From: Tunicatimonas pelagia
Lineage (GTDB): Bacteria; Bacteroidota; Bacteroidia; Cytophagales; Cyclobacteriaceae
Reading direction: 5' to 3'
Length of the DNA: 64,000 nt
NCBI RefSeq assembly: GCF_030506325.1
Contig: NZ_CP120683.1
Coordinates: 6,452,501-6,516,500, forward strand
The notes under the pieces are model-generated. The model was not told the DNA's origin. It searched no databases and saw nothing but the letters and a program-made list of their open reading frames with translations. This document shows, in pieces, positions 1 through 64,000 of the stretch. The translations under genes and the position numbers were made by a program. The first letter of the stretch is position 1, and each line of letters opens with the position of its first letter.

Positions 1-1613
1 GTGCTCTTAATGCCGCAATGAGTAGTATTTCTTACTATCAACTTGCTAACTCTCAATTAGGCGTTTCATCAGGCTATTTAATACTTGGTGATATATATTC
101 TCGTCAGGAAAATATTTCGCGAGCTTTAAAGTATTATAAACAGTCTATAAAAATATTCAGAGAAGAGCAAGACTCTTCTAGACTCGCTACAGTATTACTA
201 AATACTGGTAATGTCTATCAAGAAAATTATCAATATGACTCTGCATTAAGGTTCATTAGAGAAGCGAAAGTGTTATTCGGTAAACTTCAAATTGAAATAG
301 GAGAGGCTTACGCCACGGGTAACCTTGGTTTATTGGAGATTGAGCAAGGGAATTATATTAGCGGAGAAGAAAATCTGAATGAAGCCATAGCTCGGCTGGA
401 GAAATTTGGAGATAACTACGCAATTGCTGAATACCAATTATCATTATCTAAAATTTACCAGAGCCGGGGAGATACTGTAGCCGCATTAAATTACGCTCAA
501 CAAAGTTGGGAAATGGCTGAGCAGGATGGTTTGCTGGAACAAATGCGGAACGTTAGTGAGCGTTTGGCTTCTATCTACGTACAGCGGGGTGATTATGAGC
601 AAGCCTACCTTCATCAAACCCGTTATCTGAAACTAAAAGATAGTATTAATAATATTGAGGTGGTTCAAAACCTGGCCGATATGCGTACCGAGTTTGAGGT
701 GGCGCAGAAGCAATCGGAAATAGACTTGTTGACGGAGAAACGAAATAGCCAACGAAAGATTCAGGTGGGGCTAATCTTACTATTGTTATTGATTGTGGTA
801 GTGGCTTGGTTATTTTATCGTAGCTATTGCATACAAAAGAAAGCCAATGAACAATTAAACCAGCAGAAGAAAGAGCTGAACGCTAAAAATGAGATGCTAG
901 ATGCCCTGATTGTTACTCGCGAACGCTTCTTTTCAATCATCTCCCACGATCTACGGGGGCCAGTAGGTTCATTTTATAGTCTGGCTAGCATTCTTAAAAT
1001 GCACTTACAAAAGCAAGAATACGTTAATCTGCCACCTATTATTGATCATATAGAAAAGTCAGCTATTCACCTTTCGCTAATGCTGGATAATCTGCTGAAC
1101 TGGGCACTCAATCAGCAGGATGATATTCCTATTCAACCAGAAAAACTGCTAGTAAAAGAAATTACTGATGAAGTAGTTGAAGTTTTTCAAACAGTAGCTC
1201 TTTCTAAAAATATTACCTTAAGCTCTCTGATCGATACTTCGCTCTACGCATGGGTTGACCGGAATGTATTGTTTACCATTATCCGTAATCTAACGAACAA
1301 TGCCCTGAAATTTACCCCTGTAAATGGGGCGGTGACCATTACGGCTCAGCGGTCGGGTGGCGATGTGGTAATTCAGGTAATCGATACAGGTATCGGAATA
1401 TCAGCCGAGAAACTAGAAACGCTTTTCCAACCGCAGGAAGGACAATCTACCTGGGGAACCTCGGGAGAAAAAGGAGTAGGACTAGGGCTACAATTAGTCA
1501 AAGAGTTTACCGATCGAAGTAGCGGAACCATCGATGTGGTCAGCGTTCCCGGTTCAGGTACTACCTTTTCGGTGCGGCTACCAGCTGATCGTAAAGAGAA
1601 AGTAATCGCCTAA
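1..1613 (+). CDS. TPR-repeat sensor histidine kinase (5' end outside window)
   Basis: Membrane sensor kinase. The reading frame is open to the left edge, so the true start lies upstream; the first internal ATG is at 18 and residues are counted from it. Residues 1-210 are tetratricopeptide repeats, probably a periplasmic or extracytoplasmic sensing region. They are followed by a coiled segment, one membrane helix (about 249-267), a linker coil, and a HisKA/HATPase_c core. The phosphoacceptor is His310 in the motif SIISHDLRGP. The N-box is around Asn424-Asn428 (RNLTNNALKF), and the G boxes are DTGIGIS and GVGLGLQLV. All catalytic motifs look intact. No response regulator is adjacent, so the partner is unknown. 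TPR kinases of this layout are common in Bacteroidota. Confident for family, blind for signal. Confidence 0.93.
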   Translation, partial: ALNAAMSSISYYQLANSQLGVSSGYLILGDIYSRQENISRALKYYKQSIKIFREEQDSSRLATVLLNTGNVYQENYQYDSALRFIREAKVLFGKLQIEIGEAYATGNLGLLEIEQGNYISGEENLNEAIARLEKFGDNYAIAEYQLSLSKIYQSRGDTVAALNYAQQSWEMAEQDGLLEQMRNVSERLASIYVQRGDYEQAYLHQTRYLKLKDSINNIEVVQNLADMRTEFEVAQKQSEIDLLTEKRNSQRKIQVGLILLLLLIVVVAWLFYRSYCIQKKANEQLNQQKKELNAKNEMLDALIVTRERFFSIISHDLRGPVGSFYSLASILKMHLQKQEYVNLPPIIDHIEKSAIHLSLMLDNLLNWALNQQDDIPIQPEKLLVKEITDEVVEVFQTVALSKNITLSSLIDTSLYAWVDRNVLFTIIRNLTNNALKFTPVNGAVTITAQRSGGDVVIQVIDTGIGISAEKLETLFQPQEGQSTWGTSGEKGVGLGLQLVKEFTDRSSGTIDVVSVPGSGTTFSVRLPADRKEKVIA

Positions 1614-1645
1614 AACAAGATTTTTCTTAATCGGTTATTGATGCT

Positions 1646-2077
1646 ATGAATCAAGTTACTCCGTCGTGGATGAGTCTAACACTCAAAATTGCTGCCGCCT
1701 ACAATCTTCTGTGGGGCGCTTGGGTAGTGTTGTTTCCCAATCACTTTTTTGAGTTAGTAGGAATGGAGTTACCGCGCCACACCATGATCTGGCAAGGAAT
1801 GGGCATGGTGATCGGTGTCTACGGCTTAGGCTATTGGTGGTCAAGTTTTGATCCGGTACGCCACTGGCCTATTGTGGTAGTGGGTTTTCTAGGTAAAATC
1901 TTTGGCCCCATTGGTTTCGTCTACAATTACTTATTGAGTGAGGTTCCAGCCGCATTTGCCTACACCCTTATTACCAATGACTTCATCTGGTGGGTACCGT
2001 TCTTTCTGATTTTACGAGCAGCGCACCAAGCTGGCTGGCCGTTAACATCATCGGGGTCAAAGCCGGCTAAAGCATGA
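1646..2077 (+). CDS. Small four-helix membrane protein, unknown function
   Basis: A 143-residue hydrophobic protein with about four predicted membrane segments (around 10-32, 45-65, 75-95, 103-125). It begins 32 bp after the histidine kinase stop and could be co-transcribed with it. The aromatic-rich loops, including a WWSSFDP stretch and the fully membrane-embedded layout, suggest an integral inner-membrane protein with no soluble domain. I do not recognise a characterised family; no catalytic motif is visible. The start ATG at 1646 is the only reasonable one. No clear Shine-Dalgarno sequence precedes it, as is usual in this phylum. Confidence 0.75.
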   Translation: MNQVTPSWMSLTLKIAAAYNLLWGAWVVLFPNHFFELVGMELPRHTMIWQGMGMVIGVYGLGYWWSSFDPVRHWPIVVVGFLGKIFGPIGFVYNYLLSEVPAAFAYTLITNDFIWWVPFFLILRAAHQAGWPLTSSGSKPAKA

Positions 2078-2205
2078 AAAGAAGCTGCATACTCTGCTAG
2101 CCTTGGCGAGAAGGATGCCACGAAAGCTACCAAAATACCTGATTTTGTCTAATTTGCCAGCTACACCATGTATCTTGTCGTATTTAATAATCTATTTTTT
2201 TCACG

Positions 2206-3993
2206 ATGCGCCTACGACCAATTCATCTTTTTCCTTACTTAGCCTTATGCATTCTTCTAAGCTGTACTTCCCCTCAGGAAGAAGCTGCTGAAGAGGAATC
2301 GCGTCCCAATGTGCTACTAATCCTGACCGATGATCAGGGCTGGGGCGACTTAGGTGTACACGGTAATCCGATAATTCAAACTCCAGTGTTGGATGATTTT
2401 GCCCGCAACGGAGTGCAGATCAAAAATTTCTACGTAAGTCCATTGTGCGCCCCCACCCGGGCTAGTCTGCTCACTGGACGTTATCACCTGCGAACCGGGA
2501 CGCGCTGGGTATCCGATGGTTTGGAAAACATGAATCCGGAAGAAATCACGTTAGCCGAAATGTTCCAGTCGGCGGACTACGCTACGGGCTGTTTTGGTAA
2601 GTGGCACAATGGAGCACATTTCCCATTTCATCCCAATCAGCAGGGCTTCGATGAGTTTTTTGGTTTTTGTGCCGGTCACTGGAATAACTACTTCAATACT
2701 ACTTTGCAACATAACAGTGAGCCATTTCTGACCGAAGGCTACATCACTGACGTGCTAACTGACCAGGCCATTAATTTTATAGAACAAGCGAAGGGCGAAC
2801 CCTTTTTCTGCTACGTACCCTACAATGTTCCGCACGGCCCGTTTCAGGTTCCTGACGAGTATTTTGATAAATACTACGATCAATTGGATACTATGCAAGA
2901 CGAGACCGAGCGAAATAAGCTAGCAGCCGTCTACGGGATGTGCGAAAATATGGATGCTAACGTCGGGCGATTATTATCTTCTCTAGAGAAACATGGAGTC
3001 CGGGATAATACGATTGTCATTTTCCTAACCGACAATGGTCCCAACGGTAGTCGGTATAACGGTGGGATGCGCGGAACCAAAGGCTCAACCCACGAAGGCG
3101 GAACTCGGGTTCCCTTTTTTGTGCAGTGGCCCACAAATCTTCCCAGCGGAAGCACAGTGGACGGACTAGCGGCTCACATAGATATACTGCCTACTCTGGC
3201 TGGACTCTGCGAAATACAATTACCTAATCGGGAGATAGACGGAATAAATCTGACTGATAGGTTGGTAGAGGCTAACGCAACTATTCCGGATCGAACCCTC
3301 TTTTTTCAGCAGTCAGATCGAGAGCTGTTACCACAAAGGGGGGCAGTTAGAACAAACGAGTATCGGTTGGTGAATTACCCTAATTACACCGGATTATACA
3401 ATCTTCAGGTCGATCCTGATGAGTCAGAAGATCTGAGCCAGGAATTTCCCCAGTTGTACGATAGTTTGATGGCGGTGTACAACGAATGGTTTGAGCAGAT
3501 GAAATCAGAAACGGTGGATATGACAACTATCCCTATCGGGTTTAAGGCGCAAACACAAGCCGTACTGCCCGCCCACGAAAGTTACTTTTCTGGGAATGTC
3601 TCCTTTAAAGAAGGACACGGCTGGGCGCACGACTGGCTGGTAAATTGGACAAGCCCTGACGACCGTATTCATTGGGATGTGGAAGTACAGTCTCCAGTTA
3701 CGTACCAAGTCTATCTCTCTTACACCGTTCCCGAATCCGACGCTGGGGCAGTTATTCAACTTGAGGCTGGCGATAATTCATTAGTTGATACTTTATCCAC
3801 TGCTTTTGACCCAGCGTATATCCCCAGCCCCGACCGAATTCAGCGAATTGAAGTTTACGAAAAAGAATGGGCTAAAACCTACTTGGGCGATATTACATTA
3901 CAACCCAGTTCACAAACGCTTACTTTACTTGCTAAACAAATAGCGGGTAGCCAAGTGGCTGAAGTGAAAGGGCTGGTTTTAGAGAGGAAGTGA
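2206..3993 (+). CDS. Arylsulfatase-type lipoprotein (S1 sulfatase family)
   Basis: Hydrolyses sulfate esters, most likely on sulfated polysaccharide fragments. The first 20 residues form a lipoprotein signal ending LLSC, so it should be anchored by Cys20. The metal-binding start of the fold is seen in LLILTDDQGWGDLG. The sulfatase signature is C81-A-P-T-R85, where the Cys must be oxidised to formylglycine by an anaerobic-type maturase or FGE; neither is encoded in this window. A second conserved region contains GKWHNG and FLTDNGPNG. Length (595 residues) is at the upper end for the family. The C-terminal 130 residues after the sulfatase fold look like an extra beta domain. Substrate cannot be told from sequence alone. 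Confidence 0.93.
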   Translation: MRLRPIHLFPYLALCILLSCTSPQEEAAEEESRPNVLLILTDDQGWGDLGVHGNPIIQTPVLDDFARNGVQIKNFYVSPLCAPTRASLLTGRYHLRTGTRWVSDGLENMNPEEITLAEMFQSADYATGCFGKWHNGAHFPFHPNQQGFDEFFGFCAGHWNNYFNTTLQHNSEPFLTEGYITDVLTDQAINFIEQAKGEPFFCYVPYNVPHGPFQVPDEYFDKYYDQLDTMQDETERNKLAAVYGMCENMDANVGRLLSSLEKHGVRDNTIVIFLTDNGPNGSRYNGGMRGTKGSTHEGGTRVPFFVQWPTNLPSGSTVDGLAAHIDILPTLAGLCEIQLPNREIDGINLTDRLVEANATIPDRTLFFQQSDRELLPQRGAVRTNEYRLVNYPNYTGLYNLQVDPDESEDLSQEFPQLYDSLMAVYNEWFEQMKSETVDMTTIPIGFKAQTQAVLPAHESYFSGNVSFKEGHGWAHDWLVNWTSPDDRIHWDVEVQSPVTYQVYLSYTVPESDAGAVIQLEAGDNSLVDTLSTAFDPAYIPSPDRIQRIEVYEKEWAKTYLGDITLQPSSQTLTLLAKQIAGSQVAEVKGLVLERK

Positions 3994-4034
3994 TCACGTT
4001 AGTTTGCGACACTATGAGGTAGTATTTCATTTGA

Positions 4035-4529
4035 CTAAGCCGATTGCGCTTTTTCAGAACGCACTTGGTAGATACGGATAATCTCGGCAATGGCTCTGCG
4101 CTTGCGATAATAAGAGACAAGTTGTACTACCATAATGTAGCTGAACACTGAAATTAGAGCAGCTAATACACTGTTTCCGACCAGAAATGCTTGGGTATGC
4201 CGAGTGAGCAATGTAATCCAAGATTCTTCAATTACCGTAGGGGCTGATCGGTTGAGTAGTACGCTACCTAGCCAATAGCTGGCGTAATACACCGGAAGCT
4301 GAAGAAGCGGATTCCACATGGTTATGGCTAAAACCATCGCGATTTTGTTCAGCATCCGAAATACGAGGATCAGCAATAAGCCTATAAAAATTCCAAAGCC
4401 AGGGGTGGGGAGAATAGCAATCAACGTACCTAGTGAGAAACTTAGAGCGATAGCCTGACTACTGCTTTCGGGCTGAATTAGTCGTTCAATAAATTGCACT
4501 ATTTTCTCTCTTACTACCGCTTTGTTCAT
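4035..4529 (-). CDS. DUF2062 family membrane protein
   Basis: A 164-residue inner-membrane protein. It carries the DUF2062 pattern: an N-terminal amphipathic stretch, then SLGTLIAILPTPGFG, a helix pair, and the signature MWNPLLQLPVYY. Around three to four membrane helices are expected. In other bacteria DUF2062 is sometimes fused to glycosyltransferases; here it stands alone. It is convergent with the sulfatase (41 bp apart) and divergent from rarA. Function is unknown; the family call is good. Confidence 0.85.
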   Translation of the reverse strand: MNKAVVREKIVQFIERLIQPESSSQAIALSFSLGTLIAILPTPGFGIFIGLLLILVFRMLNKIAMVLAITMWNPLLQLPVYYASYWLGSVLLNRSAPTVIEESWITLLTRHTQAFLVGNSVLAALISVFSYIMVVQLVSYYRKRRAIAEIIRIYQVRSEKAQSA

Positions 4530-4622
4530 TGGGATTTTTCTTACTACAATACTAACAATTGATAAGCGATTTATTTTTTGCTTTTTAGTGAATATCTAAC
4601 TTGCGTAACGTCTCAATTATTA

Positions 4623-5891
4623 ATGATGAACCGTCAAATTCCACTGGCCGAACGGCTACGCCCTCAAACGCTAGATGATGTAGTTGCCCAATCTCACCTC
4701 ACGGGTTCGCAGGGTGTTTTGCGGGCAATGATCGAGCAGGGTAATCTAGCGTCGCTAATATTTTGGGGGCCGCCCGGGACTGGCAAAACTACTTTAGCTC
4801 GTATTGTTTCTCAGGAGTCAAGGCGGGAATTCTTTCAGCTCAGTGCCATTCAAGCGGGGGTGAAGGAGGTGCGCGAGGCTATTCAACGTTCTAAGATGTA
4901 CGGAGGCGCTATTCTATTCATCGACGAAATTCATCGCTTTAATAAGTCGCAACAGGATGCTTTATTACATGCGGTGGAAGATGGAACTATAACGCTCATC
5001 GGCGCAACCACTGAAAATCCCTCCTTCGAGATAAACCCCGCGTTACTTTCTCGCTGTCAGGTGTACACATTAAACGCCCTTACCGAAGATGACTTACGAA
5101 AATTATTAGCGCGAGCCTTTCAGCAAGATACGTTTTTGCAAATCAAGAACATTGAATTAAAGGAAACCCAGGCCCTATTCAATCTTTCGGGCGGTGATGC
5201 CCGGCGGTTGCTAAATTTGGTTGACCTGATTGTTTCTGCTACTGAAAGTGATTTGATTGAAATTACCAATGAGGTTGTAACCAAGCTGGCTCAGACTCGA
5301 CTAGCTCGCTACGAAAAAGGCGGAGAGCTTCACTACGACTTGATTTCTGCCTTTATAAAATCAGTACGGGGTAGCGATCCGAATGCGGCACTCTACTATA
5401 TGGTGCGAATGCTGGCAGGAGGAGAAGACCCCAAATTCATCGCTCGTCGACTAATTATTCTGGCTTCGGAAGACGTGGGAAATGCCAATCCGACCGGGTT
5501 GGTGTTGGCAACCAATTGTTTTCAGGCAGTATCCATGATCGGAATGCCGGAAGCTGAGATAGTGTTGGCACAGTGTACTACCTACTTAGCAAGTTCGCCT
5601 AAGAGCAATGCTAGTTACGCTGGTTTACGCCAAGCGCAGGCTTTGGTGAGAAAAACCGGTGATCTTCCGGTGCCGCTTCATCTGCGTAATGCTCCTACTA
5701 AACTAATGAAGTCGTTAGACTACGGCAAAAATTACCAATACGCTCATGATTACGACCAGAGCTTTGTGGCGCAGGAGTTTTTACCAGAGGCTCTATCGAG
5801 AACTACTTTTTACCAACCCGGCCAGAACGCTCGGGAGAACGAATTGAGAAAACGCTTAAAGCAATTGTGGGGCGATCATTACAAGTATTAG
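4623..5891 (+). CDS. rarA: Replication-associated recombination protein A (AAA+ ATPase)
   Basis: Clamp-loader-like AAA+ ATPase that acts at stalled replication forks (RarA/MgsA; eukaryotic WRNIP1 relative). From the ATG at 4623 the product is 422 residues, the usual family length. The opening [18 protein letters not shown] is typical. Walker A is GPPGTGKT at about 49-56, Walker B is DEIHRF at about 101-106, sensor 1 is in [10 protein letters not shown], and the arginine finger is in LLSRCQVY. The C-terminal MgsA helical domain, with [11 protein letters not shown], follows. An upstream in-frame TTG at 4578 would add 15 residues of unlikely sequence, so the double ATG at 4623/4626 is preferred. 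Confidence 0.95.
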
Positions 5892-5902
5892 AGCGGGCTT
5901 TA

Positions 5903-8900
5903 CTAAGGTAAATTGATGGAAGGTTGCTGGGCAAGATTATTCAAACGGTACACCTGGAGTGAGTCGTTATTGCTAGCAATAATCCAAGAAGTCTCATTCG
6001 TGTTCTGGGTAAAAGGAACAATAGCTTTGGCATCCGTATCTACGAAAAAGCCACTCTCGGACAGACTCACTGAATGAAAGTCGCCTTGCCCATCTCCCAA
6101 GAAAACCCACCCAATTGAGGCGTCGAACCAGCCGTGTTGCGTTTCTGGAGCGTAGGAGTTTCCTACGGCTACTACGTCCAAGTTACCATCCTGATTAACA
6201 TCAGCCACCGACATAGCATTAATGGGGGCGATTTGCGCGCGAACAGGTAGCTCGCGAGATTGAAACTTATTGTTACCAAGGTTTTCCAGATAACAGCTAG
6301 TCATCATCACGCTTTCTAGTATTTCAGCCTCAGCCAATTCTTTGGTAGTAAAAACTTCGTTAAATGAAGTAAGGGCGTAGCTATTGTAATCAGAAAACCG
6401 CTTACGCATCCCAACTAACTGATCGATAAGCTGCCCCCTCGAGTGGGCGGCATACTCTTTTCCTTGAATATAATAGCTCAAAATGGGATCAATACTGCCG
6501 TTTTGGTCGTAATCGCTGATGTATAATCGGATAGGCTCTTCTTCTGAAAACTTATACTTGGTGTTCCAACCAATGTTACCCGCCAGGTAATCAGTATCAC
6601 CGTCGTTATCAAAATCGCCCTGAGCTAGGCTACTCCACCAACCGGAAGTATTGAGCAACCCAGTATTATCAGTTACGTTACTAAAAGTACCATGCTGGTT
6701 TTCCAGAAAAGTGAGTGGCATCCATTCTCCGCTAAGGAGTAAATCTGGTTGCTGGTCTTGATTAAAGTCAGTCCACAGCACGCTGGTAACTAAGCCAAAT
6801 TGCTGTAGCACTGGAGCCACTTCAGCCGTGACATCCACAAATTTTCCGTTCCGATTTTCTAAAATATAGCTGGAGGCAGCTAACGGATACTGCTGGGGAA
6901 TGAGTCTGCCTCCTACAAATAAATCTAGGTCACCATCTTGATCGTAATCCGAGGCAGCTACACAAGAACCACTGGTAAAGAATGTCGGAAGTGCGGTAGA
7001 ATCGTAGGTGAAACTTCCGGTGCCATCATTCCGATACAAGCGATCAAGATAAGCCGGGTGGTTCTCATTAAATTCATTACCGCCACTTACTACGTATAAA
7101 TCTAAGTTTCCGTCCTGATCGGGATCAAATAATATTGCATCCAGATCTTCACTTTGGGTGTGTTGCGCTAAGTCTTGCTGAAGAAATTCGCCATTAGCCT
7201 GCTGTAAAAAGAAAGCCCCGGACTGATTCGTAGCTCCCCCCACAAAAAAATCCTCCAACCCATCGCCATTGACATCGCCAACTGCCAACCCAGGGCCTTC
7301 TCTAGAAAAGCTTCGGTGTAGCAGCGGTTGATAGTTAAAATCATTGAAAGCAGCCTCCTGGTGCTTCCATTCCAAGCTCATTGAGTCAGTGACTTCAATA
7401 AGTAGGGGAGGGGGGGGGCTGATTTTTTCTGATGGCTTTCTGGGAGAGGCATCCTGATAAGATACTGAAAGTTGCTGATTAATGGTCACGTTGTACAAAC
7501 GCTGCACTCGATTATCGGGCCACAGTATCACCAGACTATCTACCACGGAGGTACTACCTAAACCAAAGTGGACATTAGCCTCTACGGTAGATTTATACCC
7601 TCGGTAGGGCACATGATAATGATACTGAGTTTGACTGCCAGAGTGTAGTTGGATAACTGCTTGAAACCCATAAGGATTATTGGAAGGTCCCGTTAAGCTA
7701 ACTCGCAGAAAATTATGCTTCCCATCTTGTGGAATGTGATTTTCGTAGATAAAGGCATTTTCATTGATGTTATTCATAACTAAATCCAAATCACCGTCTT
7801 GATCCAGGTCGGCGAACGCTGTTCCGTTAGTAAACGAAGGTTCTCGCATGCCCCAGGCTTCCGATACATCGGAGAAGAGTAAGGTGCTGCTGGAATCGCC
7901 TCCGTTGTTTCGATAAACGTAATTATGCACTTTAGCCTCTTTGAGCATTTCAGTTAATGCCAAAGATTTGTTGTGTTTGGCTTCCGCCGTTCCGAACTGG
8001 GAAGAGGCACTCAAGTACGTGATGAAATCAAGGTTGGTAACATCTTTTACGTAGCCATTGGTGATGAGCAAATCGCGGTAACCGTCGTTGTCATAGTCAG
8101 CAAATAAAGCACTCCAGCTCCAATCGGTAGCGTGTACTCCGGCTAGTTGCCCAATTTCGCTGAAAGAAGGATGCCCGGAAGGAGTAAAGCCGTTATGCAT
8201 CTGGAGGGTGTTGCGTACGTACTGGGGAGTATAACCGTAGCCCAGGTTTATTTGAAAACGGTCATAACTTGGTTTGCCGAGCATGGTCTTTTGGCGGTAG
8301 TTATCTTCGGGCAGCATGTCCAATACCATAATATCCACTAACCCATCGTTATTAAAATCGGCTACATCGGTACCCATGCCGTTGTGAGAATGATGTTTTA
8401 GGTATTCTCCCGCTCGGTCCGTAAAGGTGCCATCGCCATTGTTAATCCACATCAAGTCATTGGTAATAAAATCGTTAGCTACGTAAATGTCAGGGTAGCC
8501 GTCTTGGTTAAAGTCGTTAATGCCCACTCCCAAGCCATAGCCTTCAATCAGGATACCGGCTTCCCTGCTTACTTCGGTAAAAGCGATTGATTTGCCCGAT
8601 GAGTCATTGCGGTAAAGTTTATCAGTACTGATTCCTCCACCATTAGTATTTTTCTTTCGGGCAAGGTTATGGTTAAACGTCTCCATGCCGTTGGTGAGCA
8701 GGTACATATCCAGATCACCGTCCAGATCGTAGTCAAAAAAGGCAGCTTGGGTAGAATACCCCGCATCATTTAGATTAAATTTGGCAGCTTGGTCAATGAA
8801 GGTGGGAATGCCTTCGTCGTTTACACCCTGATTGATGAAGAAGTAGTTACGACTAAGGGTTGAATCGAATTTACTGGCTACGCATACGTAAATATCGAGC

Positions 8901-9271
8901 CAATTGTCCTGATTAATATCAACCATCGCTACGCCAGTAGCCCAGCGACTTGTGGTTGTACCCGATACTTCGGTAATATCGTCAAACTGAAGCTCACCGC
9001 GGTTCAGGTACAGTTGGCTGGATACTTGGTTACCGGCAAAAAAGAGATCGTCCAGACCGTCGTTGTTAATATCTCCTACGCCCACTCCGCCACCGTTGTA
9101 CAGATAGGCGTAGTCAATTACGTTAAGAGAGTCATTCTCCGCAATGGCGTTGGTAAAATGAATGCCGGTTTGTTCGGGAGGCAGTAGTTGAAAAACGGCT
9201 GATTGCCTCGATTGGCAGTTGGTTAGAAATACGCAGGAGCAAATTATCCCAATCAGGATTTTATAGGTCAT
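5903..9271 (-). CDS. Large FG-GAP/VCBS repeat lipoprotein with ASPIC/UnbV domain
   Basis: An 1122-residue surface lipoprotein: the signal ends FLTNC with Cys19. Two long blocks of FG-GAP/VCBS repeats with calcium-loop motifs of the type DxNxDGxxD (for example DINNDGLDD and DYDLDGDLD) should fold as beta-propellers. Between them, around residues 540-610, is an ASPIC/UnbV segment with HFGLG and ILWPDNR. Such proteins are often linked to SusC/SusD loci in Bacteroidota, but this copy stands alone, ending 11 bp from rarA in convergent orientation. A run of nine C on the coding strand (about 7411-7418 in the plus numbering) encodes a Pro-rich hinge. Role: probably carbohydrate or surface binding, by inference. 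Confidence 0.9.
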   Translation of the reverse strand: MTYKILIGIICSCVFLTNCQSRQSAVFQLLPPEQTGIHFTNAIAENDSLNVIDYAYLYNGGGVGVGDINNDGLDDLFFAGNQVSSQLYLNRGELQFDDITEVSGTTTSRWATGVAMVDINQDNWLDIYVCVASKFDSTLSRNYFFINQGVNDEGIPTFIDQAAKFNLNDAGYSTQAAFFDYDLDGDLDMYLLTNGMETFNHNLARKKNTNGGGISTDKLYRNDSSGKSIAFTEVSREAGILIEGYGLGVGINDFNQDGYPDIYVANDFITNDLMWINNGDGTFTDRAGEYLKHHSHNGMGTDVADFNNDGLVDIMVLDMLPEDNYRQKTMLGKPSYDRFQINLGYGYTPQYVRNTLQMHNGFTPSGHPSFSEIGQLAGVHATDWSWSALFADYDNDGYRDLLITNGYVKDVTNLDFITYLSASSQFGTAEAKHNKSLALTEMLKEAKVHNYVYRNNGGDSSSTLLFSDVSEAWGMREPSFTNGTAFADLDQDGDLDLVMNNINENAFIYENHIPQDGKHNFLRVSLTGPSNNPYGFQAVIQLHSGSQTQYHYHVPYRGYKSTVEANVHFGLGSTSVVDSLVILWPDNRVQRLYNVTINQQLSVSYQDASPRKPSEKISPPPPLLIEVTDSMSLEWKHQEAAFNDFNYQPLLHRSFSREGPGLAVGDVNGDGLEDFFVGGATNQSGAFFLQQANGEFLQQDLAQHTQSEDLDAILFDPDQDGNLDLYVVSGGNEFNENHPAYLDRLYRNDGTGSFTYDSTALPTFFTSGSCVAASDYDQDGDLDLFVGGRLIPQQYPLAASSYILENRNGKFVDVTAEVAPVLQQFGLVTSVLWTDFNQDQQPDLLLSGEWMPLTFLENQHGTFSNVTDNTGLLNTSGWWSSLAQGDFDNDGDTDYLAGNIGWNTKYKFSEEEPIRLYISDYDQNGSIDPILSYYIQGKEYAAHSRGQLIDQLVGMRKRFSDYNSYALTSFNEVFTTKELAEAEILESVMMTSCYLENLGNNKFQSRELPVRAQIAPINAMSVADVNQDGNLDVVAVGNSYAPETQHGWFDASIGWVFLGDGQGDFHSVSLSESGFFVDTDAKAIVPFTQNTNETSWIIASNNDSLQVYRLNNLAQQPSINLP

Positions 9272-9393
9272 TTCGAGCTAAGTGACGGTGTTTCTTAATC
9301 CGAAATGTACGAAAAATCTGGGATGACTAACGCGCTGCGTTTGCTTTCCTTCGCCGCTAATAGAAAAAGGGTAGGCTAAGATTGGCCTTAGGT

Positions 9394-9786
9394 TTAGGCG
9401 GGAAACAGCTCTTCTAACTCGGCAATACCGTACTGAATATCTTGAACAACCACACTCACCAACGCAGGAACCGAAGATAAGTCAGATGATTCTTTGCAGT
9501 TTTGCTCGATGGTTTTGATCCGCTCTAATGTCGGTTTTAATCCCACAAACTGAAGCGATGGTTTCAACTGATGAGCCGCTTGCCCCACTTCATGCCAATT
9601 AGATTGGGCACAACTTGTTTGCAAGCGTTCTAGTGTGTTGGGAGCATCGTTTACAAAAGTTGTCACGATTGAGGTCATAAAATCCCGATCGCCCCCAGTA
9701 ATTTCTTTAAGATACGTTAGATCAACACTAATACTAGGGCTGCTAACGGTCTGATTAATTTTATCTACGGGTTCCATAATACGCAT
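9394..9786 (-). CDS. Hpt (histidine phosphotransfer) domain protein
   Basis: A 130-residue stand-alone histidine phosphotransfer protein. The four-helix Hpt signature AAHQLKPSLQFVG is present, giving His72 as the phosphorylated residue. It lies 18 bp downstream of the sigma-54 response regulator on the same strand and is probably co-transcribed, which suggests that it passes phosphate to that receiver from a hybrid kinase encoded elsewhere. An alternative start at the fourth codon (Met4) would remove three residues and is equally possible. Confidence 0.88.
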   Translation of the reverse strand: MRIMEPVDKINQTVSSPSISVDLTYLKEITGGDRDFMTSIVTTFVNDAPNTLERLQTSCAQSNWHEVGQAAHQLKPSLQFVGLKPTLERIKTIEQNCKESSDLSSVPALVSVVVQDIQYGIAELEELFPA

Positions 9787-9804
9787 ATTTTTACATCAGT
9801 GATA

Positions 9805-11205
9805 CTAAACCAAGGCAGTCTCAGAATTATTTGATTCAGCCATTTGACTATCTAATTCTTCAATTTCTTTGAGGTAGCGGTAAATGGTAGACTTTCCGAT
9901 GTCTAACTTTTTAGCTACCAGCAATACATTATTGTCGTATTTTTTCAGGAAGTGTAGAATGATGCGAAAGGTGTACTCTCGCATGGTAAGCTCTTCTAAA
10001 ATAAAATTTTCTTCTTTACGAACGCTGTTAAAGCGAATATCATCGGCTTCAATTAGGTGACCTTCGGCCATTACTGCTGCTAATTCAATGGTAGATTTCA
10101 GTTCCCGTACATTACCAGGGAAATTATATTTCATAAGTTTCTCCTGCGCCGACTTAGCGAAAGTGAGTCCGCCCATGTTATTGTCTTTACAGAACTGGCT
10201 AAGAAGGAAACGAGCCAATAAAATAATATCATTACCTCGGTCGCGTAGAGGAGGGAGGTGAATGGGTAAACCCAGCAAGCGATAGTATAAGTCTTCCCGA
10301 AAGTTTCCAGAGTTTACTTCATCCGCCAGATCGCGGTGGGTAGCTACTAATACCCGCACATCCAGCTTAGTGACCTGATTACCCCCAATTCGGACTACTT
10401 CCCGTTCCTGAAGCACCCGAAGTAATTTAGCTTGCAGGTTAAGCTCCATTTCTCCGATCTCATCCAGGAAAATGGTGCCGCCTTGGGCTTCTTCAAATTT
10501 ACCAATTCGCCGGGCTGCAGCACCGGTAAAAGCTCCTTTTTCGTAACCAAACAACTCACTTTCAACCAACTCCTTCGGAATAGCAGCTAAGTTTACCGCT
10601 ACGAAAGATTTTTCTTTGCGCTCAGAATTATAGTGAATAGCCTTAGCAACTACTTCCTTACCCGTACCGGTTTCCCCGGTGATCGATACTGTAATATTCG
10701 TTTTTACCGCTTTCTCCATTAGAGAAAACACTTGCTTCATGGCCGGACTATTGCCGATGATGCTTTTATTGAATTCGTATTTTTGGCTTACTTCCTGCTT
10801 GAGCTGATCTAGCTCGTTAACTAGAGAAAGATTGTTGCGGGCGTTATTAATTGCGTGCAGCAGTCGCCCTTTCGTATCCTGATCTTTAGTGATGTAATCA
10901 AACGCTCCGAGTTTCAGCAGCTCTACGGCGGTGCCAACATCTTCCTGTCCGGATATGGCAATAATAAAAATGTCGGAATTATACGCCTTTATTTTCTCAA
11001 GTAGCTCTTTACCGCTCATATCGGGTAATGAGTAGTCGATAGTAACAATGCTGGGCTTCAGGTGAAGATTATCCAGACATTCTTGACCAGTGGTAAATAT
11101 TTGGGTTTCAATGTCCGGGTTCAATCCCAACGTATACTCGAGAAACTTTTGGTAAGTAGGATCGTCTTCTACGGCAAATATCTTAATACACTCTTCCGGT
11201 AACAT
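9805..11205 (-). CDS. NtrC-family sigma-54-dependent response regulator
   Basis: Full three-domain activator of sigma-54 promoters. The receiver domain spans residues 1-120, with acidic pocket EDD near the start and phospho-acceptor Asp57 ([13 protein letters not shown]). The AAA+ domain follows, with Walker A GETGTGKE at about 177-184, the sigma-54 contact loop GAFTGA at 224-229, and DEIGEM for Walker B. The C-terminal region around 410-455 is a Fis-type helix-turn-helix with [14 protein letters not shown]. It is followed by the Hpt gene and preceded by the Fe-S carrier gene on the same strand, with a terminator between. A close paralogue lies at 48987-50171 but has lost the DNA-binding domain. 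Target promoters are not evident in the window. Confidence 0.95.
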
Positions 11206-11247
11206 AATCTACTAGTTAGCAGCAGCAAAGTGAGAAGAGAGCAAAAA

Positions 11248-11280
11248 AAAGCCAAAATCATTCTAAGTGATCTTGGCTTT
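11248..11280 (-). terminator. Rho-independent terminator of the Fe-S carrier gene
   Basis: Read on the minus strand, a 13-bp stem (AAAGCCAAGATCA paired with TGATTTTGGCTTT, one G-U pair) with a 7-base loop runs into a T tract (plus-strand A run at 11243-11250). It sits 22 bp past the stop of the A-type Fe-S carrier gene and before the sigma-54 regulator gene, so it separates the two transcription units. Confidence 0.85.
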
Positions 11281-11301
11281 GAGATGTTGAGTGAAAGAGT
11301 G

Positions 11302-11628
11302 CTAAACCGAAAAGCTTTCGCCACATCCGCAAGTGCGGGATGCATTGGGGTTAATAAACTGAAACCCTTTTCCGTTTAGTCCGTCGGTGAAGTCCAGGGT
11401 AGTACCCAAAAGATAAAGTAGGCTTCGTTTGTCTACCAGAATTCTTACTCCCTGGTCTTCGTATACCTGATCTTCATCTTTAATCTGGCTATCAAATTCC
11501 AGATCGTACATTAAGCCTGAGCATCCGCCTCCTCTCACAGCTACTCGCACATTATGGTTGTTAGAGTGGCCTTCTTCTTCTCTCAAAGCACTGATTTTAT
11601 TTCTCGCTTTATCTGTTATCTTAATCAT
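11302..11628 (-). CDS. A-type iron-sulfur cluster assembly protein (IscA/ErpA/SufA type)
   Basis: A 108-residue carrier that binds and delivers iron-sulfur clusters. The three family cysteines are all present: Cys36 in GGGCSG, and Cys100 and Cys102 in the C-terminal TCGCG. The FVNPN-like segment appears as FINPNASRTC. Length and layout are standard. It is divergent from methylmalonyl-CoA epimerase across a 142-bp spacer and ends in a strong terminator. I cannot separate IscA, ErpA and SufA roles from the sequence, so no symbol is given. Confidence 0.93.
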   Translation of the reverse strand: MIKITDKARNKISALREEEGHSNNHNVRVAVRGGGCSGLMYDLEFDSQIKDEDQVYEDQGVRILVDKRSLLYLLGTTLDFTDGLNGKGFQFINPNASRTCGCGESFSV

Positions 11629-11708
11629 GACAAAGAAACATTTATTCTGAGTGAATTATCTCGTAAGTTTATCCCGAAACATACGTACGTACGACTATAC
11701 AAGTTTCG

Positions 11709-11716
11709 CAAGTATA
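11709..11716 (-). promoter_or_regulatory. Candidate -7 promoter element for the Fe-S carrier gene
   Basis: On the minus strand the octamer TATACTTG matches the Bacteroidota -7 consensus TAnnTTTG at all but one fixed position, about 80 bp upstream of the start codon. The same octamer lies upstream of the 54-aa gene at 52413-52577. No convincing -33 TTTG was found at the usual spacing, so this is weak. Confidence 0.35.
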
Positions 11717-11770
11717 ACAATACGCAGCTTACCGTAAAAAACCTATACCCGAAAAAAAAAGTTTCTCATA

Positions 11771-12175
11771 ATGCGACTAGAACATATTGGTATTGCCGTA
11801 GCCGATGCTCAGAAAGCACAGAACTTGTTTGACCGCCTATTGGGAAAACCTGTTTATCAAGAAGAGACCGTTGATACTGAAAAGGTTACTACTTATTTCT
11901 ACGATGCCGGAACTGCAAAACTAGAATTGCTGACTGCCAGTGAAGAAGCGAGTGTGATTAATAAATTCATTGAGAAAAGAGGGGAAGGAGTTCACCACTT
12001 GGCTTTTGAAGTAGATAATATCAATGAAGAAATTGAACGGCTAAAGGGTGAGGGGTTTGTATTTATCAATGAAAAACCTAAGCCCGGGGCTGATAATAAG
12101 ATTGTTTGTTTTTTACACCCTAAAAGTACAAATGGGGTGTTAGTAGAACTTTGCCAGTCAGTATCAACGTCATAA
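11771..12175 (+). CDS. mce: Methylmalonyl-CoA epimerase
   Basis: Interconverts the (R) and (S) forms of methylmalonyl-CoA, linking propionate and branched-chain breakdown with succinyl-CoA. It is a VOC-fold protein of 134 residues with the usual opening LEHIGIAVADAQKA. Likely metal ligands are His5, one of His75/His76 in GVHHLAFEV, and Glu126 in VLVELC. The ATG at 11771 is preceded by an A-rich stretch but no Shine-Dalgarno. The next gene, thiL, starts 17 bp after the stop, so they may form one operon. The mutase subunits are not in this window. Confidence 0.93.
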   Translation: MRLEHIGIAVADAQKAQNLFDRLLGKPVYQEETVDTEKVTTYFYDAGTAKLELLTASEEASVINKFIEKRGEGVHHLAFEVDNINEEIERLKGEGFVFINEKPKPGADNKIVCFLHPKSTNGVLVELCQSVSTS

Positions 12176-12192
12176 CGTATAATATTACACCC

Positions 12193-13239
12193 ATGTCTAA
12201 CAACTCTGACCGAACCAACATTGAACAATTAGGTGAATTTGGCCTGATTGATAGAATTACAAAATCTTTTAGTTCTCGCCATCCGGAAACGGTGCTGGGA
12301 GTAGGCGACGACGCAGCCATTGTTCAGTCTGGTGAAGAGCAAATGGTAATTACCAGCGATATGTTGTTAGAGGGTATTCATTTTGATTTGGCCTACATGC
12401 CCCTGGAGCATTTAGGCTACAAGGCCGTAGCGGTAAACATCTCGGATGTAGCCGCAATGAACGCTATCCCTAAGCAAATTACGGTAAACCTAGGCTTAAG
12501 TAATCGCTTTTCAGTAGAAGCCGTAGAGGCTCTCTACCAAGGTATTAGTTACGCTTGCGAAAATTATAAAGTAGATTTGGTAGGAGGAGATACTACTTCT
12601 TCTGCTTCTGGTTTGGTTATTTCGGTAACCGCTGTGGGTTTTGCTCCGAGTCAGCTAATTACCCGCCGGAGTACGGTTCAGGAAAATGATATTGTGTGTG
12701 TTACTGGCGATTTGGGCGGAGCCTATCTGGGTCTTCAGATATTAGCTCGCGAAAAACAGGTGTATCTGGATGCGCCTGACCAGCAACCCCAGCTAGATAA
12801 GTACAACTACGTAGTGCGTCGCCAACTACGACCGGAAGCCCGCATGGATTTAGTGTATGAGCTTCGGGATTTGGGAATTGTACCCACTGCCATGATTGAC
12901 ATTTCTGACGGACTAGCTTCTGAGCTTTTTCACCTAAGTAAACAATCAGGGGTAGGCTTCCGAATTTTTGAAGAAAACATTCCCTACGATCAGCAAACCT
13001 ACGAAACAGCGGTTGAATTCCAGCTTAGCCCCATCACCTGCGCGCTAAACGGAGGCGAAGATTACGAACTGTTATTCACAATCAGCCAAGCCGACTACGA
13101 AAAAATTAAAAACCAAGCGGACATTCACAGCATTGGTTACGCGCAGAAGCAAGAAGGTGGACTTCAGTTGGCTACCAAAGCCGGGCAACTGGTAGACCTA
13201 CAAGCCCAAGGCTGGAACCACTTCAACGGTGAAGAATAA
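12193..13239 (+). CDS. thiL: Thiamine-monophosphate kinase
   Basis: Phosphorylates thiamine monophosphate to thiamine diphosphate. It belongs to the PurM/AIR-synthetase fold. Motifs seen are LGEFGLIDRI near the N-terminus, the Mg/ATP site VGDDAAIV, the DMLLEGIHFD substrate region, VGGDTT, VTGDLGGAYLG, and DISDGLASEL. The product is 348 residues from the ATG at 12193. An upstream TTG overlapping the mce stop would add 14 residues that are not family-like, so it was not used. Other thi genes are absent here. Confidence 0.95.
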   Translation: MSNNSDRTNIEQLGEFGLIDRITKSFSSRHPETVLGVGDDAAIVQSGEEQMVITSDMLLEGIHFDLAYMPLEHLGYKAVAVNISDVAAMNAIPKQITVNLGLSNRFSVEAVEALYQGISYACENYKVDLVGGDTTSSASGLVISVTAVGFAPSQLITRRSTVQENDIVCVTGDLGGAYLGLQILAREKQVYLDAPDQQPQLDKYNYVVRRQLRPEARMDLVYELRDLGIVPTAMIDISDGLASELFHLSKQSGVGFRIFEENIPYDQQTYETAVEFQLSPITCALNGGEDYELLFTISQADYEKIKNQADIHSIGYAQKQEGGLQLATKAGQLVDLQAQGWNHFNGEE

Positions 13240-13492
13240 AGATTCCTTGTTTATGTGTTATGGTGTTATAGTGCTGGGTGTTATGGTAGTTTGAGTTTTG
13301 CTCTGGAACTTGTTTAGGGTTTTAGTCATTGCTTATTGCAAATTAACCCCCTGCCCCAAGCGGAATGCCGCCCAGCCCCCGCTCCCCGCTAATTATTCAT
13401 CATTCATTAGTCATTCATCATCACCTTCCATCCTTCCTCTTTTCATATCTCACATCTCATATTTCACATTTTTCATGTCTTACATCTTCCTC
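13240..13492. repeat. Mosaic intergenic repeat, copy 1 (opposite orientation to the others)
   Basis: The convergent spacer between thiL and the next gene is made of short quasi-repeated phrases. They are a GTGTTATGG-type block (13255-13290), a C-rich block CCCCCGCTCCCCGC (about 13376-13391), an ATTCATCATTCATTAGTCAT block, and a TCACATCTCATATTTCACAT block. Reverse complements of the first three phrase types occur in the spacers at 33366, 39168 and 46534. It holds no plausible gene; the 73-codon open frame across it has no protein-like character. Confidence 0.6.
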
Positions 13493-13855
13493 CTAGTCTT
13501 CCGGGTAGGGGATAAATAAAAAGTTGGTGAAGTCTTGATCTACCACAAACAGGCAGCAAAATTCATCCGGATTTTTGTAAGCCTTTTTAAAATCATCTTC
13601 GCTGTCGATTAGCTTTCTTTGAACAAATTCATCTAGGTAGGTAATATAGTAATGCCAGTTGGTAGCCATTTCGCCCCGCCCGATCAACAAGTTGCCAATG
13701 GGAATTTCTACTTTAGAGATAGGAAAGATTGGGAAATCAGAAAATCCGCGAGAGCGAACCTGATACGAGGCTTCTTTAAGTGTATCGGCCACTGCTACAA
13801 AATCCTGGGAGATAGAGCCTAGGTACTTTCCGTTGAGTTCGGGATTATTTTCCAT
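13493..13855 (-). CDS. Conserved-looking hypothetical protein (120 aa)
   Basis: A soluble, acidic 120-residue protein without signal peptide or membrane helix. Notable stretches are FPIFPISKVEIPIGNLLIGRG and a C-terminal FLFIPYPED. Its good codon structure and a clean ATG start with its own upstream spacer support a real gene. I do not recognise the family. It is convergent with thiL and divergent from the TonB-type receptor. Confidence 0.7.
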   Translation of the reverse strand: MENNPELNGKYLGSISQDFVAVADTLKEASYQVRSRGFSDFPIFPISKVEIPIGNLLIGRGEMATNWHYYITYLDEFVQRKLIDSEDDFKKAYKNPDEFCCLFVVDQDFTNFLFIPYPED

Positions 13856-14108
13856 ACTACGATTACTATTTAACTACTTGAAGGTTTTCAGTAAAGGTAA
13901 TATTACTAGAGATTATAGCAGTATACGATTTGTTAACCCCTCATTTATTAATCTATATTATTCAATATAAAACATTGTAAATCAATATTTTGAATTGCTA
14001 TAGCTAAAGTAAAAATTAATATTATCACTTGCCTTCTATTCTAATCTTGAAAAGCGGGCTAAACCTTTTATGATGTGATGGGTCTAACCGATTATACAAC
14101 ACATCAGC

Positions 14109-16988
14109 ATGAAGTACTTCGCCGCTCTTAGCTTTTTATTTTTTGCTTCGGTGGTACAAGCCCAAACCTTTAAGCTGAGTGGAGTAGTAGTCGACAGTAT
14201 CGATCAAAACCCTTTACCGGGAGCAACAATCCTACTATCAGACGTAAGCAATGAGCAAAAAACAAGAGCCGTAATTGCGGACGAATCGGGAAAGTTTTCT
14301 TTTGAGAGTCTCCCGGCAACAGGTTGCCAAATCCGCATCACGTACGTTGGTTACAAACCGTACGAAAAGTGGGTTATGCTGCGTAATGCTGATCGCAATC
14401 TGGGTAAAATTATTCTAGCTCCATCAGTTCAAACACTTAAAGAACTAAAAATTAGTGGGCAAGTACTTCCCACTGTTCAAAACGGAGATACCACGGAGTA
14501 TAACGCCGATGCTTTCAAGGTAACCCCGGATGCAGATGCAGCCGATCTCATCAAAAAAATGCCGGGCGTGGTGGTGCAGAACGGACAGGTGCAAGCCCAG
14601 GGCGAAGATGTGCAACAGGTGCTGGTCGATGGCAAAGAGTTTTTCGGTAATGATCCTACTTTAGCACTACGAACCCTACCCGCCGAAGTCATTGATAAAA
14701 TTCAGGTATACGACCGCCAAAGCGACCAAGCCCAGTTCACGGGTTTTGATGATGGCGAAACCGTTAAAACGATTAATATTATTACGAAGATCAATAAGCG
14801 AAATGGTCAATTTGGTAAAGTGTACGCGGGCTACGGTTACGATGATAAGTACCAACTTGGCGGAAACATTAATATCTTCGATAAAGACCGTCGGGTCTCT
14901 ATGATCGGGCAAGCGAACAACATCAACCAACAGAACTTTGCAAATGAAGATTTACTGGGGGTAGTCAGTAGTACCGGTGGCGGCCGACGGGGTGGTTTCC
15001 GAGGGGGAAGGCCCGGCGGTGGCGCAGGTTCAATAGGCGGTCGGGGCAGACGCAACTCCGGAGGTAGTAATGTAAACGACTTTCTGGTAGGTCAGCAAAG
15101 TGGTATTTCTACTACCAATGCGTATGGTCTAAACTACACTGATTCTTGGGGAGAACGCTGGGAAACTAGCGGTAGCTACTTCTTTAATAGCAGTGCAAAT
15201 GATGCGGTGGAATCGCTGAATCGAACTTTTTTTCTGGAGCAAGATGCTACGCAGGAGTACCAGGAAGAAAACCAGAACTACAGCGATAATTTCAATCACC
15301 GCCTGAATATGCGGATGACCTACCAGATTAATTCTCGCAACTCACTAATTATTCAGCCTCGGGTGAGTTTTCAGCAAAATCAAACTAGTGCGCTCCAAAC
15401 TGGAGTAACCGAGCAGGAAGAAAGACTACTAAACCAAACCAATAACTCTTCTACATCTGATATTGGTGGCTACAACTTTGCCAATAATTTACTGTTTCGT
15501 CACCGCTTTGAGAAACGCGGGCGTACCATCTCCGCCCGATTGAGAACGACTGTGAATCAGCAGGATGGCTTTCAATTGCTTCTAGCTGAGAATCGCTCGT
15601 TTGGTACGAACCAGAGCCTGAACGATACCATCAATCAGGAAACTGACTTTGCGCGAGACGGCTGGAATGTAGGTGGTAACTTGGTTTATACGGAACCTTT
15701 AGGGCCGGGCATGGTGCAAATTACGGCCGAAACCAATCGCCAGACGGAGTTCTCGAATAAAAAGACCTTTGGTTTTAATGAGGCTTTGCAAGAACATATG
15801 TTGCTTGATTCAGCATTGAGCAATGAGTTCGCCAGCATCTATCAAACGCAGTCAGTTGGAACCGGTTACCGTTTTTTTTCGGGTGGCCGGCATTCCGGTG
15901 GCCGGCATTCCGGTAGCCGGCATTCCGGTGCTGGGCAAGCCCGAGGTTTCATGGGAATGATTAGCGTGAAGTACCAATGGGCTAACTTACGAAGCGATCA
16001 GGTATTTCCATCCGAGGGTTTCATTAACCAAGATTTTGCTAACCTGCTCCCATCAGCGATGCTACGGTACAAAATTAGCGATAGCAAGAATCTTCGTCTG
16101 TTTTATCGTACTAGCACCCAAGCCCCTTCGGTTACCCAATTGCAAGATGTGATAGATAATAGCAATCCGCTACAACTCACGGTGGGAAATTCTGCCTTAG
16201 ACCAAGAGTATCGTCATAATCTGTTTTTACGCTATTCGTCGGTTAATGCCGATAAGTCAAACACATTTTTTGCTTTACTAGCGGGATCAATTACTGATAA
16301 CTACGTTGGAAACTCCACGTTCATCGCTAATCAAGATACGCTCATTAACGGAAGTGTTTTACTGGCCGAAGGTGGGCAACTCACCCAAGCTATTAATATT
16401 GGGCAGCAGCGCAGTATTCGCACCTTTGTTACCTACGGACAGCCGATCAACTGGTTAAAAAGCAATCTGAATATTAATCTTTCAGGAAATATTGCTCAAA
16501 CCCCCGGTTTAATCAACGAGCAGCAAAACAAGGCCACCAACAGTACCGCCGGGTTAGGACTCACCCTTAGTAGCAACATTAGCGAAAACGTTGATTTCAC
16601 TATTTCCTCTACCTCAAATTACAATTGGGTAAGTAATTCAATCCGCAGCGAACTCAACGACCAGTTCGTTAATCAGAGTACGAACGGAGAACTAACCTGG
16701 ATTTTTGGAAAAGGGCTAGTTTTCCGAACCCAACTGAATCATCAGTTATTTTCGGGACTTACCGAAGGATTCGATCAGAATTTTGTGCTATGGAATATGA
16801 GCGTTGGGAAGAAGTTTCTGAAAGACCGAAGGGGCGAATTACAACTATCCGTCTTTGACCTACTGAAGCAAAACCAAAGTGTGCAGCGCAACATTACTGA
16901 GTCGTATATTGAGGATGTTCAAACGCAAGTGCTCCAGCAGTACTTTATGCTTACCTTCACCTATCAGGTACGGAATTTCAAGTTGTGA
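14109..16988 (+). CDS. TonB-dependent receptor-like outer-membrane beta-barrel protein
   Basis: A 959-residue outer-membrane protein. A signal peptide (to about 18, ending VVQA) is followed by a carboxypeptidase-regulatory-like beta-sandwich (about 20-105), a plug-like domain with the motif DVQQVLVDGKEFFGNDP (about 130-230), and a long barrel of the outer-membrane beta-barrel 3 type. A Gly/Arg-rich loop lies near 293-320 (GGGRRGGFRGGRPGGG). A short GGRHS/GSRHS repeat near 592-606 is encoded by a 15-bp tandem repeat. No SusD partner is adjacent, so this is not a SusC-type import pair. The substrate is unknown. A weak -7-like box lies about 60 bp upstream. Confidence 0.9.
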   Translation: MKYFAALSFLFFASVVQAQTFKLSGVVVDSIDQNPLPGATILLSDVSNEQKTRAVIADESGKFSFESLPATGCQIRITYVGYKPYEKWVMLRNADRNLGKIILAPSVQTLKELKISGQVLPTVQNGDTTEYNADAFKVTPDADAADLIKKMPGVVVQNGQVQAQGEDVQQVLVDGKEFFGNDPTLALRTLPAEVIDKIQVYDRQSDQAQFTGFDDGETVKTINIITKINKRNGQFGKVYAGYGYDDKYQLGGNINIFDKDRRVSMIGQANNINQQNFANEDLLGVVSSTGGGRRGGFRGGRPGGGAGSIGGRGRRNSGGSNVNDFLVGQQSGISTTNAYGLNYTDSWGERWETSGSYFFNSSANDAVESLNRTFFLEQDATQEYQEENQNYSDNFNHRLNMRMTYQINSRNSLIIQPRVSFQQNQTSALQTGVTEQEERLLNQTNNSSTSDIGGYNFANNLLFRHRFEKRGRTISARLRTTVNQQDGFQLLLAENRSFGTNQSLNDTINQETDFARDGWNVGGNLVYTEPLGPGMVQITAETNRQTEFSNKKTFGFNEALQEHMLLDSALSNEFASIYQTQSVGTGYRFFSGGRHSGGRHSGSRHSGAGQARGFMGMISVKYQWANLRSDQVFPSEGFINQDFANLLPSAMLRYKISDSKNLRLFYRTSTQAPSVTQLQDVIDNSNPLQLTVGNSALDQEYRHNLFLRYSSVNADKSNTFFALLAGSITDNYVGNSTFIANQDTLINGSVLLAEGGQLTQAINIGQQRSIRTFVTYGQPINWLKSNLNINLSGNIAQTPGLINEQQNKATNSTAGLGLTLSSNISENVDFTISSTSNYNWVSNSIRSELNDQFVNQSTNGELTWIFGKGLVFRTQLNHQLFSGLTEGFDQNFVLWNMSVGKKFLKDRRGELQLSVFDLLKQNQSVQRNITESYIEDVQTQVLQQYFMLTFTYQVRNFKL
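15882..15926 (+). repeat. 15-bp in-frame tandem repeat (three units)
   Basis: Three consecutive copies of GGTGGCCGGCATTCC, the third with one change, encoding G-G-R-H-S, G-G-R-H-S and G-S-R-H-S. A T8 run lies just upstream. The same 15-bp unit, with one to several changes, is tandemly repeated on the minus strand at 43677-43721 inside an unrelated gene. Confidence 0.9.
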
Positions 16989-16998
16989 GGATTTGGAT

Positions 16999-17655
16999 TT
17001 AAGTACTCCTGATTTTATCAATAAACTCACCAAACCTCGGACACTTTTGAGCTATTCTGCTAACACCAATTTTTTGGGCAATCACCACACCGTCGGTGGT
17101 TTTACCGTATTCAGGGAATAATGTTTCCATTCTATGGGAAGGAGATGTCTGCACTGAATCGTTAATCTCTTTAGGATTATCATTGAACTTCGCCAAGATG
17201 GCATCTAATTCCTTTTTTGAAGCTTTCTTCTGATAATGCTGGGTTACTTTCGTAGAATCAGAAAATAAGAAAGCTTCAAACTCATGCATTTAGAGAAACA
17301 CTGAAAACTTAGGGTTACTGATTTTCTCTTCAATTCTCTGAGCAACGAATTCTGCCTTTTCATTTGAACTGTTTACTCCACTATATTTCTTTAGGAAGGA
17401 AGAGTGAAGCCCGTAGAAATCGTAGACAAAGAAAACTTTTTCGCAATGAGAAGTTTGGCGCAGAAAGCGATGTATATTTTGAATACAATGATCGTAGGTG
17501 ATTGCACCACCCTTGTTTTTGCGTGAGGTCTGATTCTTTTTATTAGGCATCACAGTTACTTCAAGAATATGAGTAGCCTGAAAGTGTTCTCCGACTATCG
17601 TTTTATAAAATATCTCTTCCGACTGTCCTTCAACAATGAGAAAAATATGCTTCAT
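16999..17655 (-). pseudogene. DUF4276 family gene interrupted by a nonsense codon
   Basis: Two abutting pieces in one frame (17655 down to 17290 and 17289 down to 16999) together make a typical full-length DUF4276 protein of 218 codons. The N-terminal half has FLIVEGQSEEIFY, KGGAITYD and VYDFYGL. The C-terminal half has HEFEAFLFSD, EINDSVQTSPSHR, FPEYGKTTDG and CPRFGEFI. Both sets fit the family order. A single TAA (17292-17290) sits where the family usually has a glutamine just before the HEFEA motif; CAA to TAA is one change. An ATG follows the stop directly. DUF4276 genes commonly pair with an AAA ATPase gene just upstream; here only scraps of one remain (next entry). Proposed defence role of such pairs is inference. 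Confidence 0.85.
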
Positions 17656-17660
17656 ACTAT

Positions 17661-17850
17661 CTAATGTCGTCCTCCAAAGAAGTTATTTTCCCACAATTCA
17701 CCTAGGGTATAATCGCCTAACCATTCTTTCAATTCTTTACTATCTTTCCTTGAGCAGTGGGACTTTCAGCTAATTCAAAATCATTAAACTGCGGATAGAC
17801 CAATCTTACCGAATGCTTTTAAAATTCTCTATGTCAATTTTCTTTAGCAT
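17661..17850 (-). pseudogene. Remnant of the AAA ATPase gene partnered with DUF4276
   Basis: In the 290 bp upstream of the DUF4276 start, the two ends of an ATPase remain but not its middle. At 17850-17809, frame one reads MLKKIDIENFKSIR then stops, the classic opening of SMC/AbiE-like AAA_15/AAA_21 ATPases. At 17744-17661 another frame reads DSKELKEWLGDYTLGELW followed by ENNFFGGRH and a stop, which fits my recollection of the C-terminal end of DUF4276-linked ATPases. A third-frame stretch (17809-17744, with LVYPQFNDFELAESPTAQGK) lies between them and joins the tail by a one-base shift. The Walker A, signature and Walker B regions are gone. The stop is five bases before the DUF4276 ATG, the spacing of an old operon. 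Confidence 0.75.
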
Positions 17851-17887
17851 ATATTAGCTGATTAATCAACAGTATTCATACAGACAT

Positions 17888-17912
17888 CAGGCAACGCCAA
17901 CGAATTTGCCTG
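17888..17912. other. Small inverted repeat upstream of the PBP4-type gene
   Basis: CAGGCA and TGCCTG face each other across 13 bases, 33 bp before the start of the carboxypeptidase gene. It could be a leader hairpin, the worn end of a lost element, or chance. No T tract follows on either strand. Confidence 0.3.
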
Positions 17913-17945
17913 GTGTTGTACCAACAAAGTAATTAATTTTCCCGA

Positions 17946-19286
17946 ATGCAGTATTCTTCTTCTATCAATCTTTTAGCTACGGCTACTGTATTACTCATTA
18001 TCTCGTGCACTACCCGTCCTGGAGTTCGCAGCCGGGAATTAAAGGGCTTGGTTGGTGAATCGCCGGTTTTTGAGCGGAGCTTTACAGGGTTTGCGCTGTA
18101 CGATACTGAGCGAGGTGAAATGGTATATGAGTATCAGCCAAACAAATATTTTACCCCAGCTTCTAATACGAAGATTTTCACATTGTATGCTGGATTAAAA
18201 ATGCTCGGAGATTCTATTCCCGCACTGCAATATCAAATTCAAAGCGATACACTTATCTTTACGGGAACGGGTGATCCAACTTTTCTTCATCCGGATATTC
18301 AACGTATTGATACCACCTACGAGAATCAAGTGTACCAGTTTCTCAAAAATAGTGATCGCAAATTGGTATACGTCGAGCGACCCACCACCGATGATTACTT
18401 TGGGCCGGGCTGGGCTTGGGGAGATTACAATTACTACTATTCTTCCGAGAAGTCGGTGTTTCCGATCTACGCCAATGTGGTTCGCTTTCAGTTTAAAGAA
18501 AATATTGCCAAGCCCTTTCCGTATCCGCGCTACTTCAACAGCTTTGTGCAAGGGTTCCCTAATGCCAACCAACCGTCCTACCTACGGCGAGATCGACACC
18601 AGAATGCTTTTTACTACGGAGCCAAACCCGATACTCTGGCGTTTGCCCGGGATGTGCCGTTTATCCAATCGGCTTCGCTGGTACTAGATTTACTGCAAGA
18701 TACGCTGAAACAGCGAGTAAGCAGGCTACCGGATTATCCGGGAGAGTTTACTGACACGCTGTACAGCCTTCCGGCGGATAGCGTTTACCAGCGCATGATG
18801 CAACTGAGCGATAATTTTATTGCCGAACAATTGCTTCTGGTATGTTCCTCAACTCAGCAAGATACACTCAGCTCGGAATGGACGATTGATTACGTAACCG
18901 AAAACTACTTATCAAATTTACCAGACAAACCCATCTGGGTAGACGGTTCAGGCCTGTCGCGCTACAATCTGCAAACCCCCCGCAGCATTGTTGCCCTGCT
19001 ACAAAAAGTAGATGAAGAGCTAGCTGATGAGCGCATCAAAACGATCTTTCCGGCAGGTGGGGTTTCGGGTACCATTGAGCATTGGTACGGAAATCCGGGT
19101 GGTGCGCCTTACGTGTTTGCCAAAACAGGTACGTTGAGTAATAAGCACGCCCTCAGTGGTTTTCTATTTACCCGATCAGGAAAGAAACTCATCTTCAGCT
19201 TTATGCACAATAATTACATCACTTCATCCTCAGTGCTGAAAGTAGAAATGGAGCAGGTTTTACGAAAACTGTACGAAGAGTACTGA
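17946..19286 (+). CDS. dacB: D-alanyl-D-alanine carboxypeptidase/endopeptidase, PBP4 (peptidase S13) type lipoprotein
   Basis: Trims and opens peptidoglycan cross-links in the periplasm. A lipoprotein signal ends IISC with Cys21. All three penicillin-binding motifs are present: S73-N-T-K76 (in PASNTKIFTL), S288-D-N290 and K393-T-G395. The C-terminal VDGSGLSRYN segment also fits class C PBPs. At 446 residues it is normal for the family. The lipoprotein anchor is a difference from the soluble E. coli protein. It stands alone between the decayed ATPase module and a convergent sulfatase. Confidence 0.92.
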   Translation: MQYSSSINLLATATVLLIISCTTRPGVRSRELKGLVGESPVFERSFTGFALYDTERGEMVYEYQPNKYFTPASNTKIFTLYAGLKMLGDSIPALQYQIQSDTLIFTGTGDPTFLHPDIQRIDTTYENQVYQFLKNSDRKLVYVERPTTDDYFGPGWAWGDYNYYYSSEKSVFPIYANVVRFQFKENIAKPFPYPRYFNSFVQGFPNANQPSYLRRDRHQNAFYYGAKPDTLAFARDVPFIQSASLVLDLLQDTLKQRVSRLPDYPGEFTDTLYSLPADSVYQRMMQLSDNFIAEQLLLVCSSTQQDTLSSEWTIDYVTENYLSNLPDKPIWVDGSGLSRYNLQTPRSIVALLQKVDEELADERIKTIFPAGGVSGTIEHWYGNPGGAPYVFAKTGTLSNKHALSGFLFTRSGKKLIFSFMHNNYITSSSVLKVEMEQVLRKLYEEY

Positions 19287-19302
19287 TTAGCTATTTTCTC
19301 TA

Positions 19303-20811
19303 TCATCGGATTGATAACGTTTTCTGATGAGCCAACTCATACTCAACATTGAATAAGCTATCCAGTTCAGACACTAGTTGCTGATTATCTACCGAAGTCG
19401 CCAAATTATTAAGTTCGCTCGGATCAGTTTGATGATCGTACAATTCTCGAGCTACTATTTTCTGATCTAAATCTCTTTCCTGCCAACGAACGTAGCGGTA
19501 GCGGTCGATTCGCATAGCATAGCCCATTAAAGAACGATCATTGTTACGGCGGGGGTACTGACTCCAGGCTGCCGTTTTAATAGAGTGGCCGGGATCGGTG
19601 ATAAGCGGTAGCATACTTCGCCCTTGCAAATGAACTGGATTGGGTAAGCCAGCTAACTCACATAGAGTTGGATAAATATCCACCGATTCTACCAGAGCAT
19701 CACTCTCTTGACCCACAGTTATTCCCGGAACTTTAACGATAAGCGGAATGCGGGTGTCGTATTCGTAGTTGGAATGCTTACACCAACTGCCATATTCACC
19801 CAGTTTCCAACCATGGTCACCCCAAAGTACTACAATAGTATTTTCAGCCAGATTAAGCTCATTCAGCTTGTTAAGTAATTGTCCAACTAAATCATCAATA
19901 TAGGTAACCGAAGCGTAGTAGCCGTGAATAAGATTACGCGATTTCTCACCGGATAAGTATCCTTCTGGAGGAATATCGTGGTACTTCCGTAGTTCACCAA
20001 AGTTGGCCAACGAGAATTCTGGACTGCCATGGGGAGCCATTCGGTTAGGAATAATAAGATCGGTAGAGTCGTACCTATCCCAGTACCGTTGCGGAGCTAC
20101 AAACGGAAGATGAGGCTTTACTAAACCTACAGCCATGAAAAATGTGGTGTCTTGCAAAGCCTTTAGCCTTTCCATTGCGTAGTTCACCGAACGGTTGTCG
20201 GCCAATTGCTCTTCTGGTACCGAAGTGGCGTAATACGGAATTCTTTTACCATTAATTTGAGGGTAGCTGCCTTCCAGACCAACGGTGTCGCCCCGTCTAA
20301 TCGGCTCCGCTTCTAGAGTTCGCCGGGAAGGAACCCACGATTCCCGACTCCAGGATAATGAGTCATCCCGATTGCCGTGGCCTCGGTGATATATCTTACC
20401 AATACTCTCCGACTGGTAGCCGTTGTTTTTGAAATGCTGCGGTAGCGTAACTACATTCGGTACCGAGTCGCGAAAAAAAGTGCCTAAGTCATAGATTCCA
20501 ATAGCATCGGGTCGTAATCCGGTCATCACTCCATTGCGAGAAGGAGCACATACGGCCTGCTGAACGTAGGCTCTAGTAAGCATCAAGCTTTGACTGGCCA
20601 AACGATCGATGTGAGGTGAAATAATCTGAGTTTCGCCGTAGCAACCTAGCTGAGGGCGAAGGTCATCAATGGCAATAAACAATACATTGTATTTTGTTTG
20701 AGCTGGTGGTGATTCTTCTTGTGAGGATTGGCAAGAAAGAATTGACCAGCATAAGCAAGCGAGCGATACATTTGCTAGTTGTTTTTTAGCGTAATTTAGC
20801 AAATAGACCAT
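19303..20811 (-). CDS. Iduronate-2-sulfatase-like lipoprotein
   Basis: Second S1-family sulfatase of the window. The chosen ATG at 20811 gives 502 residues with a lipoprotein signal ending ILSC (Cys27). A start 96 bp further upstream would precede this signal with unlikely sequence. The fold opens with NVLFIAIDDLRPQLGCYG and the signature is C88-A-P-S-R92, requiring formylglycine conversion. GKIYHRGHG, VGLVKPHLPFVAP and LWGDHGWKLGEYG are typical of iduronate-sulfatase-like enzymes. The actual sugar substrate in a marine bacterium is more likely an algal or animal sulfated glycan. It is convergent with the PBP4-type gene. Confidence 0.92.
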   Translation of the reverse strand: MVYLLNYAKKQLANVSLACLCWSILSCQSSQEESPPAQTKYNVLFIAIDDLRPQLGCYGETQIISPHIDRLASQSLMLTRAYVQQAVCAPSRNGVMTGLRPDAIGIYDLGTFFRDSVPNVVTLPQHFKNNGYQSESIGKIYHRGHGNRDDSLSWSRESWVPSRRTLEAEPIRRGDTVGLEGSYPQINGKRIPYYATSVPEEQLADNRSVNYAMERLKALQDTTFFMAVGLVKPHLPFVAPQRYWDRYDSTDLIIPNRMAPHGSPEFSLANFGELRKYHDIPPEGYLSGEKSRNLIHGYYASVTYIDDLVGQLLNKLNELNLAENTIVVLWGDHGWKLGEYGSWCKHSNYEYDTRIPLIVKVPGITVGQESDALVESVDIYPTLCELAGLPNPVHLQGRSMLPLITDPGHSIKTAAWSQYPRRNNDRSLMGYAMRIDRYRYVRWQERDLDQKIVARELYDHQTDPSELNNLATSVDNQQLVSELDSLFNVEYELAHQKTLSIR

Positions 20812-20977
20812 AGCAAATAGTTTTAGTACAGTGTAGCTAGAGGCCGAAGATAGTAAAAGAAAATAAGGTGGCTGGTGGTAATCTTTTTTTAGCGAATAGA
20901 GAATCAAACTGGTCTAAGCAAAAGTGCGGTTAGTCTTATTTCCGAGTATTGCTTTCGCTGCTTTCGTACTTTCAGGT

Positions 20978-22018
20978 ATGGCTGCCGGAATTCCGTTTCA
21001 ACTAAACGTATCTCAGAAAAAAGAAGTACTCTTCCACTTACTGGGTTGGGTAGCATTTTTTGGCCTATTGGTGGCCGTATTTGCCTGGCCGTATCCGAAC
21101 CCCTTTCCGGTTTTGCGGATTTTTTTAGTGATGTTAATACTGATCGGCTTTTATTACACCAATACCGAGGTACTCATTCCGCAGTTATTGGCTCGGAAAA
21201 AAGTATACGTATACATTGCGGCGGTGTTAGCCTGCATTGTAACGGTAAACTTTTGGGACTTATGGGTGCAGCGAACGCTAAATGCCGAATTCTACTACGA
21301 GCATGATTGGTACGAAAGAGCGGTTATTCAGCGAGCTACTTTGCTCAGTATGCTAGTGCTGGCGGTAAGTGGTGGGCTGAAGATGACTCAGGAATGGTTC
21401 CGCACGGAGAAGCAAAAAAACAATATGGAGCAGGCAAAAATTGCTTCGGAATTAGCCCTACTTAAGTCGCAGATTAACCCTCATTCCTTATTCAATAATC
21501 TAAATAGCATCTATTCGCTGGCGGTGCGTAAGTCGGAAGATGCTCCCAAGGCGATTGTTAAGCTTTCGGAGATGATGCGCTATATTTTGTATGATTCTAG
21601 CGCGGAGCAAATTAGCCTGGAGCAAGAAATTGATCATTTGCATAATTTTTTGGATCTCCAGCGGCTGCGAATTCATCGGGAAGCTCATCTGTCTTTCGAG
21701 ACATCGGGTGGGTGGCAAGGCAAAATGATTGCGCCAATGCTGCTGGAGCCCTTCGTAGAGAATGCGTTTAAGCACGGCAACATTCATCAGGCTGGGGCAG
21801 AAATCAATATTCTACTAAAAGTTGAAAAAGAGCAGCTTTGGTTTAGGGTGAAAAACACCATGAATAATCAGATGCAGCAGAAGGATGTTTACTCAGGTAT
21901 TGGCCTAGTCAACATTCGAAAAAGGCTTAACCTGCTGTATTCTAATCGGCACAAATTACACGTTGAACCTCAAGAAGAGGTCTTCATTACCGAGCTAAAT
22001 CTCCAACTTTCTAGTTAG
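20978..22018 (+). CDS. LytS-type membrane histidine kinase
   Basis: Sensor kinase of the His_kinase (LytS/YehU) class. About four membrane helices fill the first 130 residues, then a coil leads to the kinase motif SQINPHSLFNNLNSIY with the phosphorylatable His at about 169. The usual motif reads NPHFLFN, so Phe is Ser here. An ATP-binding domain follows with PMLLEPFVENAFKHG and GIGLVNIRKRL. The ATG at 20978 is preferred; a GTG at 20924 would add 18 hydrophobic residues and cannot be excluded. The LytTR regulator normally abutting such kinases is 448 bp downstream. Confidence 0.9.
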   Translation: MAAGIPFQLNVSQKKEVLFHLLGWVAFFGLLVAVFAWPYPNPFPVLRIFLVMLILIGFYYTNTEVLIPQLLARKKVYVYIAAVLACIVTVNFWDLWVQRTLNAEFYYEHDWYERAVIQRATLLSMLVLAVSGGLKMTQEWFRTEKQKNNMEQAKIASELALLKSQINPHSLFNNLNSIYSLAVRKSEDAPKAIVKLSEMMRYILYDSSAEQISLEQEIDHLHNFLDLQRLRIHREAHLSFETSGGWQGKMIAPMLLEPFVENAFKHGNIHQAGAEINILLKVEKEQLWFRVKNTMNNQMQQKDVYSGIGLVNIRKRLNLLYSNRHKLHVEPQEEVFITELNLQLSS

Positions 22019-22466
22019 TGGCTGAACACAGATAGTCGTAAGACTTTTGCATTGGAAGTACTACCAAATTTCATCAGAAAATGGGTTAGGTAGTGGCCGA
22101 ATATGTAAGTATTTACCAAATTCTCAATGCTATCTTTATCGAGCCACCGCCCGGTCGTACGCAAAAGGTTGGGGCAGATGTCGACAGATCATTTAGTGCG
22201 CTGTCTAGTAGTCTATGATATTAATTTATGAACAATCTCTGAGACTATCGGAAGAAGAGCGTTCTTGTTTTGCTAAGTAAGAAATTAGCGGTGTTTGCTA
22301 ACAAATTCTGATCGCTTCTGCGTATGTTACCGACCTATATTCGGCTGCGGGTAGATTGAGTTTGGTTATTACTTCTCAGCGGTTTTATGTACTATTAGCG
22401 AGCAAAGATACTGATATTCCGATATAGAGATTAGTACTCAAATACTCACCGTATACCTAGCCGGGA
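22019..22466. other. 448-bp spacer between LytS and LytTR genes, no intact gene
   Basis: LytS and LytTR genes usually touch, so this gap is unusual. I find no intact gene, repeat or terminator. A 21-codon frame at 22215-22280 begins MILIYEQSLRLSEEER, which faintly resembles the start of small addiction-module antitoxins, and a 58-codon open stretch lies near 22025-22200. Both may be remnants of an insertion that later decayed. Confidence 0.4.
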
Positions 22467-23156
22467 ATGATTAAATGTATTGCAATTGATGACGAGCCTT
22501 TGGCACTAGACTTAGTAGAAGACTTTGTAGCGAAAGTTCCGTTTCTGTCGCTGGAAAAATCTTTCAGTAACGCCCTAGACGCGCTGCCACTACTGAACTC
22601 AGAAAAAATTGATTTGATATTTCTGGACATTCAAATGCCCCAAATCACCGGACTGCAATTTATCAAAAGCCTGGAGCAACCGCCCAAAGTAGTCTTTACC
22701 ACGGCTTACGCCCAACACGCGGTGGAGGGGTTCAACGTAGATGCGGTAGATTATTTGTTGAAGCCATTTACGTTTGAGCGGTTTTTAAAAGCGGCCAATA
22801 AAGCGCAGCAGGCACTGACTAGCGAGCAGCAATCGACAGCCTCAGGTGAGGATTATATTTTTGTGAAGTCGGGGTACGATATGGTGAAGGTGCGGTTTGC
22901 CGATATACAGTACATAGAAGGGTTGAAAGACTACGTGAAGATTCACACTACACAGAAAACAATTATCGCCCTGCTTACCATGAAGTCGCTGGAATCTTCC
23001 CTTCCAACTGGGTTTTTACGCGTACACCGCAGCTATATTATCAATTTTGATCACCTTGAATCGGTAGGTCGGCGCAATCTGATCGTGGCCAAACACGATA
23101 TTCCGTTGGGAGATATGTATCGGGAGCAATTTATGGCTAAATTGAACCGAAACTAA
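22467..23156 (+). CDS. LytTR-family response regulator
   Basis: Two-domain regulator of 229 residues. The receiver domain (1-120) has the acidic pair in AIDDEP, phospho-acceptor Asp54 in IFLDIQMPQITG, the switch Thr in FTTAYAQ, and the Lys in LLKPF. The LytTR DNA-binding domain (about 130-229) has VKSGYDMVKVRFADIQYIEG and the FLRVHRSYIIN motif. It should act with the LytS-type kinase just upstream. The TolC-like gene starts 6 bp after its stop, so the regulator is probably co-transcribed with, and may control, the surface-glycan genes that follow. Confidence 0.93.
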   Translation: MIKCIAIDDEPLALDLVEDFVAKVPFLSLEKSFSNALDALPLLNSEKIDLIFLDIQMPQITGLQFIKSLEQPPKVVFTTAYAQHAVEGFNVDAVDYLLKPFTFERFLKAANKAQQALTSEQQSTASGEDYIFVKSGYDMVKVRFADIQYIEGLKDYVKIHTTQKTIIALLTMKSLESSLPTGFLRVHRSYIINFDHLESVGRRNLIVAKHDIPLGDMYREQFMAKLNRN

Positions 23157-23162
23157 CGAACC

Positions 23163-24656
23163 ATGCGCTTCCTACTCAACCTCATCAGCTTCACGCTACT
23201 TTGCTTGCTTCCGTACACTTCTTGGGCTCAGTCCAATTCACCCCGCGAATCTCGTAAGATGTCGCTTCAAGAGTGCATTGACCTGGCCATCAAAAACAAC
23301 ATCACTGTTCGGACTACCGAACTAAACGTACTGCAAAGCCAAGTAGCCTTAGAGCAATCCAAGGCAGATTTGCTGCCATCGCTAAATGCTAATACCAACT
23401 TTCAGTATAATGTTGGCCGAACCATCAACCCCTTTACTAACGAGTACGTTAGCCAACCCATTCGTCAGCAAAACTTGGGTATCACGGCAAATCTGGAGTT
23501 GTTTAACGGCTTCCGTAAGCTTAAAACAATCAAGCGTAATAGACTTGACCTACTCGGTAACCAGTACGGATTAGAAACCCAGAAGAATGAAGTGACACTG
23601 GATGTGGTAGAAGCTTACGTTCAAATTCTGCTTAACCAGGAACTGCTTCGTAACGCCCAGTTCACGGCTCAGTCCACCCAAAATCAGCTAGAGCGCACCC
23701 AACGGTTGGTAGATGCCGGAAGCTTACCAATTGGGAATGTGCTGCAACTAGAATCGCAGCGGGCGACGGATGAGCTTAATACAATTAGTGCTACCAATAA
23801 TTTGGCTCTGGCGCAACTTCAGTTAGAGCAATTACTATTGATTCCGGAAGATGAGCCGATTGCTATTGTTGAGCCTACTGTCGATTTACCTGATTCTACC
23901 GAACTCCCGACTAGTGCCTATCAGGTTTATCAGCAGTCCGTGACAAATTTACCGCAGATTAAGCAAGCGCAGACCCAAGTGGATGCTGCCCAGTACGGTA
24001 TTTCTATTGCCAAAGCTGGGTTTTACCCTAGTTTGAATTTGACAGGGGGGCTATTCTCTCAGTATTCTAGCATAGCCCCCGACCAGATTCCGGCCTCAGG
24101 TAGTGAGAATGTTCTTACCGTTCTCCCAACTGGAGACTTTTTGGTGGTTCCGAATAACGTACCTGGCTTAACTCCTGGCGACCGTTTACCAGTATTTACT
24201 GAGCAGAATTTACCGGTAGACTTCACTGAGAATACCTACTTCAACCAGTTAGACTTCAACTACCAACGCTTTCTTCAGCTTCGCCTAGATATTCCTATCT
24301 TCAATAACTGGCGAGTGCGCTCTGACGTGGCTAACGCCCGAATCAGCCTGGAGAACGCTCAACTTAACGAACTAAACCAACAGAACGTACTGCGACAAAC
24401 CATTGAGCAGGTGTACTTAAATGTTCGTGCTAATGCCCAGCAGTACCAGGCGGCCGAACGCAGATTAGCGCAGTTTGAACGGGCTTTTCAAGATACCGAA
24501 CGTCGCTACCAAGCCCAGGCTATTGATGTATACGCCTATAACCAATCTCAAAATGATTTAACTGCGGCTGAAGCCGATGCTTTGCAGGCTAAGTATAATT
24601 ATTTACTCAGCTTAAAAGTGCTTGATTTTTATACTGGTAAACCGCTCACATTTTAA
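23163..24656 (+). CDS. TolC-family outer-membrane efflux protein
   Basis: A 497-residue outer-membrane channel with a signal peptide ending SWAQ at about residue 23. It shows the two-fold TolC pattern: MSLQECIDLAIKNNITVR, NVLQSQVALEQSKADLLPSLNA and a second copy starting around residue 240. Long helical coils rich in Gln, Ala and Leu are evident. No inner-membrane pump or adaptor gene is next to it. It starts 6 bp after the LytTR gene and 3 bp before the next one, so it is part of that operon. Possible role: export of a surface glycan or drug, not determined. Confidence 0.92.
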   Translation: MRFLLNLISFTLLCLLPYTSWAQSNSPRESRKMSLQECIDLAIKNNITVRTTELNVLQSQVALEQSKADLLPSLNANTNFQYNVGRTINPFTNEYVSQPIRQQNLGITANLELFNGFRKLKTIKRNRLDLLGNQYGLETQKNEVTLDVVEAYVQILLNQELLRNAQFTAQSTQNQLERTQRLVDAGSLPIGNVLQLESQRATDELNTISATNNLALAQLQLEQLLLIPEDEPIAIVEPTVDLPDSTELPTSAYQVYQQSVTNLPQIKQAQTQVDAAQYGISIAKAGFYPSLNLTGGLFSQYSSIAPDQIPASGSENVLTVLPTGDFLVVPNNVPGLTPGDRLPVFTEQNLPVDFTENTYFNQLDFNYQRFLQLRLDIPIFNNWRVRSDVANARISLENAQLNELNQQNVLRQTIEQVYLNVRANAQQYQAAERRLAQFERAFQDTERRYQAQAIDVYAYNQSQNDLTAAEADALQAKYNYLLSLKVLDFYTGKPLTF

Positions 24657-24659
24657 TCT

Positions 24660-26027
24660 ATGGGTTTTCTGGATGTGCTTATTGGTCCGGTAGTATTAGC
24701 CATCGTCTTAGCAATCGCTTTTGCGGTTCGGCCTTGGTTTACCGATCCTCTGACACATCGCTACTTCATTCCGGCTTTGGGGATGAAGATTTTTGGAGCC
24801 TTAGCCGTGGGTTTTATCTATCAGTTCTATTATGGTGGGGGAAAACCCAGTGGGGATACATTTAACTATCATCAGAATGCCAGTATTGTCTTAGAAGCTT
24901 TTTCCGATGACCCCGCCGTGGGCTTACAATTACTCATGGCTAACGGAGAATACACTTCGGAGATATTTAACTACGCCGTTCGTATGTACTGGTTTCGGTC
25001 ACCTACCGAATATTTCGTGGTTCGCATTATTGCCATTTTGGGCTTATTTACTTTACATTCCTACGCGGCCATTGCCATACTATTCGCTGCAATCAGCTTT
25101 TCGGGGGTATGGGCTATGTATAAAGCTTTTTACAAATTCTACCCGGGATTGCACCGTATGCTGGCATGGGCTATACTCTTTGTGCCCTCAGTAGTATTTT
25201 GGGGTTCAGGAATACTGAAGGATACGATTACGTTGGGTGCTCTGGGGTGGGCCACCTGGGCCATTGTGCGGGTATTTTTTGAACGAAAGTCGGTAGTTTC
25301 CTCCAGTCTGATACTGCTTTTTGTTCTCTACACTATATATTCCATCAAGATTTATATCGCGCTTTGCTTTTTGCCAGCGGCATTGCTTTGGGTTTTTATG
25401 AGTTACTCCTCGCAGATTTCTTCCACTCCGCTCAGACTCATGATCGCTCCGTTCATTATTGGAATTGCTGGAGCAATTGGCTACTATGCTGTACTGAAAG
25501 TAGGAGAGGGCAATAATCGCTATTCCCTGGAAAAGGTATCCGAAACGGCTGAAATCACAGCTCGCTATTTAGCCTATGTGGGCGAAAAGCAGGGTGGGTC
25601 AGTGTACACATTGGGTGACTATGATTTTAGCCCGACGGGTATGTTACAGAAGTTTCCATTAGCAGTGAATGTTACGCTGTTTCGTCCGTACCTCTGGGAG
25701 GCCTATAACCCGGTAATGATGTTATCGGCTTTAGAAAGTCTGGCCACCTTGTTAATCACGCTGTATGTATTTTTTAAAGCGGGCTTACTTCGTTCATTTT
25801 CCCTCATCGGTAGCAATCCAATCATCTTGTTCTGCTTACTGTTTGCGGTAGCGTTCTCGTTCGCAGTGGGAGTTTCTACCTATAATTTTGGCAGCTTGGT
25901 ACGCTACAAAATTCCAATGTTCCCCTTTTATCTATCCGGACTAATTATACTTTGGCATCACGCAAATGAAGCGAGAAAACCCACCTCTGTACTCCAAGAC
26001 CATCGCCCTGAAAGTTTACCTGCTTAG
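24660..26027 (+). CDS. Polytopic membrane protein, possible glycosyltransferase/polymerase-type
   Basis: A 455-residue protein with around ten membrane helices. A luminal loop between the first helices carries GGKPSGDTFNYHQNAS; conserved acidic residues in an early loop are a feature of membrane GT-C-fold glycosyltransferases and polymerases. That assignment is inference, since no full motif is recognised. It lies 3 bp after the TolC-like gene and overlaps the Wzi-like gene by 62 bp, which ties it to surface-polysaccharide assembly. Confidence 0.7.
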   Translation: MGFLDVLIGPVVLAIVLAIAFAVRPWFTDPLTHRYFIPALGMKIFGALAVGFIYQFYYGGGKPSGDTFNYHQNASIVLEAFSDDPAVGLQLLMANGEYTSEIFNYAVRMYWFRSPTEYFVVRIIAILGLFTLHSYAAIAILFAAISFSGVWAMYKAFYKFYPGLHRMLAWAILFVPSVVFWGSGILKDTITLGALGWATWAIVRVFFERKSVVSSSLILLFVLYTIYSIKIYIALCFLPAALLWVFMSYSSQISSTPLRLMIAPFIIGIAGAIGYYAVLKVGEGNNRYSLEKVSETAEITARYLAYVGEKQGGSVYTLGDYDFSPTGMLQKFPLAVNVTLFRPYLWEAYNPVMMLSALESLATLLITLYVFFKAGLLRSFSLIGSNPIILFCLLFAVAFSFAVGVSTYNFGSLVRYKIPMFPFYLSGLIILWHHANEARKPTSVLQDHRPESLPA

Positions 26028-27675
26028 CCTACTTGGTGGGCTGCTTACTACGTCAATCGGGTTGGCCCAGGGAAGCCGAGTACCGCTAAATAACGATTGC
26101 TATCATTTGCTCGCTCGCTACGAAATACTTCAGGGGCAACAAGCTCATTCTTTTGACAGTAATGCCAAAACCTATCGGCGGTCTTCAGTTGGAACATGGC
26201 TAGATTCGCTCAATGTTCAAAACCTCTCCCAAGCTGATAAATTCAACTTCGCTTACCTCAGTAATGATAACTGGCCTTTCGTTGATAGCAGCAGTACCGT
26301 TATTCAAAAGCCAATACTGAGGCATTTTTATAAACGCCCGGCTGATTTTTGGCAGGTGAAAACAGATGGTCTGTTGCTGCGCGTTAATCCGGTGCTGTAC
26401 TTCGGAGTGGGCAGCGATGAGCGAAGCGGAACGCCCTTCATTAACACCCGAGGCATTCAGGTGGAAGGTACAATTGATGATAAGATTGGTTTTTACACCT
26501 ACATTGGCGAAAACCAGATGGCTCCCCCCGGTTTTGCTTATGATTATGTGCAGAGCACGCTCACATTGCCGTACCAAGGGTTTTGGAAAGGATACGGTGA
26601 TCGGGGCGTGGACTTTCTCACGACTCGCGGACATCTTAACTTCTCAGCTACCCGGCACGTAGGGTTAGAACTAGGATACGGAAAACACTTTATTGGAAAC
26701 GGTTATCGTTCGTTAATCCTCTCAGACTTTAGCAATGATTACGCCTATTTTCGGGGTGATGTCAATGTTTGGCGTATTCACTTTACGTATTTGCTCGGGC
26801 AGCTTACGGCTGATATTTTTGGTAATCAAACGGGTTTGTCTGGCACCCAGAGTTTTCCAATTAAGTATTTAGCCTTACATCGCATTGGAATTGATATTAC
26901 TGACCGAATTAATATTGGGCTGTTTGAGGCGATTATGTACGGCGATGAGTCGGAACAATTTGATGCTCGCTACTTAAACCCATTTGCTTTTTTTCGGGCG
27001 ATTGAGCAGCAGAACGGTAGCAATGGTAATGCCTTATTAGGCTTTGACGCTGACTGGATTATCGGTAAGCGGTTGAATATTTATGGTCAATTTCTGCTCG
27101 ATGAACTAATCGTTAGCGAACTGACTGATAATCGGGGATGGTGGGGCAATAAATATGCTCTGCAAATTGGAGGAAAGTACATTGATGCGTTGGCTATCAA
27201 AAACTTAGACTTGCAGCTCGAGTTCAATCGGGTGCGCCCTTACACCTACGCTCACGAAGATTTATACCGCTCGTACACCCACTATCGCCAGCCACTGGCG
27301 CATCCGCTGGGGGCTAATTTGAGAGAAATAGTACTGCTAGCTCGTTACCAACCGTTGCCTCGCCTCAGTTTAAGAGGTAGCCTAATCCGCACCCAGTACG
27401 GAGCCGATACCCTCACTTCTAACTGGGGCAATAATATTCTACTGGATAACCGTACTCGGGAGCAAAATTATGGTAATGAACTAGTTCAGGGAATACCCAC
27501 CGAGCTAACGATTGCCGAAGCCACCGCAACGTATCAGGCGTGGCATAATGTATTTTTAGACCTTCGTTACATTTATCGCTTTGTAGATGTTGATGAAGTA
27601 AACCAAGATCAATCTACCAGCTTTTTATCGCTGGGGCTTCGGGCCAATATTGCCCGAGTTCGCTATGATTATTAG
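25966..27675 (+). CDS. Wzi/RemB-like capsule assembly outer-membrane protein
   Basis: A 569-residue secreted beta-barrel protein. A signal peptide (to about 34) is followed by a Wzi-type pattern: KTDGLLLRVNPVLYFGVG, HVGLELGYGKHFIGNGYRSL and INIGLFEAIMYG. In E. coli Wzi anchors capsule; in Flavobacterium the relative RemB takes part in gliding. The start ATG lies inside the end of the preceding gene. It ends with a 4-bp overlap with the convergent glycosyltransferase. Confident for family, less so for role. Confidence 0.87.
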   Translation: MKRENPPLYSKTIALKVYLLSLLGGLLTTSIGLAQGSRVPLNNDCYHLLARYEILQGQQAHSFDSNAKTYRRSSVGTWLDSLNVQNLSQADKFNFAYLSNDNWPFVDSSSTVIQKPILRHFYKRPADFWQVKTDGLLLRVNPVLYFGVGSDERSGTPFINTRGIQVEGTIDDKIGFYTYIGENQMAPPGFAYDYVQSTLTLPYQGFWKGYGDRGVDFLTTRGHLNFSATRHVGLELGYGKHFIGNGYRSLILSDFSNDYAYFRGDVNVWRIHFTYLLGQLTADIFGNQTGLSGTQSFPIKYLALHRIGIDITDRINIGLFEAIMYGDESEQFDARYLNPFAFFRAIEQQNGSNGNALLGFDADWIIGKRLNIYGQFLLDELIVSELTDNRGWWGNKYALQIGGKYIDALAIKNLDLQLEFNRVRPYTYAHEDLYRSYTHYRQPLAHPLGANLREIVLLARYQPLPRLSLRGSLIRTQYGADTLTSNWGNNILLDNRTREQNYGNELVQGIPTELTIAEATATYQAWHNVFLDLRYIYRFVDVDEVNQDQSTSFLSLGLRANIARVRYDY

Positions 27676-28760
27676 GGTAGCAGACTCATAAAATTGGGCG
27701 TGTTAGCGACAACGGAGTAATGGTCAACTACTTGCTTTTGTCCAGCTTGCCCCATGTTCTTACGAAGTTGAGCATCAACTAATAATTTTGCCAGTGAATT
27801 GTACCATTCGTCGTTAGTGATGGCGTGGTAGCCGTGTACTCCATTTTGCACAATATTCTGATTAACCCCCACCGGCGAAACTACTGCTGGAATACCGAGA
27901 GCCAAGTACTGCAAGGCTTTAAAGCCACATTTTCCCTGCGCCCAAGAGTCGTCGGGTAGTGGCATAATGCCAATATTGATCTTCATCAAATCTTCCACTT
28001 CGGTTGATTGAGCCCATTTGATAAAATCCAAATTGGGCAAATCTAATTCGGGTGGCCGGTTGGCAATAACAACAAAACGAAACGTATGATTTTGAGCGAG
28101 TTGTTTTAGTACCTGAACGATCGATGTTAAATACTTTAAAGTAGAGTGCGAACCCGTCCAGCCAATAGTAACGAAGGATGTATCCTGATTGACGAGCTGG
28201 TTGTGGTAGTGCTCGGTGTCAATTGTGGTGGGATTGATAAGAGTATTTGGATTGTGCTGCCGACCAAATTCGGCCAGATAGGCATTGCCGGCACTGACAC
28301 TGTAACTCCATCGGAACACGTTGGCAACCTTGCTGCGCCACTTGAGCTGAGAAATCCAGCGGTTGACTCCTGATTTATCTTCCAGCCAAATGGCATCGTC
28401 AAAGTCAATGATGATGGGCTTTTTTAAAACTTTGGCGATTATCCACTCAACCAAGGGTGGTCCCAACGGAGTAGCCTCTCGATGAATTAGTACAGCATTT
28501 GCTCGGCGAATGGCTCCAAGGTGCTTTATCCTTCGCAAATAACCCAAAATAATTCCGCTTAGCTTCTGTAACGAGTGTCCGGGGCGATATAATATCCGGT
28601 TAGTTTTGGTGTTTAAAAAAGAATAAATCCGGTACTCGTATCCGTAGTCCTTTAGTATAGATAAATATTGCTCGTAGCGGAAGCGCTGACTGGGAGCTCC
28701 TCCTAATGGGTAAGGACAGAGAATAATTAACTTCTTTTTACTATTTTTATCACTACTCAA
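27672..28760 (-). CDS. Glycosyltransferase, GT4-like
   Basis: A 362-residue cytoplasmic enzyme with a GT-B fold. The N-terminal nucleotide-like half opens LIILCPYPLGGAPSQRFRYEQY. The C-terminal half has TIGWTGSHSTLKYL and an E-x7-E-like region with GKCGFKALQYLALGIPAVVSPVG; the first acid of that pair is not obvious. The start is a TTG, because an in-frame TGA lies eight codons upstream and no ATG or GTG follows nearby. It is divergent from the LegC-like aminotransferase with only 9 bp between start codons. Role in assembly of the local glycan is inferred from context. Confidence 0.87.
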   Translation of the reverse strand: MSSDKNSKKKLIILCPYPLGGAPSQRFRYEQYLSILKDYGYEYRIYSFLNTKTNRILYRPGHSLQKLSGIILGYLRRIKHLGAIRRANAVLIHREATPLGPPLVEWIIAKVLKKPIIIDFDDAIWLEDKSGVNRWISQLKWRSKVANVFRWSYSVSAGNAYLAEFGRQHNPNTLINPTTIDTEHYHNQLVNQDTSFVTIGWTGSHSTLKYLTSIVQVLKQLAQNHTFRFVVIANRPPELDLPNLDFIKWAQSTEVEDLMKINIGIMPLPDDSWAQGKCGFKALQYLALGIPAVVSPVGVNQNIVQNGVHGYHAITNDEWYNSLAKLLVDAQLRKNMGQAGQKQVVDHYSVVANTPNFMSLLP

Positions 28761-28769
28761 AGCCTCTCA

Positions 28770-29915
28770 ATGGTTACGCAGTTTATCCAGGAAGTACGTC
28801 GGCACTACCAAAGACCGTCAGGGGCAATTTACCTGATTGAAACCGCAATGTTCGGTAATGAACATGAGTTTATCAACAATTGTCTGGATTCTCGTAAAGT
28901 ATCGACCATTGGTGAGGAAGTTGGGCAGTTTGAGGAAACGATAGCTCGTAGGCTGGGAGTAAAGTATGCTTTGGCAACATCCAGTGGTACCGCCGCTTTA
29001 CACCTCGGGCTAATGGCAATAGGAGTAAAATCCCGGGACTGGGTACTCACGTCTCCCTTTACGTTTATTGCAACCTCTAACGCAATTCTTCAAGCGGGTG
29101 GTCAGCCATTGTTTATTGATATTGAACGTGCTACATTGGGACTTTCTCCGACAAAGCTGGAAGAATTTTTAGTCCGAGAAACGTACTCAAATTCCTCAGG
29201 ACATTGTTATCATCGGGCGAGTGAGCGACGGATTGCCGCCTGTCTGCCAATTCACGTGTTTGGTCACCCGGCTAATCTACCCGAAATTGATAAGCTATGC
29301 CGACGGTACAATATTCCGGTGTTAGAAGACGCAGCGGAAGGTTTGGGTAGTTCAGTATGTGGACAATCGGTAGGTACATTTGGAGATGTGGGAGTAGTGA
29401 GCTTTAACGGGAATAAAATTATTACCAGTGGGGGGGGGGGAATGTTGCTAACGGATGATGAATCAATCTATCGGAAGGCTTTTCGCCGGGCAAATCAATT
29501 GAAAAGCTCAGTGAACAACGACGTGGTAGAAGTGAATTATAATTACCGAATGCCCGCCCTAAACGCGGCACTTGGGTTGGCGCAGTGGCAGCACCTCGAC
29601 CAAGGTATACAACAGAAAAGAACTCTTTACAATTGGTATTCTAATCTCTTTAGCGAATCAAGCATCGAAGTCATTAAAGAACCTTCTGAATCATACTCCA
29701 ATTACTGGCTGCAAGCGATCGTTTTCTCCGATCAGCAACAGCGGGATAGCTTTGTAGAAAAAACCAACGAAGCAGGCATTGAAACTCGAGCTGCCTGGAA
29801 ATTGCTCCATCGGTACCCACTATTCAATCATCGCTTTCATACACCGCTCCCCAATGCGGAGTGGGCAGAATCTTGTATCGCGAATATTCCTTCAACCATT
29901 ATGCCCGATGCGTGA
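28770..29915 (+). CDS. LegC-like PLP-dependent sugar aminotransferase (DegT/DnrJ/EryC1)
   Basis: Transfers an amino group to a keto-sugar nucleotide for a surface glycan. Family motifs are STIGEEVGQFE, ATSSGTAALHLGL, the PLP-phosphate and ring contacts LEDAAEGLGSS, and the Schiff-base region VSFNGNKIITSGGGGM with Lys216 as the PLP lysine. Length (381) fits. The closest family I recognise is the LegC type of aminotransferase. The four glycines 221-224 are encoded by an uninterrupted run of 11 G. It overlaps the NeuD-like acetyltransferase by 8 bp, so the two are translationally linked. The tract currently leaves the frame open. Confidence 0.9.
   Translation: MVTQFIQEVRRHYQRPSGAIYLIETAMFGNEHEFINNCLDSRKVSTIGEEVGQFEETIARRLGVKYALATSSGTAALHLGLMAIGVKSRDWVLTSPFTFIATSNAILQAGGQPLFIDIERATLGLSPTKLEEFLVRETYSNSSGHCYHRASERRIAACLPIHVFGHPANLPEIDKLCRRYNIPVLEDAAEGLGSSVCGQSVGTFGDVGVVSFNGNKIITSGGGGMLLTDDESIYRKAFRRANQLKSSVNNDVVEVNYNYRMPALNAALGLAQWQHLDQGIQQKRTLYNWYSNLFSESSIEVIKEPSESYSNYWLQAIVFSDQQQRDSFVEKTNEAGIETRAAWKLLHRYPLFNHRFHTPLPNAEWAESCIANIPSTIMPDA
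29430..29440 (+). repeat. Poly-G11 homopolymer inside the aminotransferase gene
   Basis: Eleven consecutive G encode Gly221-Gly223 and begin Gly224. The protein family often has GGG or GGGG here, but use of GGG three times in a row is not required. Such tracts slip during replication; gain or loss of one G would shift the frame soon after the active-site lysine. Confidence 0.95.
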
Positions 29916-30540
29916 ATTAATTTTAATCGGTGGGGGCGGCCACGCCCGTTCGGTGATCGACGTGGTAGAATCTGCTGGTGATTTTCGGATCATGGGTATT
30001 GCTGACCGCAAGGAGAAAATAGGGGAAAAAGTTCTCAATTACGTCATAATTGCCGCTGATAGCCAGTTGGCTTCGCTGGTAAATAATGATCGCAACTTCT
30101 TACTCACAGTTGGTCAGGTAGAAACCGCTGAAACGCGCGTACGGTTAGATCGGGAATTGAAGCAAGTTGGAGGTAAATTAGCTCGGGTAGTTTCACCCTT
30201 GGCTCGGATATCTGACTATGCTACGATAGCCGAAGGTGCCGTAGTGATGCATTTTGCGCTAGTGAATGCCGGAGCTCAAGTAGGGCGTAACGTGATTATA
30301 AATACGCGGGCCGTGGTAGAACATGATGCAGTGGTGGGTGATTTTTGCCATATTTCTACCGGAGCAATTCTCAATGGGGGAGTAAAAGTAGGTAACCAAG
30401 TGTTGGTTGGTAGTCAGGCTACCGTCAGACAAGGCATAGAAATTGCAAATAATGTAACAATTGGTGCCCAGTCTTACGTAAATCAAGATATTTTAGAAGC
30501 CGGTGTGTACGTCGGTGTTCCGGCTCGTCGTATCCGATAA
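29908..30540 (+). CDS. NeuD/PglD-like sugar O/N-acetyltransferase
   Basis: A 210-residue acetyltransferase of the left-handed beta-helix family. The Rossmann-like start MRELILIGGGGHARSVIDVV binds the sugar nucleotide in PglD/NeuD proteins. From about residue 90 onward hexapeptide repeats (for example ARISDYATIAEGAVVMHFAL, ANNVTIGAQSYVN) form the coil, and the acceptor-activating His is expected in the VVEHDAVVGDF segment. The chosen ATG at 29908 overlaps the aminotransferase stop; an upstream frame would add 43 unrelated residues. Together with the aminotransferase it points to an acetamido-sugar step of a surface glycan. Confidence 0.9.
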   Translation: MRELILIGGGGHARSVIDVVESAGDFRIMGIADRKEKIGEKVLNYVIIAADSQLASLVNNDRNFLLTVGQVETAETRVRLDRELKQVGGKLARVVSPLARISDYATIAEGAVVMHFALVNAGAQVGRNVIINTRAVVEHDAVVGDFCHISTGAILNGGVKVGNQVLVGSQATVRQGIEIANNVTIGAQSYVNQDILEAGVYVGVPARRIR

Positions 30541-30655
30541 GCATTGTAAAATTGAACCATCGGGTTACAAACTGCCTGATAGCGTATACTGATTGTTAAG
30601 AGTTCTTCGTTTCAAGAGTATCTATTTTTGTAGATACTGCCTAACCTCCTGTAAG

Positions 30656-31927
30656 ATGACTAAAACTGAGCGTATTCAACTAATTAGAACCTATTTCAAT
30701 GAAGTAGCTCGTATTGACGGTAATGTGCCCTGCATTCAGTGGAAGCATCCCGATCAGCCCAACCTCTTATTATATTCTCGGGAAGATGAATCGCTGGAGC
30801 AACATGAGATAGTACTCGTAAGCAGCTCCACTGCTAAAGTGGATCAAGCTTTATCACATTCTGTGAAGCACTACTTTCATACTGCGGAAGAACTTGAATT
30901 TCTACTGCGATCGCTCTCTAAGAAGACCCTAGCCAATAAGAAAACGCAGCCGCTTGAACCAAAGAAAGCATTTCAGCCCAAATCAAAGCCAGCTTTTACG
31001 GCTAAGAAGGTAGTAGATGTTTCCCAAAGTGCGGGAACTGCTCTCAACCGACCGGCGATACCTACGCCTACCGCTAATTCAACTTCGTATGCACCGAGCC
31101 GACCAAGTTTTGCCAATGCTCCTTCTCCTTCCTCATTTGCCTCGGCTCCGCCCACAAAAATGAGTGGGTTCCGACCCAAGGGTATTTGGGTAGGGCTTAT
31201 GGCGGTGTTAGTCCTTTTACTGGCTGCGTTTCTGACCAATCCTGGCCTAGAAAAACACCGAAGTGCCGTGGCGAAGTCTTCGCATCAAGAACTGTTGCAG
31301 TCTTCGTTACTAAGTTTCTCCGAAAGCTCATCTCCGAATGAGCTGAATAGCACATTGGTCTCTACGGGAGAAAGTCAATTTTCCTCCCCGGTGCAGCGAC
31401 AGGATTTTTACCTATTTTCCTTAACCGAACTGCAATTTCCTGACTACGAGAAGATTGTAGGAGTAGGGTTATTTGGAATGGTATTTATTGATGAGCCGGA
31501 GACTGTCTCAACTGGCCAAGATTATTTTTCTGAAAGTAGTGCTGAACCAGCAGTTGACCAAACTAAGCTGGCTGAGATGAAGCGGGCGGTAATTGTCGCA
31601 GTGATGGATAAATTTTATGCTGATGCCGAAAATCAAGAAGATTATACGTACAAATTTGTGTTTCATAACCGCTCGAATCGAAACATCACCTCTTTTCAGG
31701 GGCATGTAGTATTTAGCGATTCCGAAGGGGAACTGGTAAAAACGCTGCCTCTTACTTATGATCGCCCTTTGGGAATTGGTGAGCGTGCTGTATTTCATAT
31801 TGTGGAAGACCCAGCAAGCTCAGAAGGAGAAAACGAAGCACTTGTTAGTGCTGATCTCTCGGATCTTTCCATTGAATGGCAACCCTCCGAACTGTTATTT
31901 AAAGACGGCTCTAGCATGAGTCTGTAG
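30656..31927 (+). CDS. Single-pass membrane protein with Pro/Ser-rich linker, unknown
   Basis: A 423-residue protein with an unusual layout. The N-terminal domain (1-80) is cytoplasmic, with MTKTERIQLIRTYFNEVARI. A Lys/Pro/Ser/Ala-rich linker (about 80-175) contains PSRPSFANAPSPSSF. One membrane helix follows near 180-198 (GLMAVLVLLLAAFL). The C-terminal part, probably extracytoplasmic, has YTYKFVFHNRSNRNITSFQG, an Ig-like beta look. I do not recognise a named family. ATG at 30656 is used; an upstream TTG would add 21 residues of Cys/Phe-rich sequence unlike the rest. Confidence 0.75.
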   Translation: MTKTERIQLIRTYFNEVARIDGNVPCIQWKHPDQPNLLLYSREDESLEQHEIVLVSSSTAKVDQALSHSVKHYFHTAEELEFLLRSLSKKTLANKKTQPLEPKKAFQPKSKPAFTAKKVVDVSQSAGTALNRPAIPTPTANSTSYAPSRPSFANAPSPSSFASAPPTKMSGFRPKGIWVGLMAVLVLLLAAFLTNPGLEKHRSAVAKSSHQELLQSSLLSFSESSSPNELNSTLVSTGESQFSSPVQRQDFYLFSLTELQFPDYEKIVGVGLFGMVFIDEPETVSTGQDYFSESSAEPAVDQTKLAEMKRAVIVAVMDKFYADAENQEDYTYKFVFHNRSNRNITSFQGHVVFSDSEGELVKTLPLTYDRPLGIGERAVFHIVEDPASSEGENEALVSADLSDLSIEWQPSELLFKDGSSMSL

Positions 31928-31955
31928 CCCATATTCTACTTGACTGGTTGAAGTT

Positions 31956-31991
31956 TTTGTAAACTGATTAGGTTAACTACGGCGATCTTTG
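31956..31991 (+). promoter_or_regulatory. Candidate promoter of the sugar porter gene
   Basis: TTTG at 31956-31959 and GATCTTTG at 31984-31991 resemble the Bacteroidota -33 TTTG and -7 TAnnTTTG boxes (one mismatch in the second). Spacing is 24 bases, slightly long. The second box ends 36 bp before the sugar-porter ATG. Confidence 0.4.
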
Positions 31992-32027
31992 CATTTTTAG
32001 CGTGAAAATTTCGCTATACTGCAACTT

Positions 32028-33365
32028 ATGAAACGCCAGACCTACATCTACACTATTACTTTTATTGCAGCCCTGGGGGGCTTTTTATTTGGATTTGATA
32101 CTGCCGTTATTTCTGGAGCTAACCCATTTATTCAGAAGTATTTCAAGCTGGATGAACTCGCTTTGGGTTGGGCGGTATCCAGTGTAATTGTCGGTTGCAT
32201 TATTGGGGCTTTTTCGGCGGGGTTCGTGAGCGATTTGTTCGGACGGAAAAAAGTACTTCTCATTACCGCCGTATTATTCACTTTCTCTGCGGTGGGTACT
32301 GCGTTAGCTACTAACTTTACATTTTTCGTACTGGCTCGTATTTTAGGCGGCATTGGGGTAGGAGCCGCTTCGGCACTCTCGCCCACCTACATTGCTGAAA
32401 TTTCCCCGGCTGATCGTCGGGGAAGGCTAGTTTCCATCAATCAACTAACCATTGTTATCGGTATTTTGGTGGTTTACTTTACCAATCTGCTGTTTGCCGA
32501 AAGTTTTGGCGACGATAGTTGGCGGTATATGCTAGGGAGCGAAGCTATTCCTGCTTTATTGTTTTTTGGCTTATTGTTCTTAATTCCTGAAAGCCCCCGC
32601 TGGTTGTTTAAAAACCACCAGGAGGCTAAAGCGCGGGAAGTGCTCCGTAAGTTAGAAGGAGAAAGCCATATTACTGAAGAAATAAGTGAGATAGAAGAAT
32701 CCCTGAAAGGGGAGCAAGAAAAAGTGGCGTTTGCTGATTTATTCAAAGGGGGTATGGCCAAAATTACAGTGATTGGGATCATTCTCGCCATGCTACAACA
32801 GCTGGTCGGGATTAACGCAATTATTTATTACGCTCCTACTATTTTTGAGAGTGCTGGTGCTGGGTTAGAGTCCGCCCTGCGGCAAACCGTGGCCATTGGA
32901 GGTACTAATCTGCTATTCACGTTCGTAGCAATCAATCTGGTAGATCGGTGGGGTCGTAAACCTTTGCTGCTTGCTGGCTCAGTTGGAATGACATTATCGT
33001 TGTCTTTCCTCTCTTTCTCCTTTTTAAGCGATGGCGGAGCAGGTTCCGGTGTACTATTTTCTATTTTAGGCTATATCGCGTCTTTCGCTGCTACACACGC
33101 GGCGGTAATGTGGGTAGTAGTATCGGAGATATTTCCGAACAAGTACCGGGGTTCAGCTATGTCGGTGGCACTGTTCATGCATTGGAGCTCTACTTATCTA
33201 GTAACCCAGACTTTTCCCTGGATGTTAGCCAATAAAGGCGGGGCATTCTCTTTCGGAATTTTCGCGGTCATCGCCGCACTAAGTTTAGTGTTTGTCTGGT
33301 TCTTTGTACCGGAAACCAAAGGAAAATCGCTAGAACAAATTGAAAAAGAATTGCAAATCAGCTAG
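32028..33365 (+). CDS. Sugar porter family MFS transporter
   Basis: Twelve-helix sugar:proton symporter or uniporter of 445 residues. Family signatures are clear: GGFLFGFDTAVISGA in helix 1, DLFGRKKVL after helix 2, PESPRWLF after helix 6, the helix-7 QQLVGINAIIYY region, DRWGRKPLLL, and the C-terminal PETKGKSLE. It is followed by a ROK sugar kinase across a repeat-filled spacer, so uptake and phosphorylation of a free sugar probably go together. The sugar cannot be read from sequence. Confidence 0.95.
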   Translation: MKRQTYIYTITFIAALGGFLFGFDTAVISGANPFIQKYFKLDELALGWAVSSVIVGCIIGAFSAGFVSDLFGRKKVLLITAVLFTFSAVGTALATNFTFFVLARILGGIGVGAASALSPTYIAEISPADRRGRLVSINQLTIVIGILVVYFTNLLFAESFGDDSWRYMLGSEAIPALLFFGLLFLIPESPRWLFKNHQEAKAREVLRKLEGESHITEEISEIEESLKGEQEKVAFADLFKGGMAKITVIGIILAMLQQLVGINAIIYYAPTIFESAGAGLESALRQTVAIGGTNLLFTFVAINLVDRWGRKPLLLAGSVGMTLSLSFLSFSFLSDGGAGSGVLFSILGYIASFAATHAAVMWVVVSEIFPNKYRGSAMSVALFMHWSSTYLVTQTFPWMLANKGGAFSFGIFAVIAALSLVFVWFFVPETKGKSLEQIEKELQIS

Positions 33366-33487
33366 TGGCGGGGAGCGAGGAGCAGGGAGTTAATGATTAT
33401 GAGTGAATAGCAACTACTCCCTGCACCACGCACCATGCCCCCTGCTATTTAGTAATTAAACAATCGAACCATTGAACAATTGAGCAG
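33366..33487. repeat. Mosaic intergenic repeat, copy 2 (short)
   Basis: Spacer built of GGCGGGGAGCGAGGAGCAGG, then GTTAATGATTATGAGTGAATAG, a second CTCCCTGCACCACGCACCATG-like block and, directly before the ROK ATG, an AACCATTGAACAATTGAGC block. The first two phrase types occur in reverse complement at 13240-13492; the last recurs just after block five of the repeat at 46732-46747. Confidence 0.6.
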
Positions 33488-34405
33488 ATGAAACCACTCT
33501 GGGGCATTGATTTAGGCGGAACTAAAATTGAAGGCGTCGTACTGAAGAATGCCGAAAGCACCGAGACGCTGTGCCGTACGCGAGTCCCTACTGAACAAGA
33601 TCAGGGCTACGAACACATTCTCGATCAGATTAAAAAACTGATTGATCTTCTTTCGGAAGAAACCGGACTAAAGCCGGAAAAAGTGGGCTTTGGTACTCCG
33701 GGCACCTTAGATCCTATCTTGCAAACCTTAAAAAATAGCAATACTACCTGTTTAAATGGAAAAGCATTTAAGCAGGACATTGAAGCAAAACTAGGTATCC
33801 CCATTGAAATAGCCAATGACGCTAACTGTTTTGCTTTAGCCGAAGCTCGCTTGGGGGTGGTGAAAGAAAAGATGCCGGATGCCCGGATGGTTTTTGGCGT
33901 AATTATGGGAACGGGAGTGGGCGGGGGCATCGTCATTGACGGAAAAATTTGGAATGGTCGGCAAGGCATTGGGGGGGAGTGGGGGCACAACTTCTTGGAT
34001 GAGTCGGGTGGGAAATCGTATACCGGACGAACCGGAGTGGTAGAAACGGTGTTAGCCGGACCATCGTTAGCGCGGTTCTACCAACAGCAAACGGGCGATG
34101 AGCAAACGCTGCGAGAAATTTACCAGCGTTACCAAGCGGGCAATGATCCGACCGCCAAGCAGACAATTGAGCGACTTACCGAGTTCTTCGGGCTAGCTAT
34201 TTCCGTGGTAATCAATATTCTCGATCCTGATGCTATTGTGCTGGGTGGGGGTGTGGGCAATATTGATGAACTGTACACCGATGGAGTAGAAGCTATCAAA
34301 AAATATGTATTCAACAATCGACTAGATACTCAATTTTTCCGCCCCAAGTTGGGTGATAGTGCTGGCGTATTCGGAGCTGCTATGCTGGTGAGCGATGCTG
34401 ATTAA
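33488..34405 (+). CDS. ROK family sugar kinase lacking the zinc-site cysteines
   Basis: Phosphorylates a hexose or N-acetyl-hexosamine (305 residues). ATP-phosphate loop DLGGTKIEGVV is at 8-18, the catalytic Asp is D111 in ANDANCFALAEA, and the GTGVGGGIVI motif is intact. In most ROK proteins a zinc finger follows, with the pattern CxCGxxGC plus an upstream His. Here that stretch reads SYTGRTGV (177-184), so the three cysteines are Ser177, Thr179 and Val184 while GEWGH (His167) and the glutamate after it remain. The enzyme is probably metal-free at that site. Substrate is unresolved (fructokinase, glucokinase or GlcNAc kinase). Confidence 0.9.
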   Translation: MKPLWGIDLGGTKIEGVVLKNAESTETLCRTRVPTEQDQGYEHILDQIKKLIDLLSEETGLKPEKVGFGTPGTLDPILQTLKNSNTTCLNGKAFKQDIEAKLGIPIEIANDANCFALAEARLGVVKEKMPDARMVFGVIMGTGVGGGIVIDGKIWNGRQGIGGEWGHNFLDESGGKSYTGRTGVVETVLAGPSLARFYQQQTGDEQTLREIYQRYQAGNDPTAKQTIERLTEFFGLAISVVINILDPDAIVLGGGVGNIDELYTDGVEAIKKYVFNNRLDTQFFRPKLGDSAGVFGAAMLVSDAD

Positions 34406-35142
34406 CTCAACAGAAAAGTGTAGAGTGCTCCTGCAATTACTCCACCCACAATGGGTCCGATAATTGGAATCCAGGAATAGCTCCATTCACTACTTCCTTT
34501 ATTGGAAATTGGCAATAAGGTGTGCATAATGCGGGGAGCCAAGTCACGAGCAGGATTAATAGCGTAGCCCGTGGTTCCGCCCAGCGACATACCAATTGCA
34601 AAAACGACCAGCCCCACGGGCAGTGCTCCTAAAGCTCCTAGTCCAAACTCTACTTCTGAAAACTCATTAGCCTTCAACTCGGGTGGCGCGATTGAAAGGG
34701 CCGCAAACACCAATACGAAAGTCCCGATAAGCTCCGAAAAGAAATTGGAGGTAGTTTGGCGGATAGCCGGACCAGTTGCGAAGATTGCCAGTTTAGCTCC
34801 TGAGTCTTCAGTGGCTTCTACGTGAGGGCGGTACATCAACCACGCCAGGGTAGTCCCGGTGGCTGCCCCCAATATCTGAGCCAATACATATATCGGAACT
34901 TTACTCCACTCAAATACTCCGGCTATCGCTAAGCCTAATGAAACTGCCGGATTAAGATGAGCTCCGCTGTAGGGGGCTACCGTAAAAACGGCAACAAACA
35001 CGGCCACTCCCCAACCCGCAGTTATCACAATCCACCCCGCGTTATTTCCCTTAGTTTGATTCAGCACAACATTGCACACCACTCCGTTGCCAAGTAGCAG
35101 CAACAAGGCGGTTCCAATAAATTCGGCAGTAAAATTAGTCAT
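34402..35142 (-). CDS. glpF: Glycerol uptake facilitator (aquaglyceroporin)
   Basis: Six-helix MIP channel of 246 residues that lets glycerol diffuse into the cell. Both half-helix motifs are present: HLNPAVSLG (first NPA) and the second as INPARDLAPR, where the Asp after Arg is the usual mark of a glycerol-conducting rather than water-only channel. It is the last gene of a glpK-glpD-glpF operon, 9 bp after glpD. Its end overlaps the convergent ROK gene by 4 bp. Confidence 0.95.
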   Translation of the reverse strand: MTNFTAEFIGTALLLLLGNGVVCNVVLNQTKGNNAGWIVITAGWGVAVFVAVFTVAPYSGAHLNPAVSLGLAIAGVFEWSKVPIYVLAQILGAATGTTLAWLMYRPHVEATEDSGAKLAIFATGPAIRQTTSNFFSELIGTFVLVFAALSIAPPELKANEFSEVEFGLGALGALPVGLVVFAIGMSLGGTTGYAINPARDLAPRIMHTLLPISNKGSSEWSYSWIPIIGPIVGGVIAGALYTFLLS

Positions 35143-35151
35143 GGTGTTCGG

Positions 35152-36720
35152 TTAGTTTAGAATATAGCCTGAGGCTAGTTCCTGATATTGAGCAACCTGC
35201 TCTTTTTGCCAGCTTTCGTCTTTATGCAGACTTTCGGCTAATAGTTCGGCTACCACCGGAGCCATCTCCTGACTGGCTCGGGCATTGAGTAGTAAACATC
35301 GAGTACGGCGCGCCAGAAAATCCTCAACAGTTCGGGCCATCTCGTGCTTCGCTGCCCAAACAACCTGGGCTTTGATAACGGGTAAGTCAGGGTGGATTAC
35401 TTCTCCTAATTCCGGCTGGCGGTCTACTAGCTTACGAATAGCGATAGAATCAGAACCGTAGAACCACAGCGGGTTGGCCGGGTCAATGTGCTTTAACCAA
35501 CCTCGGATATGCAGCTTCTTGGTTCTGGATTCCTGCTCTTCTAAACCAGCAATCATGGCCGCTTTATCTACCGCGTCTTCGCCCATTTTTCGGTAGGTAG
35601 TCCACTTCCCGCCGGTAATCGTTACCAGGCCCGATACCGAAATAATAATGGAGTGGCTACGGGAAATTTGCGAAGTACTTTTTCCTTCCGAAGTTTTCAC
35701 TAGTGGTCGTAGTCCGGCAAAAACACTAAGTACATCTTCTCGCTTCGGATCTTTGGTCAGGTACTGAGCTGCGTGATCGATAATAAACTGCACCTCCTCT
35801 TCTAGTGCTCGGGGTTCTAAAGACACCTTATCAACCGGAGTATCAGTGGTGCCGACCACCACTTTATCGTTCCAGGGTACAGCAAATAGCACCCGACCAT
35901 CATCCGTTTTAGGAACCATAATAGCGGAATCGCCCGGCAAGAACTTTTTGTCTAGCACCACGTGCACGCCCTGACTCGGTTGTACAATATCGCTGGCTTC
36001 GGGATCGTCCATCTGGATTACGTGATCGACAAAAACCCCAGTGGCGTTGATGACTACTCTACCACTAATTTGGTGCGTTTTTCCGGTTTCCAGATCTTCA
36101 GCTATTACTCCCGAAACCATTTCGCTGGTTTTGAGAAGGTTAGTCACCTTCATGTAGTTGAGTAGGGTTCCTCCGTTATCGGCACAGGTCTGAGCCAGAT
36201 TAATAGCCAATCGGGCATCGTCAAACTGACCGTCGTAGTAGATCACACCGCCCCGCAGTCCATCTTGTTCTACGGTAGGTATCTTCTCAATGGTTTCTTC
36301 CTTGGAAAGGCTTTTGGATGGCCCTAATCCTAATTTTCCCGCCAATACATCGTACACCTTCATGCCTACAGTGTAAAACGGACCGCCCCACCAATCGTAG
36401 GCAGGAATAACAAAAGCTTGGTTATGCACCAAGTGCGGAGCGTTTTGCATCATCAAGCCTCGCTCGTGTAAAGCCTCAATGACTAGTGAGACATCACCTT
36501 GCTGTAGGTAACGTACTCCGCCGTGCGCCAGCTTGGTGCTACGACTAGACGTACCTTTAGCAAAATCAGCTTGCTCTAACAGTAAGGTGGAATAACCCCG
36601 CGAAGCAGATTCTACGGCGGCTCCCAGGCCAGTAGCTCCGCCGCCAACTATAATCACATCCCAAACGCTTTCGTACGACTCCAACGTTTCTAACATACTA
36701 TCTCTATCCAGTCCGTTCAT
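35152..36720 (-). CDS. glpD: FAD-dependent glycerol-3-phosphate dehydrogenase
   Basis: Oxidises glycerol-3-phosphate to dihydroxyacetone phosphate and feeds electrons to the quinone pool at the inner membrane. The N-terminal FAD-binding motif is VIIVGGGATGLGAAVES. TSSRSTKLAHGGVRYL is the family signature. GTTDTP and GGKWTTYRKMGEDAVDKA mark the second FAD contact. 522 residues is the normal length. It lies between glpK (16 bp upstream) and glpF (9 bp downstream), same strand. Confidence 0.96.
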   Translation of the reverse strand: MNGLDRDSMLETLESYESVWDVIIVGGGATGLGAAVESASRGYSTLLLEQADFAKGTSSRSTKLAHGGVRYLQQGDVSLVIEALHERGLMMQNAPHLVHNQAFVIPAYDWWGGPFYTVGMKVYDVLAGKLGLGPSKSLSKEETIEKIPTVEQDGLRGGVIYYDGQFDDARLAINLAQTCADNGGTLLNYMKVTNLLKTSEMVSGVIAEDLETGKTHQISGRVVINATGVFVDHVIQMDDPEASDIVQPSQGVHVVLDKKFLPGDSAIMVPKTDDGRVLFAVPWNDKVVVGTTDTPVDKVSLEPRALEEEVQFIIDHAAQYLTKDPKREDVLSVFAGLRPLVKTSEGKSTSQISRSHSIIISVSGLVTITGGKWTTYRKMGEDAVDKAAMIAGLEEQESRTKKLHIRGWLKHIDPANPLWFYGSDSIAIRKLVDRQPELGEVIHPDLPVIKAQVVWAAKHEMARTVEDFLARRTRCLLLNARASQEMAPVVAELLAESLHKDESWQKEQVAQYQELASGYILN

Positions 36721-36736
36721 AGGTAGTTATCTATTC

Positions 36737-38227
36737 TTAATCTTTTGCCCAACTCTTTGATCTTCCAATAGCCTCGTCCCAGCGGCTTAGGAGCACTTCA
36801 CGGTTGAAGTTGGAAGTAGGTTCAAAGGCTTGGTCTACATTCCACTGCTCTTTCAGCTCACTAATATCTTTCCAGAAGCCAACGGCTAGTCCGGCTAAGT
36901 AAGCCGCGCCCAGTGCTGTAGTCTCCATCACTTGAGGGCGCACTACCGAAACATCGAGAATATCCGCCTGAAACTGCATGAGTAAGTTATTAGCGGAAGC
37001 CCCACCGTCTACCCGTAGTTCTTTGAAGGGTATTTTAGAATCTTTGTGCATGGCCTGCATCACGTCGGATGTTTGGTACGCTATGCTTTCTAAAGCAGCT
37101 CGGGCAATATGTCCGGCTTCAGAGCCTCGGGTGAGACCCACAATGGTACCCCGAGCGTACTGATCCCAATGAGGAGCTCCCAGGCCAGTAAGTGCGGGTA
37201 CCAGGTACACGTCACCATTGTCATCCACTGATTTAGCTAGCTGTTCTACTTCCGAAGATGATTCAATGATTTTCAGCCCATCGCGCAACCATTGAACAAT
37301 GGCTCCGGCTACGAAAATACTTCCTTCCAGCGCGTAGGTAGTTTTGCCGTCTATTTGCCAGGCGATAGTCGTTAACAAATTATTTTCCGACTGAATAGGC
37401 TTCTCACCGGTATTTAGCACGGCAAAACAGCCAGTGCCGTAGGTGTTTTTTATCATGCCGGGTTCGGTACAAAGTTGACCAAACAGCGCGGCGTGTTGAT
37501 CTCCAGCAATACCACCTAGCAGAATTTCTCCGCCAAATAGATCGGGGGCAGTTTTACCGTATTCCTGGCTGCTCGGCACTACCTGGGGTAGCATACTCAT
37601 GGGAACACCCAACCGCTTGGTAATAGTGCTGCTCCACCAGAGCTTGTGAATATCGTATAGCAGCGTGCGACTGGCGTTGGTTACATCAGTAATGTGTAAT
37701 TGCCCTCCGCTTAGCTTGTACATGAGCCAGCTATCAACGGTGCCAAAGGCCAACTCGCCCCGCTCCGCTTTTTCCTGGGCACCTTCTACATTATCTAGAA
37801 TCCACTTTACCTTGGTGCCACTGAAGTACGCATCGGCCAGCAAGCCCGTTTTTTCCCGAATTGTGCCTTCAAAACCTTCTTCTTTGAGCTGGTCGCAAAA
37901 TTGAGCGGTGCGTCGATCTTGCCACACAATAGCCCGGTAAATAGGCTCACCCGTGTTCCGATCCCATACGACTGTGGTCTCACGCTGGTTGGTGATGCCG
38001 ATAGCGGCAATATCACGGGCGGAAGCACCTGCTTTTTTTAGTACCGCCTGAGCTACACTCAGTTGAGACTCCCAGATTTCTTCAGCATCGTGCTCTACCC
38101 AACCGGGACGGGGGTAGTGCTGCTTAAATTCTTGCTGAGCTGCGTAAGCAATGTTCCCTTGGTGAGTAAACAGAATTGCGCGAGAACTGGTAGTACCCTG
38201 ATCAAGAGCTAGAATATATTGGGCCAT
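36737..38227 (-). CDS. glpK: Glycerol kinase
   Basis: ATP-dependent phosphorylation of glycerol, first gene of the glycerol operon. FGGY-family motifs are present: [13 protein letters not shown] at the N-terminus, VVWQDRR(T) region, [16 protein letters not shown] and the C-terminal [17 protein letters not shown]. 496 residues fits bacterial GlpK. It is divergent from the outer-membrane protein gene at 38406, and a shared 178-bp intergenic region holds its promoter; no repressor gene is next to it. Confidence 0.97.
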
Positions 38228-38405
38228 GGTGTAGTGTTGTTGATGCCTAAAAATAAAAGAAAGCTATGGTTTCACCAATCTTGCTGGTATTTATTCGCTA
38301 ATTGGCCGATGCAACCGCAAAAACCTAAAGTAGTGGTACACATTTTCAGGATGGGCTCAGTACATTTGATATATTTGTTGATAGTACCGTTTGTTGCCAA
38401 TTATC

Positions 38406-39167
38406 ATGAAAGTATTTTTTTTCGTCTTCATTCTGTGGGGAAGCTATACTTCAGTGCTTGCCCAGGTTTTACGAGATATTGATCCACTAATAACCGATCG
38501 GCCGGGGCTGGGCACTGATGCTCCGGCTGTGCTTGATCCTGGGCATGTACAGATTGAGTTAGGCTTTCTGTACCAAGATGATCCCATTTCTGATCAGCAG
38601 CTTCTGCTCTATCCGAACGCATTGGTTCGGATCGGCGTAACGGAGCGATTTGAATTGCGGGCCAGTGCTGATCTATTTCAGGAAGGTATTGGTGCTTCTA
38701 CGTTTGTTTCGCCAATTGTATTGGGTACAAAAATTGGGATAACCGAAAGCCAAGGCATCATCCCTCAGTCAGCATTAATTGTTAATGTTACACTACCCCG
38801 AGAGGGACCGTTTGAAGTGTGGAACCCAATTGCTACCCCGGAAATGCGATTGCTAATGACACACTCACTCACTCAGCAGTTGTCGTTAACTACGAATTTC
38901 AGTATTGCTTGGGAGGCTGATCCAGTCGCTATTCGATACCCAAATCACGCTTACGCCGCTTCTTTAGATATAAGTATCAGTGATTATGTGGCTGCTTTTG
39001 GCGAATTCTACGGTTTTTGGTCGCAGTTAGATCATTCTCAATTGTTTAACCTGGGTAGCACGGTGCTGCTACTACCCGACCTGCAATTAGATTTATCGGG
39101 CGGATTTGGAATTAGCGAAAATGCACCGGACTACTTTGTTAGCAGTGGAATTTCGGTTCGTTTTTAA
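38406..39167 (+). CDS. Outer-membrane transporter-like protein (phenol MetA-degradation type)
   Basis: A 253-residue secreted protein. Signal peptide ends near SVLAQ. It then reads ITDRPGLGTDAPAVLDPGHV, a motif of the Phenol_MetA_deg-like family of predicted outer-membrane beta-barrels, followed by alternating strands ending in Phe (VSSGISVRF), a typical outer-membrane C-terminus. Start ATG at 38406 is preferred over a TTG 15 bp upstream. Function in this organism is unknown. It is divergent from the glycerol operon. Confidence 0.75.
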   Translation: MKVFFFVFILWGSYTSVLAQVLRDIDPLITDRPGLGTDAPAVLDPGHVQIELGFLYQDDPISDQQLLLYPNALVRIGVTERFELRASADLFQEGIGASTFVSPIVLGTKIGITESQGIIPQSALIVNVTLPREGPFEVWNPIATPEMRLLMTHSLTQQLSLTTNFSIAWEADPVAIRYPNHAYAASLDISISDYVAAFGEFYGFWSQLDHSQLFNLGSTVLLLPDLQLDLSGGFGISENAPDYFVSSGISVRF

Positions 39168-39534
39168 ACGTCTCTGGCGAGGTGTCGGGAGCAATTAGCA
39201 AGGTGCAATGAACAGTTAACAATCAATAAGGGGAAATGAAGACCGGAGACCGGAGTTTAAAACCGATCGTTGATGGAACCAACCAGTTAATGAATAATGA
39301 CTGATGATTAATGATTAATTGGCGTGGGACACTGTGCAGTAGACAATGAGCAATGGGTAAAGCAAAGCTAAACCCATACATCAAACTACGCTAACACCAT
39401 AACACTTTAACACCTGAACACTTCAACTTTCTAACCCGCACGACAGCTGCCTGTAACTCAATGCCCATCGACGATGGACTATCGACCGTGGACTAATAAC
39501 CAACCAGCCATAGAACTATCGTACCATTGTGTAG
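39168..39534. repeat. Mosaic intergenic repeat, copy 3 (long)
   Basis: A 367-bp convergent spacer built from phrases shared in order with copy 4 at 46534: GACCGGAGACCGG (39241), a TTGATGGAACCAACCAG block, TTAATGAATAATGA, CACCTGAACACTTCAA (about 39411), and CGACGATGGACTATCGACC with following bases (39470-39510). Between them are AACACCATAACACTTTAACA phrases that match copy 1 in reverse complement. No gene is visible. Confidence 0.75.
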
Positions 39535-40797
39535 TTAGCTCCTGATGGCGACTACCGGATTTAGGCGAGAAGCCGTGATAGCGGGAATGAGCCCGGAGAT
39601 AATACCAATGGTGCTGGATACCGTCAATCCGATTAAAATATTGGGTATGGTGAGTTGAAGTTCCAGCGAGCCGATAGAAACAAACGTAGTCAAATAGACC
39701 AGGAACATGCCTACAACTCCTCCGATCAAGCTGAGGAAGGTAGCCTCAAACAAAAACTGTAGCAGAATAAAATAATTCTTAGCCCCCAGCGATTTCTGAA
39801 TTCCAATAATATTGGTACGCTCTTTTACTGATACAAACATAATATTGGCAATGCCAAAGCCACCCACTAAAATGGAAAAGCTGCCAATGATACCTCCGGC
39901 AAGGCTAATTACGTTAAAAATATTATTAACCACCTCAGCAAAGGCCTCGGGGCGATTAATGGCAAAATTATCTTCTTGGCGAGGTCGTAGTCCGCGCCGA
40001 CCACGCATCAGGCCAATCACTTCAAATTCTAGTTCTTTTAGTCCTTCATCCCGCTCGTACCCTTTTAAACCCAAGGTAGAGCCAACGCCCCAGCGGCTTC
40101 GGCTAGCGTAAAGCTTTAAAAAACTTTGGTAAGGAATGTAGCTGGTGTAATCGGCACTGGGGGCATCGATAATATTCTCACCTTGCTCGGTCAGTACTCC
40201 GACCACCACAAACTTTAAACCCTTAATTTCTACCACTTTGCCCAGAGGGCTGCTCATCGGAAATAGTGATTTTGCTACTTCTGAGCCGATGATGACCACA
40301 TTTTGAGCAAACTCAGTTTCCCGAACTGAAAAATATCGCCCCTGATTAATATCAACTTCAAACACCTGATTATACTGATAAGAAGCACCCACCAAGTAAA
40401 CTCCCCCGATATTACTATTTTTGTGCTCCAGCGTAAGGTTTTCCCGATCAGCAAAAATACACATAGCCGAGGCCTGACTGACGTTGGCCTGCAAAAACTC
40501 AAACTCATTGAGGGTAGGTTGGGGGCGATTAATATATTTCCACCAAGGATAACTGTCTTCAAACAACCAAGGCCATTTTTCTACCCGAATTACTTGGTCG
40601 CCCAAAAAATCCAGACTATCGCGAATGTTACGTTCCAGCGAGTCGATAAGGGTGAACACTGCAATAATGGCAAATATACCGATGGTTACTCCCAACAGAG
40701 AAAGTATAGTGCGAAGCGGATTGGAACGAAGGGCATCCCAAGCCGAGAGCAGGCTTTCGTAAATTAAGCGGGGAACCAGCAGACGGGAAGCTTTCAT
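39535..40797 (-). CDS. MacB-like ABC transporter permease
   Basis: FtsX/MacB-type permease of 420 residues. One membrane helix near the N-terminus (TILSLLGVTIGIFAIIAVFT) is followed by a large periplasmic MacB-PCD domain (about 60-270), then three helices in the FtsX domain. NIMFVSVKERTNIIGIQKSLGA is the typical coupling segment. The ATPase partner is not next to it, and the first gene on the opposite strand, queA, is 145 bp away. Whether it exports lipoproteins, peptides or a drug cannot be said. Confidence 0.9.
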   Translation of the reverse strand: MKASRLLVPRLIYESLLSAWDALRSNPLRTILSLLGVTIGIFAIIAVFTLIDSLERNIRDSLDFLGDQVIRVEKWPWLFEDSYPWWKYINRPQPTLNEFEFLQANVSQASAMCIFADRENLTLEHKNSNIGGVYLVGASYQYNQVFEVDINQGRYFSVRETEFAQNVVIIGSEVAKSLFPMSSPLGKVVEIKGLKFVVVGVLTEQGENIIDAPSADYTSYIPYQSFLKLYASRSRWGVGSTLGLKGYERDEGLKELEFEVIGLMRGRRGLRPRQEDNFAINRPEAFAEVVNNIFNVISLAGGIIGSFSILVGGFGIANIMFVSVKERTNIIGIQKSLGAKNYFILLQFLFEATFLSLIGGVVGMFLVYLTTFVSIGSLELQLTIPNILIGLTVSSTIGIISGLIPAITASRLNPVVAIRS

Positions 40798-40883
40798 GGC
40801 GTGATATTACAAAAGTATAATCTCAAAAAAATGGAACTCAATACTTTTTACCAAACGTTCCATTCCCATTAAAGACAAATATC

Positions 40884-40891
40884 TATCTTTG
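40884..40891 (+). promoter_or_regulatory. Candidate -7 element of the queA promoter
   Basis: TATCTTTG is an exact match to the Bacteroidota -7 consensus TAnnTTTG, 51 bp upstream of the queA ATG. No perfect TTTG was found at the usual -33 spacing. Its strong match and location in the divergent spacer support the assignment. Confidence 0.5.
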
Positions 40892-40942
40892 CACCCGGTT
40901 AAAAAAATCATCCACGTATTACTGTAACTACCGTAACTGTCC

Positions 40943-42007
40943 ATGAAGCTATCGGAATTCAAGTACAAATTTGACGAAAAAGATCGCGAAAAACTCATCG
41001 CCCTCCATCCATCTGAAAACCGCGATGAGTCCCGCTTAATGGTAATTCACCGTGATACGGGTGAAATTGAGCATAAAGTCTTCAAAGATATTGTTGATTA
41101 TTTTGATGAAGGCGATGTCTTTGTAGTAAACAATACGAAAGTATTTCCTGCCCGGTTGTACGGCAATAAAGAAAAAACCGGAGCAAAAATAGAAGTGTTC
41201 TTGCTACGCGAGCTCAACCCTGATATGAACTTATGGGATGTGTTGGTTGACCCGGCTCGTAAAATTAGGGTGGGCAACAAACTTTATTTTGGAGAAGGCG
41301 AACTAGTAGCTGAGGTAATTGATAATACTACTTCCCGAGGGCGCACCATCCGCTTTTTGTACGAAGGTGAGCGCGATGCCTTCTACGAAATGATTAACAC
41401 CCTGGGGGAAACGCCACTACCCGACCATTTTAAAGAACGACGAAAGGTTGAAGATCAGGATCGGGAGCGTTTTCAAACGATTTATGCTGAACACGTTGGC
41501 GCAGTGGCGGCACCTACTGCTGGCTTACATTTTACTAAGCAACTACTTAAGCGGCTGGAAATTAAGGGAATTGATGTTGACCCCATTACCCTGCACATTG
41601 GTTTGGGAACCTTCCGCGATGTAGAGGTGGAAGATCTGACCAAACATAAAATGGATTCAGAGAACTACCGTATTACAGAATCTACGGCTCAATCAGTTAA
41701 TCGGGCTTTAGACGAAAAGAAGCGGGTGTGTTCCATTGGTACTACCTCTATGCGCGCGTTAGAATCTTCGGTATCGGCTAGCGGACGGTTAAAGGCCAAT
41801 GAAGGGTGGACTGATAAGTTTATCTTTCCTCCCTACGAGTATAAAATTTGCAATGCATTAGTCACCAACTTCCATTTGCCTCAATCTACGTTACTCATGA
41901 TGGCAGCGGCCTTTGGCGGGTACGACCTGGTAATGAAGGCCTACGAAATTGCGGTGAAGGAAAAATACCGCTTCTTTACCTACGGTGATGCGATGCTAAT
42001 TGTCTAA
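40943..42007 (+). CDS. queA: tRNA preQ1(34) S-adenosylmethionine ribosyltransferase-isomerase
   Basis: Makes epoxyqueuosine on tRNA by adding the ribosyl part of S-adenosylmethionine to preQ1. The N-terminal family string [17 protein letters not shown] and [18 protein letters not shown] are typical, as are [10 protein letters not shown] and [14 protein letters not shown]. 354 residues is standard. It overlaps the start of ispD by one base (TAATG), which links the two genes translationally. Other queuosine genes are not in this window. Confidence 0.97.
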
Positions 42008-42702
42008 TGCCTACTGCGGTAAATCGGGCAGCGGTGATTGTAGCCGGAGGGCAAGGCTCTCGGATGCAGTCTGATATTCCTAAGCAGTTTCTGTTGCTGG
42101 CCGGAAAACCGTTGCTCATTCATACGCTAGAAGCATTTTATCAGTATAATACCTCTCTACCCATCTGGTTGGTATTACCCGAAGCAGAACATACCCGCTG
42201 GGAAAATTTATGCCGAGAATATCAATGTACCGTACCGCATCAGGTGGTGGTTGGCGGAGCTTGTCGCCCTCAGTCGGTTAAAAATGGTATTTCCCAAATT
42301 CAGTTTGAAGAGGGGGTAGTTGCTATTCACGATGGGGTACGCCCGTTGGTTTCTCATCGAGTCATTCAAGAGTCATTCGGAGTAGCTGAAAAAAACGGTT
42401 CGGCTATTGCCAGTGTGCCATTGAAAGACTCGCTTCGCAAGATGAGAGGGGAAGAATCGGTAGCGCAGAACCGGGCAGCGTTTCGACTGATGCAGACCCC
42501 GCAGGCATTTCGCCTTTCCTGGCTATTAGAAGCTTATGAGAAATTAGATGTTATTGATGACTTCAGCGATGAAGCTAGCATGGTGGAAGCGGCTGGCCGG
42601 CGAGTAACGCTTTTTGACGGAGATTATCGGAACATAAAAGTAACCACACCAGAAGATATGTTGGTAGTGGAAGCCTTTCACAGGAGTAAGGCTTCCGAGT
42701 AA
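42007..42702 (+). CDS. ispD: 2-C-methyl-D-erythritol 4-phosphate cytidylyltransferase
   Basis: Third step of the non-mevalonate isoprenoid pathway, transferring CMP to methylerythritol phosphate. The nucleotide loop IVAGGQGSRMQSDIPKQF is characteristic. AIHDGVRPLV and QTPQAFRLSWLLEAY fit IspD, and DDFSDEASMVEAAGRRV is the substrate region. 231 residues matches the family. Its start overlaps the queA stop by one base. IspF is not fused or adjacent. Confidence 0.97.
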   Translation: MPTAVNRAAVIVAGGQGSRMQSDIPKQFLLLAGKPLLIHTLEAFYQYNTSLPIWLVLPEAEHTRWENLCREYQCTVPHQVVVGGACRPQSVKNGISQIQFEEGVVAIHDGVRPLVSHRVIQESFGVAEKNGSAIASVPLKDSLRKMRGEESVAQNRAAFRLMQTPQAFRLSWLLEAYEKLDVIDDFSDEASMVEAAGRRVTLFDGDYRNIKVTTPEDMLVVEAFHRSKASE

Positions 42703-42717
42703 AGGCATTAGCTGTTG

Positions 42718-42939
42718 TTAGTATTCATCTTCGTTAAAAAAGAAATCTTCTTTGGTGGGATAATCAGGCCAGATTTCTTCAATATTCTCGTAGGGCTGAC
42801 CATCATCTTCTAACTCTTGCAAATTCTCAACCACTTCTAGCGGGGCACCAGAGCGAATCGAGAAATCGATCAACTCGTCTTTAGTAGCCGGCCAGGGCGC
42901 ATCTTCCAAATAAGACGCAAGTTCTAATGTCCAATACAT
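42718..42939 (-). CDS. DUF2795 family small acidic protein
   Basis: A 73-residue acidic protein. The opening MYWTLELASYLEDAPWPATK and ending IWPDYPTKEDFFFNEDEY are very strongly conserved in Bacteroidota DUF2795 proteins as I recall them. ATG at 42939 is chosen; a TTG nine bases earlier would add three residues. It is convergent with ispD (15 bp). Function is unknown. The high conservation of such a tiny protein suggests an important but undefined role. Confidence 0.88.
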   Translation of the reverse strand: MYWTLELASYLEDAPWPATKDELIDFSIRSGAPLEVVENLQELEDDGQPYENIEEIWPDYPTKEDFFFNEDEY

Positions 42940-43124
42940 ACTTACCAAATTTTCTGTTTGACGTTGAATTCAGGAATGGCGAATAATAAAATGTTACAGT
43001 TAATTCAAAAGAAAGTTGTCAATTTTCTTACCAAAGAGAGCCTCGCAATGGTAATAAACTTCTAATTCAATTACGTGGGAAAGATATTCCTCAAAAAAAA
43101 AGTTTCATTATGCCTTACAATTTC

Positions 43125-44642
43125 TTATAAGTACTTATCTAAATTGCTCTGTAACTCATCTAAAAGCTCTTTTTTCACTTGTAGTTTTCTCATCTGCGAA
43201 CGAAGGCGCCCTGCAGCCCGACGATCATCTTCTGAAAAGTTGCGGGTATCTTGGCTATTGAGCAAGTGCTGGTTCTCAGCCTTTGACCGGGCTAGTTCTT
43301 CTTCATCGCGCGAGATAAGATTACTGAGCAGCGGAATTTTTTGCTGTAGCTGTTCGGCAGTATTAAGGTACAAGTAATCAGGGTTACGGTTCGCTACGAG
43401 TCGCTCAAGAAAGTTTATCTCCAGAGCCTTTTCGCAAGCATAATTAAATGTTTCGGTAAGCTCTATTGAGCGTTCACGAGAAATTCGCCCCGACTGTTTC
43501 CAATCCATTCGTAGCTGTTTCACTTTCTCAAACATGTTGTCTTCCTCTTTTCCGATAAGGTCCTGTGCCTTTGAGATTAGCTCCTTCTTGCGCGACATAG
43601 CTTCTTCCGGGCTCATGTAGCTCGACTGCCCGCCGTACCGACTATTTCCGTAGCGGTCGCCACCCCGACGGTCACTGGAATACCGATCGCCGGAGTGCCG
43701 GTCACCGGGATGCCGGTCACCTCCGCGATAATCCCGGTTACCGTAATCCCCTCGGGGTGGTCGAGAGTATCCTCCCGATCGATCGTACCCACCCCGATTT
43801 TGGTCGTACCCGCCTTGTCGGCCGTAGCCACCGTCCCCTCGGTCGTAACCACCGCGCGATTGATAGCCACCGTAGCTATCACTACGGAAAATTTTGTTAG
43901 TCAGCGATTTATGATTTCTAAAAAGCTTGGAGTACTGAAAGCTAGGAATCTTTCCCACTTCTCGCCAAGCGGCTTGTAGCTCTTTAGCTCGCTCCCGGGC
44001 CTCTTGCTTGTCTGGGGCGCGCAATAGCTGGTACAAATCGTTGTTGATTTCTCGGTAGCGCCTCATCCGATCGTACATCATCTGCTTACGCTCCTCAAAA
44101 AACTTCTTACGTCGCTGGAAGAAATTATCCAAAATCTCATTGAACCTTCCTTCAATCTCTTCCTGGTACTCTTCATCTACTGCTCCGGTCTTAATCCATT
44201 TGCCTTTTACTTCTTTTAGTTGGTCGGTGGCCTCTTGCCAATCGGAGCTAAATTCAAAGGGCTCAGCTTCCGCAATTAAGGCTCGTTTAATTTCTAAGTT
44301 CTTTATCCGGTTTTGGGCAATAATCTCCCGCAGCTTTTCTTCAATGACATCGAGCCGTTCGTACAATTGCGTGTATTCACCTAGTGCATCAAATTTTGCT
44401 AGGCTCTCTCGCATGTGAATCAGCTTCATAAGGTACGATCCCTTGTTTTCTGATTCCTCTACCGACTGTTCTAGCTGAGCGACTTTGTTCTCGGCCATCG
44501 TAAAACGATCTTCGAAGTATTTGATGGTAGAAGCCTCGCTCTCGCGTACTTCGCCAATTTCGCGTGCAGGGTATTCAAGAAATGCGTTTCGGTAAATCTT
44601 ACCGTCTTGAATGAATCCGAATGGTGTGGTTGCCTGATCCAA
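43125..44642 (-). CDS. DUF349 coiled-coil protein with an RGG/YGG-rich disordered insert
   Basis: A 505-residue cytoplasmic protein. Helical repeats of the DUF349 type (pattern W-x3-G...F...FF) occupy 130-245 (KGKWIKTGAVDEEY, DNFFQRRKKFFEER) and again after residue 345 (MDWKQSGRISRERS). Between them, at about 254-342, lies a low-complexity stretch rich in Gly, Tyr, Arg, Asp and Ser with RGGYDRGDGGYGRQGGYD-like repeats. In DNA it contains the 15-bp minirepeat. The arrangement looks like an RNA-binding RGG region, by analogy only. It is alone between convergent and divergent neighbours. Confidence 0.85.
   Translation of the reverse strand: MDQATTPFGFIQDGKIYRNAFLEYPAREIGEVRESEASTIKYFEDRFTMAENKVAQLEQSVEESENKGSYLMKLIHMRESLAKFDALGEYTQLYERLDVIEEKLREIIAQNRIKNLEIKRALIAEAEPFEFSSDWQEATDQLKEVKGKWIKTGAVDEEYQEEIEGRFNEILDNFFQRRKKFFEERKQMMYDRMRRYREINNDLYQLLRAPDKQEARERAKELQAAWREVGKIPSFQYSKLFRNHKSLTNKIFRSDSYGGYQSRGGYDRGDGGYGRQGGYDQNRGGYDRSGGYSRPPRGDYGNRDYRGGDRHPGDRHSGDRYSSDRRGGDRYGNSRYGGQSSYMSPEEAMSRKKELISKAQDLIGKEEDNMFEKVKQLRMDWKQSGRISRERSIELTETFNYACEKALEINFLERLVANRNPDYLYLNTAEQLQQKIPLLSNLISRDEEELARSKAENQHLLNSQDTRNFSEDDRRAAGRLRSQMRKLQVKKELLDELQSNLDKYL
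43677..43721 (-). repeat. 15-bp coding minirepeat, second location
   Basis: On the minus strand three tandem 15-mers (GGTGACCGGCATCCC, then two diverged copies) encode GDRHP, GDRHS, GDRYS. The unit is nearly the same as that at 15882-15926 in an unrelated outer-membrane protein, in the same reading frame. Confidence 0.85.
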
Positions 44643-44850
44643 TGTTATTAGGGTTTAAAGTTGATAATGCCGGATTTAAATAAACCGGAATTCGGTAAAT
44701 AGTTATTGAAATATGTGGTTTTACTCTACTATTGTTCGCAATGATTACGATTTTTCAGAAATTACGCAAAAATATCATTTAATTACCGATTATCTGAAAA
44801 TAGCTAAGAGCTATTATTATCTAAACGAAGAAATTTCAGATTGTTAAATT

Positions 44851-46533
44851 ATGAGTGACGAAAAGATTATTTTTTCTATGGCCGGGGTTACTAAAACGTA
44901 TCCCCCACAAAAACAAGTCCTAAAAAACATTTACCTTTCTTTTTTCTACGGAGCTAAGATCGGAGTGTTGGGTTTAAATGGCGCAGGTAAATCATCATTG
45001 CTGCGAATTATTGCCGGGATAGATCAAGAATACCAAGGCGAAGTAGTATTCTCTCCGGGCTATTCGGTAGGAATGCTAGAGCAGGAACCCGTGTTTGATC
45101 CGGAAAAAACAGTGAAGCAAGTAGTAGAAGAGGGCGTAGCCGAGACGGTTAATCTACTAAAAGAGTTTGAAGCAATCAATGAGAAGTTTGCCGATCCTGC
45201 CGTGCTCGAAGACCCTGACGCCATGCAAAAGCTAATTGACCAGCAGGCCGTGGTACAAGAAAAGCTCGACCATGTAAATGCCTGGGAGCTGGATAATAAA
45301 CTAAATCAGGCAATGGATGCGCTCCGTACTCCCCCCGAAGATGCGGTCGTTAAAAATCTGTCAGGAGGTGAAAAACGCCGGGTTGCGCTGTGTCGATTAC
45401 TACTTCAGCAGCCGGATGTGCTGTTACTGGATGAGCCTACCAACCACCTAGATGCTGAATCAGTGCATTGGTTGGAGCAGCACCTGCGCCAATACAGCGG
45501 TACCGTGATTGCCGTGACCCACGACCGTTATTTTCTGGATAATGTCGCAGGTTGGATTTTAGAGTTAGATCGGGGAGAAGGTATTCCCTGGAAAGGAAAT
45601 TATTCCTCGTGGCTGGAACAGAAGCAAAAACGATTGGCTGAAGAAGAAAAGTCAGCTTCTAAGCGACAGAAAACACTGGAGCGTGAATTGGAATGGATAC
45701 GAATGACCCCCAAGGGACGGCACGCCAAAGCGAAGGCACGATTAAATGCTTATGATAAACTACTGAGTGAAGAAGGGCAGGAAAAAGAACAACGGCTAGA
45801 GCTATACATACCATCGGGGCCTCGTTTAGGAAATAAAGTGATTGAAGCGGAAGGCTTAGCCAAAGCGTACGGAGAAAAAGTGCTGTTTGAGAATCTGACT
45901 TTCTCCTTGCCTCCGGCCGGCATTGTGGGGGTGATCGGCCCCAATGGTGCCGGAAAAACGAGCTTGTTCAAACTAATCACCCAACAGGCCGAACCTGACC
46001 AAGGCGAGCTTGAAGTAGGTTCATCGGTAAAACTGGCCTACGTTGATCAAGAACACGACCAGCTAGAACCAAATAAAACCGTTTGGCAGGTGATTTCAGA
46101 TGGAAATGAATTGATTGAGCTAGGAGGACGACAGATGAACTCTCGAGCGTACGTAAGCCGATTCAACTTTAGTGGCAGCGATCAGGAAAAGAAAGTCGGA
46201 AACCTTTCGGGAGGGGCGCGCAACCGGGTACACTTAGCTATGATGCTAAAAGAAGGAGCAAATGTACTGCTATTGGATGAACCAACGAATGATTTAGATG
46301 TGAATACCCTGCGGGCTTTAGAAGAAGCACTCGATAATTTTGCCGGATGTGCGGTTATTATCACGCACGACCGCTGGTTTCTAGATCGAATTGCCACGCA
46401 CATTCTGGCCTTTGAAGGAGAATCGCAGGTATATTGGTTTGAGGGTAACTACTCTGATTACGAAGAAAACCGTCGGGAGCGTTTAGGAGATGCCCAACCT
46501 CAGCGCATCCGCTACAAAAACATTATTGGATAG
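44851..46533 (+). CDS. ettA: Energy-dependent translational throttle protein (ABC-F ATPase)
   Basis: Soluble twin-ATPase ABC-F protein that binds the ribosomal E site and gates the first steps of elongation according to ATP/ADP. 560 residues, close to E. coli EttA (555). The first cassette has GLNGAGKSSLL and LSGGEKRRVALCRLLL, the second GPNGAGKTSLFKL and LSGGARNRVHLAMML. The characteristic linker between them includes KRQKTLERELEWIRMTPKGR. The opening MAGVTKTYPPQKQVLKNI is typical of EttA rather than other ABC-F subgroups. It precedes the mosaic repeat copy 4. Confidence 0.94.
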   Translation: MSDEKIIFSMAGVTKTYPPQKQVLKNIYLSFFYGAKIGVLGLNGAGKSSLLRIIAGIDQEYQGEVVFSPGYSVGMLEQEPVFDPEKTVKQVVEEGVAETVNLLKEFEAINEKFADPAVLEDPDAMQKLIDQQAVVQEKLDHVNAWELDNKLNQAMDALRTPPEDAVVKNLSGGEKRRVALCRLLLQQPDVLLLDEPTNHLDAESVHWLEQHLRQYSGTVIAVTHDRYFLDNVAGWILELDRGEGIPWKGNYSSWLEQKQKRLAEEEKSASKRQKTLERELEWIRMTPKGRHAKAKARLNAYDKLLSEEGQEKEQRLELYIPSGPRLGNKVIEAEGLAKAYGEKVLFENLTFSLPPAGIVGVIGPNGAGKTSLFKLITQQAEPDQGELEVGSSVKLAYVDQEHDQLEPNKTVWQVISDGNELIELGGRQMNSRAYVSRFNFSGSDQEKKVGNLSGGARNRVHLAMMLKEGANVLLLDEPTNDLDVNTLRALEEALDNFAGCAVIITHDRWFLDRIATHILAFEGESQVYWFEGNYSDYEENRRERLGDAQPQRIRYKNIIG

Positions 46534-46760
46534 AAAGATGACCGGAGACCGGCCGCTGTGGGACAGCCCCTGTGGAACAGAGACCAGAATTTAAAATTGA
46601 TCATTGATGGAACCAACCAGCTAATGAATAATGAATAATGAGTAATGATTAACTCCCAACACCTGAACACTTCAAGCTTCTTAACCTGTGGACGATGGAC
46701 TATCGACCGTGGACTAATAGCCAACTAGCCATTTAACAATTGAGCGCATGTAAGTTTTAG
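46534..46760. repeat. Mosaic intergenic repeat, copy 4
   Basis: Starts seven bases after the ettA stop with GACCGGAGACCGG (46540-46552). It then carries the blocks of copy 3 in the same order: TTGATGGAACCAACCAG (about 46602), CTAATGAATAATGAATAATG, CACCTGAACACTTCAA, and GACGATGGACTATCGACC with following bases (46691-46731), ending with CATTTAACAATTGAGCG. Identity within blocks is high, while the intervening bases differ in length. It holds no gene. Confidence 0.75.
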
Positions 46761-46823
46761 CTTCTTTTTTGTTTAGCTGAGAGAATAAATTTGGTCAAAT
46801 TTACTTTGATAAAACAGTTGATA

Positions 46824-47873
46824 ATGAAGAAGGTATTTATACTCTGGCTTTCGGGAATACTGGTGTTTGCGGCCACAGTTTTGTGGGCGGAGAAAATAGA
46901 TTACTCCAAAATAGATCAGCACGCTCGCCAGGCTCCCGAGAAAATTCATACTGACTTAGATAAGTTAGTGAAGTACTTGAGCAAACCAGCAGCCAATGAT
47001 TACGAAAGAGTACGATCATTTTATAGCTGGATAGCCGAAAATATTGCTTACGATGTACAATTGTTTAGAAGTTATCGTCCATCGCGCTATCAGCCACTAG
47101 CGCCTGCCGATGTTTTGAAGCGGCGTAAAGCGGTATGCCAAGGGTACGCTGAGCTTTTTCAGGAGATGTGCCGAAAAGTAGGTATCAAGAGCTACGTAGT
47201 AGGCGGATATAGTAAAGGGTTTGGCTATACTCCCAAAGCAAAATTTACCGTAGCCGACCATGCCTGGAACGTGGTACAGATAGCAGACAAGTGGTATTTG
47301 ATTGATGTTACCTGGGGAAGTGGAGGACTCAATGATAGAATGAAGTTTGTTAAGCAATTTAACGAGCAGTATTTTCTGACTGATCCGAAAGTGTTTGTAC
47401 TTAACCATTTGCCGCTGGCTCCCATGTGGCAGTTACTAGATTGCCCGGTTCCGGTTATGGTATACGCTCAGAGTGAAGAACAGATTAGGGCATACCTGAA
47501 CGAACGTGGTAGTGAATGTCAGGACTATAGCCGTCAAATTGCTGATTTTGAGAGTAAAACGGAGCGTGATCAGGAGTTCTATGCGGCACAAATGGCTTAT
47601 GATTTTAATCCAGATAACCCGGTGGTGCTGGCACGAGCTTACTTGAATGAAGCTAATCGGCTAATGAGTGATATTCCTCGGAAGCTTAGCTCTCGTGAGT
47701 CTATTCTGCAAGCTACCGAAACGCAAGAATCTGCCTTAGACTACCTGAAAAAAGCTGAAAAACTAGTAAAAACTGTAAAAGGTGATAGTGCCAATCAAGA
47801 AAAACAGCTAATAGCCAGTAATATCAAAACCAGTGAACAAAATCTTAAAGGGCTAAGAAATGCTATCAAATAG
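46824..47873 (+). CDS. Secreted transglutaminase-like protein
   Basis: A 349-residue protein with a signal peptide (to about 22, FAATVLWAE). The transglutaminase-like/cysteine-protease fold shows the full Cys-His-Asp triad: Cys105 in KAVCQGYAELF, His146 in ADHAWNVV, Asp161 in LIDVTWGSG. The region after 200 is helical and charged, ending in a Gln/Asn-rich coil. Such proteins are often peptidases or cross-linking enzymes of the periplasm or surface. ATG at 46824 is chosen over a TTG 33 bp upstream because it is followed at once by the signal peptide. Confidence 0.88.
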   Translation: MKKVFILWLSGILVFAATVLWAEKIDYSKIDQHARQAPEKIHTDLDKLVKYLSKPAANDYERVRSFYSWIAENIAYDVQLFRSYRPSRYQPLAPADVLKRRKAVCQGYAELFQEMCRKVGIKSYVVGGYSKGFGYTPKAKFTVADHAWNVVQIADKWYLIDVTWGSGGLNDRMKFVKQFNEQYFLTDPKVFVLNHLPLAPMWQLLDCPVPVMVYAQSEEQIRAYLNERGSECQDYSRQIADFESKTERDQEFYAAQMAYDFNPDNPVVLARAYLNEANRLMSDIPRKLSSRESILQATETQESALDYLKKAEKLVKTVKGDSANQEKQLIASNIKTSEQNLKGLRNAIK

Positions 47874-47909
47874 CTGTAAGGTCTAAACACTAATCAGAAT
47901 AATGATTGC

Positions 47910-48944
47910 TTAGTGAGAAAAGATCATGCTAAGCTTGGGGATTGAATCAGTCGTAGAGGCGGTAGTAAGAAAAACAGCTACCGTATTAAATATCTCAGTT
48001 TTTCCATGATGATCTACTTGACTCAGACGATAGTAAGAAATTCCTTTTAAGGGCTGGGTGTCAGTATAAGAATATTCTGTAGGCTTTTGACTATTTCCCA
48101 CACCCGGAATCGTAGCAATTTCTTCAAAGCGTACTCCATCCGCACTACGTTCAACATGAAAAAGATCGTTATTTAGTTCTGCGGCACTCTCCCAGTTCAC
48201 AATCACGTTTGCTCCACGAGCCTGAGCGTAAAAGTAGCTCAGTACCGTTGCTAACTTAAAGACACCGGCAGTTGCAAAAGCATATAATTCAGCGTTGTTA
48301 ATTTCTAGAGTATCTTTGCTCAAAATAGTAGCATTGCTAACATCTTTAGTGCCGTTGAATGTTGCTCGTTTCTCCCGATGAGTGGTACCAAATACATACA
48401 ATCCTTTATCATTTATAAAGTCAGTACCGCCACTGGCATCGATGTTTCGTTTTACTACCAACTGACCCTTGTTATGGCCCGTAGTTCTTCCAGTAGCCGC
48501 ATAATTTCCATCAATTATCAAAATCCCGCTATCGCCAACCGTTACCGAACCTCTTCCAGATAAAGTTAGATCTCCAGTGATCCACAGCGTATCGTGAATG
48601 ATAAGGTGAGTTTTGCCCCTTACGGTTAAATTACCTACTCGGTTAATGTAGCCGTAGATTTCAACATATTTGTAGTTCAGGTCGGCTCCCGGGGTATCAT
48701 CCATCTCGTCTTCAGATGCAGTCCATGAGGTATCATCATTCCAGCTTCCTTGTCCTGATGAGACGTAACCTTGGTTCTTACTGGCTTTTGCCAAAGATGA
48801 GGTAGAGGTGCCCACATTTAAGTATAAAAATACTACAGCACCGGCAATTACTGCCAAGGCAATACCAGTGGTGGCGTACACGAGCGTTTGTTTTCTCTTC
48901 AGCTTAACGGAAGGCTGATGCTTTAAACTACGTTTTCTTTTCAT
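47910..48944 (-). CDS. Membrane-anchored surface-like protein with Ig/FN3-type C-terminus
   Basis: A 344-residue protein: basic N-terminus (MKRKRSLKHQPSVKLKRK), one membrane helix (about 22-43), then a beta-rich outer part. Residues 60-200 include YINRVGNLTVRGKTHLIIHD and GNYAATGRTTGHNKGQ, resembling parallel beta-helix or pectate-lyase-like surface repeats. The end (about 250-335) has a FN3-like stretch FHVERSADGVRFEEIATIPG, which recalls sequences preceding C-terminal sorting domains of type IX-secreted proteins; no such sorting signal is visible. It follows the truncated sigma-54 activator by 42 bp, on the same strand, and is its likely co-transcribed partner. Confidence 0.7.
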   Translation of the reverse strand: MKRKRSLKHQPSVKLKRKQTLVYATTGIALAVIAGAVVFLYLNVGTSTSSLAKASKNQGYVSSGQGSWNDDTSWTASEDEMDDTPGADLNYKYVEIYGYINRVGNLTVRGKTHLIIHDTLWITGDLTLSGRGSVTVGDSGILIIDGNYAATGRTTGHNKGQLVVKRNIDASGGTDFINDKGLYVFGTTHREKRATFNGTKDVSNATILSKDTLEINNAELYAFATAGVFKLATVLSYFYAQARGANVIVNWESAAELNNDLFHVERSADGVRFEEIATIPGVGNSQKPTEYSYTDTQPLKGISYYRLSQVDHHGKTEIFNTVAVFLTTASTTDSIPKLSMIFSH

Positions 48945-48967
48945 ATTATGAATACAGATTAAAGTAC

Positions 48968-48979
48968 GAGGTATACCTC
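48968..48979. promoter_or_regulatory. Perfect 12-bp palindrome GAGGTATACCTC
   Basis: Lies between the sigma-54 activator and the anchored protein gene, 23 bp upstream of the latter. A perfect 12-bp palindrome suits a dimeric regulator, but its chance occurrence in 64 kb is not negligible. Confidence 0.3.
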
Positions 48980-48986
48980 CACTACA

Positions 48987-50171
48987 TCATATAACCGAGG
49001 GTGAGTATACCAAATCTTCGGTATCAATTTGTTCGCCATCGCTCATTAGTGCGGCTCTTTCTACGAAAGAACGCAGTTCGCGAATATTTCCCGGCCAATC
49101 GTGGTTTAGCAGAGATTCTAAAGCCGCTCGGGTAAAGTGTTTGGGTTGAAGCTTGTTTCTTTGGCAGGTCTCAGCAAGAAAATGCTTAGCTAAGAGCAAT
49201 GAATCATTTTCTCTATCACGCAGTGGCGGAAGGTGAATTAAGAAACCTTGCAAACGGTAATAAAGGTCTTCCCGGAATAACCCTTCTTTTACCCGCTCGG
49301 CCAAGTCCTTGTTTGTGGCCGCTAATACTCGTACATCCAGAGAAATCTCTTTATTGCTACCCACTCTAGAAACTTTCTTTTCCTGGAGCACCCGCAGTAA
49401 TTTAGTTTGCAGACTAGCATCCATTTCACCAATCTCGTCTAGTAAAATAGTGCCTCCGTTAGCTTCTTCAAACTTACCAATTCGCCGACTATTGGCTCCG
49501 GTAAATGCCCCTTTTTCGTGACCAAATAACTCACTCTCAATAAGGTCTTCAGGAATTGCGGCAGCATTTACGGCCACAAAAGGTTTCTTTTTGCGGGGGG
49601 AATTATAGTGCATGGCACGAGCCACTACCTCTTTTCCAGTACCACTTTCACCTGTAATTAAGGCCAGTATATCGCTTTTTTCAGCTTTTTGTATAAGTTT
49701 TAATACTTTTAAGATAGCACTACTTTCACCAATAATTGTATCATAGCGGTGGCGGTCAATAATTTGCTCACGAAGGTTTTCAACTTCTTTGTGCAGCTCA
49801 ATATGGCTCGTCAAGTTTTTGATACAAAGTGCTAACTCGGTCAAGGCGGTTTCATCCTTGATTACGTAGTACTTCGCCCCATTTTTGTAAGCCTCTACAG
49901 TCACTCGGACTTCTTCCTGTCCAGAGACCACTACCACAGAAATATGCTCGTTATAATTTCTGATTTGCTGAATAGTTTCCAGCCCTGACATACCGGGTAA
50001 ATTATAGTCTACCGTAATAATATCGGGGTTTAGGTGGATGTTTTGGAAAAGCTCTTCACCACTTTGGAAACAGCTAACATCGTAGTTACCTTCTCTTTCC
50101 AAAAAAAGCTTTAATGCTTTGCTAAATACTGCATCATCTTCAACGCAGAAAATCTTAATCATTTGTCCCAT
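48987..50171 (-). CDS. Sigma-54-activator-like response regulator without DNA-binding domain
   Basis: Receiver plus AAA+ sigma-54 activator of 394 residues. Receiver: EDD pocket, Asp55 (ITVDYNLPGMSG), Lys in YYVIKDE. AAA+: Walker A GESGTGKE at 174-181, GAFTGA at 221-226, DEIGEMDAS. It ends at ...DTEDLVYSPSVI, about where the Fis-type helix-turn-helix should begin, so no DNA-binding domain is encoded. The paralogue at 9805-11205 extends some 70 residues further. No leftover HTH is seen before the next gene, so this is not a fresh frameshift. It may activate sigma-54 polymerase from solution, as a few known examples do. Start ATG at 50171; ATG at 50162 is equally usable. Confidence 0.92.
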   Translation of the reverse strand: MGQMIKIFCVEDDAVFSKALKLFLEREGNYDVSCFQSGEELFQNIHLNPDIITVDYNLPGMSGLETIQQIRNYNEHISVVVVSGQEEVRVTVEAYKNGAKYYVIKDETALTELALCIKNLTSHIELHKEVENLREQIIDRHRYDTIIGESSAILKVLKLIQKAEKSDILALITGESGTGKEVVARAMHYNSPRKKKPFVAVNAAAIPEDLIESELFGHEKGAFTGANSRRIGKFEEANGGTILLDEIGEMDASLQTKLLRVLQEKKVSRVGSNKEISLDVRVLAATNKDLAERVKEGLFREDLYYRLQGFLIHLPPLRDRENDSLLLAKHFLAETCQRNKLQPKHFTRAALESLLNHDWPGNIRELRSFVERAALMSDGEQIDTEDLVYSPSVI

Positions 50172-50699
50172 TCAATAATTTATTAGCGGCACTTTTTTGC
50201 TTGAATAACCCGACTATTAGCAAGTTAAAGTACAGGTGTAAATCTGAGACTAAAGGTATAGTATTAGCTGGGGAATAAATGTTTGTTTATAGTTGGGAAA
50301 AGGTAGTGTAAGGTTTGGCAGGTATCCGATCAATATTCTTCAGAGGAAAATGAGCTATATCAATGTTGATGCTAAGGAAGAAGCTAGCGTTTACTGGGCT
50401 AATAAATATTAATGGGGTATTACATTTGATGAGGAAGAACAGTGGTTTAATGTACCGAAAGGGCTTTTCATGGACTAAAAGACCCAGTAGGTAACATCAA
50501 AATCATTGCTCAAATTTAAATGTTGATATGCAAAGGATAGATAATATCTAATTAGACTTGACAAAGTATAGGTTGAATTTTAGTAGATATAACCCCGTAT
50601 TTCGTTAGCTTCTGGTAAAAGTAGATAGGCAATATCGGGTACCTTTAACTGTAGTATTATGATATTGCTGGTTAGGTAGGTTAATGTGAGGAGAAAAAA
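50172..50699. other. Spacer of about 530 bp with a decayed small frame
   Basis: No intact gene. One part (50350-50478) reads in one frame MSYINVDAKEEASVYWANKY, stop, WGITFDEEEQWFNVPKGLF, and a third piece (HGLKDPVGNIKIIAQI) in another frame ends at 50517. It may be the broken remnant of a small gene. The rest is A/T-rich without recognisable repeats. Confidence 0.45.
50350..50517 (+). pseudogene. Possible remnant of a small protein gene
   Basis: Open pieces interrupted by one stop and one frameshift. The opening faintly resembles DUF3606-type small stress peptides (the IN-V...YW pattern), which often lie near CsbD and DUF2383 genes, as here. The resemblance is weak and the call is tentative. 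Confidence 0.3.
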
Positions 50700-50723
50700 A
50701 GCAAGAGTAAAAATACTCTTGCT
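50700..50723 (-). terminator. Rho-independent terminator of the DUF2383 gene
   Basis: A perfect 10-bp stem (AGCAAGAGTA with TACTCTTGCT) around a 4-base loop. On the minus strand it is followed by a T run (plus-strand A run at 50694-50700). It lies about 32 bp past the stop of the DUF2383 gene and ends that stress unit. Confidence 0.88.
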
Positions 50724-50754
50724 TACTCAAACTGAATAAATCAGTAAACTACAT

Positions 50755-51207
50755 TTATACTTGATCGGCCTCATGTTTAAACTCCCGAATCTGGCTCAAT
50801 GATCCTCGGATCAAGCCCAGTTGCTGATTTACTATTTCTTCAATATAGTTTGGCAATCGTCCGTCTAGTACCTCAGTATATTTCTGAATGGCGTGCTCTT
50901 CGCCTCGTTCACATTCGGTCAAAATGGCTTCATCATCATTACTACCAAACGATTTCTTAAAATCAATCCAAGTGCGATGTACTTTACTAGCAAGTGAATC
51001 TTGCACATCGGCTGAGTCGCGGTAATCTTTATGTAAGACTTCTTCTAACTCACCGCGGAATAGCGCACGTTGTTGCGATAAGCGATACAAAATTGTTTTA
51101 AGCTCTTCTGAATTAATATTTTCAGATGCTTCTTTGTATCCTTTCTCACCTTCTTGATTAATCTGGATAAGTTCGTGTAGTGAATCTATTATTTTTCGGT
51201 TACTCAT
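50755..51207 (-). CDS. DUF2383 / PA2169-type four-helix-bundle protein
   Basis: A 150-residue helical protein of the ferritin-like DUF2383 family. It has SLHELIQINQEGEKGYKEA, LYRLSQQRALFRGELEEVL and the second pair of helices with ECERGEEHAIQKY. Such genes are induced by stress in several bacteria; no biochemical role is fixed. It is 51 bp downstream of the CsbD gene on the same strand and ends with a good terminator, so a joint stress operon is likely. Confidence 0.88.
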   Translation of the reverse strand: MSNRKIIDSLHELIQINQEGEKGYKEASENINSEELKTILYRLSQQRALFRGELEEVLHKDYRDSADVQDSLASKVHRTWIDFKKSFGSNDDEAILTECERGEEHAIQKYTEVLDGRLPNYIEEIVNQQLGLIRGSLSQIREFKHEADQV

Positions 51208-51258
51208 AAAAAATTATATTTAAAAATGAAAAAATCTGGAAATACTGAAAAGTAAAAA

Positions 51259-51444
51259 TTAAATTTCGCTGATAATTTTCTGCACTTCATCTTTAGTTTT
51301 GCCCAGCTTTTTCTGGATTTTTCCCACCAATTCATCTTCCTTACCGTCTCGGTAGGCAAGATCATCATCAGTAAGCGATCCGTATTCCTGCTTTAGTTTG
51401 CCTTTTTTCTCGTTCCAGTTGCCTTTTATCTTATAGTCATTCAT
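51259..51444 (-). CDS. CsbD family stress protein
   Basis: A 61-residue hydrophilic protein with the CsbD pattern: [24 protein letters not shown], and [21 protein letters not shown]. In Bacillus the family is controlled by the general stress response; here no such regulator is known. It is the first gene of the small stress unit with the DUF2383 gene. The start ATG is clear. Confidence 0.92.
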
Positions 51445-51673
51445 AATACTAAATTTTATTTGTGACTAAGTAGGTGAAAGAACTGATCCAAACTTGAAAA
51501 AAAATAATAACATAATGATATTCAGTGTGTTGCATAAAATTCGTTTCGTGACTTTAATACTGACTGTAGAAGCTTATCCTCAAAATAGTATGCAGAATCC
51601 ACAATCTTAAAGCAGTTCTGTAGTATTATTTTAAAACAATAATTATGACTATTATATAAATCAGTTATAATAT

Positions 51674-51705
51674 TTTGATACATAGTGGAAAAATTAGTAT
51701 CTTTA
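51674..51705 (+). promoter_or_regulatory. Candidate Bacteroidota promoter before the small gene at 51756
   Basis: TTTG at 51674-51677 and TATCTTTA at 51698-51705 with a 20-base spacer match the -33/-7 promoter layout (one mismatch). The second box ends 50 bp before the ATG at 51756. The rest of the 51445-51755 spacer is very A/T-rich and shows nothing else. Confidence 0.45.
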
Positions 51706-51755
51706 AAAAACAAAAAAAACTTACATTAGTACTGTTTAATAATATACTACCAGTT

Positions 51756-52004
51756 ATGACTGATAATTTATGGAAGAAGCCTAAGCAAGAAGATAAATTT
51801 AGAATTCAGTTTCGCTGTAGTCGTCGGCCCGATGAGCATTCAGGACTAGCTGATTTTGAAGTGGATAAATATTACGTGGGTCGCACCTACAATGGCTTGT
51901 ACGAAATAGCGCCTGAATGGGGGAGAGGTAAACCTTCTGTTCTGTTGCGGCAAAGATTATTTGATCGTTACTTTGAAATTGCACCAACTGTGAACCAATC
52001 GTAA
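51756..52004 (+). CDS. Small hypothetical protein (82 aa)
   Basis: A basic, soluble 82-residue protein with no signal peptide or membrane helix. The middle reads DFEVDKYYVGRTYNGLYEIA and the end LLRQRLFDRYFEIAP. The ATG at 51756 is preferred to a longer upstream frame whose first 27 residues come from A/T-rich spacer. The next gene starts three bases after its stop, so they are co-transcribed. I do not know the family. Confidence 0.7.
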   Translation: MTDNLWKKPKQEDKFRIQFRCSRRPDEHSGLADFEVDKYYVGRTYNGLYEIAPEWGRGKPSVLLRQRLFDRYFEIAPTVNQS

Positions 52005-52007
52005 ATT

Positions 52008-52397
52008 GTGCAGATTCAGCAAATTAAAGAAATCTGTTTATACACAGATAACCTTGAAGCAACCCGGGTATTTTACAGCGAAACGCTCGGGTTTTCTATT
52101 ATCAGTGAGGTAGCTAACCGACATATTTTTTTTCGGGTAGGCGAAGCGGTGCTATTATTTTTCAATCCTGAAATGACCAGAGAAGAAAAAACGCTGCCAC
52201 CTCACTATGCTGTTGGACCTCAACACCTAGCCTTTCAGGTTGACTTATGTGATTACAAAGACTGGAAAGAGAAATTACAACAGAAGAAAGTGGAAATCAT
52301 TCATGAGCAGTTCTGGAAAGAAGGTTTGTACTCTTTCTACTTCCGCGATCCGGTAGGAAATGTGCTAGAGATAGTGCCGCCTGGAATCTGGGAATGA
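52008..52397 (+). CDS. VOC (glyoxalase/bleomycin-resistance-like) family protein
   Basis: A 129-residue metal-dependent VOC fold protein. It opens with KEICLYTDNLEATRVFYSETLGF, has PQHLAFQVDLCDY in the middle and ends with FRDPVGNVLEIVPPGIWE, the classic VOC terminal motif. The start is a GTG three bases after the previous stop; no ATG is usable. Activity (glyoxalase, dioxygenase or resistance) is unknown. Confidence 0.88.
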   Translation: MQIQQIKEICLYTDNLEATRVFYSETLGFSIISEVANRHIFFRVGEAVLLFFNPEMTREEKTLPPHYAVGPQHLAFQVDLCDYKDWKEKLQQKKVEIIHEQFWKEGLYSFYFRDPVGNVLEIVPPGIWE

Positions 52398-52412
52398 AGC
52401 CGATGCTTAAAG

Positions 52413-52577
52413 TTAAACTACTTGGGCAAGCTGCTGAGCCGCTTTCACAATAAGACGGTTATTGCGGCGGTGGGTCAAACAGTTTTGAATGTAATCTACA
52501 CTGTATCCAGTATTTCTACTGATAATTTCGTACTCTTCTTTGGCTAAAAGCTTTTTTATCTGGCGGATATTTTCCAT
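52413..52577 (-). CDS. 54-residue helical, probably DNA-binding protein
   Basis: A short gene on the minus strand: ATG at 52577, TAA at 52415-52413. The product contains KKLLAKEEYEIISRNTGYSV followed by a helix and LTHRRNNRLIVKAAQQLAQ, which has the size and spacing of a small helix-turn-helix protein of the Cro-like kind. It is divergent from the S24/XRE regulator across an 87-bp region with a candidate operator and a TATACTTG promoter box. That pairing is the main support for it. Confidence 0.65.
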   Translation of the reverse strand: MENIRQIKKLLAKEEYEIISRNTGYSVDYIQNCLTHRRNNRLIVKAAQQLAQVV

Positions 52578-52664
52578 ATTTGTTCTTGTTATAAGTACAA
52601 GTTAATGCTTTTTTAAAGTGTTATCCAAGCATTTTATTCTTTTTGCAAGTATAATTTTTCGCAA
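52578..52664. promoter_or_regulatory. Divergent control region of the S24 repressor and the 54-aa gene
   Basis: An inverted repeat CTTGT-N7-ACAAG (52585-52601) lies just before the small gene's start. On the minus strand TATACTTG (52653-52646) could be its -7 box. Near the repressor ATG, TTGC and GCAA flank 15 bases (about 52644-52664). These are natural sites for autoregulation; not proven. Confidence 0.45.
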
Positions 52665-53510
52665 ATGGCTGATAATCAATACAAAATTTCCGTAAACGAA
52701 CGCTTTTTTGAATGTATCCACATGCTTAAAAGCCGTAAAGAAATTAGCTCAGATCGAGAGTTTGCTCTAGCAATTGGCATTTCCCCGTCTAATTTGGGCG
52801 ATATTAAAGCCAACCGCCGGTCGGTTACTATTGAGATTTTAAACCGGGCGTTAGATAAATTCAAAATCAATAGTGCTTACATTATATCGGGGTTGGGGCA
52901 GCCGTTTGTCAGCAAAGAGTCTGGGGATTTGCCTACCAAAACTAAGGAAGTAATCATGGTGGCCACCCAAGATACTAAGGGGAATACAACGGTACCGCTC
53001 ATCAACCATAAAGCTGCCGCTAATTTTATGACGGGCTACCAAACCCAAGAATTTTTTGAGGAGCGGGAAAGTATTCTTTTGCCCGATTATATGATTAAAA
53101 ATGGGCAGTGCTACGGAGTGCAAGTAAGCGGTGACAGTATGGAACCCACTATGATGGAGGATGATTGGGTAATTTGCCGACTGCTTGACAACAGTGCTTA
53201 CCGCAATATTACTGACGGTGGCGTTTATGTTATTGTGTCGCAAGACCGGGGCATTCAGATTAAGCGTATTCGGAACCGCCTGCATCAGTACGGGTACATT
53301 CGGTGCCTCTCTGACAACCCTAAACATGCACCATTTGACATTCCTGAAGAAGAGCTACTCCAAATTTGGAAGGTAGAATGGCACTTACGCTCATACTTAC
53401 CAGAACCCAAACTTGAGATTGATGATATTCAAGAGAAACTAGATCAAATGGCGGAAATGCTTCGTTTACAAAACCAAGTGAACGGTAGCAGTGACTTATC
53501 GCAGAATTAG
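52665..53510 (+). CDS. XRE-type repressor with S24 (LexA-like) peptidase domain
   Basis: A 281-residue regulator. The N-terminal helix-turn-helix (about 10-75) has DREFALAIGISPSNLGDIKANRR. A linker (80-140) leads to the S24 domain with the catalytic serine S158 in SGDSMEPTMMEDDWVI and the general-base lysine K200 in GIQIKRIR. Both residues of the Ser-Lys dyad are present, so self-cleavage on DNA damage is possible; a short linker site such as HKAAANF could be cut. The C-terminal 40 residues form an extra coil. A LexA-like or phage-type repressor; no prophage genes surround it. Confidence 0.9.
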   Translation: MADNQYKISVNERFFECIHMLKSRKEISSDREFALAIGISPSNLGDIKANRRSVTIEILNRALDKFKINSAYIISGLGQPFVSKESGDLPTKTKEVIMVATQDTKGNTTVPLINHKAAANFMTGYQTQEFFEERESILLPDYMIKNGQCYGVQVSGDSMEPTMMEDDWVICRLLDNSAYRNITDGGVYVIVSQDRGIQIKRIRNRLHQYGYIRCLSDNPKHAPFDIPEEELLQIWKVEWHLRSYLPEPKLEIDDIQEKLDQMAEMLRLQNQVNGSSDLSQN

Positions 53511-53604
53511 GGTTTGATTTGAGGCGTTATATCTGCTTTTTCTTTTGGATTAACCAATCAATCGTTGCAGATTTGACGTTTACTGATAGTCTAATCCTGC
53601 ACAT

Positions 53605-54399
53605 ATGATTCACTATAAGTCTTTAGAGGAGATAGAGCTAATCCGAGAAAGTGCCCTTATTGTTTCTAAAACGTTAGGAATGCTGGCTGACGAGATCCAC
53701 TCTGGGGTCACTCCACTGTACTTAGATCAGCGAGCAGAAGAGTTTATTCGCGACCATGATGCTGAGCCGGGCTTTCTAGGTCTGTACGGGTGTCCGAGCA
53801 CTCTTCTTACCTCAGTTAATGAGCAGGTTGTTCATGGTTTACCCAACAATCGTCCTCTAGAAGTAGGAGATATTGTATCGATTGACTGTGGTGCTAAAAA
53901 AAATGGCTACTACGGAGATCATGCTTACACCTTTTCAGTGGGTGAGGTTGCGCCAGAAGTTCAGAGGTTACTAGATGTCACCCTGGAGTGTTTGTACAAG
54001 GGAATTGAGCAAGCTCGTAAGGGCAATCGGATAGGTGATGTTAGTTACGCAGTGCAATACCATGCTGAGCAATATGGCTACGGAGTGGTTCGCGAGTTGG
54101 TGGGGCATGGCTTGGGAAAAAAAATGCACGAGTCGCCGGAAGTGCCCAACTATGGTAAGCGAGGAAAAGGGTCGAAAATTAAAGATGGGTTAGTGATTGC
54201 CATTGAGCCGATGATAAACATGGGCACCCGACGAGTAAAACAACTTAGCGACGGTTGGACTATTGTTACGGCTGATGGTCAGCCTTCGGCTCATTTTGAG
54301 CACGATATAGCTATTGTTAATGGGCAACCTGAGATTCTTAGTACCTTCAAATATGTGGAAGAGGCACTAGCAAAGAAGGTGGTACCTAGTAAGGTATAA
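53605..54399 (+). CDS. map: Type I methionine aminopeptidase
   Basis: Removes the N-terminal methionine from new proteins. All five metal ligands are visible: D94 (SIDCG), D105 (YGDHAYTF), H168 (VGHGLGKKMHESP), E201 (IEPMINMG) and E232 (HFEHDIAI). 264 residues fits the type I enzyme. Unlike most Bacteroidota, it is not next to ribosomal protein genes here, so this may be a second map gene; a genome would be needed to tell. Confidence 0.95.
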   Translation: MIHYKSLEEIELIRESALIVSKTLGMLADEIHSGVTPLYLDQRAEEFIRDHDAEPGFLGLYGCPSTLLTSVNEQVVHGLPNNRPLEVGDIVSIDCGAKKNGYYGDHAYTFSVGEVAPEVQRLLDVTLECLYKGIEQARKGNRIGDVSYAVQYHAEQYGYGVVRELVGHGLGKKMHESPEVPNYGKRGKGSKIKDGLVIAIEPMINMGTRRVKQLSDGWTIVTADGQPSAHFEHDIAIVNGQPEILSTFKYVEEALAKKVVPSKV

Positions 54400-54412
54400 A
54401 AGCCAGCGATCG

Positions 54413-54518
54413 AGATACTACAGAACGATCCCGATCAATAGAGAATATTCCAATAAACTTATAAGGTTCGTAACGACACGAACCTCGGGGTAAGATGCTA
54501 CAGAACGATCCCAATCAA
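54413..54518. repeat. Pair of 26-bp direct repeats flanking a hairpin
   Basis: Repeat one is at 54413-54438, repeat two at 54493-54518, with two differences in 26 bases and an 80-bp period. Each contains CTACAGAACGATCCC. An 8-bp hairpin (54464-54485) lies between. The second copy ends at the stop of the next gene on the minus strand. The unit looks like a small mobile or intergenic repeat. Confidence 0.8.
54464..54485. terminator. Hairpin between the direct repeats
   Basis: AGGTTCGT and ACGAACCT pair around a six-base loop. No T run follows on either strand, so it is not a standard intrinsic terminator; it may be part of the repeat structure. Confidence 0.4.
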
Positions 54519-55195
54519 CCTTGCTGAATTTCACTGTAGTTTAGTAATTCCATTGTTTCCCCGCCTAGAGCCATTGCGTAAATTTTTAGCGTAGTAAGCT
54601 GTTCTACGATAGATTCTGGTAGAGAAAAGCTAGAAAAAACAGGTGCCACTGTTTTCCCTTCGTATTCAGGGAGATAGTCAAAAATATCTCGTATTTTGTG
54701 AGCGAAGGCGGGTATATGTTCTTTCTGAGGATTAGACTTGGTTTCGTTGATAAAGAGGTAGTTTCTGCAGACTATAATTACGTCAAATTCGGTTAATCGT
54801 TTTCGGTCGCGTTGGCTACGGCGCAATACCCGTACTGAGAAGTGGTCTATGTCTTGACAACCAAAATGCACCTGAGCCATTGTTTTAATATTAGGAGCAG
54901 CAAAATCCTCAGCCACTGTACCTAAGCGATTAGCTAAATCGCCCCACCTCTTATTCATGTCTTTGCGATCCTGACGCATCTCATCTCTGAATTGACCCAT
55001 CTCTTCTTTGAAGTCCTTCATCTCGGTATCCCGCTGCTGGCGGTCACGTTGCATCTCTTTCCTAAAGTCAGCCATTTCGCGCTGTAGAGCGATAGTACCT
55101 TCCTCTATCTTCCGCATCGACTTATTGGTCTGCACAATAAATTCTCCCAGAACAGCTTTTAAGGTGCCAACTCGTTCTTTAACTTCTTCGTCCAT
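54515..55195 (-). CDS. Coiled-coil protein with a PD-(D/E)XK-nuclease-like domain
   Basis: A 226-residue protein: a long coiled coil (about 10-95, FRKEMQRDRQQRDTEMKDFK) is followed by a restriction-endonuclease-like fold. Candidate catalytic residues are D138 in TEFDVIIV and E151-x-K153 in FINETKSN, the D...ExK pattern. The layout resembles the DUF3782 type of proteins. No methylase or partner is adjacent, so it is an orphan. Nuclease activity is inferred and unproven. It ends inside the second 26-bp repeat. Confidence 0.75.
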   Translation of the reverse strand: MDEEVKERVGTLKAVLGEFIVQTNKSMRKIEEGTIALQREMADFRKEMQRDRQQRDTEMKDFKEEMGQFRDEMRQDRKDMNKRWGDLANRLGTVAEDFAAPNIKTMAQVHFGCQDIDHFSVRVLRRSQRDRKRLTEFDVIIVCRNYLFINETKSNPQKEHIPAFAHKIRDIFDYLPEYEGKTVAPVFSSFSLPESIVEQLTTLKIYAMALGGETMELLNYSEIQQG

Positions 55196-55242
55196 ATTCT
55201 CGATGGTATTGTATCTTTAAATACGGATTACTGAACGTTTAG

Positions 55243-56193
55243 TTAAACGTTCACCTTTTCCCGTCTTCCCGACAAAGTTCTAAATTCAGATAAGCAAGCG
55301 ACCAGTTCGGTAAATTCTTCTACTGATACGTGCTGATGAGTATCGCATTTCGCAGTACCTACCTCAATGAGCATTCCGTCGTAGAGGTACTGCTCATCAT
55401 TCAGTTTCATTTTCATGGCTTCTACGGTCTTTTCTACGATCTGATCTCGCATCTTAGGGCCTAATGAGTGACTGGGATCAAAGTATAGTTGTACATTTTT
55501 ATCCAAGTGGCGAGCCTTAGTCCGCTTGGCGGCGTAGTGAATGGGTAAGTTACGGTATTCGCCTTTCGCCGGAAGGTCACAACCCCGTTGAATCAGAATT
55601 ACTTCAGGAGCTAACATTGAGTAGTTAACCAACCCATCCCATACAGTCTCAATACTAGTTTTACCGGAAAAATCCTCCGTTTCAGAAATAGTGTATTCTT
55701 CACCCAGCCATTTACCGTTTTTAAGGCCCACCATCCAGCCGTGTTCTTTGGCAAACCCTGCCATCTGGCGCACATGCCAACCCAGTTGATCTACAGCGGA
55801 GTTCCACACCAAAAATGGAGCGGACGGAAACGATTTTTTGATACAGGCTAACTGAATGGCTGGCAGCATAATTTCCGAAGAGGCAATCATTCCGGTATCC
55901 TGGTACAGTTTCTCGGCCATTTCTACAGTAGGCAACGGAATCAAGTCATCAGCATTACCTCCGTGGCCGAAGATGTTGAAGTTCTTCATGATGGCCTCAA
56001 AATCGTAACCCATAAATCCTTTATCGGTATTGTCCTTATCGAAATTAGTGCGAGACTTTAATCCTACAGTACGGGCACCGTACACTGCAGGCACACCATC
56101 TGCCTTAATTTCAGCAACGCGGTAGACCTCCTCAATATTATATTCATCTAATGAGTCTGGTCCGGCAAAAATTTTAATATCAGAATTCAGCAT
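55243..56193 (-). CDS. Divergent DAHP/KDO8P-synthase-like aldolase
   Basis: A 316-residue TIM-barrel enzyme related to 3-deoxy-sugar-acid synthases. The N-terminal AGPDSLD stands where the family has GPC-type motifs, and the C-terminal YFDPSHSLGPKM, DGMLIEVGTAKCDTHQHVS are close to the DPSH, EVH and SD-Q-motifs that bind metal and phosphoenolpyruvate. The stretch in between (GLKSRTNFDKDNTDKGFMGY, FLVWNSAVDQLGWHV) departs from DAHP and KDO8P synthases. The reaction is probably a PEP- or pyruvate-type aldol condensation with a different acceptor. ATG at 56193 is preferred to a TTG nine bases upstream. Confidence 0.75.
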   Translation of the reverse strand: MLNSDIKIFAGPDSLDEYNIEEVYRVAEIKADGVPAVYGARTVGLKSRTNFDKDNTDKGFMGYDFEAIMKNFNIFGHGGNADDLIPLPTVEMAEKLYQDTGMIASSEIMLPAIQLACIKKSFPSAPFLVWNSAVDQLGWHVRQMAGFAKEHGWMVGLKNGKWLGEEYTISETEDFSGKTSIETVWDGLVNYSMLAPEVILIQRGCDLPAKGEYRNLPIHYAAKRTKARHLDKNVQLYFDPSHSLGPKMRDQIVEKTVEAMKMKLNDEQYLYDGMLIEVGTAKCDTHQHVSVEEFTELVACLSEFRTLSGRREKVNV

Positions 56194-56420
56194 AGCTCGC
56201 AAAAATAGTATTAATCTCGCTAAAACTAGAGCCTTTCAAAGGAATATTAACAAATAATAGCTGTCATATTTCTTCATTGTTAATTTTTTAAATTGATGTT
56301 TTATTATTAGCAGAAATGTATTTACTTGAACACTTAAACCGCTACAATTAATAATTTATTAATGCAATCGGTTTATATTATTTTGTTCATTACTATCTTT
56401 TTAACCACTAATCTATAACT

Positions 56421-59400
56421 ATGAGAAATGCTTTACCTATTTCAAGGCAAGTGTTAGGTGTCTGGCTGTTATGCCTCTTTAGCTCACTAACGCTGCAAGC
56501 TCAAAACACCATTTCGGGTACTGTTACCGACGGTGAAAACAACGAGACATTACCAGGGGTCAATGTTCTGGTAAAAGGGACTACTATTGGAACAATTACT
56601 GATGTTGAGGGAAAATACTCGATCAGTGTTCCAGATGATGCTGAGACATTAGTATTCTCTTCAGTAGGATTCACTGCTGAAGAAGTAGCTATCAGTAATC
56701 GTTCTAGTATCGATATGGTTATGATGCCCGATATCCAGTCGCTATCGGAGGTAGTTGTGGTAGGGTACGGAACGCAAGACTCGCGAGATGTAACTGCAGC
56801 GATTGCTTCGGTGAGTGCCGAAGATATTGAAAAGATTCCGGTAGCCAGTGGGGTCGAGGCCATTCAAGGCCAGGTTGCTGGGGTAGATATTCTGTCGTCA
56901 GGTGGCCGTCCCGGTCAAGCCCCGTCTATCCGTATTCGTGGCCGACGTTCAATTACTGCATCCAACGATCCACTTTTTGTTATTGACGGGATACCTCAAA
57001 CCAGTGGAACTAGTGCCATCTTCGATATTAATCCCCAAGATATTGAGTCAATGGAGATCCTGAAAGATGCTGCTTCTACTGCTGTGTATGGTTCTCGGGG
57101 TGCTAATGGGGTTGTTCTGATTACAACTAAACGTGGTGAACCGGGTGAAACCAAAGTAACCTACAATGGCTACTACGGTGTTACCGATGCCCTGATCACA
57201 GCTGATATGATGAACGGAGAAGAGTTTGCTGCTATGAAGCGCGAATCCCGTCGCTGGAACCCCGAAACCCGCTTAGTAGATTATCAAGGTGTCTTTCCGG
57301 CTGATGAATTAGTATTTGAAGATCCAGTGGAGCTAGAATCTATCGCTCAAGGGCGCTCCACTGACTTTCAAGATCTAGTACTACAGCAGGGTTTTCAAAC
57401 AAATCACCAGTTGAGCGTTCGAGGTGGCACTGAGAAAACGCAGTATGGTCTGTCACTGGGTTACTTTAACGAAGAGGGTGTTATTAGTTCATTAGGCTTT
57501 GAGCGAATTAATGGTACTATTACACTCGATCATCAGATCAATGATGTGTTTAAAATCGGTCTTTCATCTATTATTTCTACTTCTACCCAAGATTTTGGTA
57601 ACGGTAGTGTAATGCAAGAGGCCTTGGCAAATAACCCGCTCGGGGTACCGTTTGATGAAGATGGTAATATACGATTTCTACCTACTAACGACGGTATTCG
57701 TACCAATCCACTTAGTGAGTTAGTTGAGGATGCGTTTATTGATGAGCGAAAAGCTACCCGTATTTTTAGCCCGGTCTATCTAGAAGCTAAGATAGCCAAT
57801 GGATTAACTTTTAAGTCTACTTTCGGGCCAGACATTCGCTTTACCCGCCGAGGTTTCTTTGCAGCTAGTGAAACTAACGCCAACCGGGGCGGGCCAGCTA
57901 GTTCACGGGTTTTCAACGAACAAGAAATCGGTTACACCCTGGAGAACCTTCTGACCTGGGAGCAAGATTTTGATCGGCATGACATCAAAGTAAACCTGCT
58001 ACAAAGTATACAGAGTCGCCGTTTTGAGGGATACGCTACGCAAGTACTTAACTTACCCTACGAGTCTCAGTTATTTTACAACCAAGGAACAGCTGAAGTA
58101 AAGGGCGACATATTTAGTGGCCTCGCTACTTGGCAATTAGCCTCCTTTATGGGGCGTGTTACCTACAAGTATAACGACAAGTACAACTTACAACTTACGA
58201 TGCGGGCGGATGGTTCTTCTCGCTTAGCTGAAGGCAACAAGTGGAGCCTTTTTCCCGGAATTTCCGCTGGATGGCGAATTAGTGATGAGCCGTTTTTACA
58301 AAATTCAGACTTCGTGCAGGAGCTAAAACTACGCGGAAGTTTTGGCTTAGTAGGTAACACTTCTGTTGGGCCCTATCAGACTTTTGGTCGTTTATTTAGA
58401 ACCACTTACGCATGGGATGAAAGCCCTGCTTTCGGTTACCGTTTAGCTGAAATTCCTAATCCTAATCTAGGCTGGGAAACTACCTCAGAAACTAATATTG
58501 GCCTAGACTATGGATTTTTCAATGGACGAGTGTTTGGTAGTATAGACGTCTTCCGAGCATTTACCAATGACCTTCTGCTTGATCGTAACCTACCGTTTAC
58601 TTCAGGCTATAATAATATTTTGCAAAATGTAGGTACTACGCGTACTCAGGGAGTAGAATTATTCGTAGCGGCAAACATCCTAAATACTTCGGGGGGCTTC
58701 CGCTGGAACGCTAGCTTTAATGCTGCTCGTATTGGTGAAGAAATTACCGAGCTAGCCCTCAGAGATGAGAATGGTAATCCTGTTAATGATTTAGGAAACG
58801 CTTGGTTTGCCGGGCAACCTATTAAAGTGTTCTTCGACTATGAAAAAGAAGGTATCTACCAACTAGATGAAGAAGATCTAGCCCGCGATCGCGAACAGAA
58901 ACTTCCGGGTGAAATTAAGATTAAAGACCAAGACGGGGATGGAGTAATAACTCCTGATGACCGGGTTGTTATTGGTACCGATCTTCCCGATATTATGGGC
59001 GGTTTGACCAATAGCTTTGACTATAAAGGGTTTAGCTTTAGCTTCTTCTTCTACTATCGTCTGGGGCATACCATTCGTAGTCGGTTCCACGATAGTAACA
59101 ATAGCTTATTTGCCCGCTATAATAACTTAGATGTTGACTATTGGACGGTTGATAATCCAACCAATGCGTTCCCTCGACCTAATCAGAATCAGGAAAGGCC
59201 AAGAGATGCTTCCAGTATGAGTTACTTTGATGGCTCTTATGTAAAGTTACGTAATGTTACCCTCGGGTATACTTTCCCCGAAAGTATGACTAGTAAGTTA
59301 GGGCTTGGCAATGTACGTCTGTACGCATCGGGTCAAAATCTGTGGTTTTGGTCTAAGTTTGATGCTTTTGATCCTGAAGTTAGCGATCAAGATAACGATA

Positions 59401-59483
59401 ATATATCTGCTATTGGTTCGGGTACTATTCCTACTGCTCGCTTATTCTTATTAGGAGTTAGTGCTCAATTCATTTCTAAATAA
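56421..59483 (+). CDS. SusC/RagA-type TonB-linked outer-membrane transporter
   Basis: TonB-dependent import of a glycan or peptide as one half of a SusC/D pair. 1020 residues: signal peptide (to about 27, ending LTLQAQ), carboxypeptidase-regulatory-like domain (ISGTVTDGENNETLPGVNVL), the SusC signature SEVVVVGYGTQDSRDVTAAI, plug (GVEAIQGQVAGVD, PLFVIDGIPQ) and barrel ending in the aromatic FLLGVSAQFISK. The spacer before it carries a weak TATCTTTT box. SusD follows 8 bp later. The two sulfatases of this window lie at 2 and 20 kb, so a sulfated substrate is possible but not shown. Confidence 0.95.
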   Translation: MRNALPISRQVLGVWLLCLFSSLTLQAQNTISGTVTDGENNETLPGVNVLVKGTTIGTITDVEGKYSISVPDDAETLVFSSVGFTAEEVAISNRSSIDMVMMPDIQSLSEVVVVGYGTQDSRDVTAAIASVSAEDIEKIPVASGVEAIQGQVAGVDILSSGGRPGQAPSIRIRGRRSITASNDPLFVIDGIPQTSGTSAIFDINPQDIESMEILKDAASTAVYGSRGANGVVLITTKRGEPGETKVTYNGYYGVTDALITADMMNGEEFAAMKRESRRWNPETRLVDYQGVFPADELVFEDPVELESIAQGRSTDFQDLVLQQGFQTNHQLSVRGGTEKTQYGLSLGYFNEEGVISSLGFERINGTITLDHQINDVFKIGLSSIISTSTQDFGNGSVMQEALANNPLGVPFDEDGNIRFLPTNDGIRTNPLSELVEDAFIDERKATRIFSPVYLEAKIANGLTFKSTFGPDIRFTRRGFFAASETNANRGGPASSRVFNEQEIGYTLENLLTWEQDFDRHDIKVNLLQSIQSRRFEGYATQVLNLPYESQLFYNQGTAEVKGDIFSGLATWQLASFMGRVTYKYNDKYNLQLTMRADGSSRLAEGNKWSLFPGISAGWRISDEPFLQNSDFVQELKLRGSFGLVGNTSVGPYQTFGRLFRTTYAWDESPAFGYRLAEIPNPNLGWETTSETNIGLDYGFFNGRVFGSIDVFRAFTNDLLLDRNLPFTSGYNNILQNVGTTRTQGVELFVAANILNTSGGFRWNASFNAARIGEEITELALRDENGNPVNDLGNAWFAGQPIKVFFDYEKEGIYQLDEEDLARDREQKLPGEIKIKDQDGDGVITPDDRVVIGTDLPDIMGGLTNSFDYKGFSFSFFFYYRLGHTIRSRFHDSNNSLFARYNNLDVDYWTVDNPTNAFPRPNQNQERPRDASSMSYFDGSYVKLRNVTLGYTFPESMTSKLGLGNVRLYASGQNLWFWSKFDAFDPEVSDQDNDNISAIGSGTIPTARLFLLGVSAQFISK

Positions 59484-59491
59484 TTCAAACG

Positions 59492-61213
59492 ATGAATATA
59501 AATAAGAAAATAATCGCTTTTACGCTAGTCCTGTTAGCCGGGGTTAGTCAATCGTGTGAAGATTATCTGCAAGAAGAACTGGTATCGGATGTATCCGCTG
59601 CTACTTACTACTCAACCCCTCAAGGTTGGGAAGATGGGGTGCGGGCTACCTACGCGGCCATGAAAAACTTCTTTGGAGTGGAAATAGGCTTTACTATGAC
59701 TGCTTTTGGTACCGACGTACATACCAATGGTTCCGACGGTGGGCACAAAGGATTTAATTTCTACGATAATCAATTAGCTCCTGATACAAGGTACGCCCGT
59801 GAGGCTTGGCAGTTCTTTTATCGGGGGATCAACCAGGCTAATGCCATGATCAATCGGGCTGATGATGTAGAGTTAGACCAAGAGGTAAAAGACCAACGAA
59901 TTTTAGAGGTGCGCTTCTTACGAGGCTTTTATTACTTTATGCTAACTCGTTTTTACGGCAATATTCACCTCAGTTTGGAAGAAACTGAGGGAGTAGAGAT
60001 TACTGCTAATAAGACGCCAGCTAGTGAAATCTACAGCCAAGCTATCATTCCTGATCTAAGAGCTGCTGTTGCTGGTTTACCCAACGAACAAACCGATTTA
60101 GGAAGGGTAACTAAACCGGCGGCTGAGTATTTATTAGGGTTGGCACTACTTACTCGTAGCTATCAGCCATTTGCCGAAGGCACCGATGCTGCTGAAGCAG
60201 AAACGTTGTTTTCTAACGTAATTAATAACTATGGCTTTACGTTAGCAGAAAACTACCGTGCATTGTGGGGGCTTGATGAACTTTCCTTACCCGATAACGT
60301 AGGCGGTGCGGAAGATAATAGTGAGATTATTTTTGCCGTACAGAACGCTAAAGGACAAGTTGATGAAGGATTAGATAGAGATGGTCATCGGGGGCACCTT
60401 TACTTCTTAATGGAGTACGATAAGCTGCCTGGTATGCAGCGCGATATTGAGAACGGCCGTCCGTGGAAGCGTTTTCGGCCAACTCCGTATCATCTAAGTC
60501 TGTGGAACCGTGATATGGATCGGCGCTACGACGAAACTTACAAAAGTGTATGGTACGCTAACAATGAGGCTACTATTCCCACCGATGAAGCAGGCAACTT
60601 ACTGTTTGAGCTAGGAGATACCGCTATCTATATTCCAGGGCCTGATATGAATGCCAAATGGGATGAAGCAGCCAAGAAAAGTACTCCTTACGTAGTGCTT
60701 ACTCCTGACCCTGCTTTTGACGGTGATATATGGTTCTATAATGAGAAGCTATATCCGACGTTGGCTAAGTTCTTAGATAATACCCGGCCTAATCGTCAGC
60801 ATACCCAAGGCCAGCGGGATTTTGTCCTGATGCGATTGGGAGAAGCTTATCTATTACGAGCTGAAGCCCGGTTACAGCAAGGAAACGCAGGGGGAGCTGC
60901 TGAAGATATCAACGTAATTAGAACCCGGGCGGCTTGGGACGGTATGGAAGAAGCGATGCAGATTACTGCTGACCAAGCGACACTCGATTTTCTGTTGGAA
61001 GAGCGGGCAAGGGAAATGGATGGAGAAGGACATCGTTGGTTTACGTTGACGCGCACTGGTACTTTGGTAGAGCGGGTACGGGCGCATAACCCCGAGGCGT
61101 CACCTAACATACAAGATTATCATGTTTTACGACCCATTCCACAGGAGCAAATTGACCGAACAGAAGGAGGTTACGAGCAGAATCCCGGTTATCCAGTATC
61201 TGGTGACTCGTAA
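59492..61213 (+). CDS. SusD/RagB-type substrate-binding lipoprotein
   Basis: Surface lipoprotein of 573 residues that caps the SusC channel. The signal ends VSQSC (Cys22), and the Asp-rich tail after it suggests surface export. Helical TPR-like SusD core with GINQANAMINRAD, EVRFLRGFYYFMLTRFYGNI and the C-terminal FVLMRLGEAYLLRAEARL, RTRAAWDG, LLEERAREMDGEGHRWFTLTRTG. The stop is followed 19 bp later by a strong terminator, so SusC-SusD form a two-gene operon. Substrate unknown. Confidence 0.95.
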   Translation: MNINKKIIAFTLVLLAGVSQSCEDYLQEELVSDVSAATYYSTPQGWEDGVRATYAAMKNFFGVEIGFTMTAFGTDVHTNGSDGGHKGFNFYDNQLAPDTRYAREAWQFFYRGINQANAMINRADDVELDQEVKDQRILEVRFLRGFYYFMLTRFYGNIHLSLEETEGVEITANKTPASEIYSQAIIPDLRAAVAGLPNEQTDLGRVTKPAAEYLLGLALLTRSYQPFAEGTDAAEAETLFSNVINNYGFTLAENYRALWGLDELSLPDNVGGAEDNSEIIFAVQNAKGQVDEGLDRDGHRGHLYFLMEYDKLPGMQRDIENGRPWKRFRPTPYHLSLWNRDMDRRYDETYKSVWYANNEATIPTDEAGNLLFELGDTAIYIPGPDMNAKWDEAAKKSTPYVVLTPDPAFDGDIWFYNEKLYPTLAKFLDNTRPNRQHTQGQRDFVLMRLGEAYLLRAEARLQQGNAGGAAEDINVIRTRAAWDGMEEAMQITADQATLDFLLEERAREMDGEGHRWFTLTRTGTLVERVRAHNPEASPNIQDYHVLRPIPQEQIDRTEGGYEQNPGYPVSGDS

Positions 61214-61232
61214 TAATTTTATCATATGAATT

Positions 61233-61256
61233 AAAAAAGGGCTTCGGCCCTTTTTT
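61233..61256. terminator. Strong terminator after the SusD gene (bidirectional)
   Basis: A perfect 10-bp stem (AAAAAAGGGC with GCCCTTTTTT) around a UUCG-type tetraloop, with T runs on both strands. It ends the SusC-SusD operon and can also end the minus-strand gene to its right. Confidence 0.93.
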
Positions 61257-61381
61257 AGTTTGGCTTTTGCGTAAAAATAAGAGGTGCTTAACGTACCACT
61301 TTTTATGGTCACGCTTAGTCAGAATGAGGCTGAGAGGTTACTATTATGTTCTGCGAAAAGACTACGCTTTTTTTGTAGTAC

Positions 61382-64000
61382 TTAAAACAGCGCCCGAACT
61401 GACACACTACCGCTGTGTACTGTGGCTTGCTCCGGCGATTTCCTTCCTTGATAATTTACGGTGAGCTGTAGTCCTTCCAGCAGTTGTTGTTGCAGGTTTA
61501 TCGTCCACCGAGCGTTGTTTCCGGGTAGCAATCCTTCTAGCATTTCGTAGGCTACGGCTTGAGTAGCGTCGGCATTATAATCAATTTTGAGCCACTCCAA
61601 CGTAGCATTAATATTTCGTTTCATCACCCGGCTTGACTGAATCTCTCCGCCTACTGATCGTAGGGTGGCTGTTTCGCCGGAGGCCTCGGGTAATACCGCT
61701 AAGGAGTTTACTTTGTTCGTCCAAGAGGTTCGAGTCACTACTCGGATGTCTAAATGCGGTTGCCAGTGTAGTTCGGGTGCTAGGCGGTAAGCTGTAATAT
61801 CAAAATTGCGAGTACTGTTGGTAGCCGCTGCTGTTTCCAGCGTGTACTTCCGGTGCAATTGCTGACCTTCTACCGTAACTTTCCACTTGCGGTTCCACTG
61901 GTAACGTAGCTGCGTTCGGTACATTTGGGTAAACCGATCTTCGCTGCCCTGCTGAAGTAGCTGCTTCCACCGGGTAGTTCGTAACCCACCTTCCGCCCCA
62001 AAGCGAGGGTTCTGCCGATTAAAGAAAAAGGTAGTGCGGGCTTGCTGCTTCGCCGAAAGTAGATTATCCTCACTCACTTGGTAGCCCGGCAGTACGCGAG
62101 CGGCTAGCTTCTCGTCGGTCTGTTTATGCAGTGTTTGCCAACTAGTAACGTTAGAGAAGCGAGCTAACCAGGTTTTTAACCCGCTGCTTTTTTGCCAACT
62201 GCGGGGAAATTGAGCTTTGAGCTGATAGCTTAGCTGATTTGTAAATGCTTGAATATATTCATTGCTGGGCACCAGCACTCGCACGTAATTGCGCTCATCC
62301 CAGTAGCGGGCCTCAAAAAACTCATCAAGTTCTTCTACGCCGTTGCCATTACTATCGCGCCAAGTGAACAAGCCCTCGCCGGTGGGTACCCGCACGTAGA
62401 TAAAATCTCGCCTAATCTCCCGCCCGTTGGCCAGGGTATAAGCCAGCGACATCTGTAAAGATTTTTTTAGCAGGCTACCTTTCCAGTCTAATTGTCCCAT
62501 CACCGTCTGAGCCAGTAGATTGCCGTTAGCACTACTTTCCCAAAGTTGTTGGTTGCGGGGGGAGATGTTTCGGTAGGTAGCGTTGAGTCGTAAAGTATGC
62601 TGTTCGCCCAGTGGTTTGTCCCAGTTAGCCTGTAGCATTTGTACTTGTTCGCGAGCTTTCATCTTTCCACCTAAGGGTAAGCGGTTATTTCGTATTCGAT
62701 AATCCAGCCGAAACGTGCCCCGAATGCTGTCGCCCTTGGCTAAGTACCACTGGTGTTCGTCGTAGTGCTCGGCACTAAACGCCACTGAATCGGTTTCTAA
62801 GTCACGGACTTCATTCTCCTCTCGCCGATAGGTGTAACCCGGAGTAAGCCAGCGCGTAGGACGATGAATATCGAGTTTAACTCTTTTCCAGGAAGCCTGC
62901 TGCTGCGGATACCGGCTTTGCATCAGAAATCCGCGGCCACTCAGCCGGAAACCACCCCATTCCTGAGCCGCTTCTAACGAATGCTGGTTGCCACTGAGCC
63001 AATTCGTTTGCCTTCTTCCTACCCAACGGTACTGCAAGCGGTTATGAACATTTTTTACTAACTGCGCTTGGGCTTGCAGAACGTGATCATCCTTAACGGG
63101 TTGAGGAATGTGACGAAAGAAAGAAGACCAATCCCGCTCAAAGTCTACCGACCGAAACGGATCAACCGCCTGAAAGTGACGATCAGTGTACTCAAACTGA
63201 ATCTGCTGCGACCAGCGGTAGGCCGATCCGCTAAAAATTGGGCGAGGCTGGCTACGGTAACCCAACACTAGTGCTTTACCGTGATCGTCTTGACTATCCA
63301 GTTCAGATAATGTATTGAGGTTCTTTTCGGAAAAAGCCACTTCGGTGAATAACTGATCTCGCTTAGTGAGAGCTACTTCCGTATTGATGGATACTACTCG
63401 TCGGCGTTGCGGAGCCGATAGCTGGCGGGTAGGCGCGTAATTTCCCTGGGAAATACCGTTCTGCGGAGCAATCCACTCAAATACTTTTCCGTTAACTTGG
63501 CTAGTCTTGAGTACATAGTCTCCCGAGCCGTTCCCCACCAGGCTGAAGCGCGGTCGGTAAATAGCATCTTCCTCCTGACTAAAAACAAAAATTTGGTAGG
63601 ACACCCCCGCCACCACTGTATCCTGTTGGGCATACAAAATTTGATATACATTGCCTACCCCCGGCACATCGGCCTGCTGGTTGCCGTAAGCTAAATCACT
63701 GGTATTTTGGCGGACAGTATCGACGGCAGCTACCATTTGGTTAACAGCCTGATCACCCGCTTCACTCAGTTGCTGGTAATCCTCATCGGTCAATTCAAAG
63801 CCGATGGGGCGGCGAGCGTGGTCACTTTCCTGGTAGAAGTTGACGGAGAACGAGACTTTCTGGTGCGTTTGCTGATGACTAGCGGTGAGGATGCTGCGGC
63901 TGTAGCTCCGTTCGGCGTACTCATAATCTACCACCAATCGGGAAAACTGCGTGAGCACCACTCGGGGAGTAAAAGTGATTTCCCCTAAGTTATAGTCAAT
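61382..64000 (-). CDS. Large outer-membrane beta-barrel-like protein (5' end outside window)
   Basis: At least 872 residues. The frame stays open to the right edge: upstream of the first internal GTG (63961) it reads IDYNLGEITFTPR, so the true start lies beyond. The body alternates strands with many aromatic and Arg/Gln residues (FQAVDPFRSVDFERDWSSFF, RWVGRRQTNWLSGNQHS), ends with VHSGSVSVRALF and looks like an outer-membrane or very large surface protein of the kind found in many Bacteroidota. I do not know a characterised relative. A few loops have Ca-like DSNGNGVEELDEFF. Confidence 0.8.
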   Translation of the reverse strand: MDYNLGEITFTPRVVLTQFSRLVVDYEYAERSYSRSILTASHQQTHQKVSFSVNFYQESDHARRPIGFELTDEDYQQLSEAGDQAVNQMVAAVDTVRQNTSDLAYGNQQADVPGVGNVYQILYAQQDTVVAGVSYQIFVFSQEEDAIYRPRFSLVGNGSGDYVLKTSQVNGKVFEWIAPQNGISQGNYAPTRQLSAPQRRRVVSINTEVALTKRDQLFTEVAFSEKNLNTLSELDSQDDHGKALVLGYRSQPRPIFSGSAYRWSQQIQFEYTDRHFQAVDPFRSVDFERDWSSFFRHIPQPVKDDHVLQAQAQLVKNVHNRLQYRWVGRRQTNWLSGNQHSLEAAQEWGGFRLSGRGFLMQSRYPQQQASWKRVKLDIHRPTRWLTPGYTYRREENEVRDLETDSVAFSAEHYDEHQWYLAKGDSIRGTFRLDYRIRNNRLPLGGKMKAREQVQMLQANWDKPLGEQHTLRLNATYRNISPRNQQLWESSANGNLLAQTVMGQLDWKGSLLKKSLQMSLAYTLANGREIRRDFIYVRVPTGEGLFTWRDSNGNGVEELDEFFEARYWDERNYVRVLVPSNEYIQAFTNQLSYQLKAQFPRSWQKSSGLKTWLARFSNVTSWQTLHKQTDEKLAARVLPGYQVSEDNLLSAKQQARTTFFFNRQNPRFGAEGGLRTTRWKQLLQQGSEDRFTQMYRTQLRYQWNRKWKVTVEGQQLHRKYTLETAAATNSTRNFDITAYRLAPELHWQPHLDIRVVTRTSWTNKVNSLAVLPEASGETATLRSVGGEIQSSRVMKRNINATLEWLKIDYNADATQAVAYEMLEGLLPGNNARWTINLQQQLLEGLQLTVNYQGRKSPEQATVHSGSVSVRALF

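Follow-up and report, generated by a model that had tools for sequence, protein, structure and literature searches.

Remnants of a HEC-01-type ATPase and DUF4276 gene pair in the genome of Tunicatimonas pelagia: a probable dead copy of a candidate defence cassette

The described systems that come closest to the locus considered here join an ATPase to a Toprim nuclease. According to excerpts of the literature on OLD nucleases, classes 1-3 hold both parts in one chain (PMC10568477), and in PARIS the AriA ATPase and the AriB Toprim protein are encoded by two adjacent genes, an arrangement called "class 4" OLD (PMC10568477, PMC12796447). IbfA, or HEC-04, is described in part of another paper as an Hma-embedded candidate that consists of an ATPase plus a Toprim and for which an antiphage effect is reported (PMC12111858). 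Excerpts of two further papers list HEC-01 in a strain (PMC12724379) and describe several HECs, including HEC-06, as active (PMC12988326). HEC-01 itself, a candidate system in the PADLOC library, combines an SMC/OLD-like ATPase (HEC-01A) with a DUF4276 protein (HEC-01B). The literature searched, which lay outside the primary guilt-by-embedding paper, yielded no experimental test of HEC-01, and the term DUF4276 returned no paper.

We analysed a stretch of 64,000 nucleotides of the T. pelagia genome (the window) and conclude that one locus in it is very probably a dead copy of HEC-01, gained between a TonB-type receptor gene and a PBP4-type gene and then decayed until no working product was left, and we suggest that the intact cassette may be a split OLD-like nuclease. 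Both window proteins match the HEC-01 models, and the remnants of the two genes have the right order, strand and spacing, with the ATPase first. Unlike an intact HEC-01, the window copy is dead: its HEC-01A homologue has been mostly deleted and is kept only as remnants, and its HEC-01B carries a stop codon. The locus is thus a member of the family as a pseudogene only, and not a pair with both genes intact. A sequence-only reading of this DNA had proposed the ruin of such a pair and a suspected role of these pairs in phage defence. Both proposals agree with the listing of HEC-01 as a candidate system, with the function being deduced from related families.

The comparison with PARIS shows a similar layout, since HEC-01 likewise has an ATPase and a predicted Toprim-like protein on two adjacent genes. 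However, HEC-01 proteins score far better to their own models (for the N-terminal DUF4276 piece of the window, 1.4e-19 to HEC-01B and 0.0038 to AriB), and neither AriA nor AriB was the best family match, so that the locus does not belong to PARIS. The effector families of the two systems also differ by Pfam name, AriB being DUF4435. The HEC-01 ATPase is related in sequence to OLD nucleases (class 1/2; GajA), and the predicted structure of a DUF4276 protein best matches OLD C-terminal regions, but OLD enzymes of classes 1-3 are single chains and HEC-01 is encoded by two genes. IbfA combines an ATPase with a Toprim, and HEC-01 an ATPase with a putative Toprim protein, although IbfA is one fused protein from a different HEC family.

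The effector half of the locus consists of two open reading frames:

17290..17655, minus strand: N-terminal part of the DUF4276 / HEC-01B pseudogene, 121 aa up to a TAA; Pfam PF14103, E 1.3e-9, profile positions 1-95 of 192; PADLOC HEC-01B, E 1.4e-19
16999..17289, minus strand: C-terminal part of the same pseudogene, 96 aa; Pfam PF14103, E 1.3e-23, profile positions 100-191 of 192; PADLOC HEC-01B, E 1.6e-30

These frames (16999-17655, minus strand) are halves of one PF14103 domain with a single in-frame TAA between them, which bears out the earlier description of a DUF4276 gene split by one stop. A PF14103 search of the whole genome gave two matches: an intact copy at 3.83 Mb and the window copy, reported as a single match that contains "1 TAA". 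In the alignment of DUF4276 proteins the TAA sits just ahead of a conserved HEFE motif. An ATG follows it directly, and both halves are open: over 219 codons there is neither a further stop nor a frameshift. Such a layout could permit the two halves still to be made as separate polypeptides, by restart at this ATG, and the split protein to be partly functional without the ATPase. We consider this very unlikely, since the ATPase partner, which is present in nearly all DUF4276 loci examined (see below), is destroyed here, the break lies just before the HEFE motif, and the window gene retains the fewest conserved columns of the 26 aligned proteins (26 of 38 at the 80% level, with the stop column and one gap counted as misses). 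The share of conserved columns in the other 25 proteins is 0.77-1.00; a second broken copy, from another genus of the same family, likewise has a low count, at 31 of 38, with gaps accounting for four of its misses. The low count of the window protein fits relaxed selection, as it would fit a fast-evolving lineage. A sequencing error could in principle be the source of the stop, but not of the ATPase losses described below.

A close intact version of the window DUF4276 was not found in genome contigs, viral contigs or plasmids, nor in phage records, which were searched with the intact paralogue. The genome contigs gave three loci at 29-31% identity, and the plasmid search gave 12 records, the best at 32.6%. 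On viral contigs, none of six pattern matches was a relative of the window protein, and the same count (0 of 6) was obtained for the protein of L069, one of the DUF4276 loci considered next.

In the loci examined, DUF4276 genes nearly always lie behind an ATPase gene. In 41 of 42 DUF4276 loci a homologous ATPase lies upstream on the same strand (phmmer E <= 1e-3 against the ATPase of the intact paralogue in this genome); these loci (L035-L076) were taken as good DUF4276 matches, which biases them to strong ones, and they include the paralogue itself (L043). The exception, L045, begins at a contig end. The two genes adjoin in every paired locus but L039, where some 270-300 bp separate them. This supports the earlier view of the locus as what is left of an ATPase and DUF4276 pair. 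Of 395 genomes sampled from the phylum, 81 had DUF4276 matches, and by our count by eye 7 of about 146 listed matches, the window copy included, hold in-frame stops; broken copies are therefore not exceptional in the phylum.

Upstream of the DUF4276 pseudogene, three pieces of the partner gene survive:

17809..17850, minus strand: HEC-01A ATPase, N-terminal scrap of 14 codons at model positions 2-15, then a stop; 10.2 bits
17744..17806, minus strand: middle scrap of the ATPase, 21 codons, model positions 205-225, in a different frame; 6.5 bits
17661..17738, minus strand: C-terminal scrap of the ATPase with its own stop codon, model positions 334-357 of 358, in the third frame; 29.0 bits

The scraps are collinear and lie in three different frames. 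The first reads MLKKIDIENFKSIR and then a stop (17806-17850), the middle one RLVYPQFNDFELAESPTAQGK (17744-17806), and the last KELKEWLGDYTLGELWENNFFGGRH (17661-17738), ending in a stop that lies 5 bp ahead of the DUF4276 ATG. They were scored with a profile of 358 positions built from 19 DUF4276-adjacent ATPases (alignment A2), which were picked among those retrieved. The three frames of each piece, whose ends were picked after inspection, were compared with 3000 dinucleotide-preserving shuffles, and for none of the scraps was any shuffle as good as the real sequence (0 of 3000 each; best shuffles of 4.1, 3.2 and 5.1 bits for the N-terminal, middle and C-terminal scraps, respectively). The check proposed in the earlier reading, an alignment of the spacer frames with DUF4276-linked ATPases, has thus given a match for each piece. 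When the spacer was searched undivided, the same profile gave 29.9 bits (C-terminal), 6.4 bits (middle) and 4.3 bits (N-terminal), along with a stray 0.6 bits within the DUF4276 gene.

Within the PADLOC library, the C-terminal scrap matches three HEC-01A ATPase models only, at their C-terminus (e.g., E 4.3e-7, profile positions 338-361 of 363). The sole match of the middle scrap is HEC-01A (E 0.0019 with the stop as X, 0.013 as typed letters). The N-terminal scrap, which is too short for a library search alone and was searched inside a 20-residue composite peptide, had no PADLOC match. The scraps are short (14, 21 and 25 residues), and the 4.3 bits of the N-terminal one in the undivided spacer may be set beside noise of up to 1.6 bits in the corresponding spacers of congeners. 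On these grounds one might argue that they are chance resemblances and that the site never contained more than a solitary broken DUF4276 gene. We regard that as extremely improbable: the C-terminal scrap matches the correct end of HEC-01A at E 4e-7, the three scraps stand in the right order, each above all 3000 shuffles, and they are located where the partner gene is expected.

The remnants also indicate how the ATPase gene was lost. The two gaps that separate the scraps lack about 189 and 108 codons. Among the lost parts are the GxNGxGKSN and IIIDEPELGLHP regions, which vary little among the 19 aligned ATPases. In all, about five sixths of the gene has been deleted. Walker A and B regions are absent from the remnants. 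Since the middle scrap survives in another frame and the Walker A and B regions are gone, the alignment indicates at least two deletions, or a combination of deletions and small indels; a single internal deletion is ruled out by the surviving middle scrap. The sequence-only reading had recognised both ends of the ATPase and the missing core, and here it was right, but it overlooked the middle scrap. Of the internal deletion plus nonsense mutation that it proposed, the nonsense codon is present and the one deletion has become at least two.

The history of the site can be followed from its flanks:

14109..16988, plus strand: left flank, TonB-type receptor gene; same place in all three congeners returned, with tblastn identities of 70-88% next to the PBP4-type gene in L005-L007, loci in which the gene is represented by its 3' part only
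16989..17922, no strand assigned: stretch absent from the congeners; approximate, with a right edge estimated by eye from conserved bases ahead of the PBP4-type gene
17946..19286, plus strand: right flank, PBP4-type gene; 78-84% identity in all three congeners returned

The TonB-type and PBP4-type genes are adjacent in all three congeners (G001-G003, drafts of 80 to 880 contigs), as they are in the window, but the spacer between them is 957 bp in the window versus 56, 54 and 174 bp in L005, L006 and L007. The 56- and 54-bp spacers carry the same conserved bases ahead of the PBP4-type gene. No traces of DUF4276 or the ATPase above noise were detected in the three congener spacers (-0.1 to 1.6 bits; window control 226.9 and 29.9 bits). 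Nor did the C-terminal DUF4276 piece of the window have a match at E <= 0.001 anywhere in these three genomes; it was matched in 9 of the 98 genomes searched, its own included. Since the spacer is short and empty in all three congeners, acquisition of the module in this lineage, with later decay, is the most likely course. On these sequence comparisons the simplest history is that the cassette entered an intergenic site that was empty, at a time after this lineage had separated from the nearest of the congeners returned (84% identity of the PBP4-type protein), and most likely decayed there.

Alternatively, the ancestor of the genus may already have carried the module at this locus, with three clean losses since and the last relic kept in this genome. 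Just three congeners were compared, all of them drafts, which leaves some room for this history, but we consider it unlikely. Against it stand the near-equal lengths of two of the spacers (56 and 54 bp), the conserved bases that these two share ahead of the PBP4-type gene, and the lack of any remnant above noise in the three congeners; a single gain is also more parsimonious than three separate losses, each of them precise. Gain followed by decay also bears on three earlier suggestions. Related strains were suggested as possible carriers of the intact version, and the three congeners returned do not have it, their spacers being short and empty. The scar was called datable, which holds only in a relative sense: under parsimony it is younger than the divergence from the nearest congener returned. 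Finally, a short spacer without an ATPase in relatives, which had been named as a sign against the module, was found in part. Because the congener spacers measure 54-174 bp against 957 bp in the window, they refine the story and do not refute it.

The G+C content is 35-37% in the remnants, close to the 39-40% of the intact pair elsewhere in the genome, and 46% in the flanking genes. The low value is not extreme: among window stretches of 657 bp, 4.4% reach down to the level of the DUF4276 gene. In the interval that separates the ATPase remnant from the divergently oriented PBP4-type gene we also noted an inverted repeat, CAGGCAA-11 bp-TTGCCTG (17888-17912); our guess is that it is possibly an operator or terminator brought by the cassette. 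An origin as a repeat element was rejected since the exact pattern was found once in the genome. Further genomic copies of the 290-bp remnant and upstream stretch were likewise rejected: the next match is of 23 bp (E 0.006) and lies beside an ORF of 305 aa which, judged by eye, seems unrelated.

An intact HEC-01 pair, diverged from the window copy, is present elsewhere in the same genome (3.83 Mb; L001 1-3603, also L003 9370-11150). Its DUF4276 protein has 218 aa, and upstream, with a one-base overlap, is a complete ATPase ORF of 374 codons from the first possible start. In PADLOC this ATPase matches HEC-01A at 3.3e-142 and AriA at 4.8e-28, and the DUF4276 protein matches HEC-01B only. The pair is flanked by a 945-aa UvrA-like ATP-binding ORF and a sugar-dehydrogenase-like gene (both named by eye), and no defence neighbours were evident by eye.

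Several pairs elsewhere are damaged or lie on viral contigs. Another genus of the same family holds a relative of the paralogous pair (L038 1480-3253, minus strand), in which the ATPase is complete and 83% identical and the DUF4276 gene is broken into two pieces, 72 and 78% identical. At L065 (2153-3297, minus strand) the ATPase is in two pieces and the DUF4276 gene is complete. Damage can thus strike either HEC-01 gene. Two plus-strand ORFs near the L038 pair (1-465 and 465-1109) bear an "(F/Y)ELGIA" motif, presumably recalling TIR- or deoxyribosyltransferase-like defence proteins. Two intact-looking HEC-01 pairs are on IMG/VR viral contigs (L077 and L078), which suggests that the cassette may at times travel on phages or prophages; in annotated phage records the DUF4276 of the intact paralogue had no match.

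What the intact cassette might do is suggested by its two proteins. An AlphaFold2 model was made from a six-row alignment (A3) whose first row is the L077 protein of a viral contig, a relative and not the window copy (pLDDT 80.1, pTM 0.78). In a Foldseek search of the PDB with this model, ranks 1-5 were all OLD C-terminal regions from Xanthomonas and Burkholderia (E 3.1e-4 to 2.2e-3, probability 1.00), and the match after these had an E of 0.095. TM-scores to the OLD regions were only 0.40-0.53, with rmsd of 6.6-7.6 A. One of the five entries, 6NK8, is an isolated Toprim domain according to an excerpt of PMC10568477. No AriB-named chain was among the best 50 of 999 Foldseek matches, and by sequence DUF4276 had no match to solved chains at E <= 1. 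For the profile of 19 HEC-01A proteins the best PDB relative was the OLD-family endonuclease 6p74 (1.8e-12), with SMC, ABC-transporter, PtuA, GajA, retron and AriA chains among the lower matches. The kinship to OLD is not exclusive: SMC, Rad50 and ABC-transporter chains make up 60 of the best 80 PDB matches listed for the profile.

Taken together, the OLD-like DUF4276 model and the OLD-related ATPase suggest that intact HEC-01 may be an OLD-like nuclease divided over two genes, ATPase first. By analogy with related families, the ATPase would act as a sensor or clamp, and DUF4276, as a putative Toprim nuclease, would act with it in the manner of an OLD nuclease split over two genes. Nucleic acid would then be cut upon phage infection and the infection aborted. 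The window copy can do none of these steps. A broader proposal, to which we give an even chance, is that DUF4276 represents a Toprim nuclease of OLD type that has so far gone unnamed, and that HEC-01 is an OLD enzyme split independently of PARIS, widespread in Bacteroidota and often lost, with the present locus recording one full cycle of gain and decay in which the ATPase erodes faster than the nuclease.

The locus itself is a real but ordinary defence-gene fossil, best described as a probable gain followed by decay in several steps. Its value is modest: the empty site in the congeners suggests the order of events, with gain preceding loss. Of broader interest is the hint, from a predicted structure, that DUF4276 may be an OLD-type Toprim effector. 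If this is true, HEC-01, a candidate system found in many Bacteroidota, would stand beside PARIS as a split ATPase and nuclease, and its mechanism would become testable by an ordinary plaque assay.
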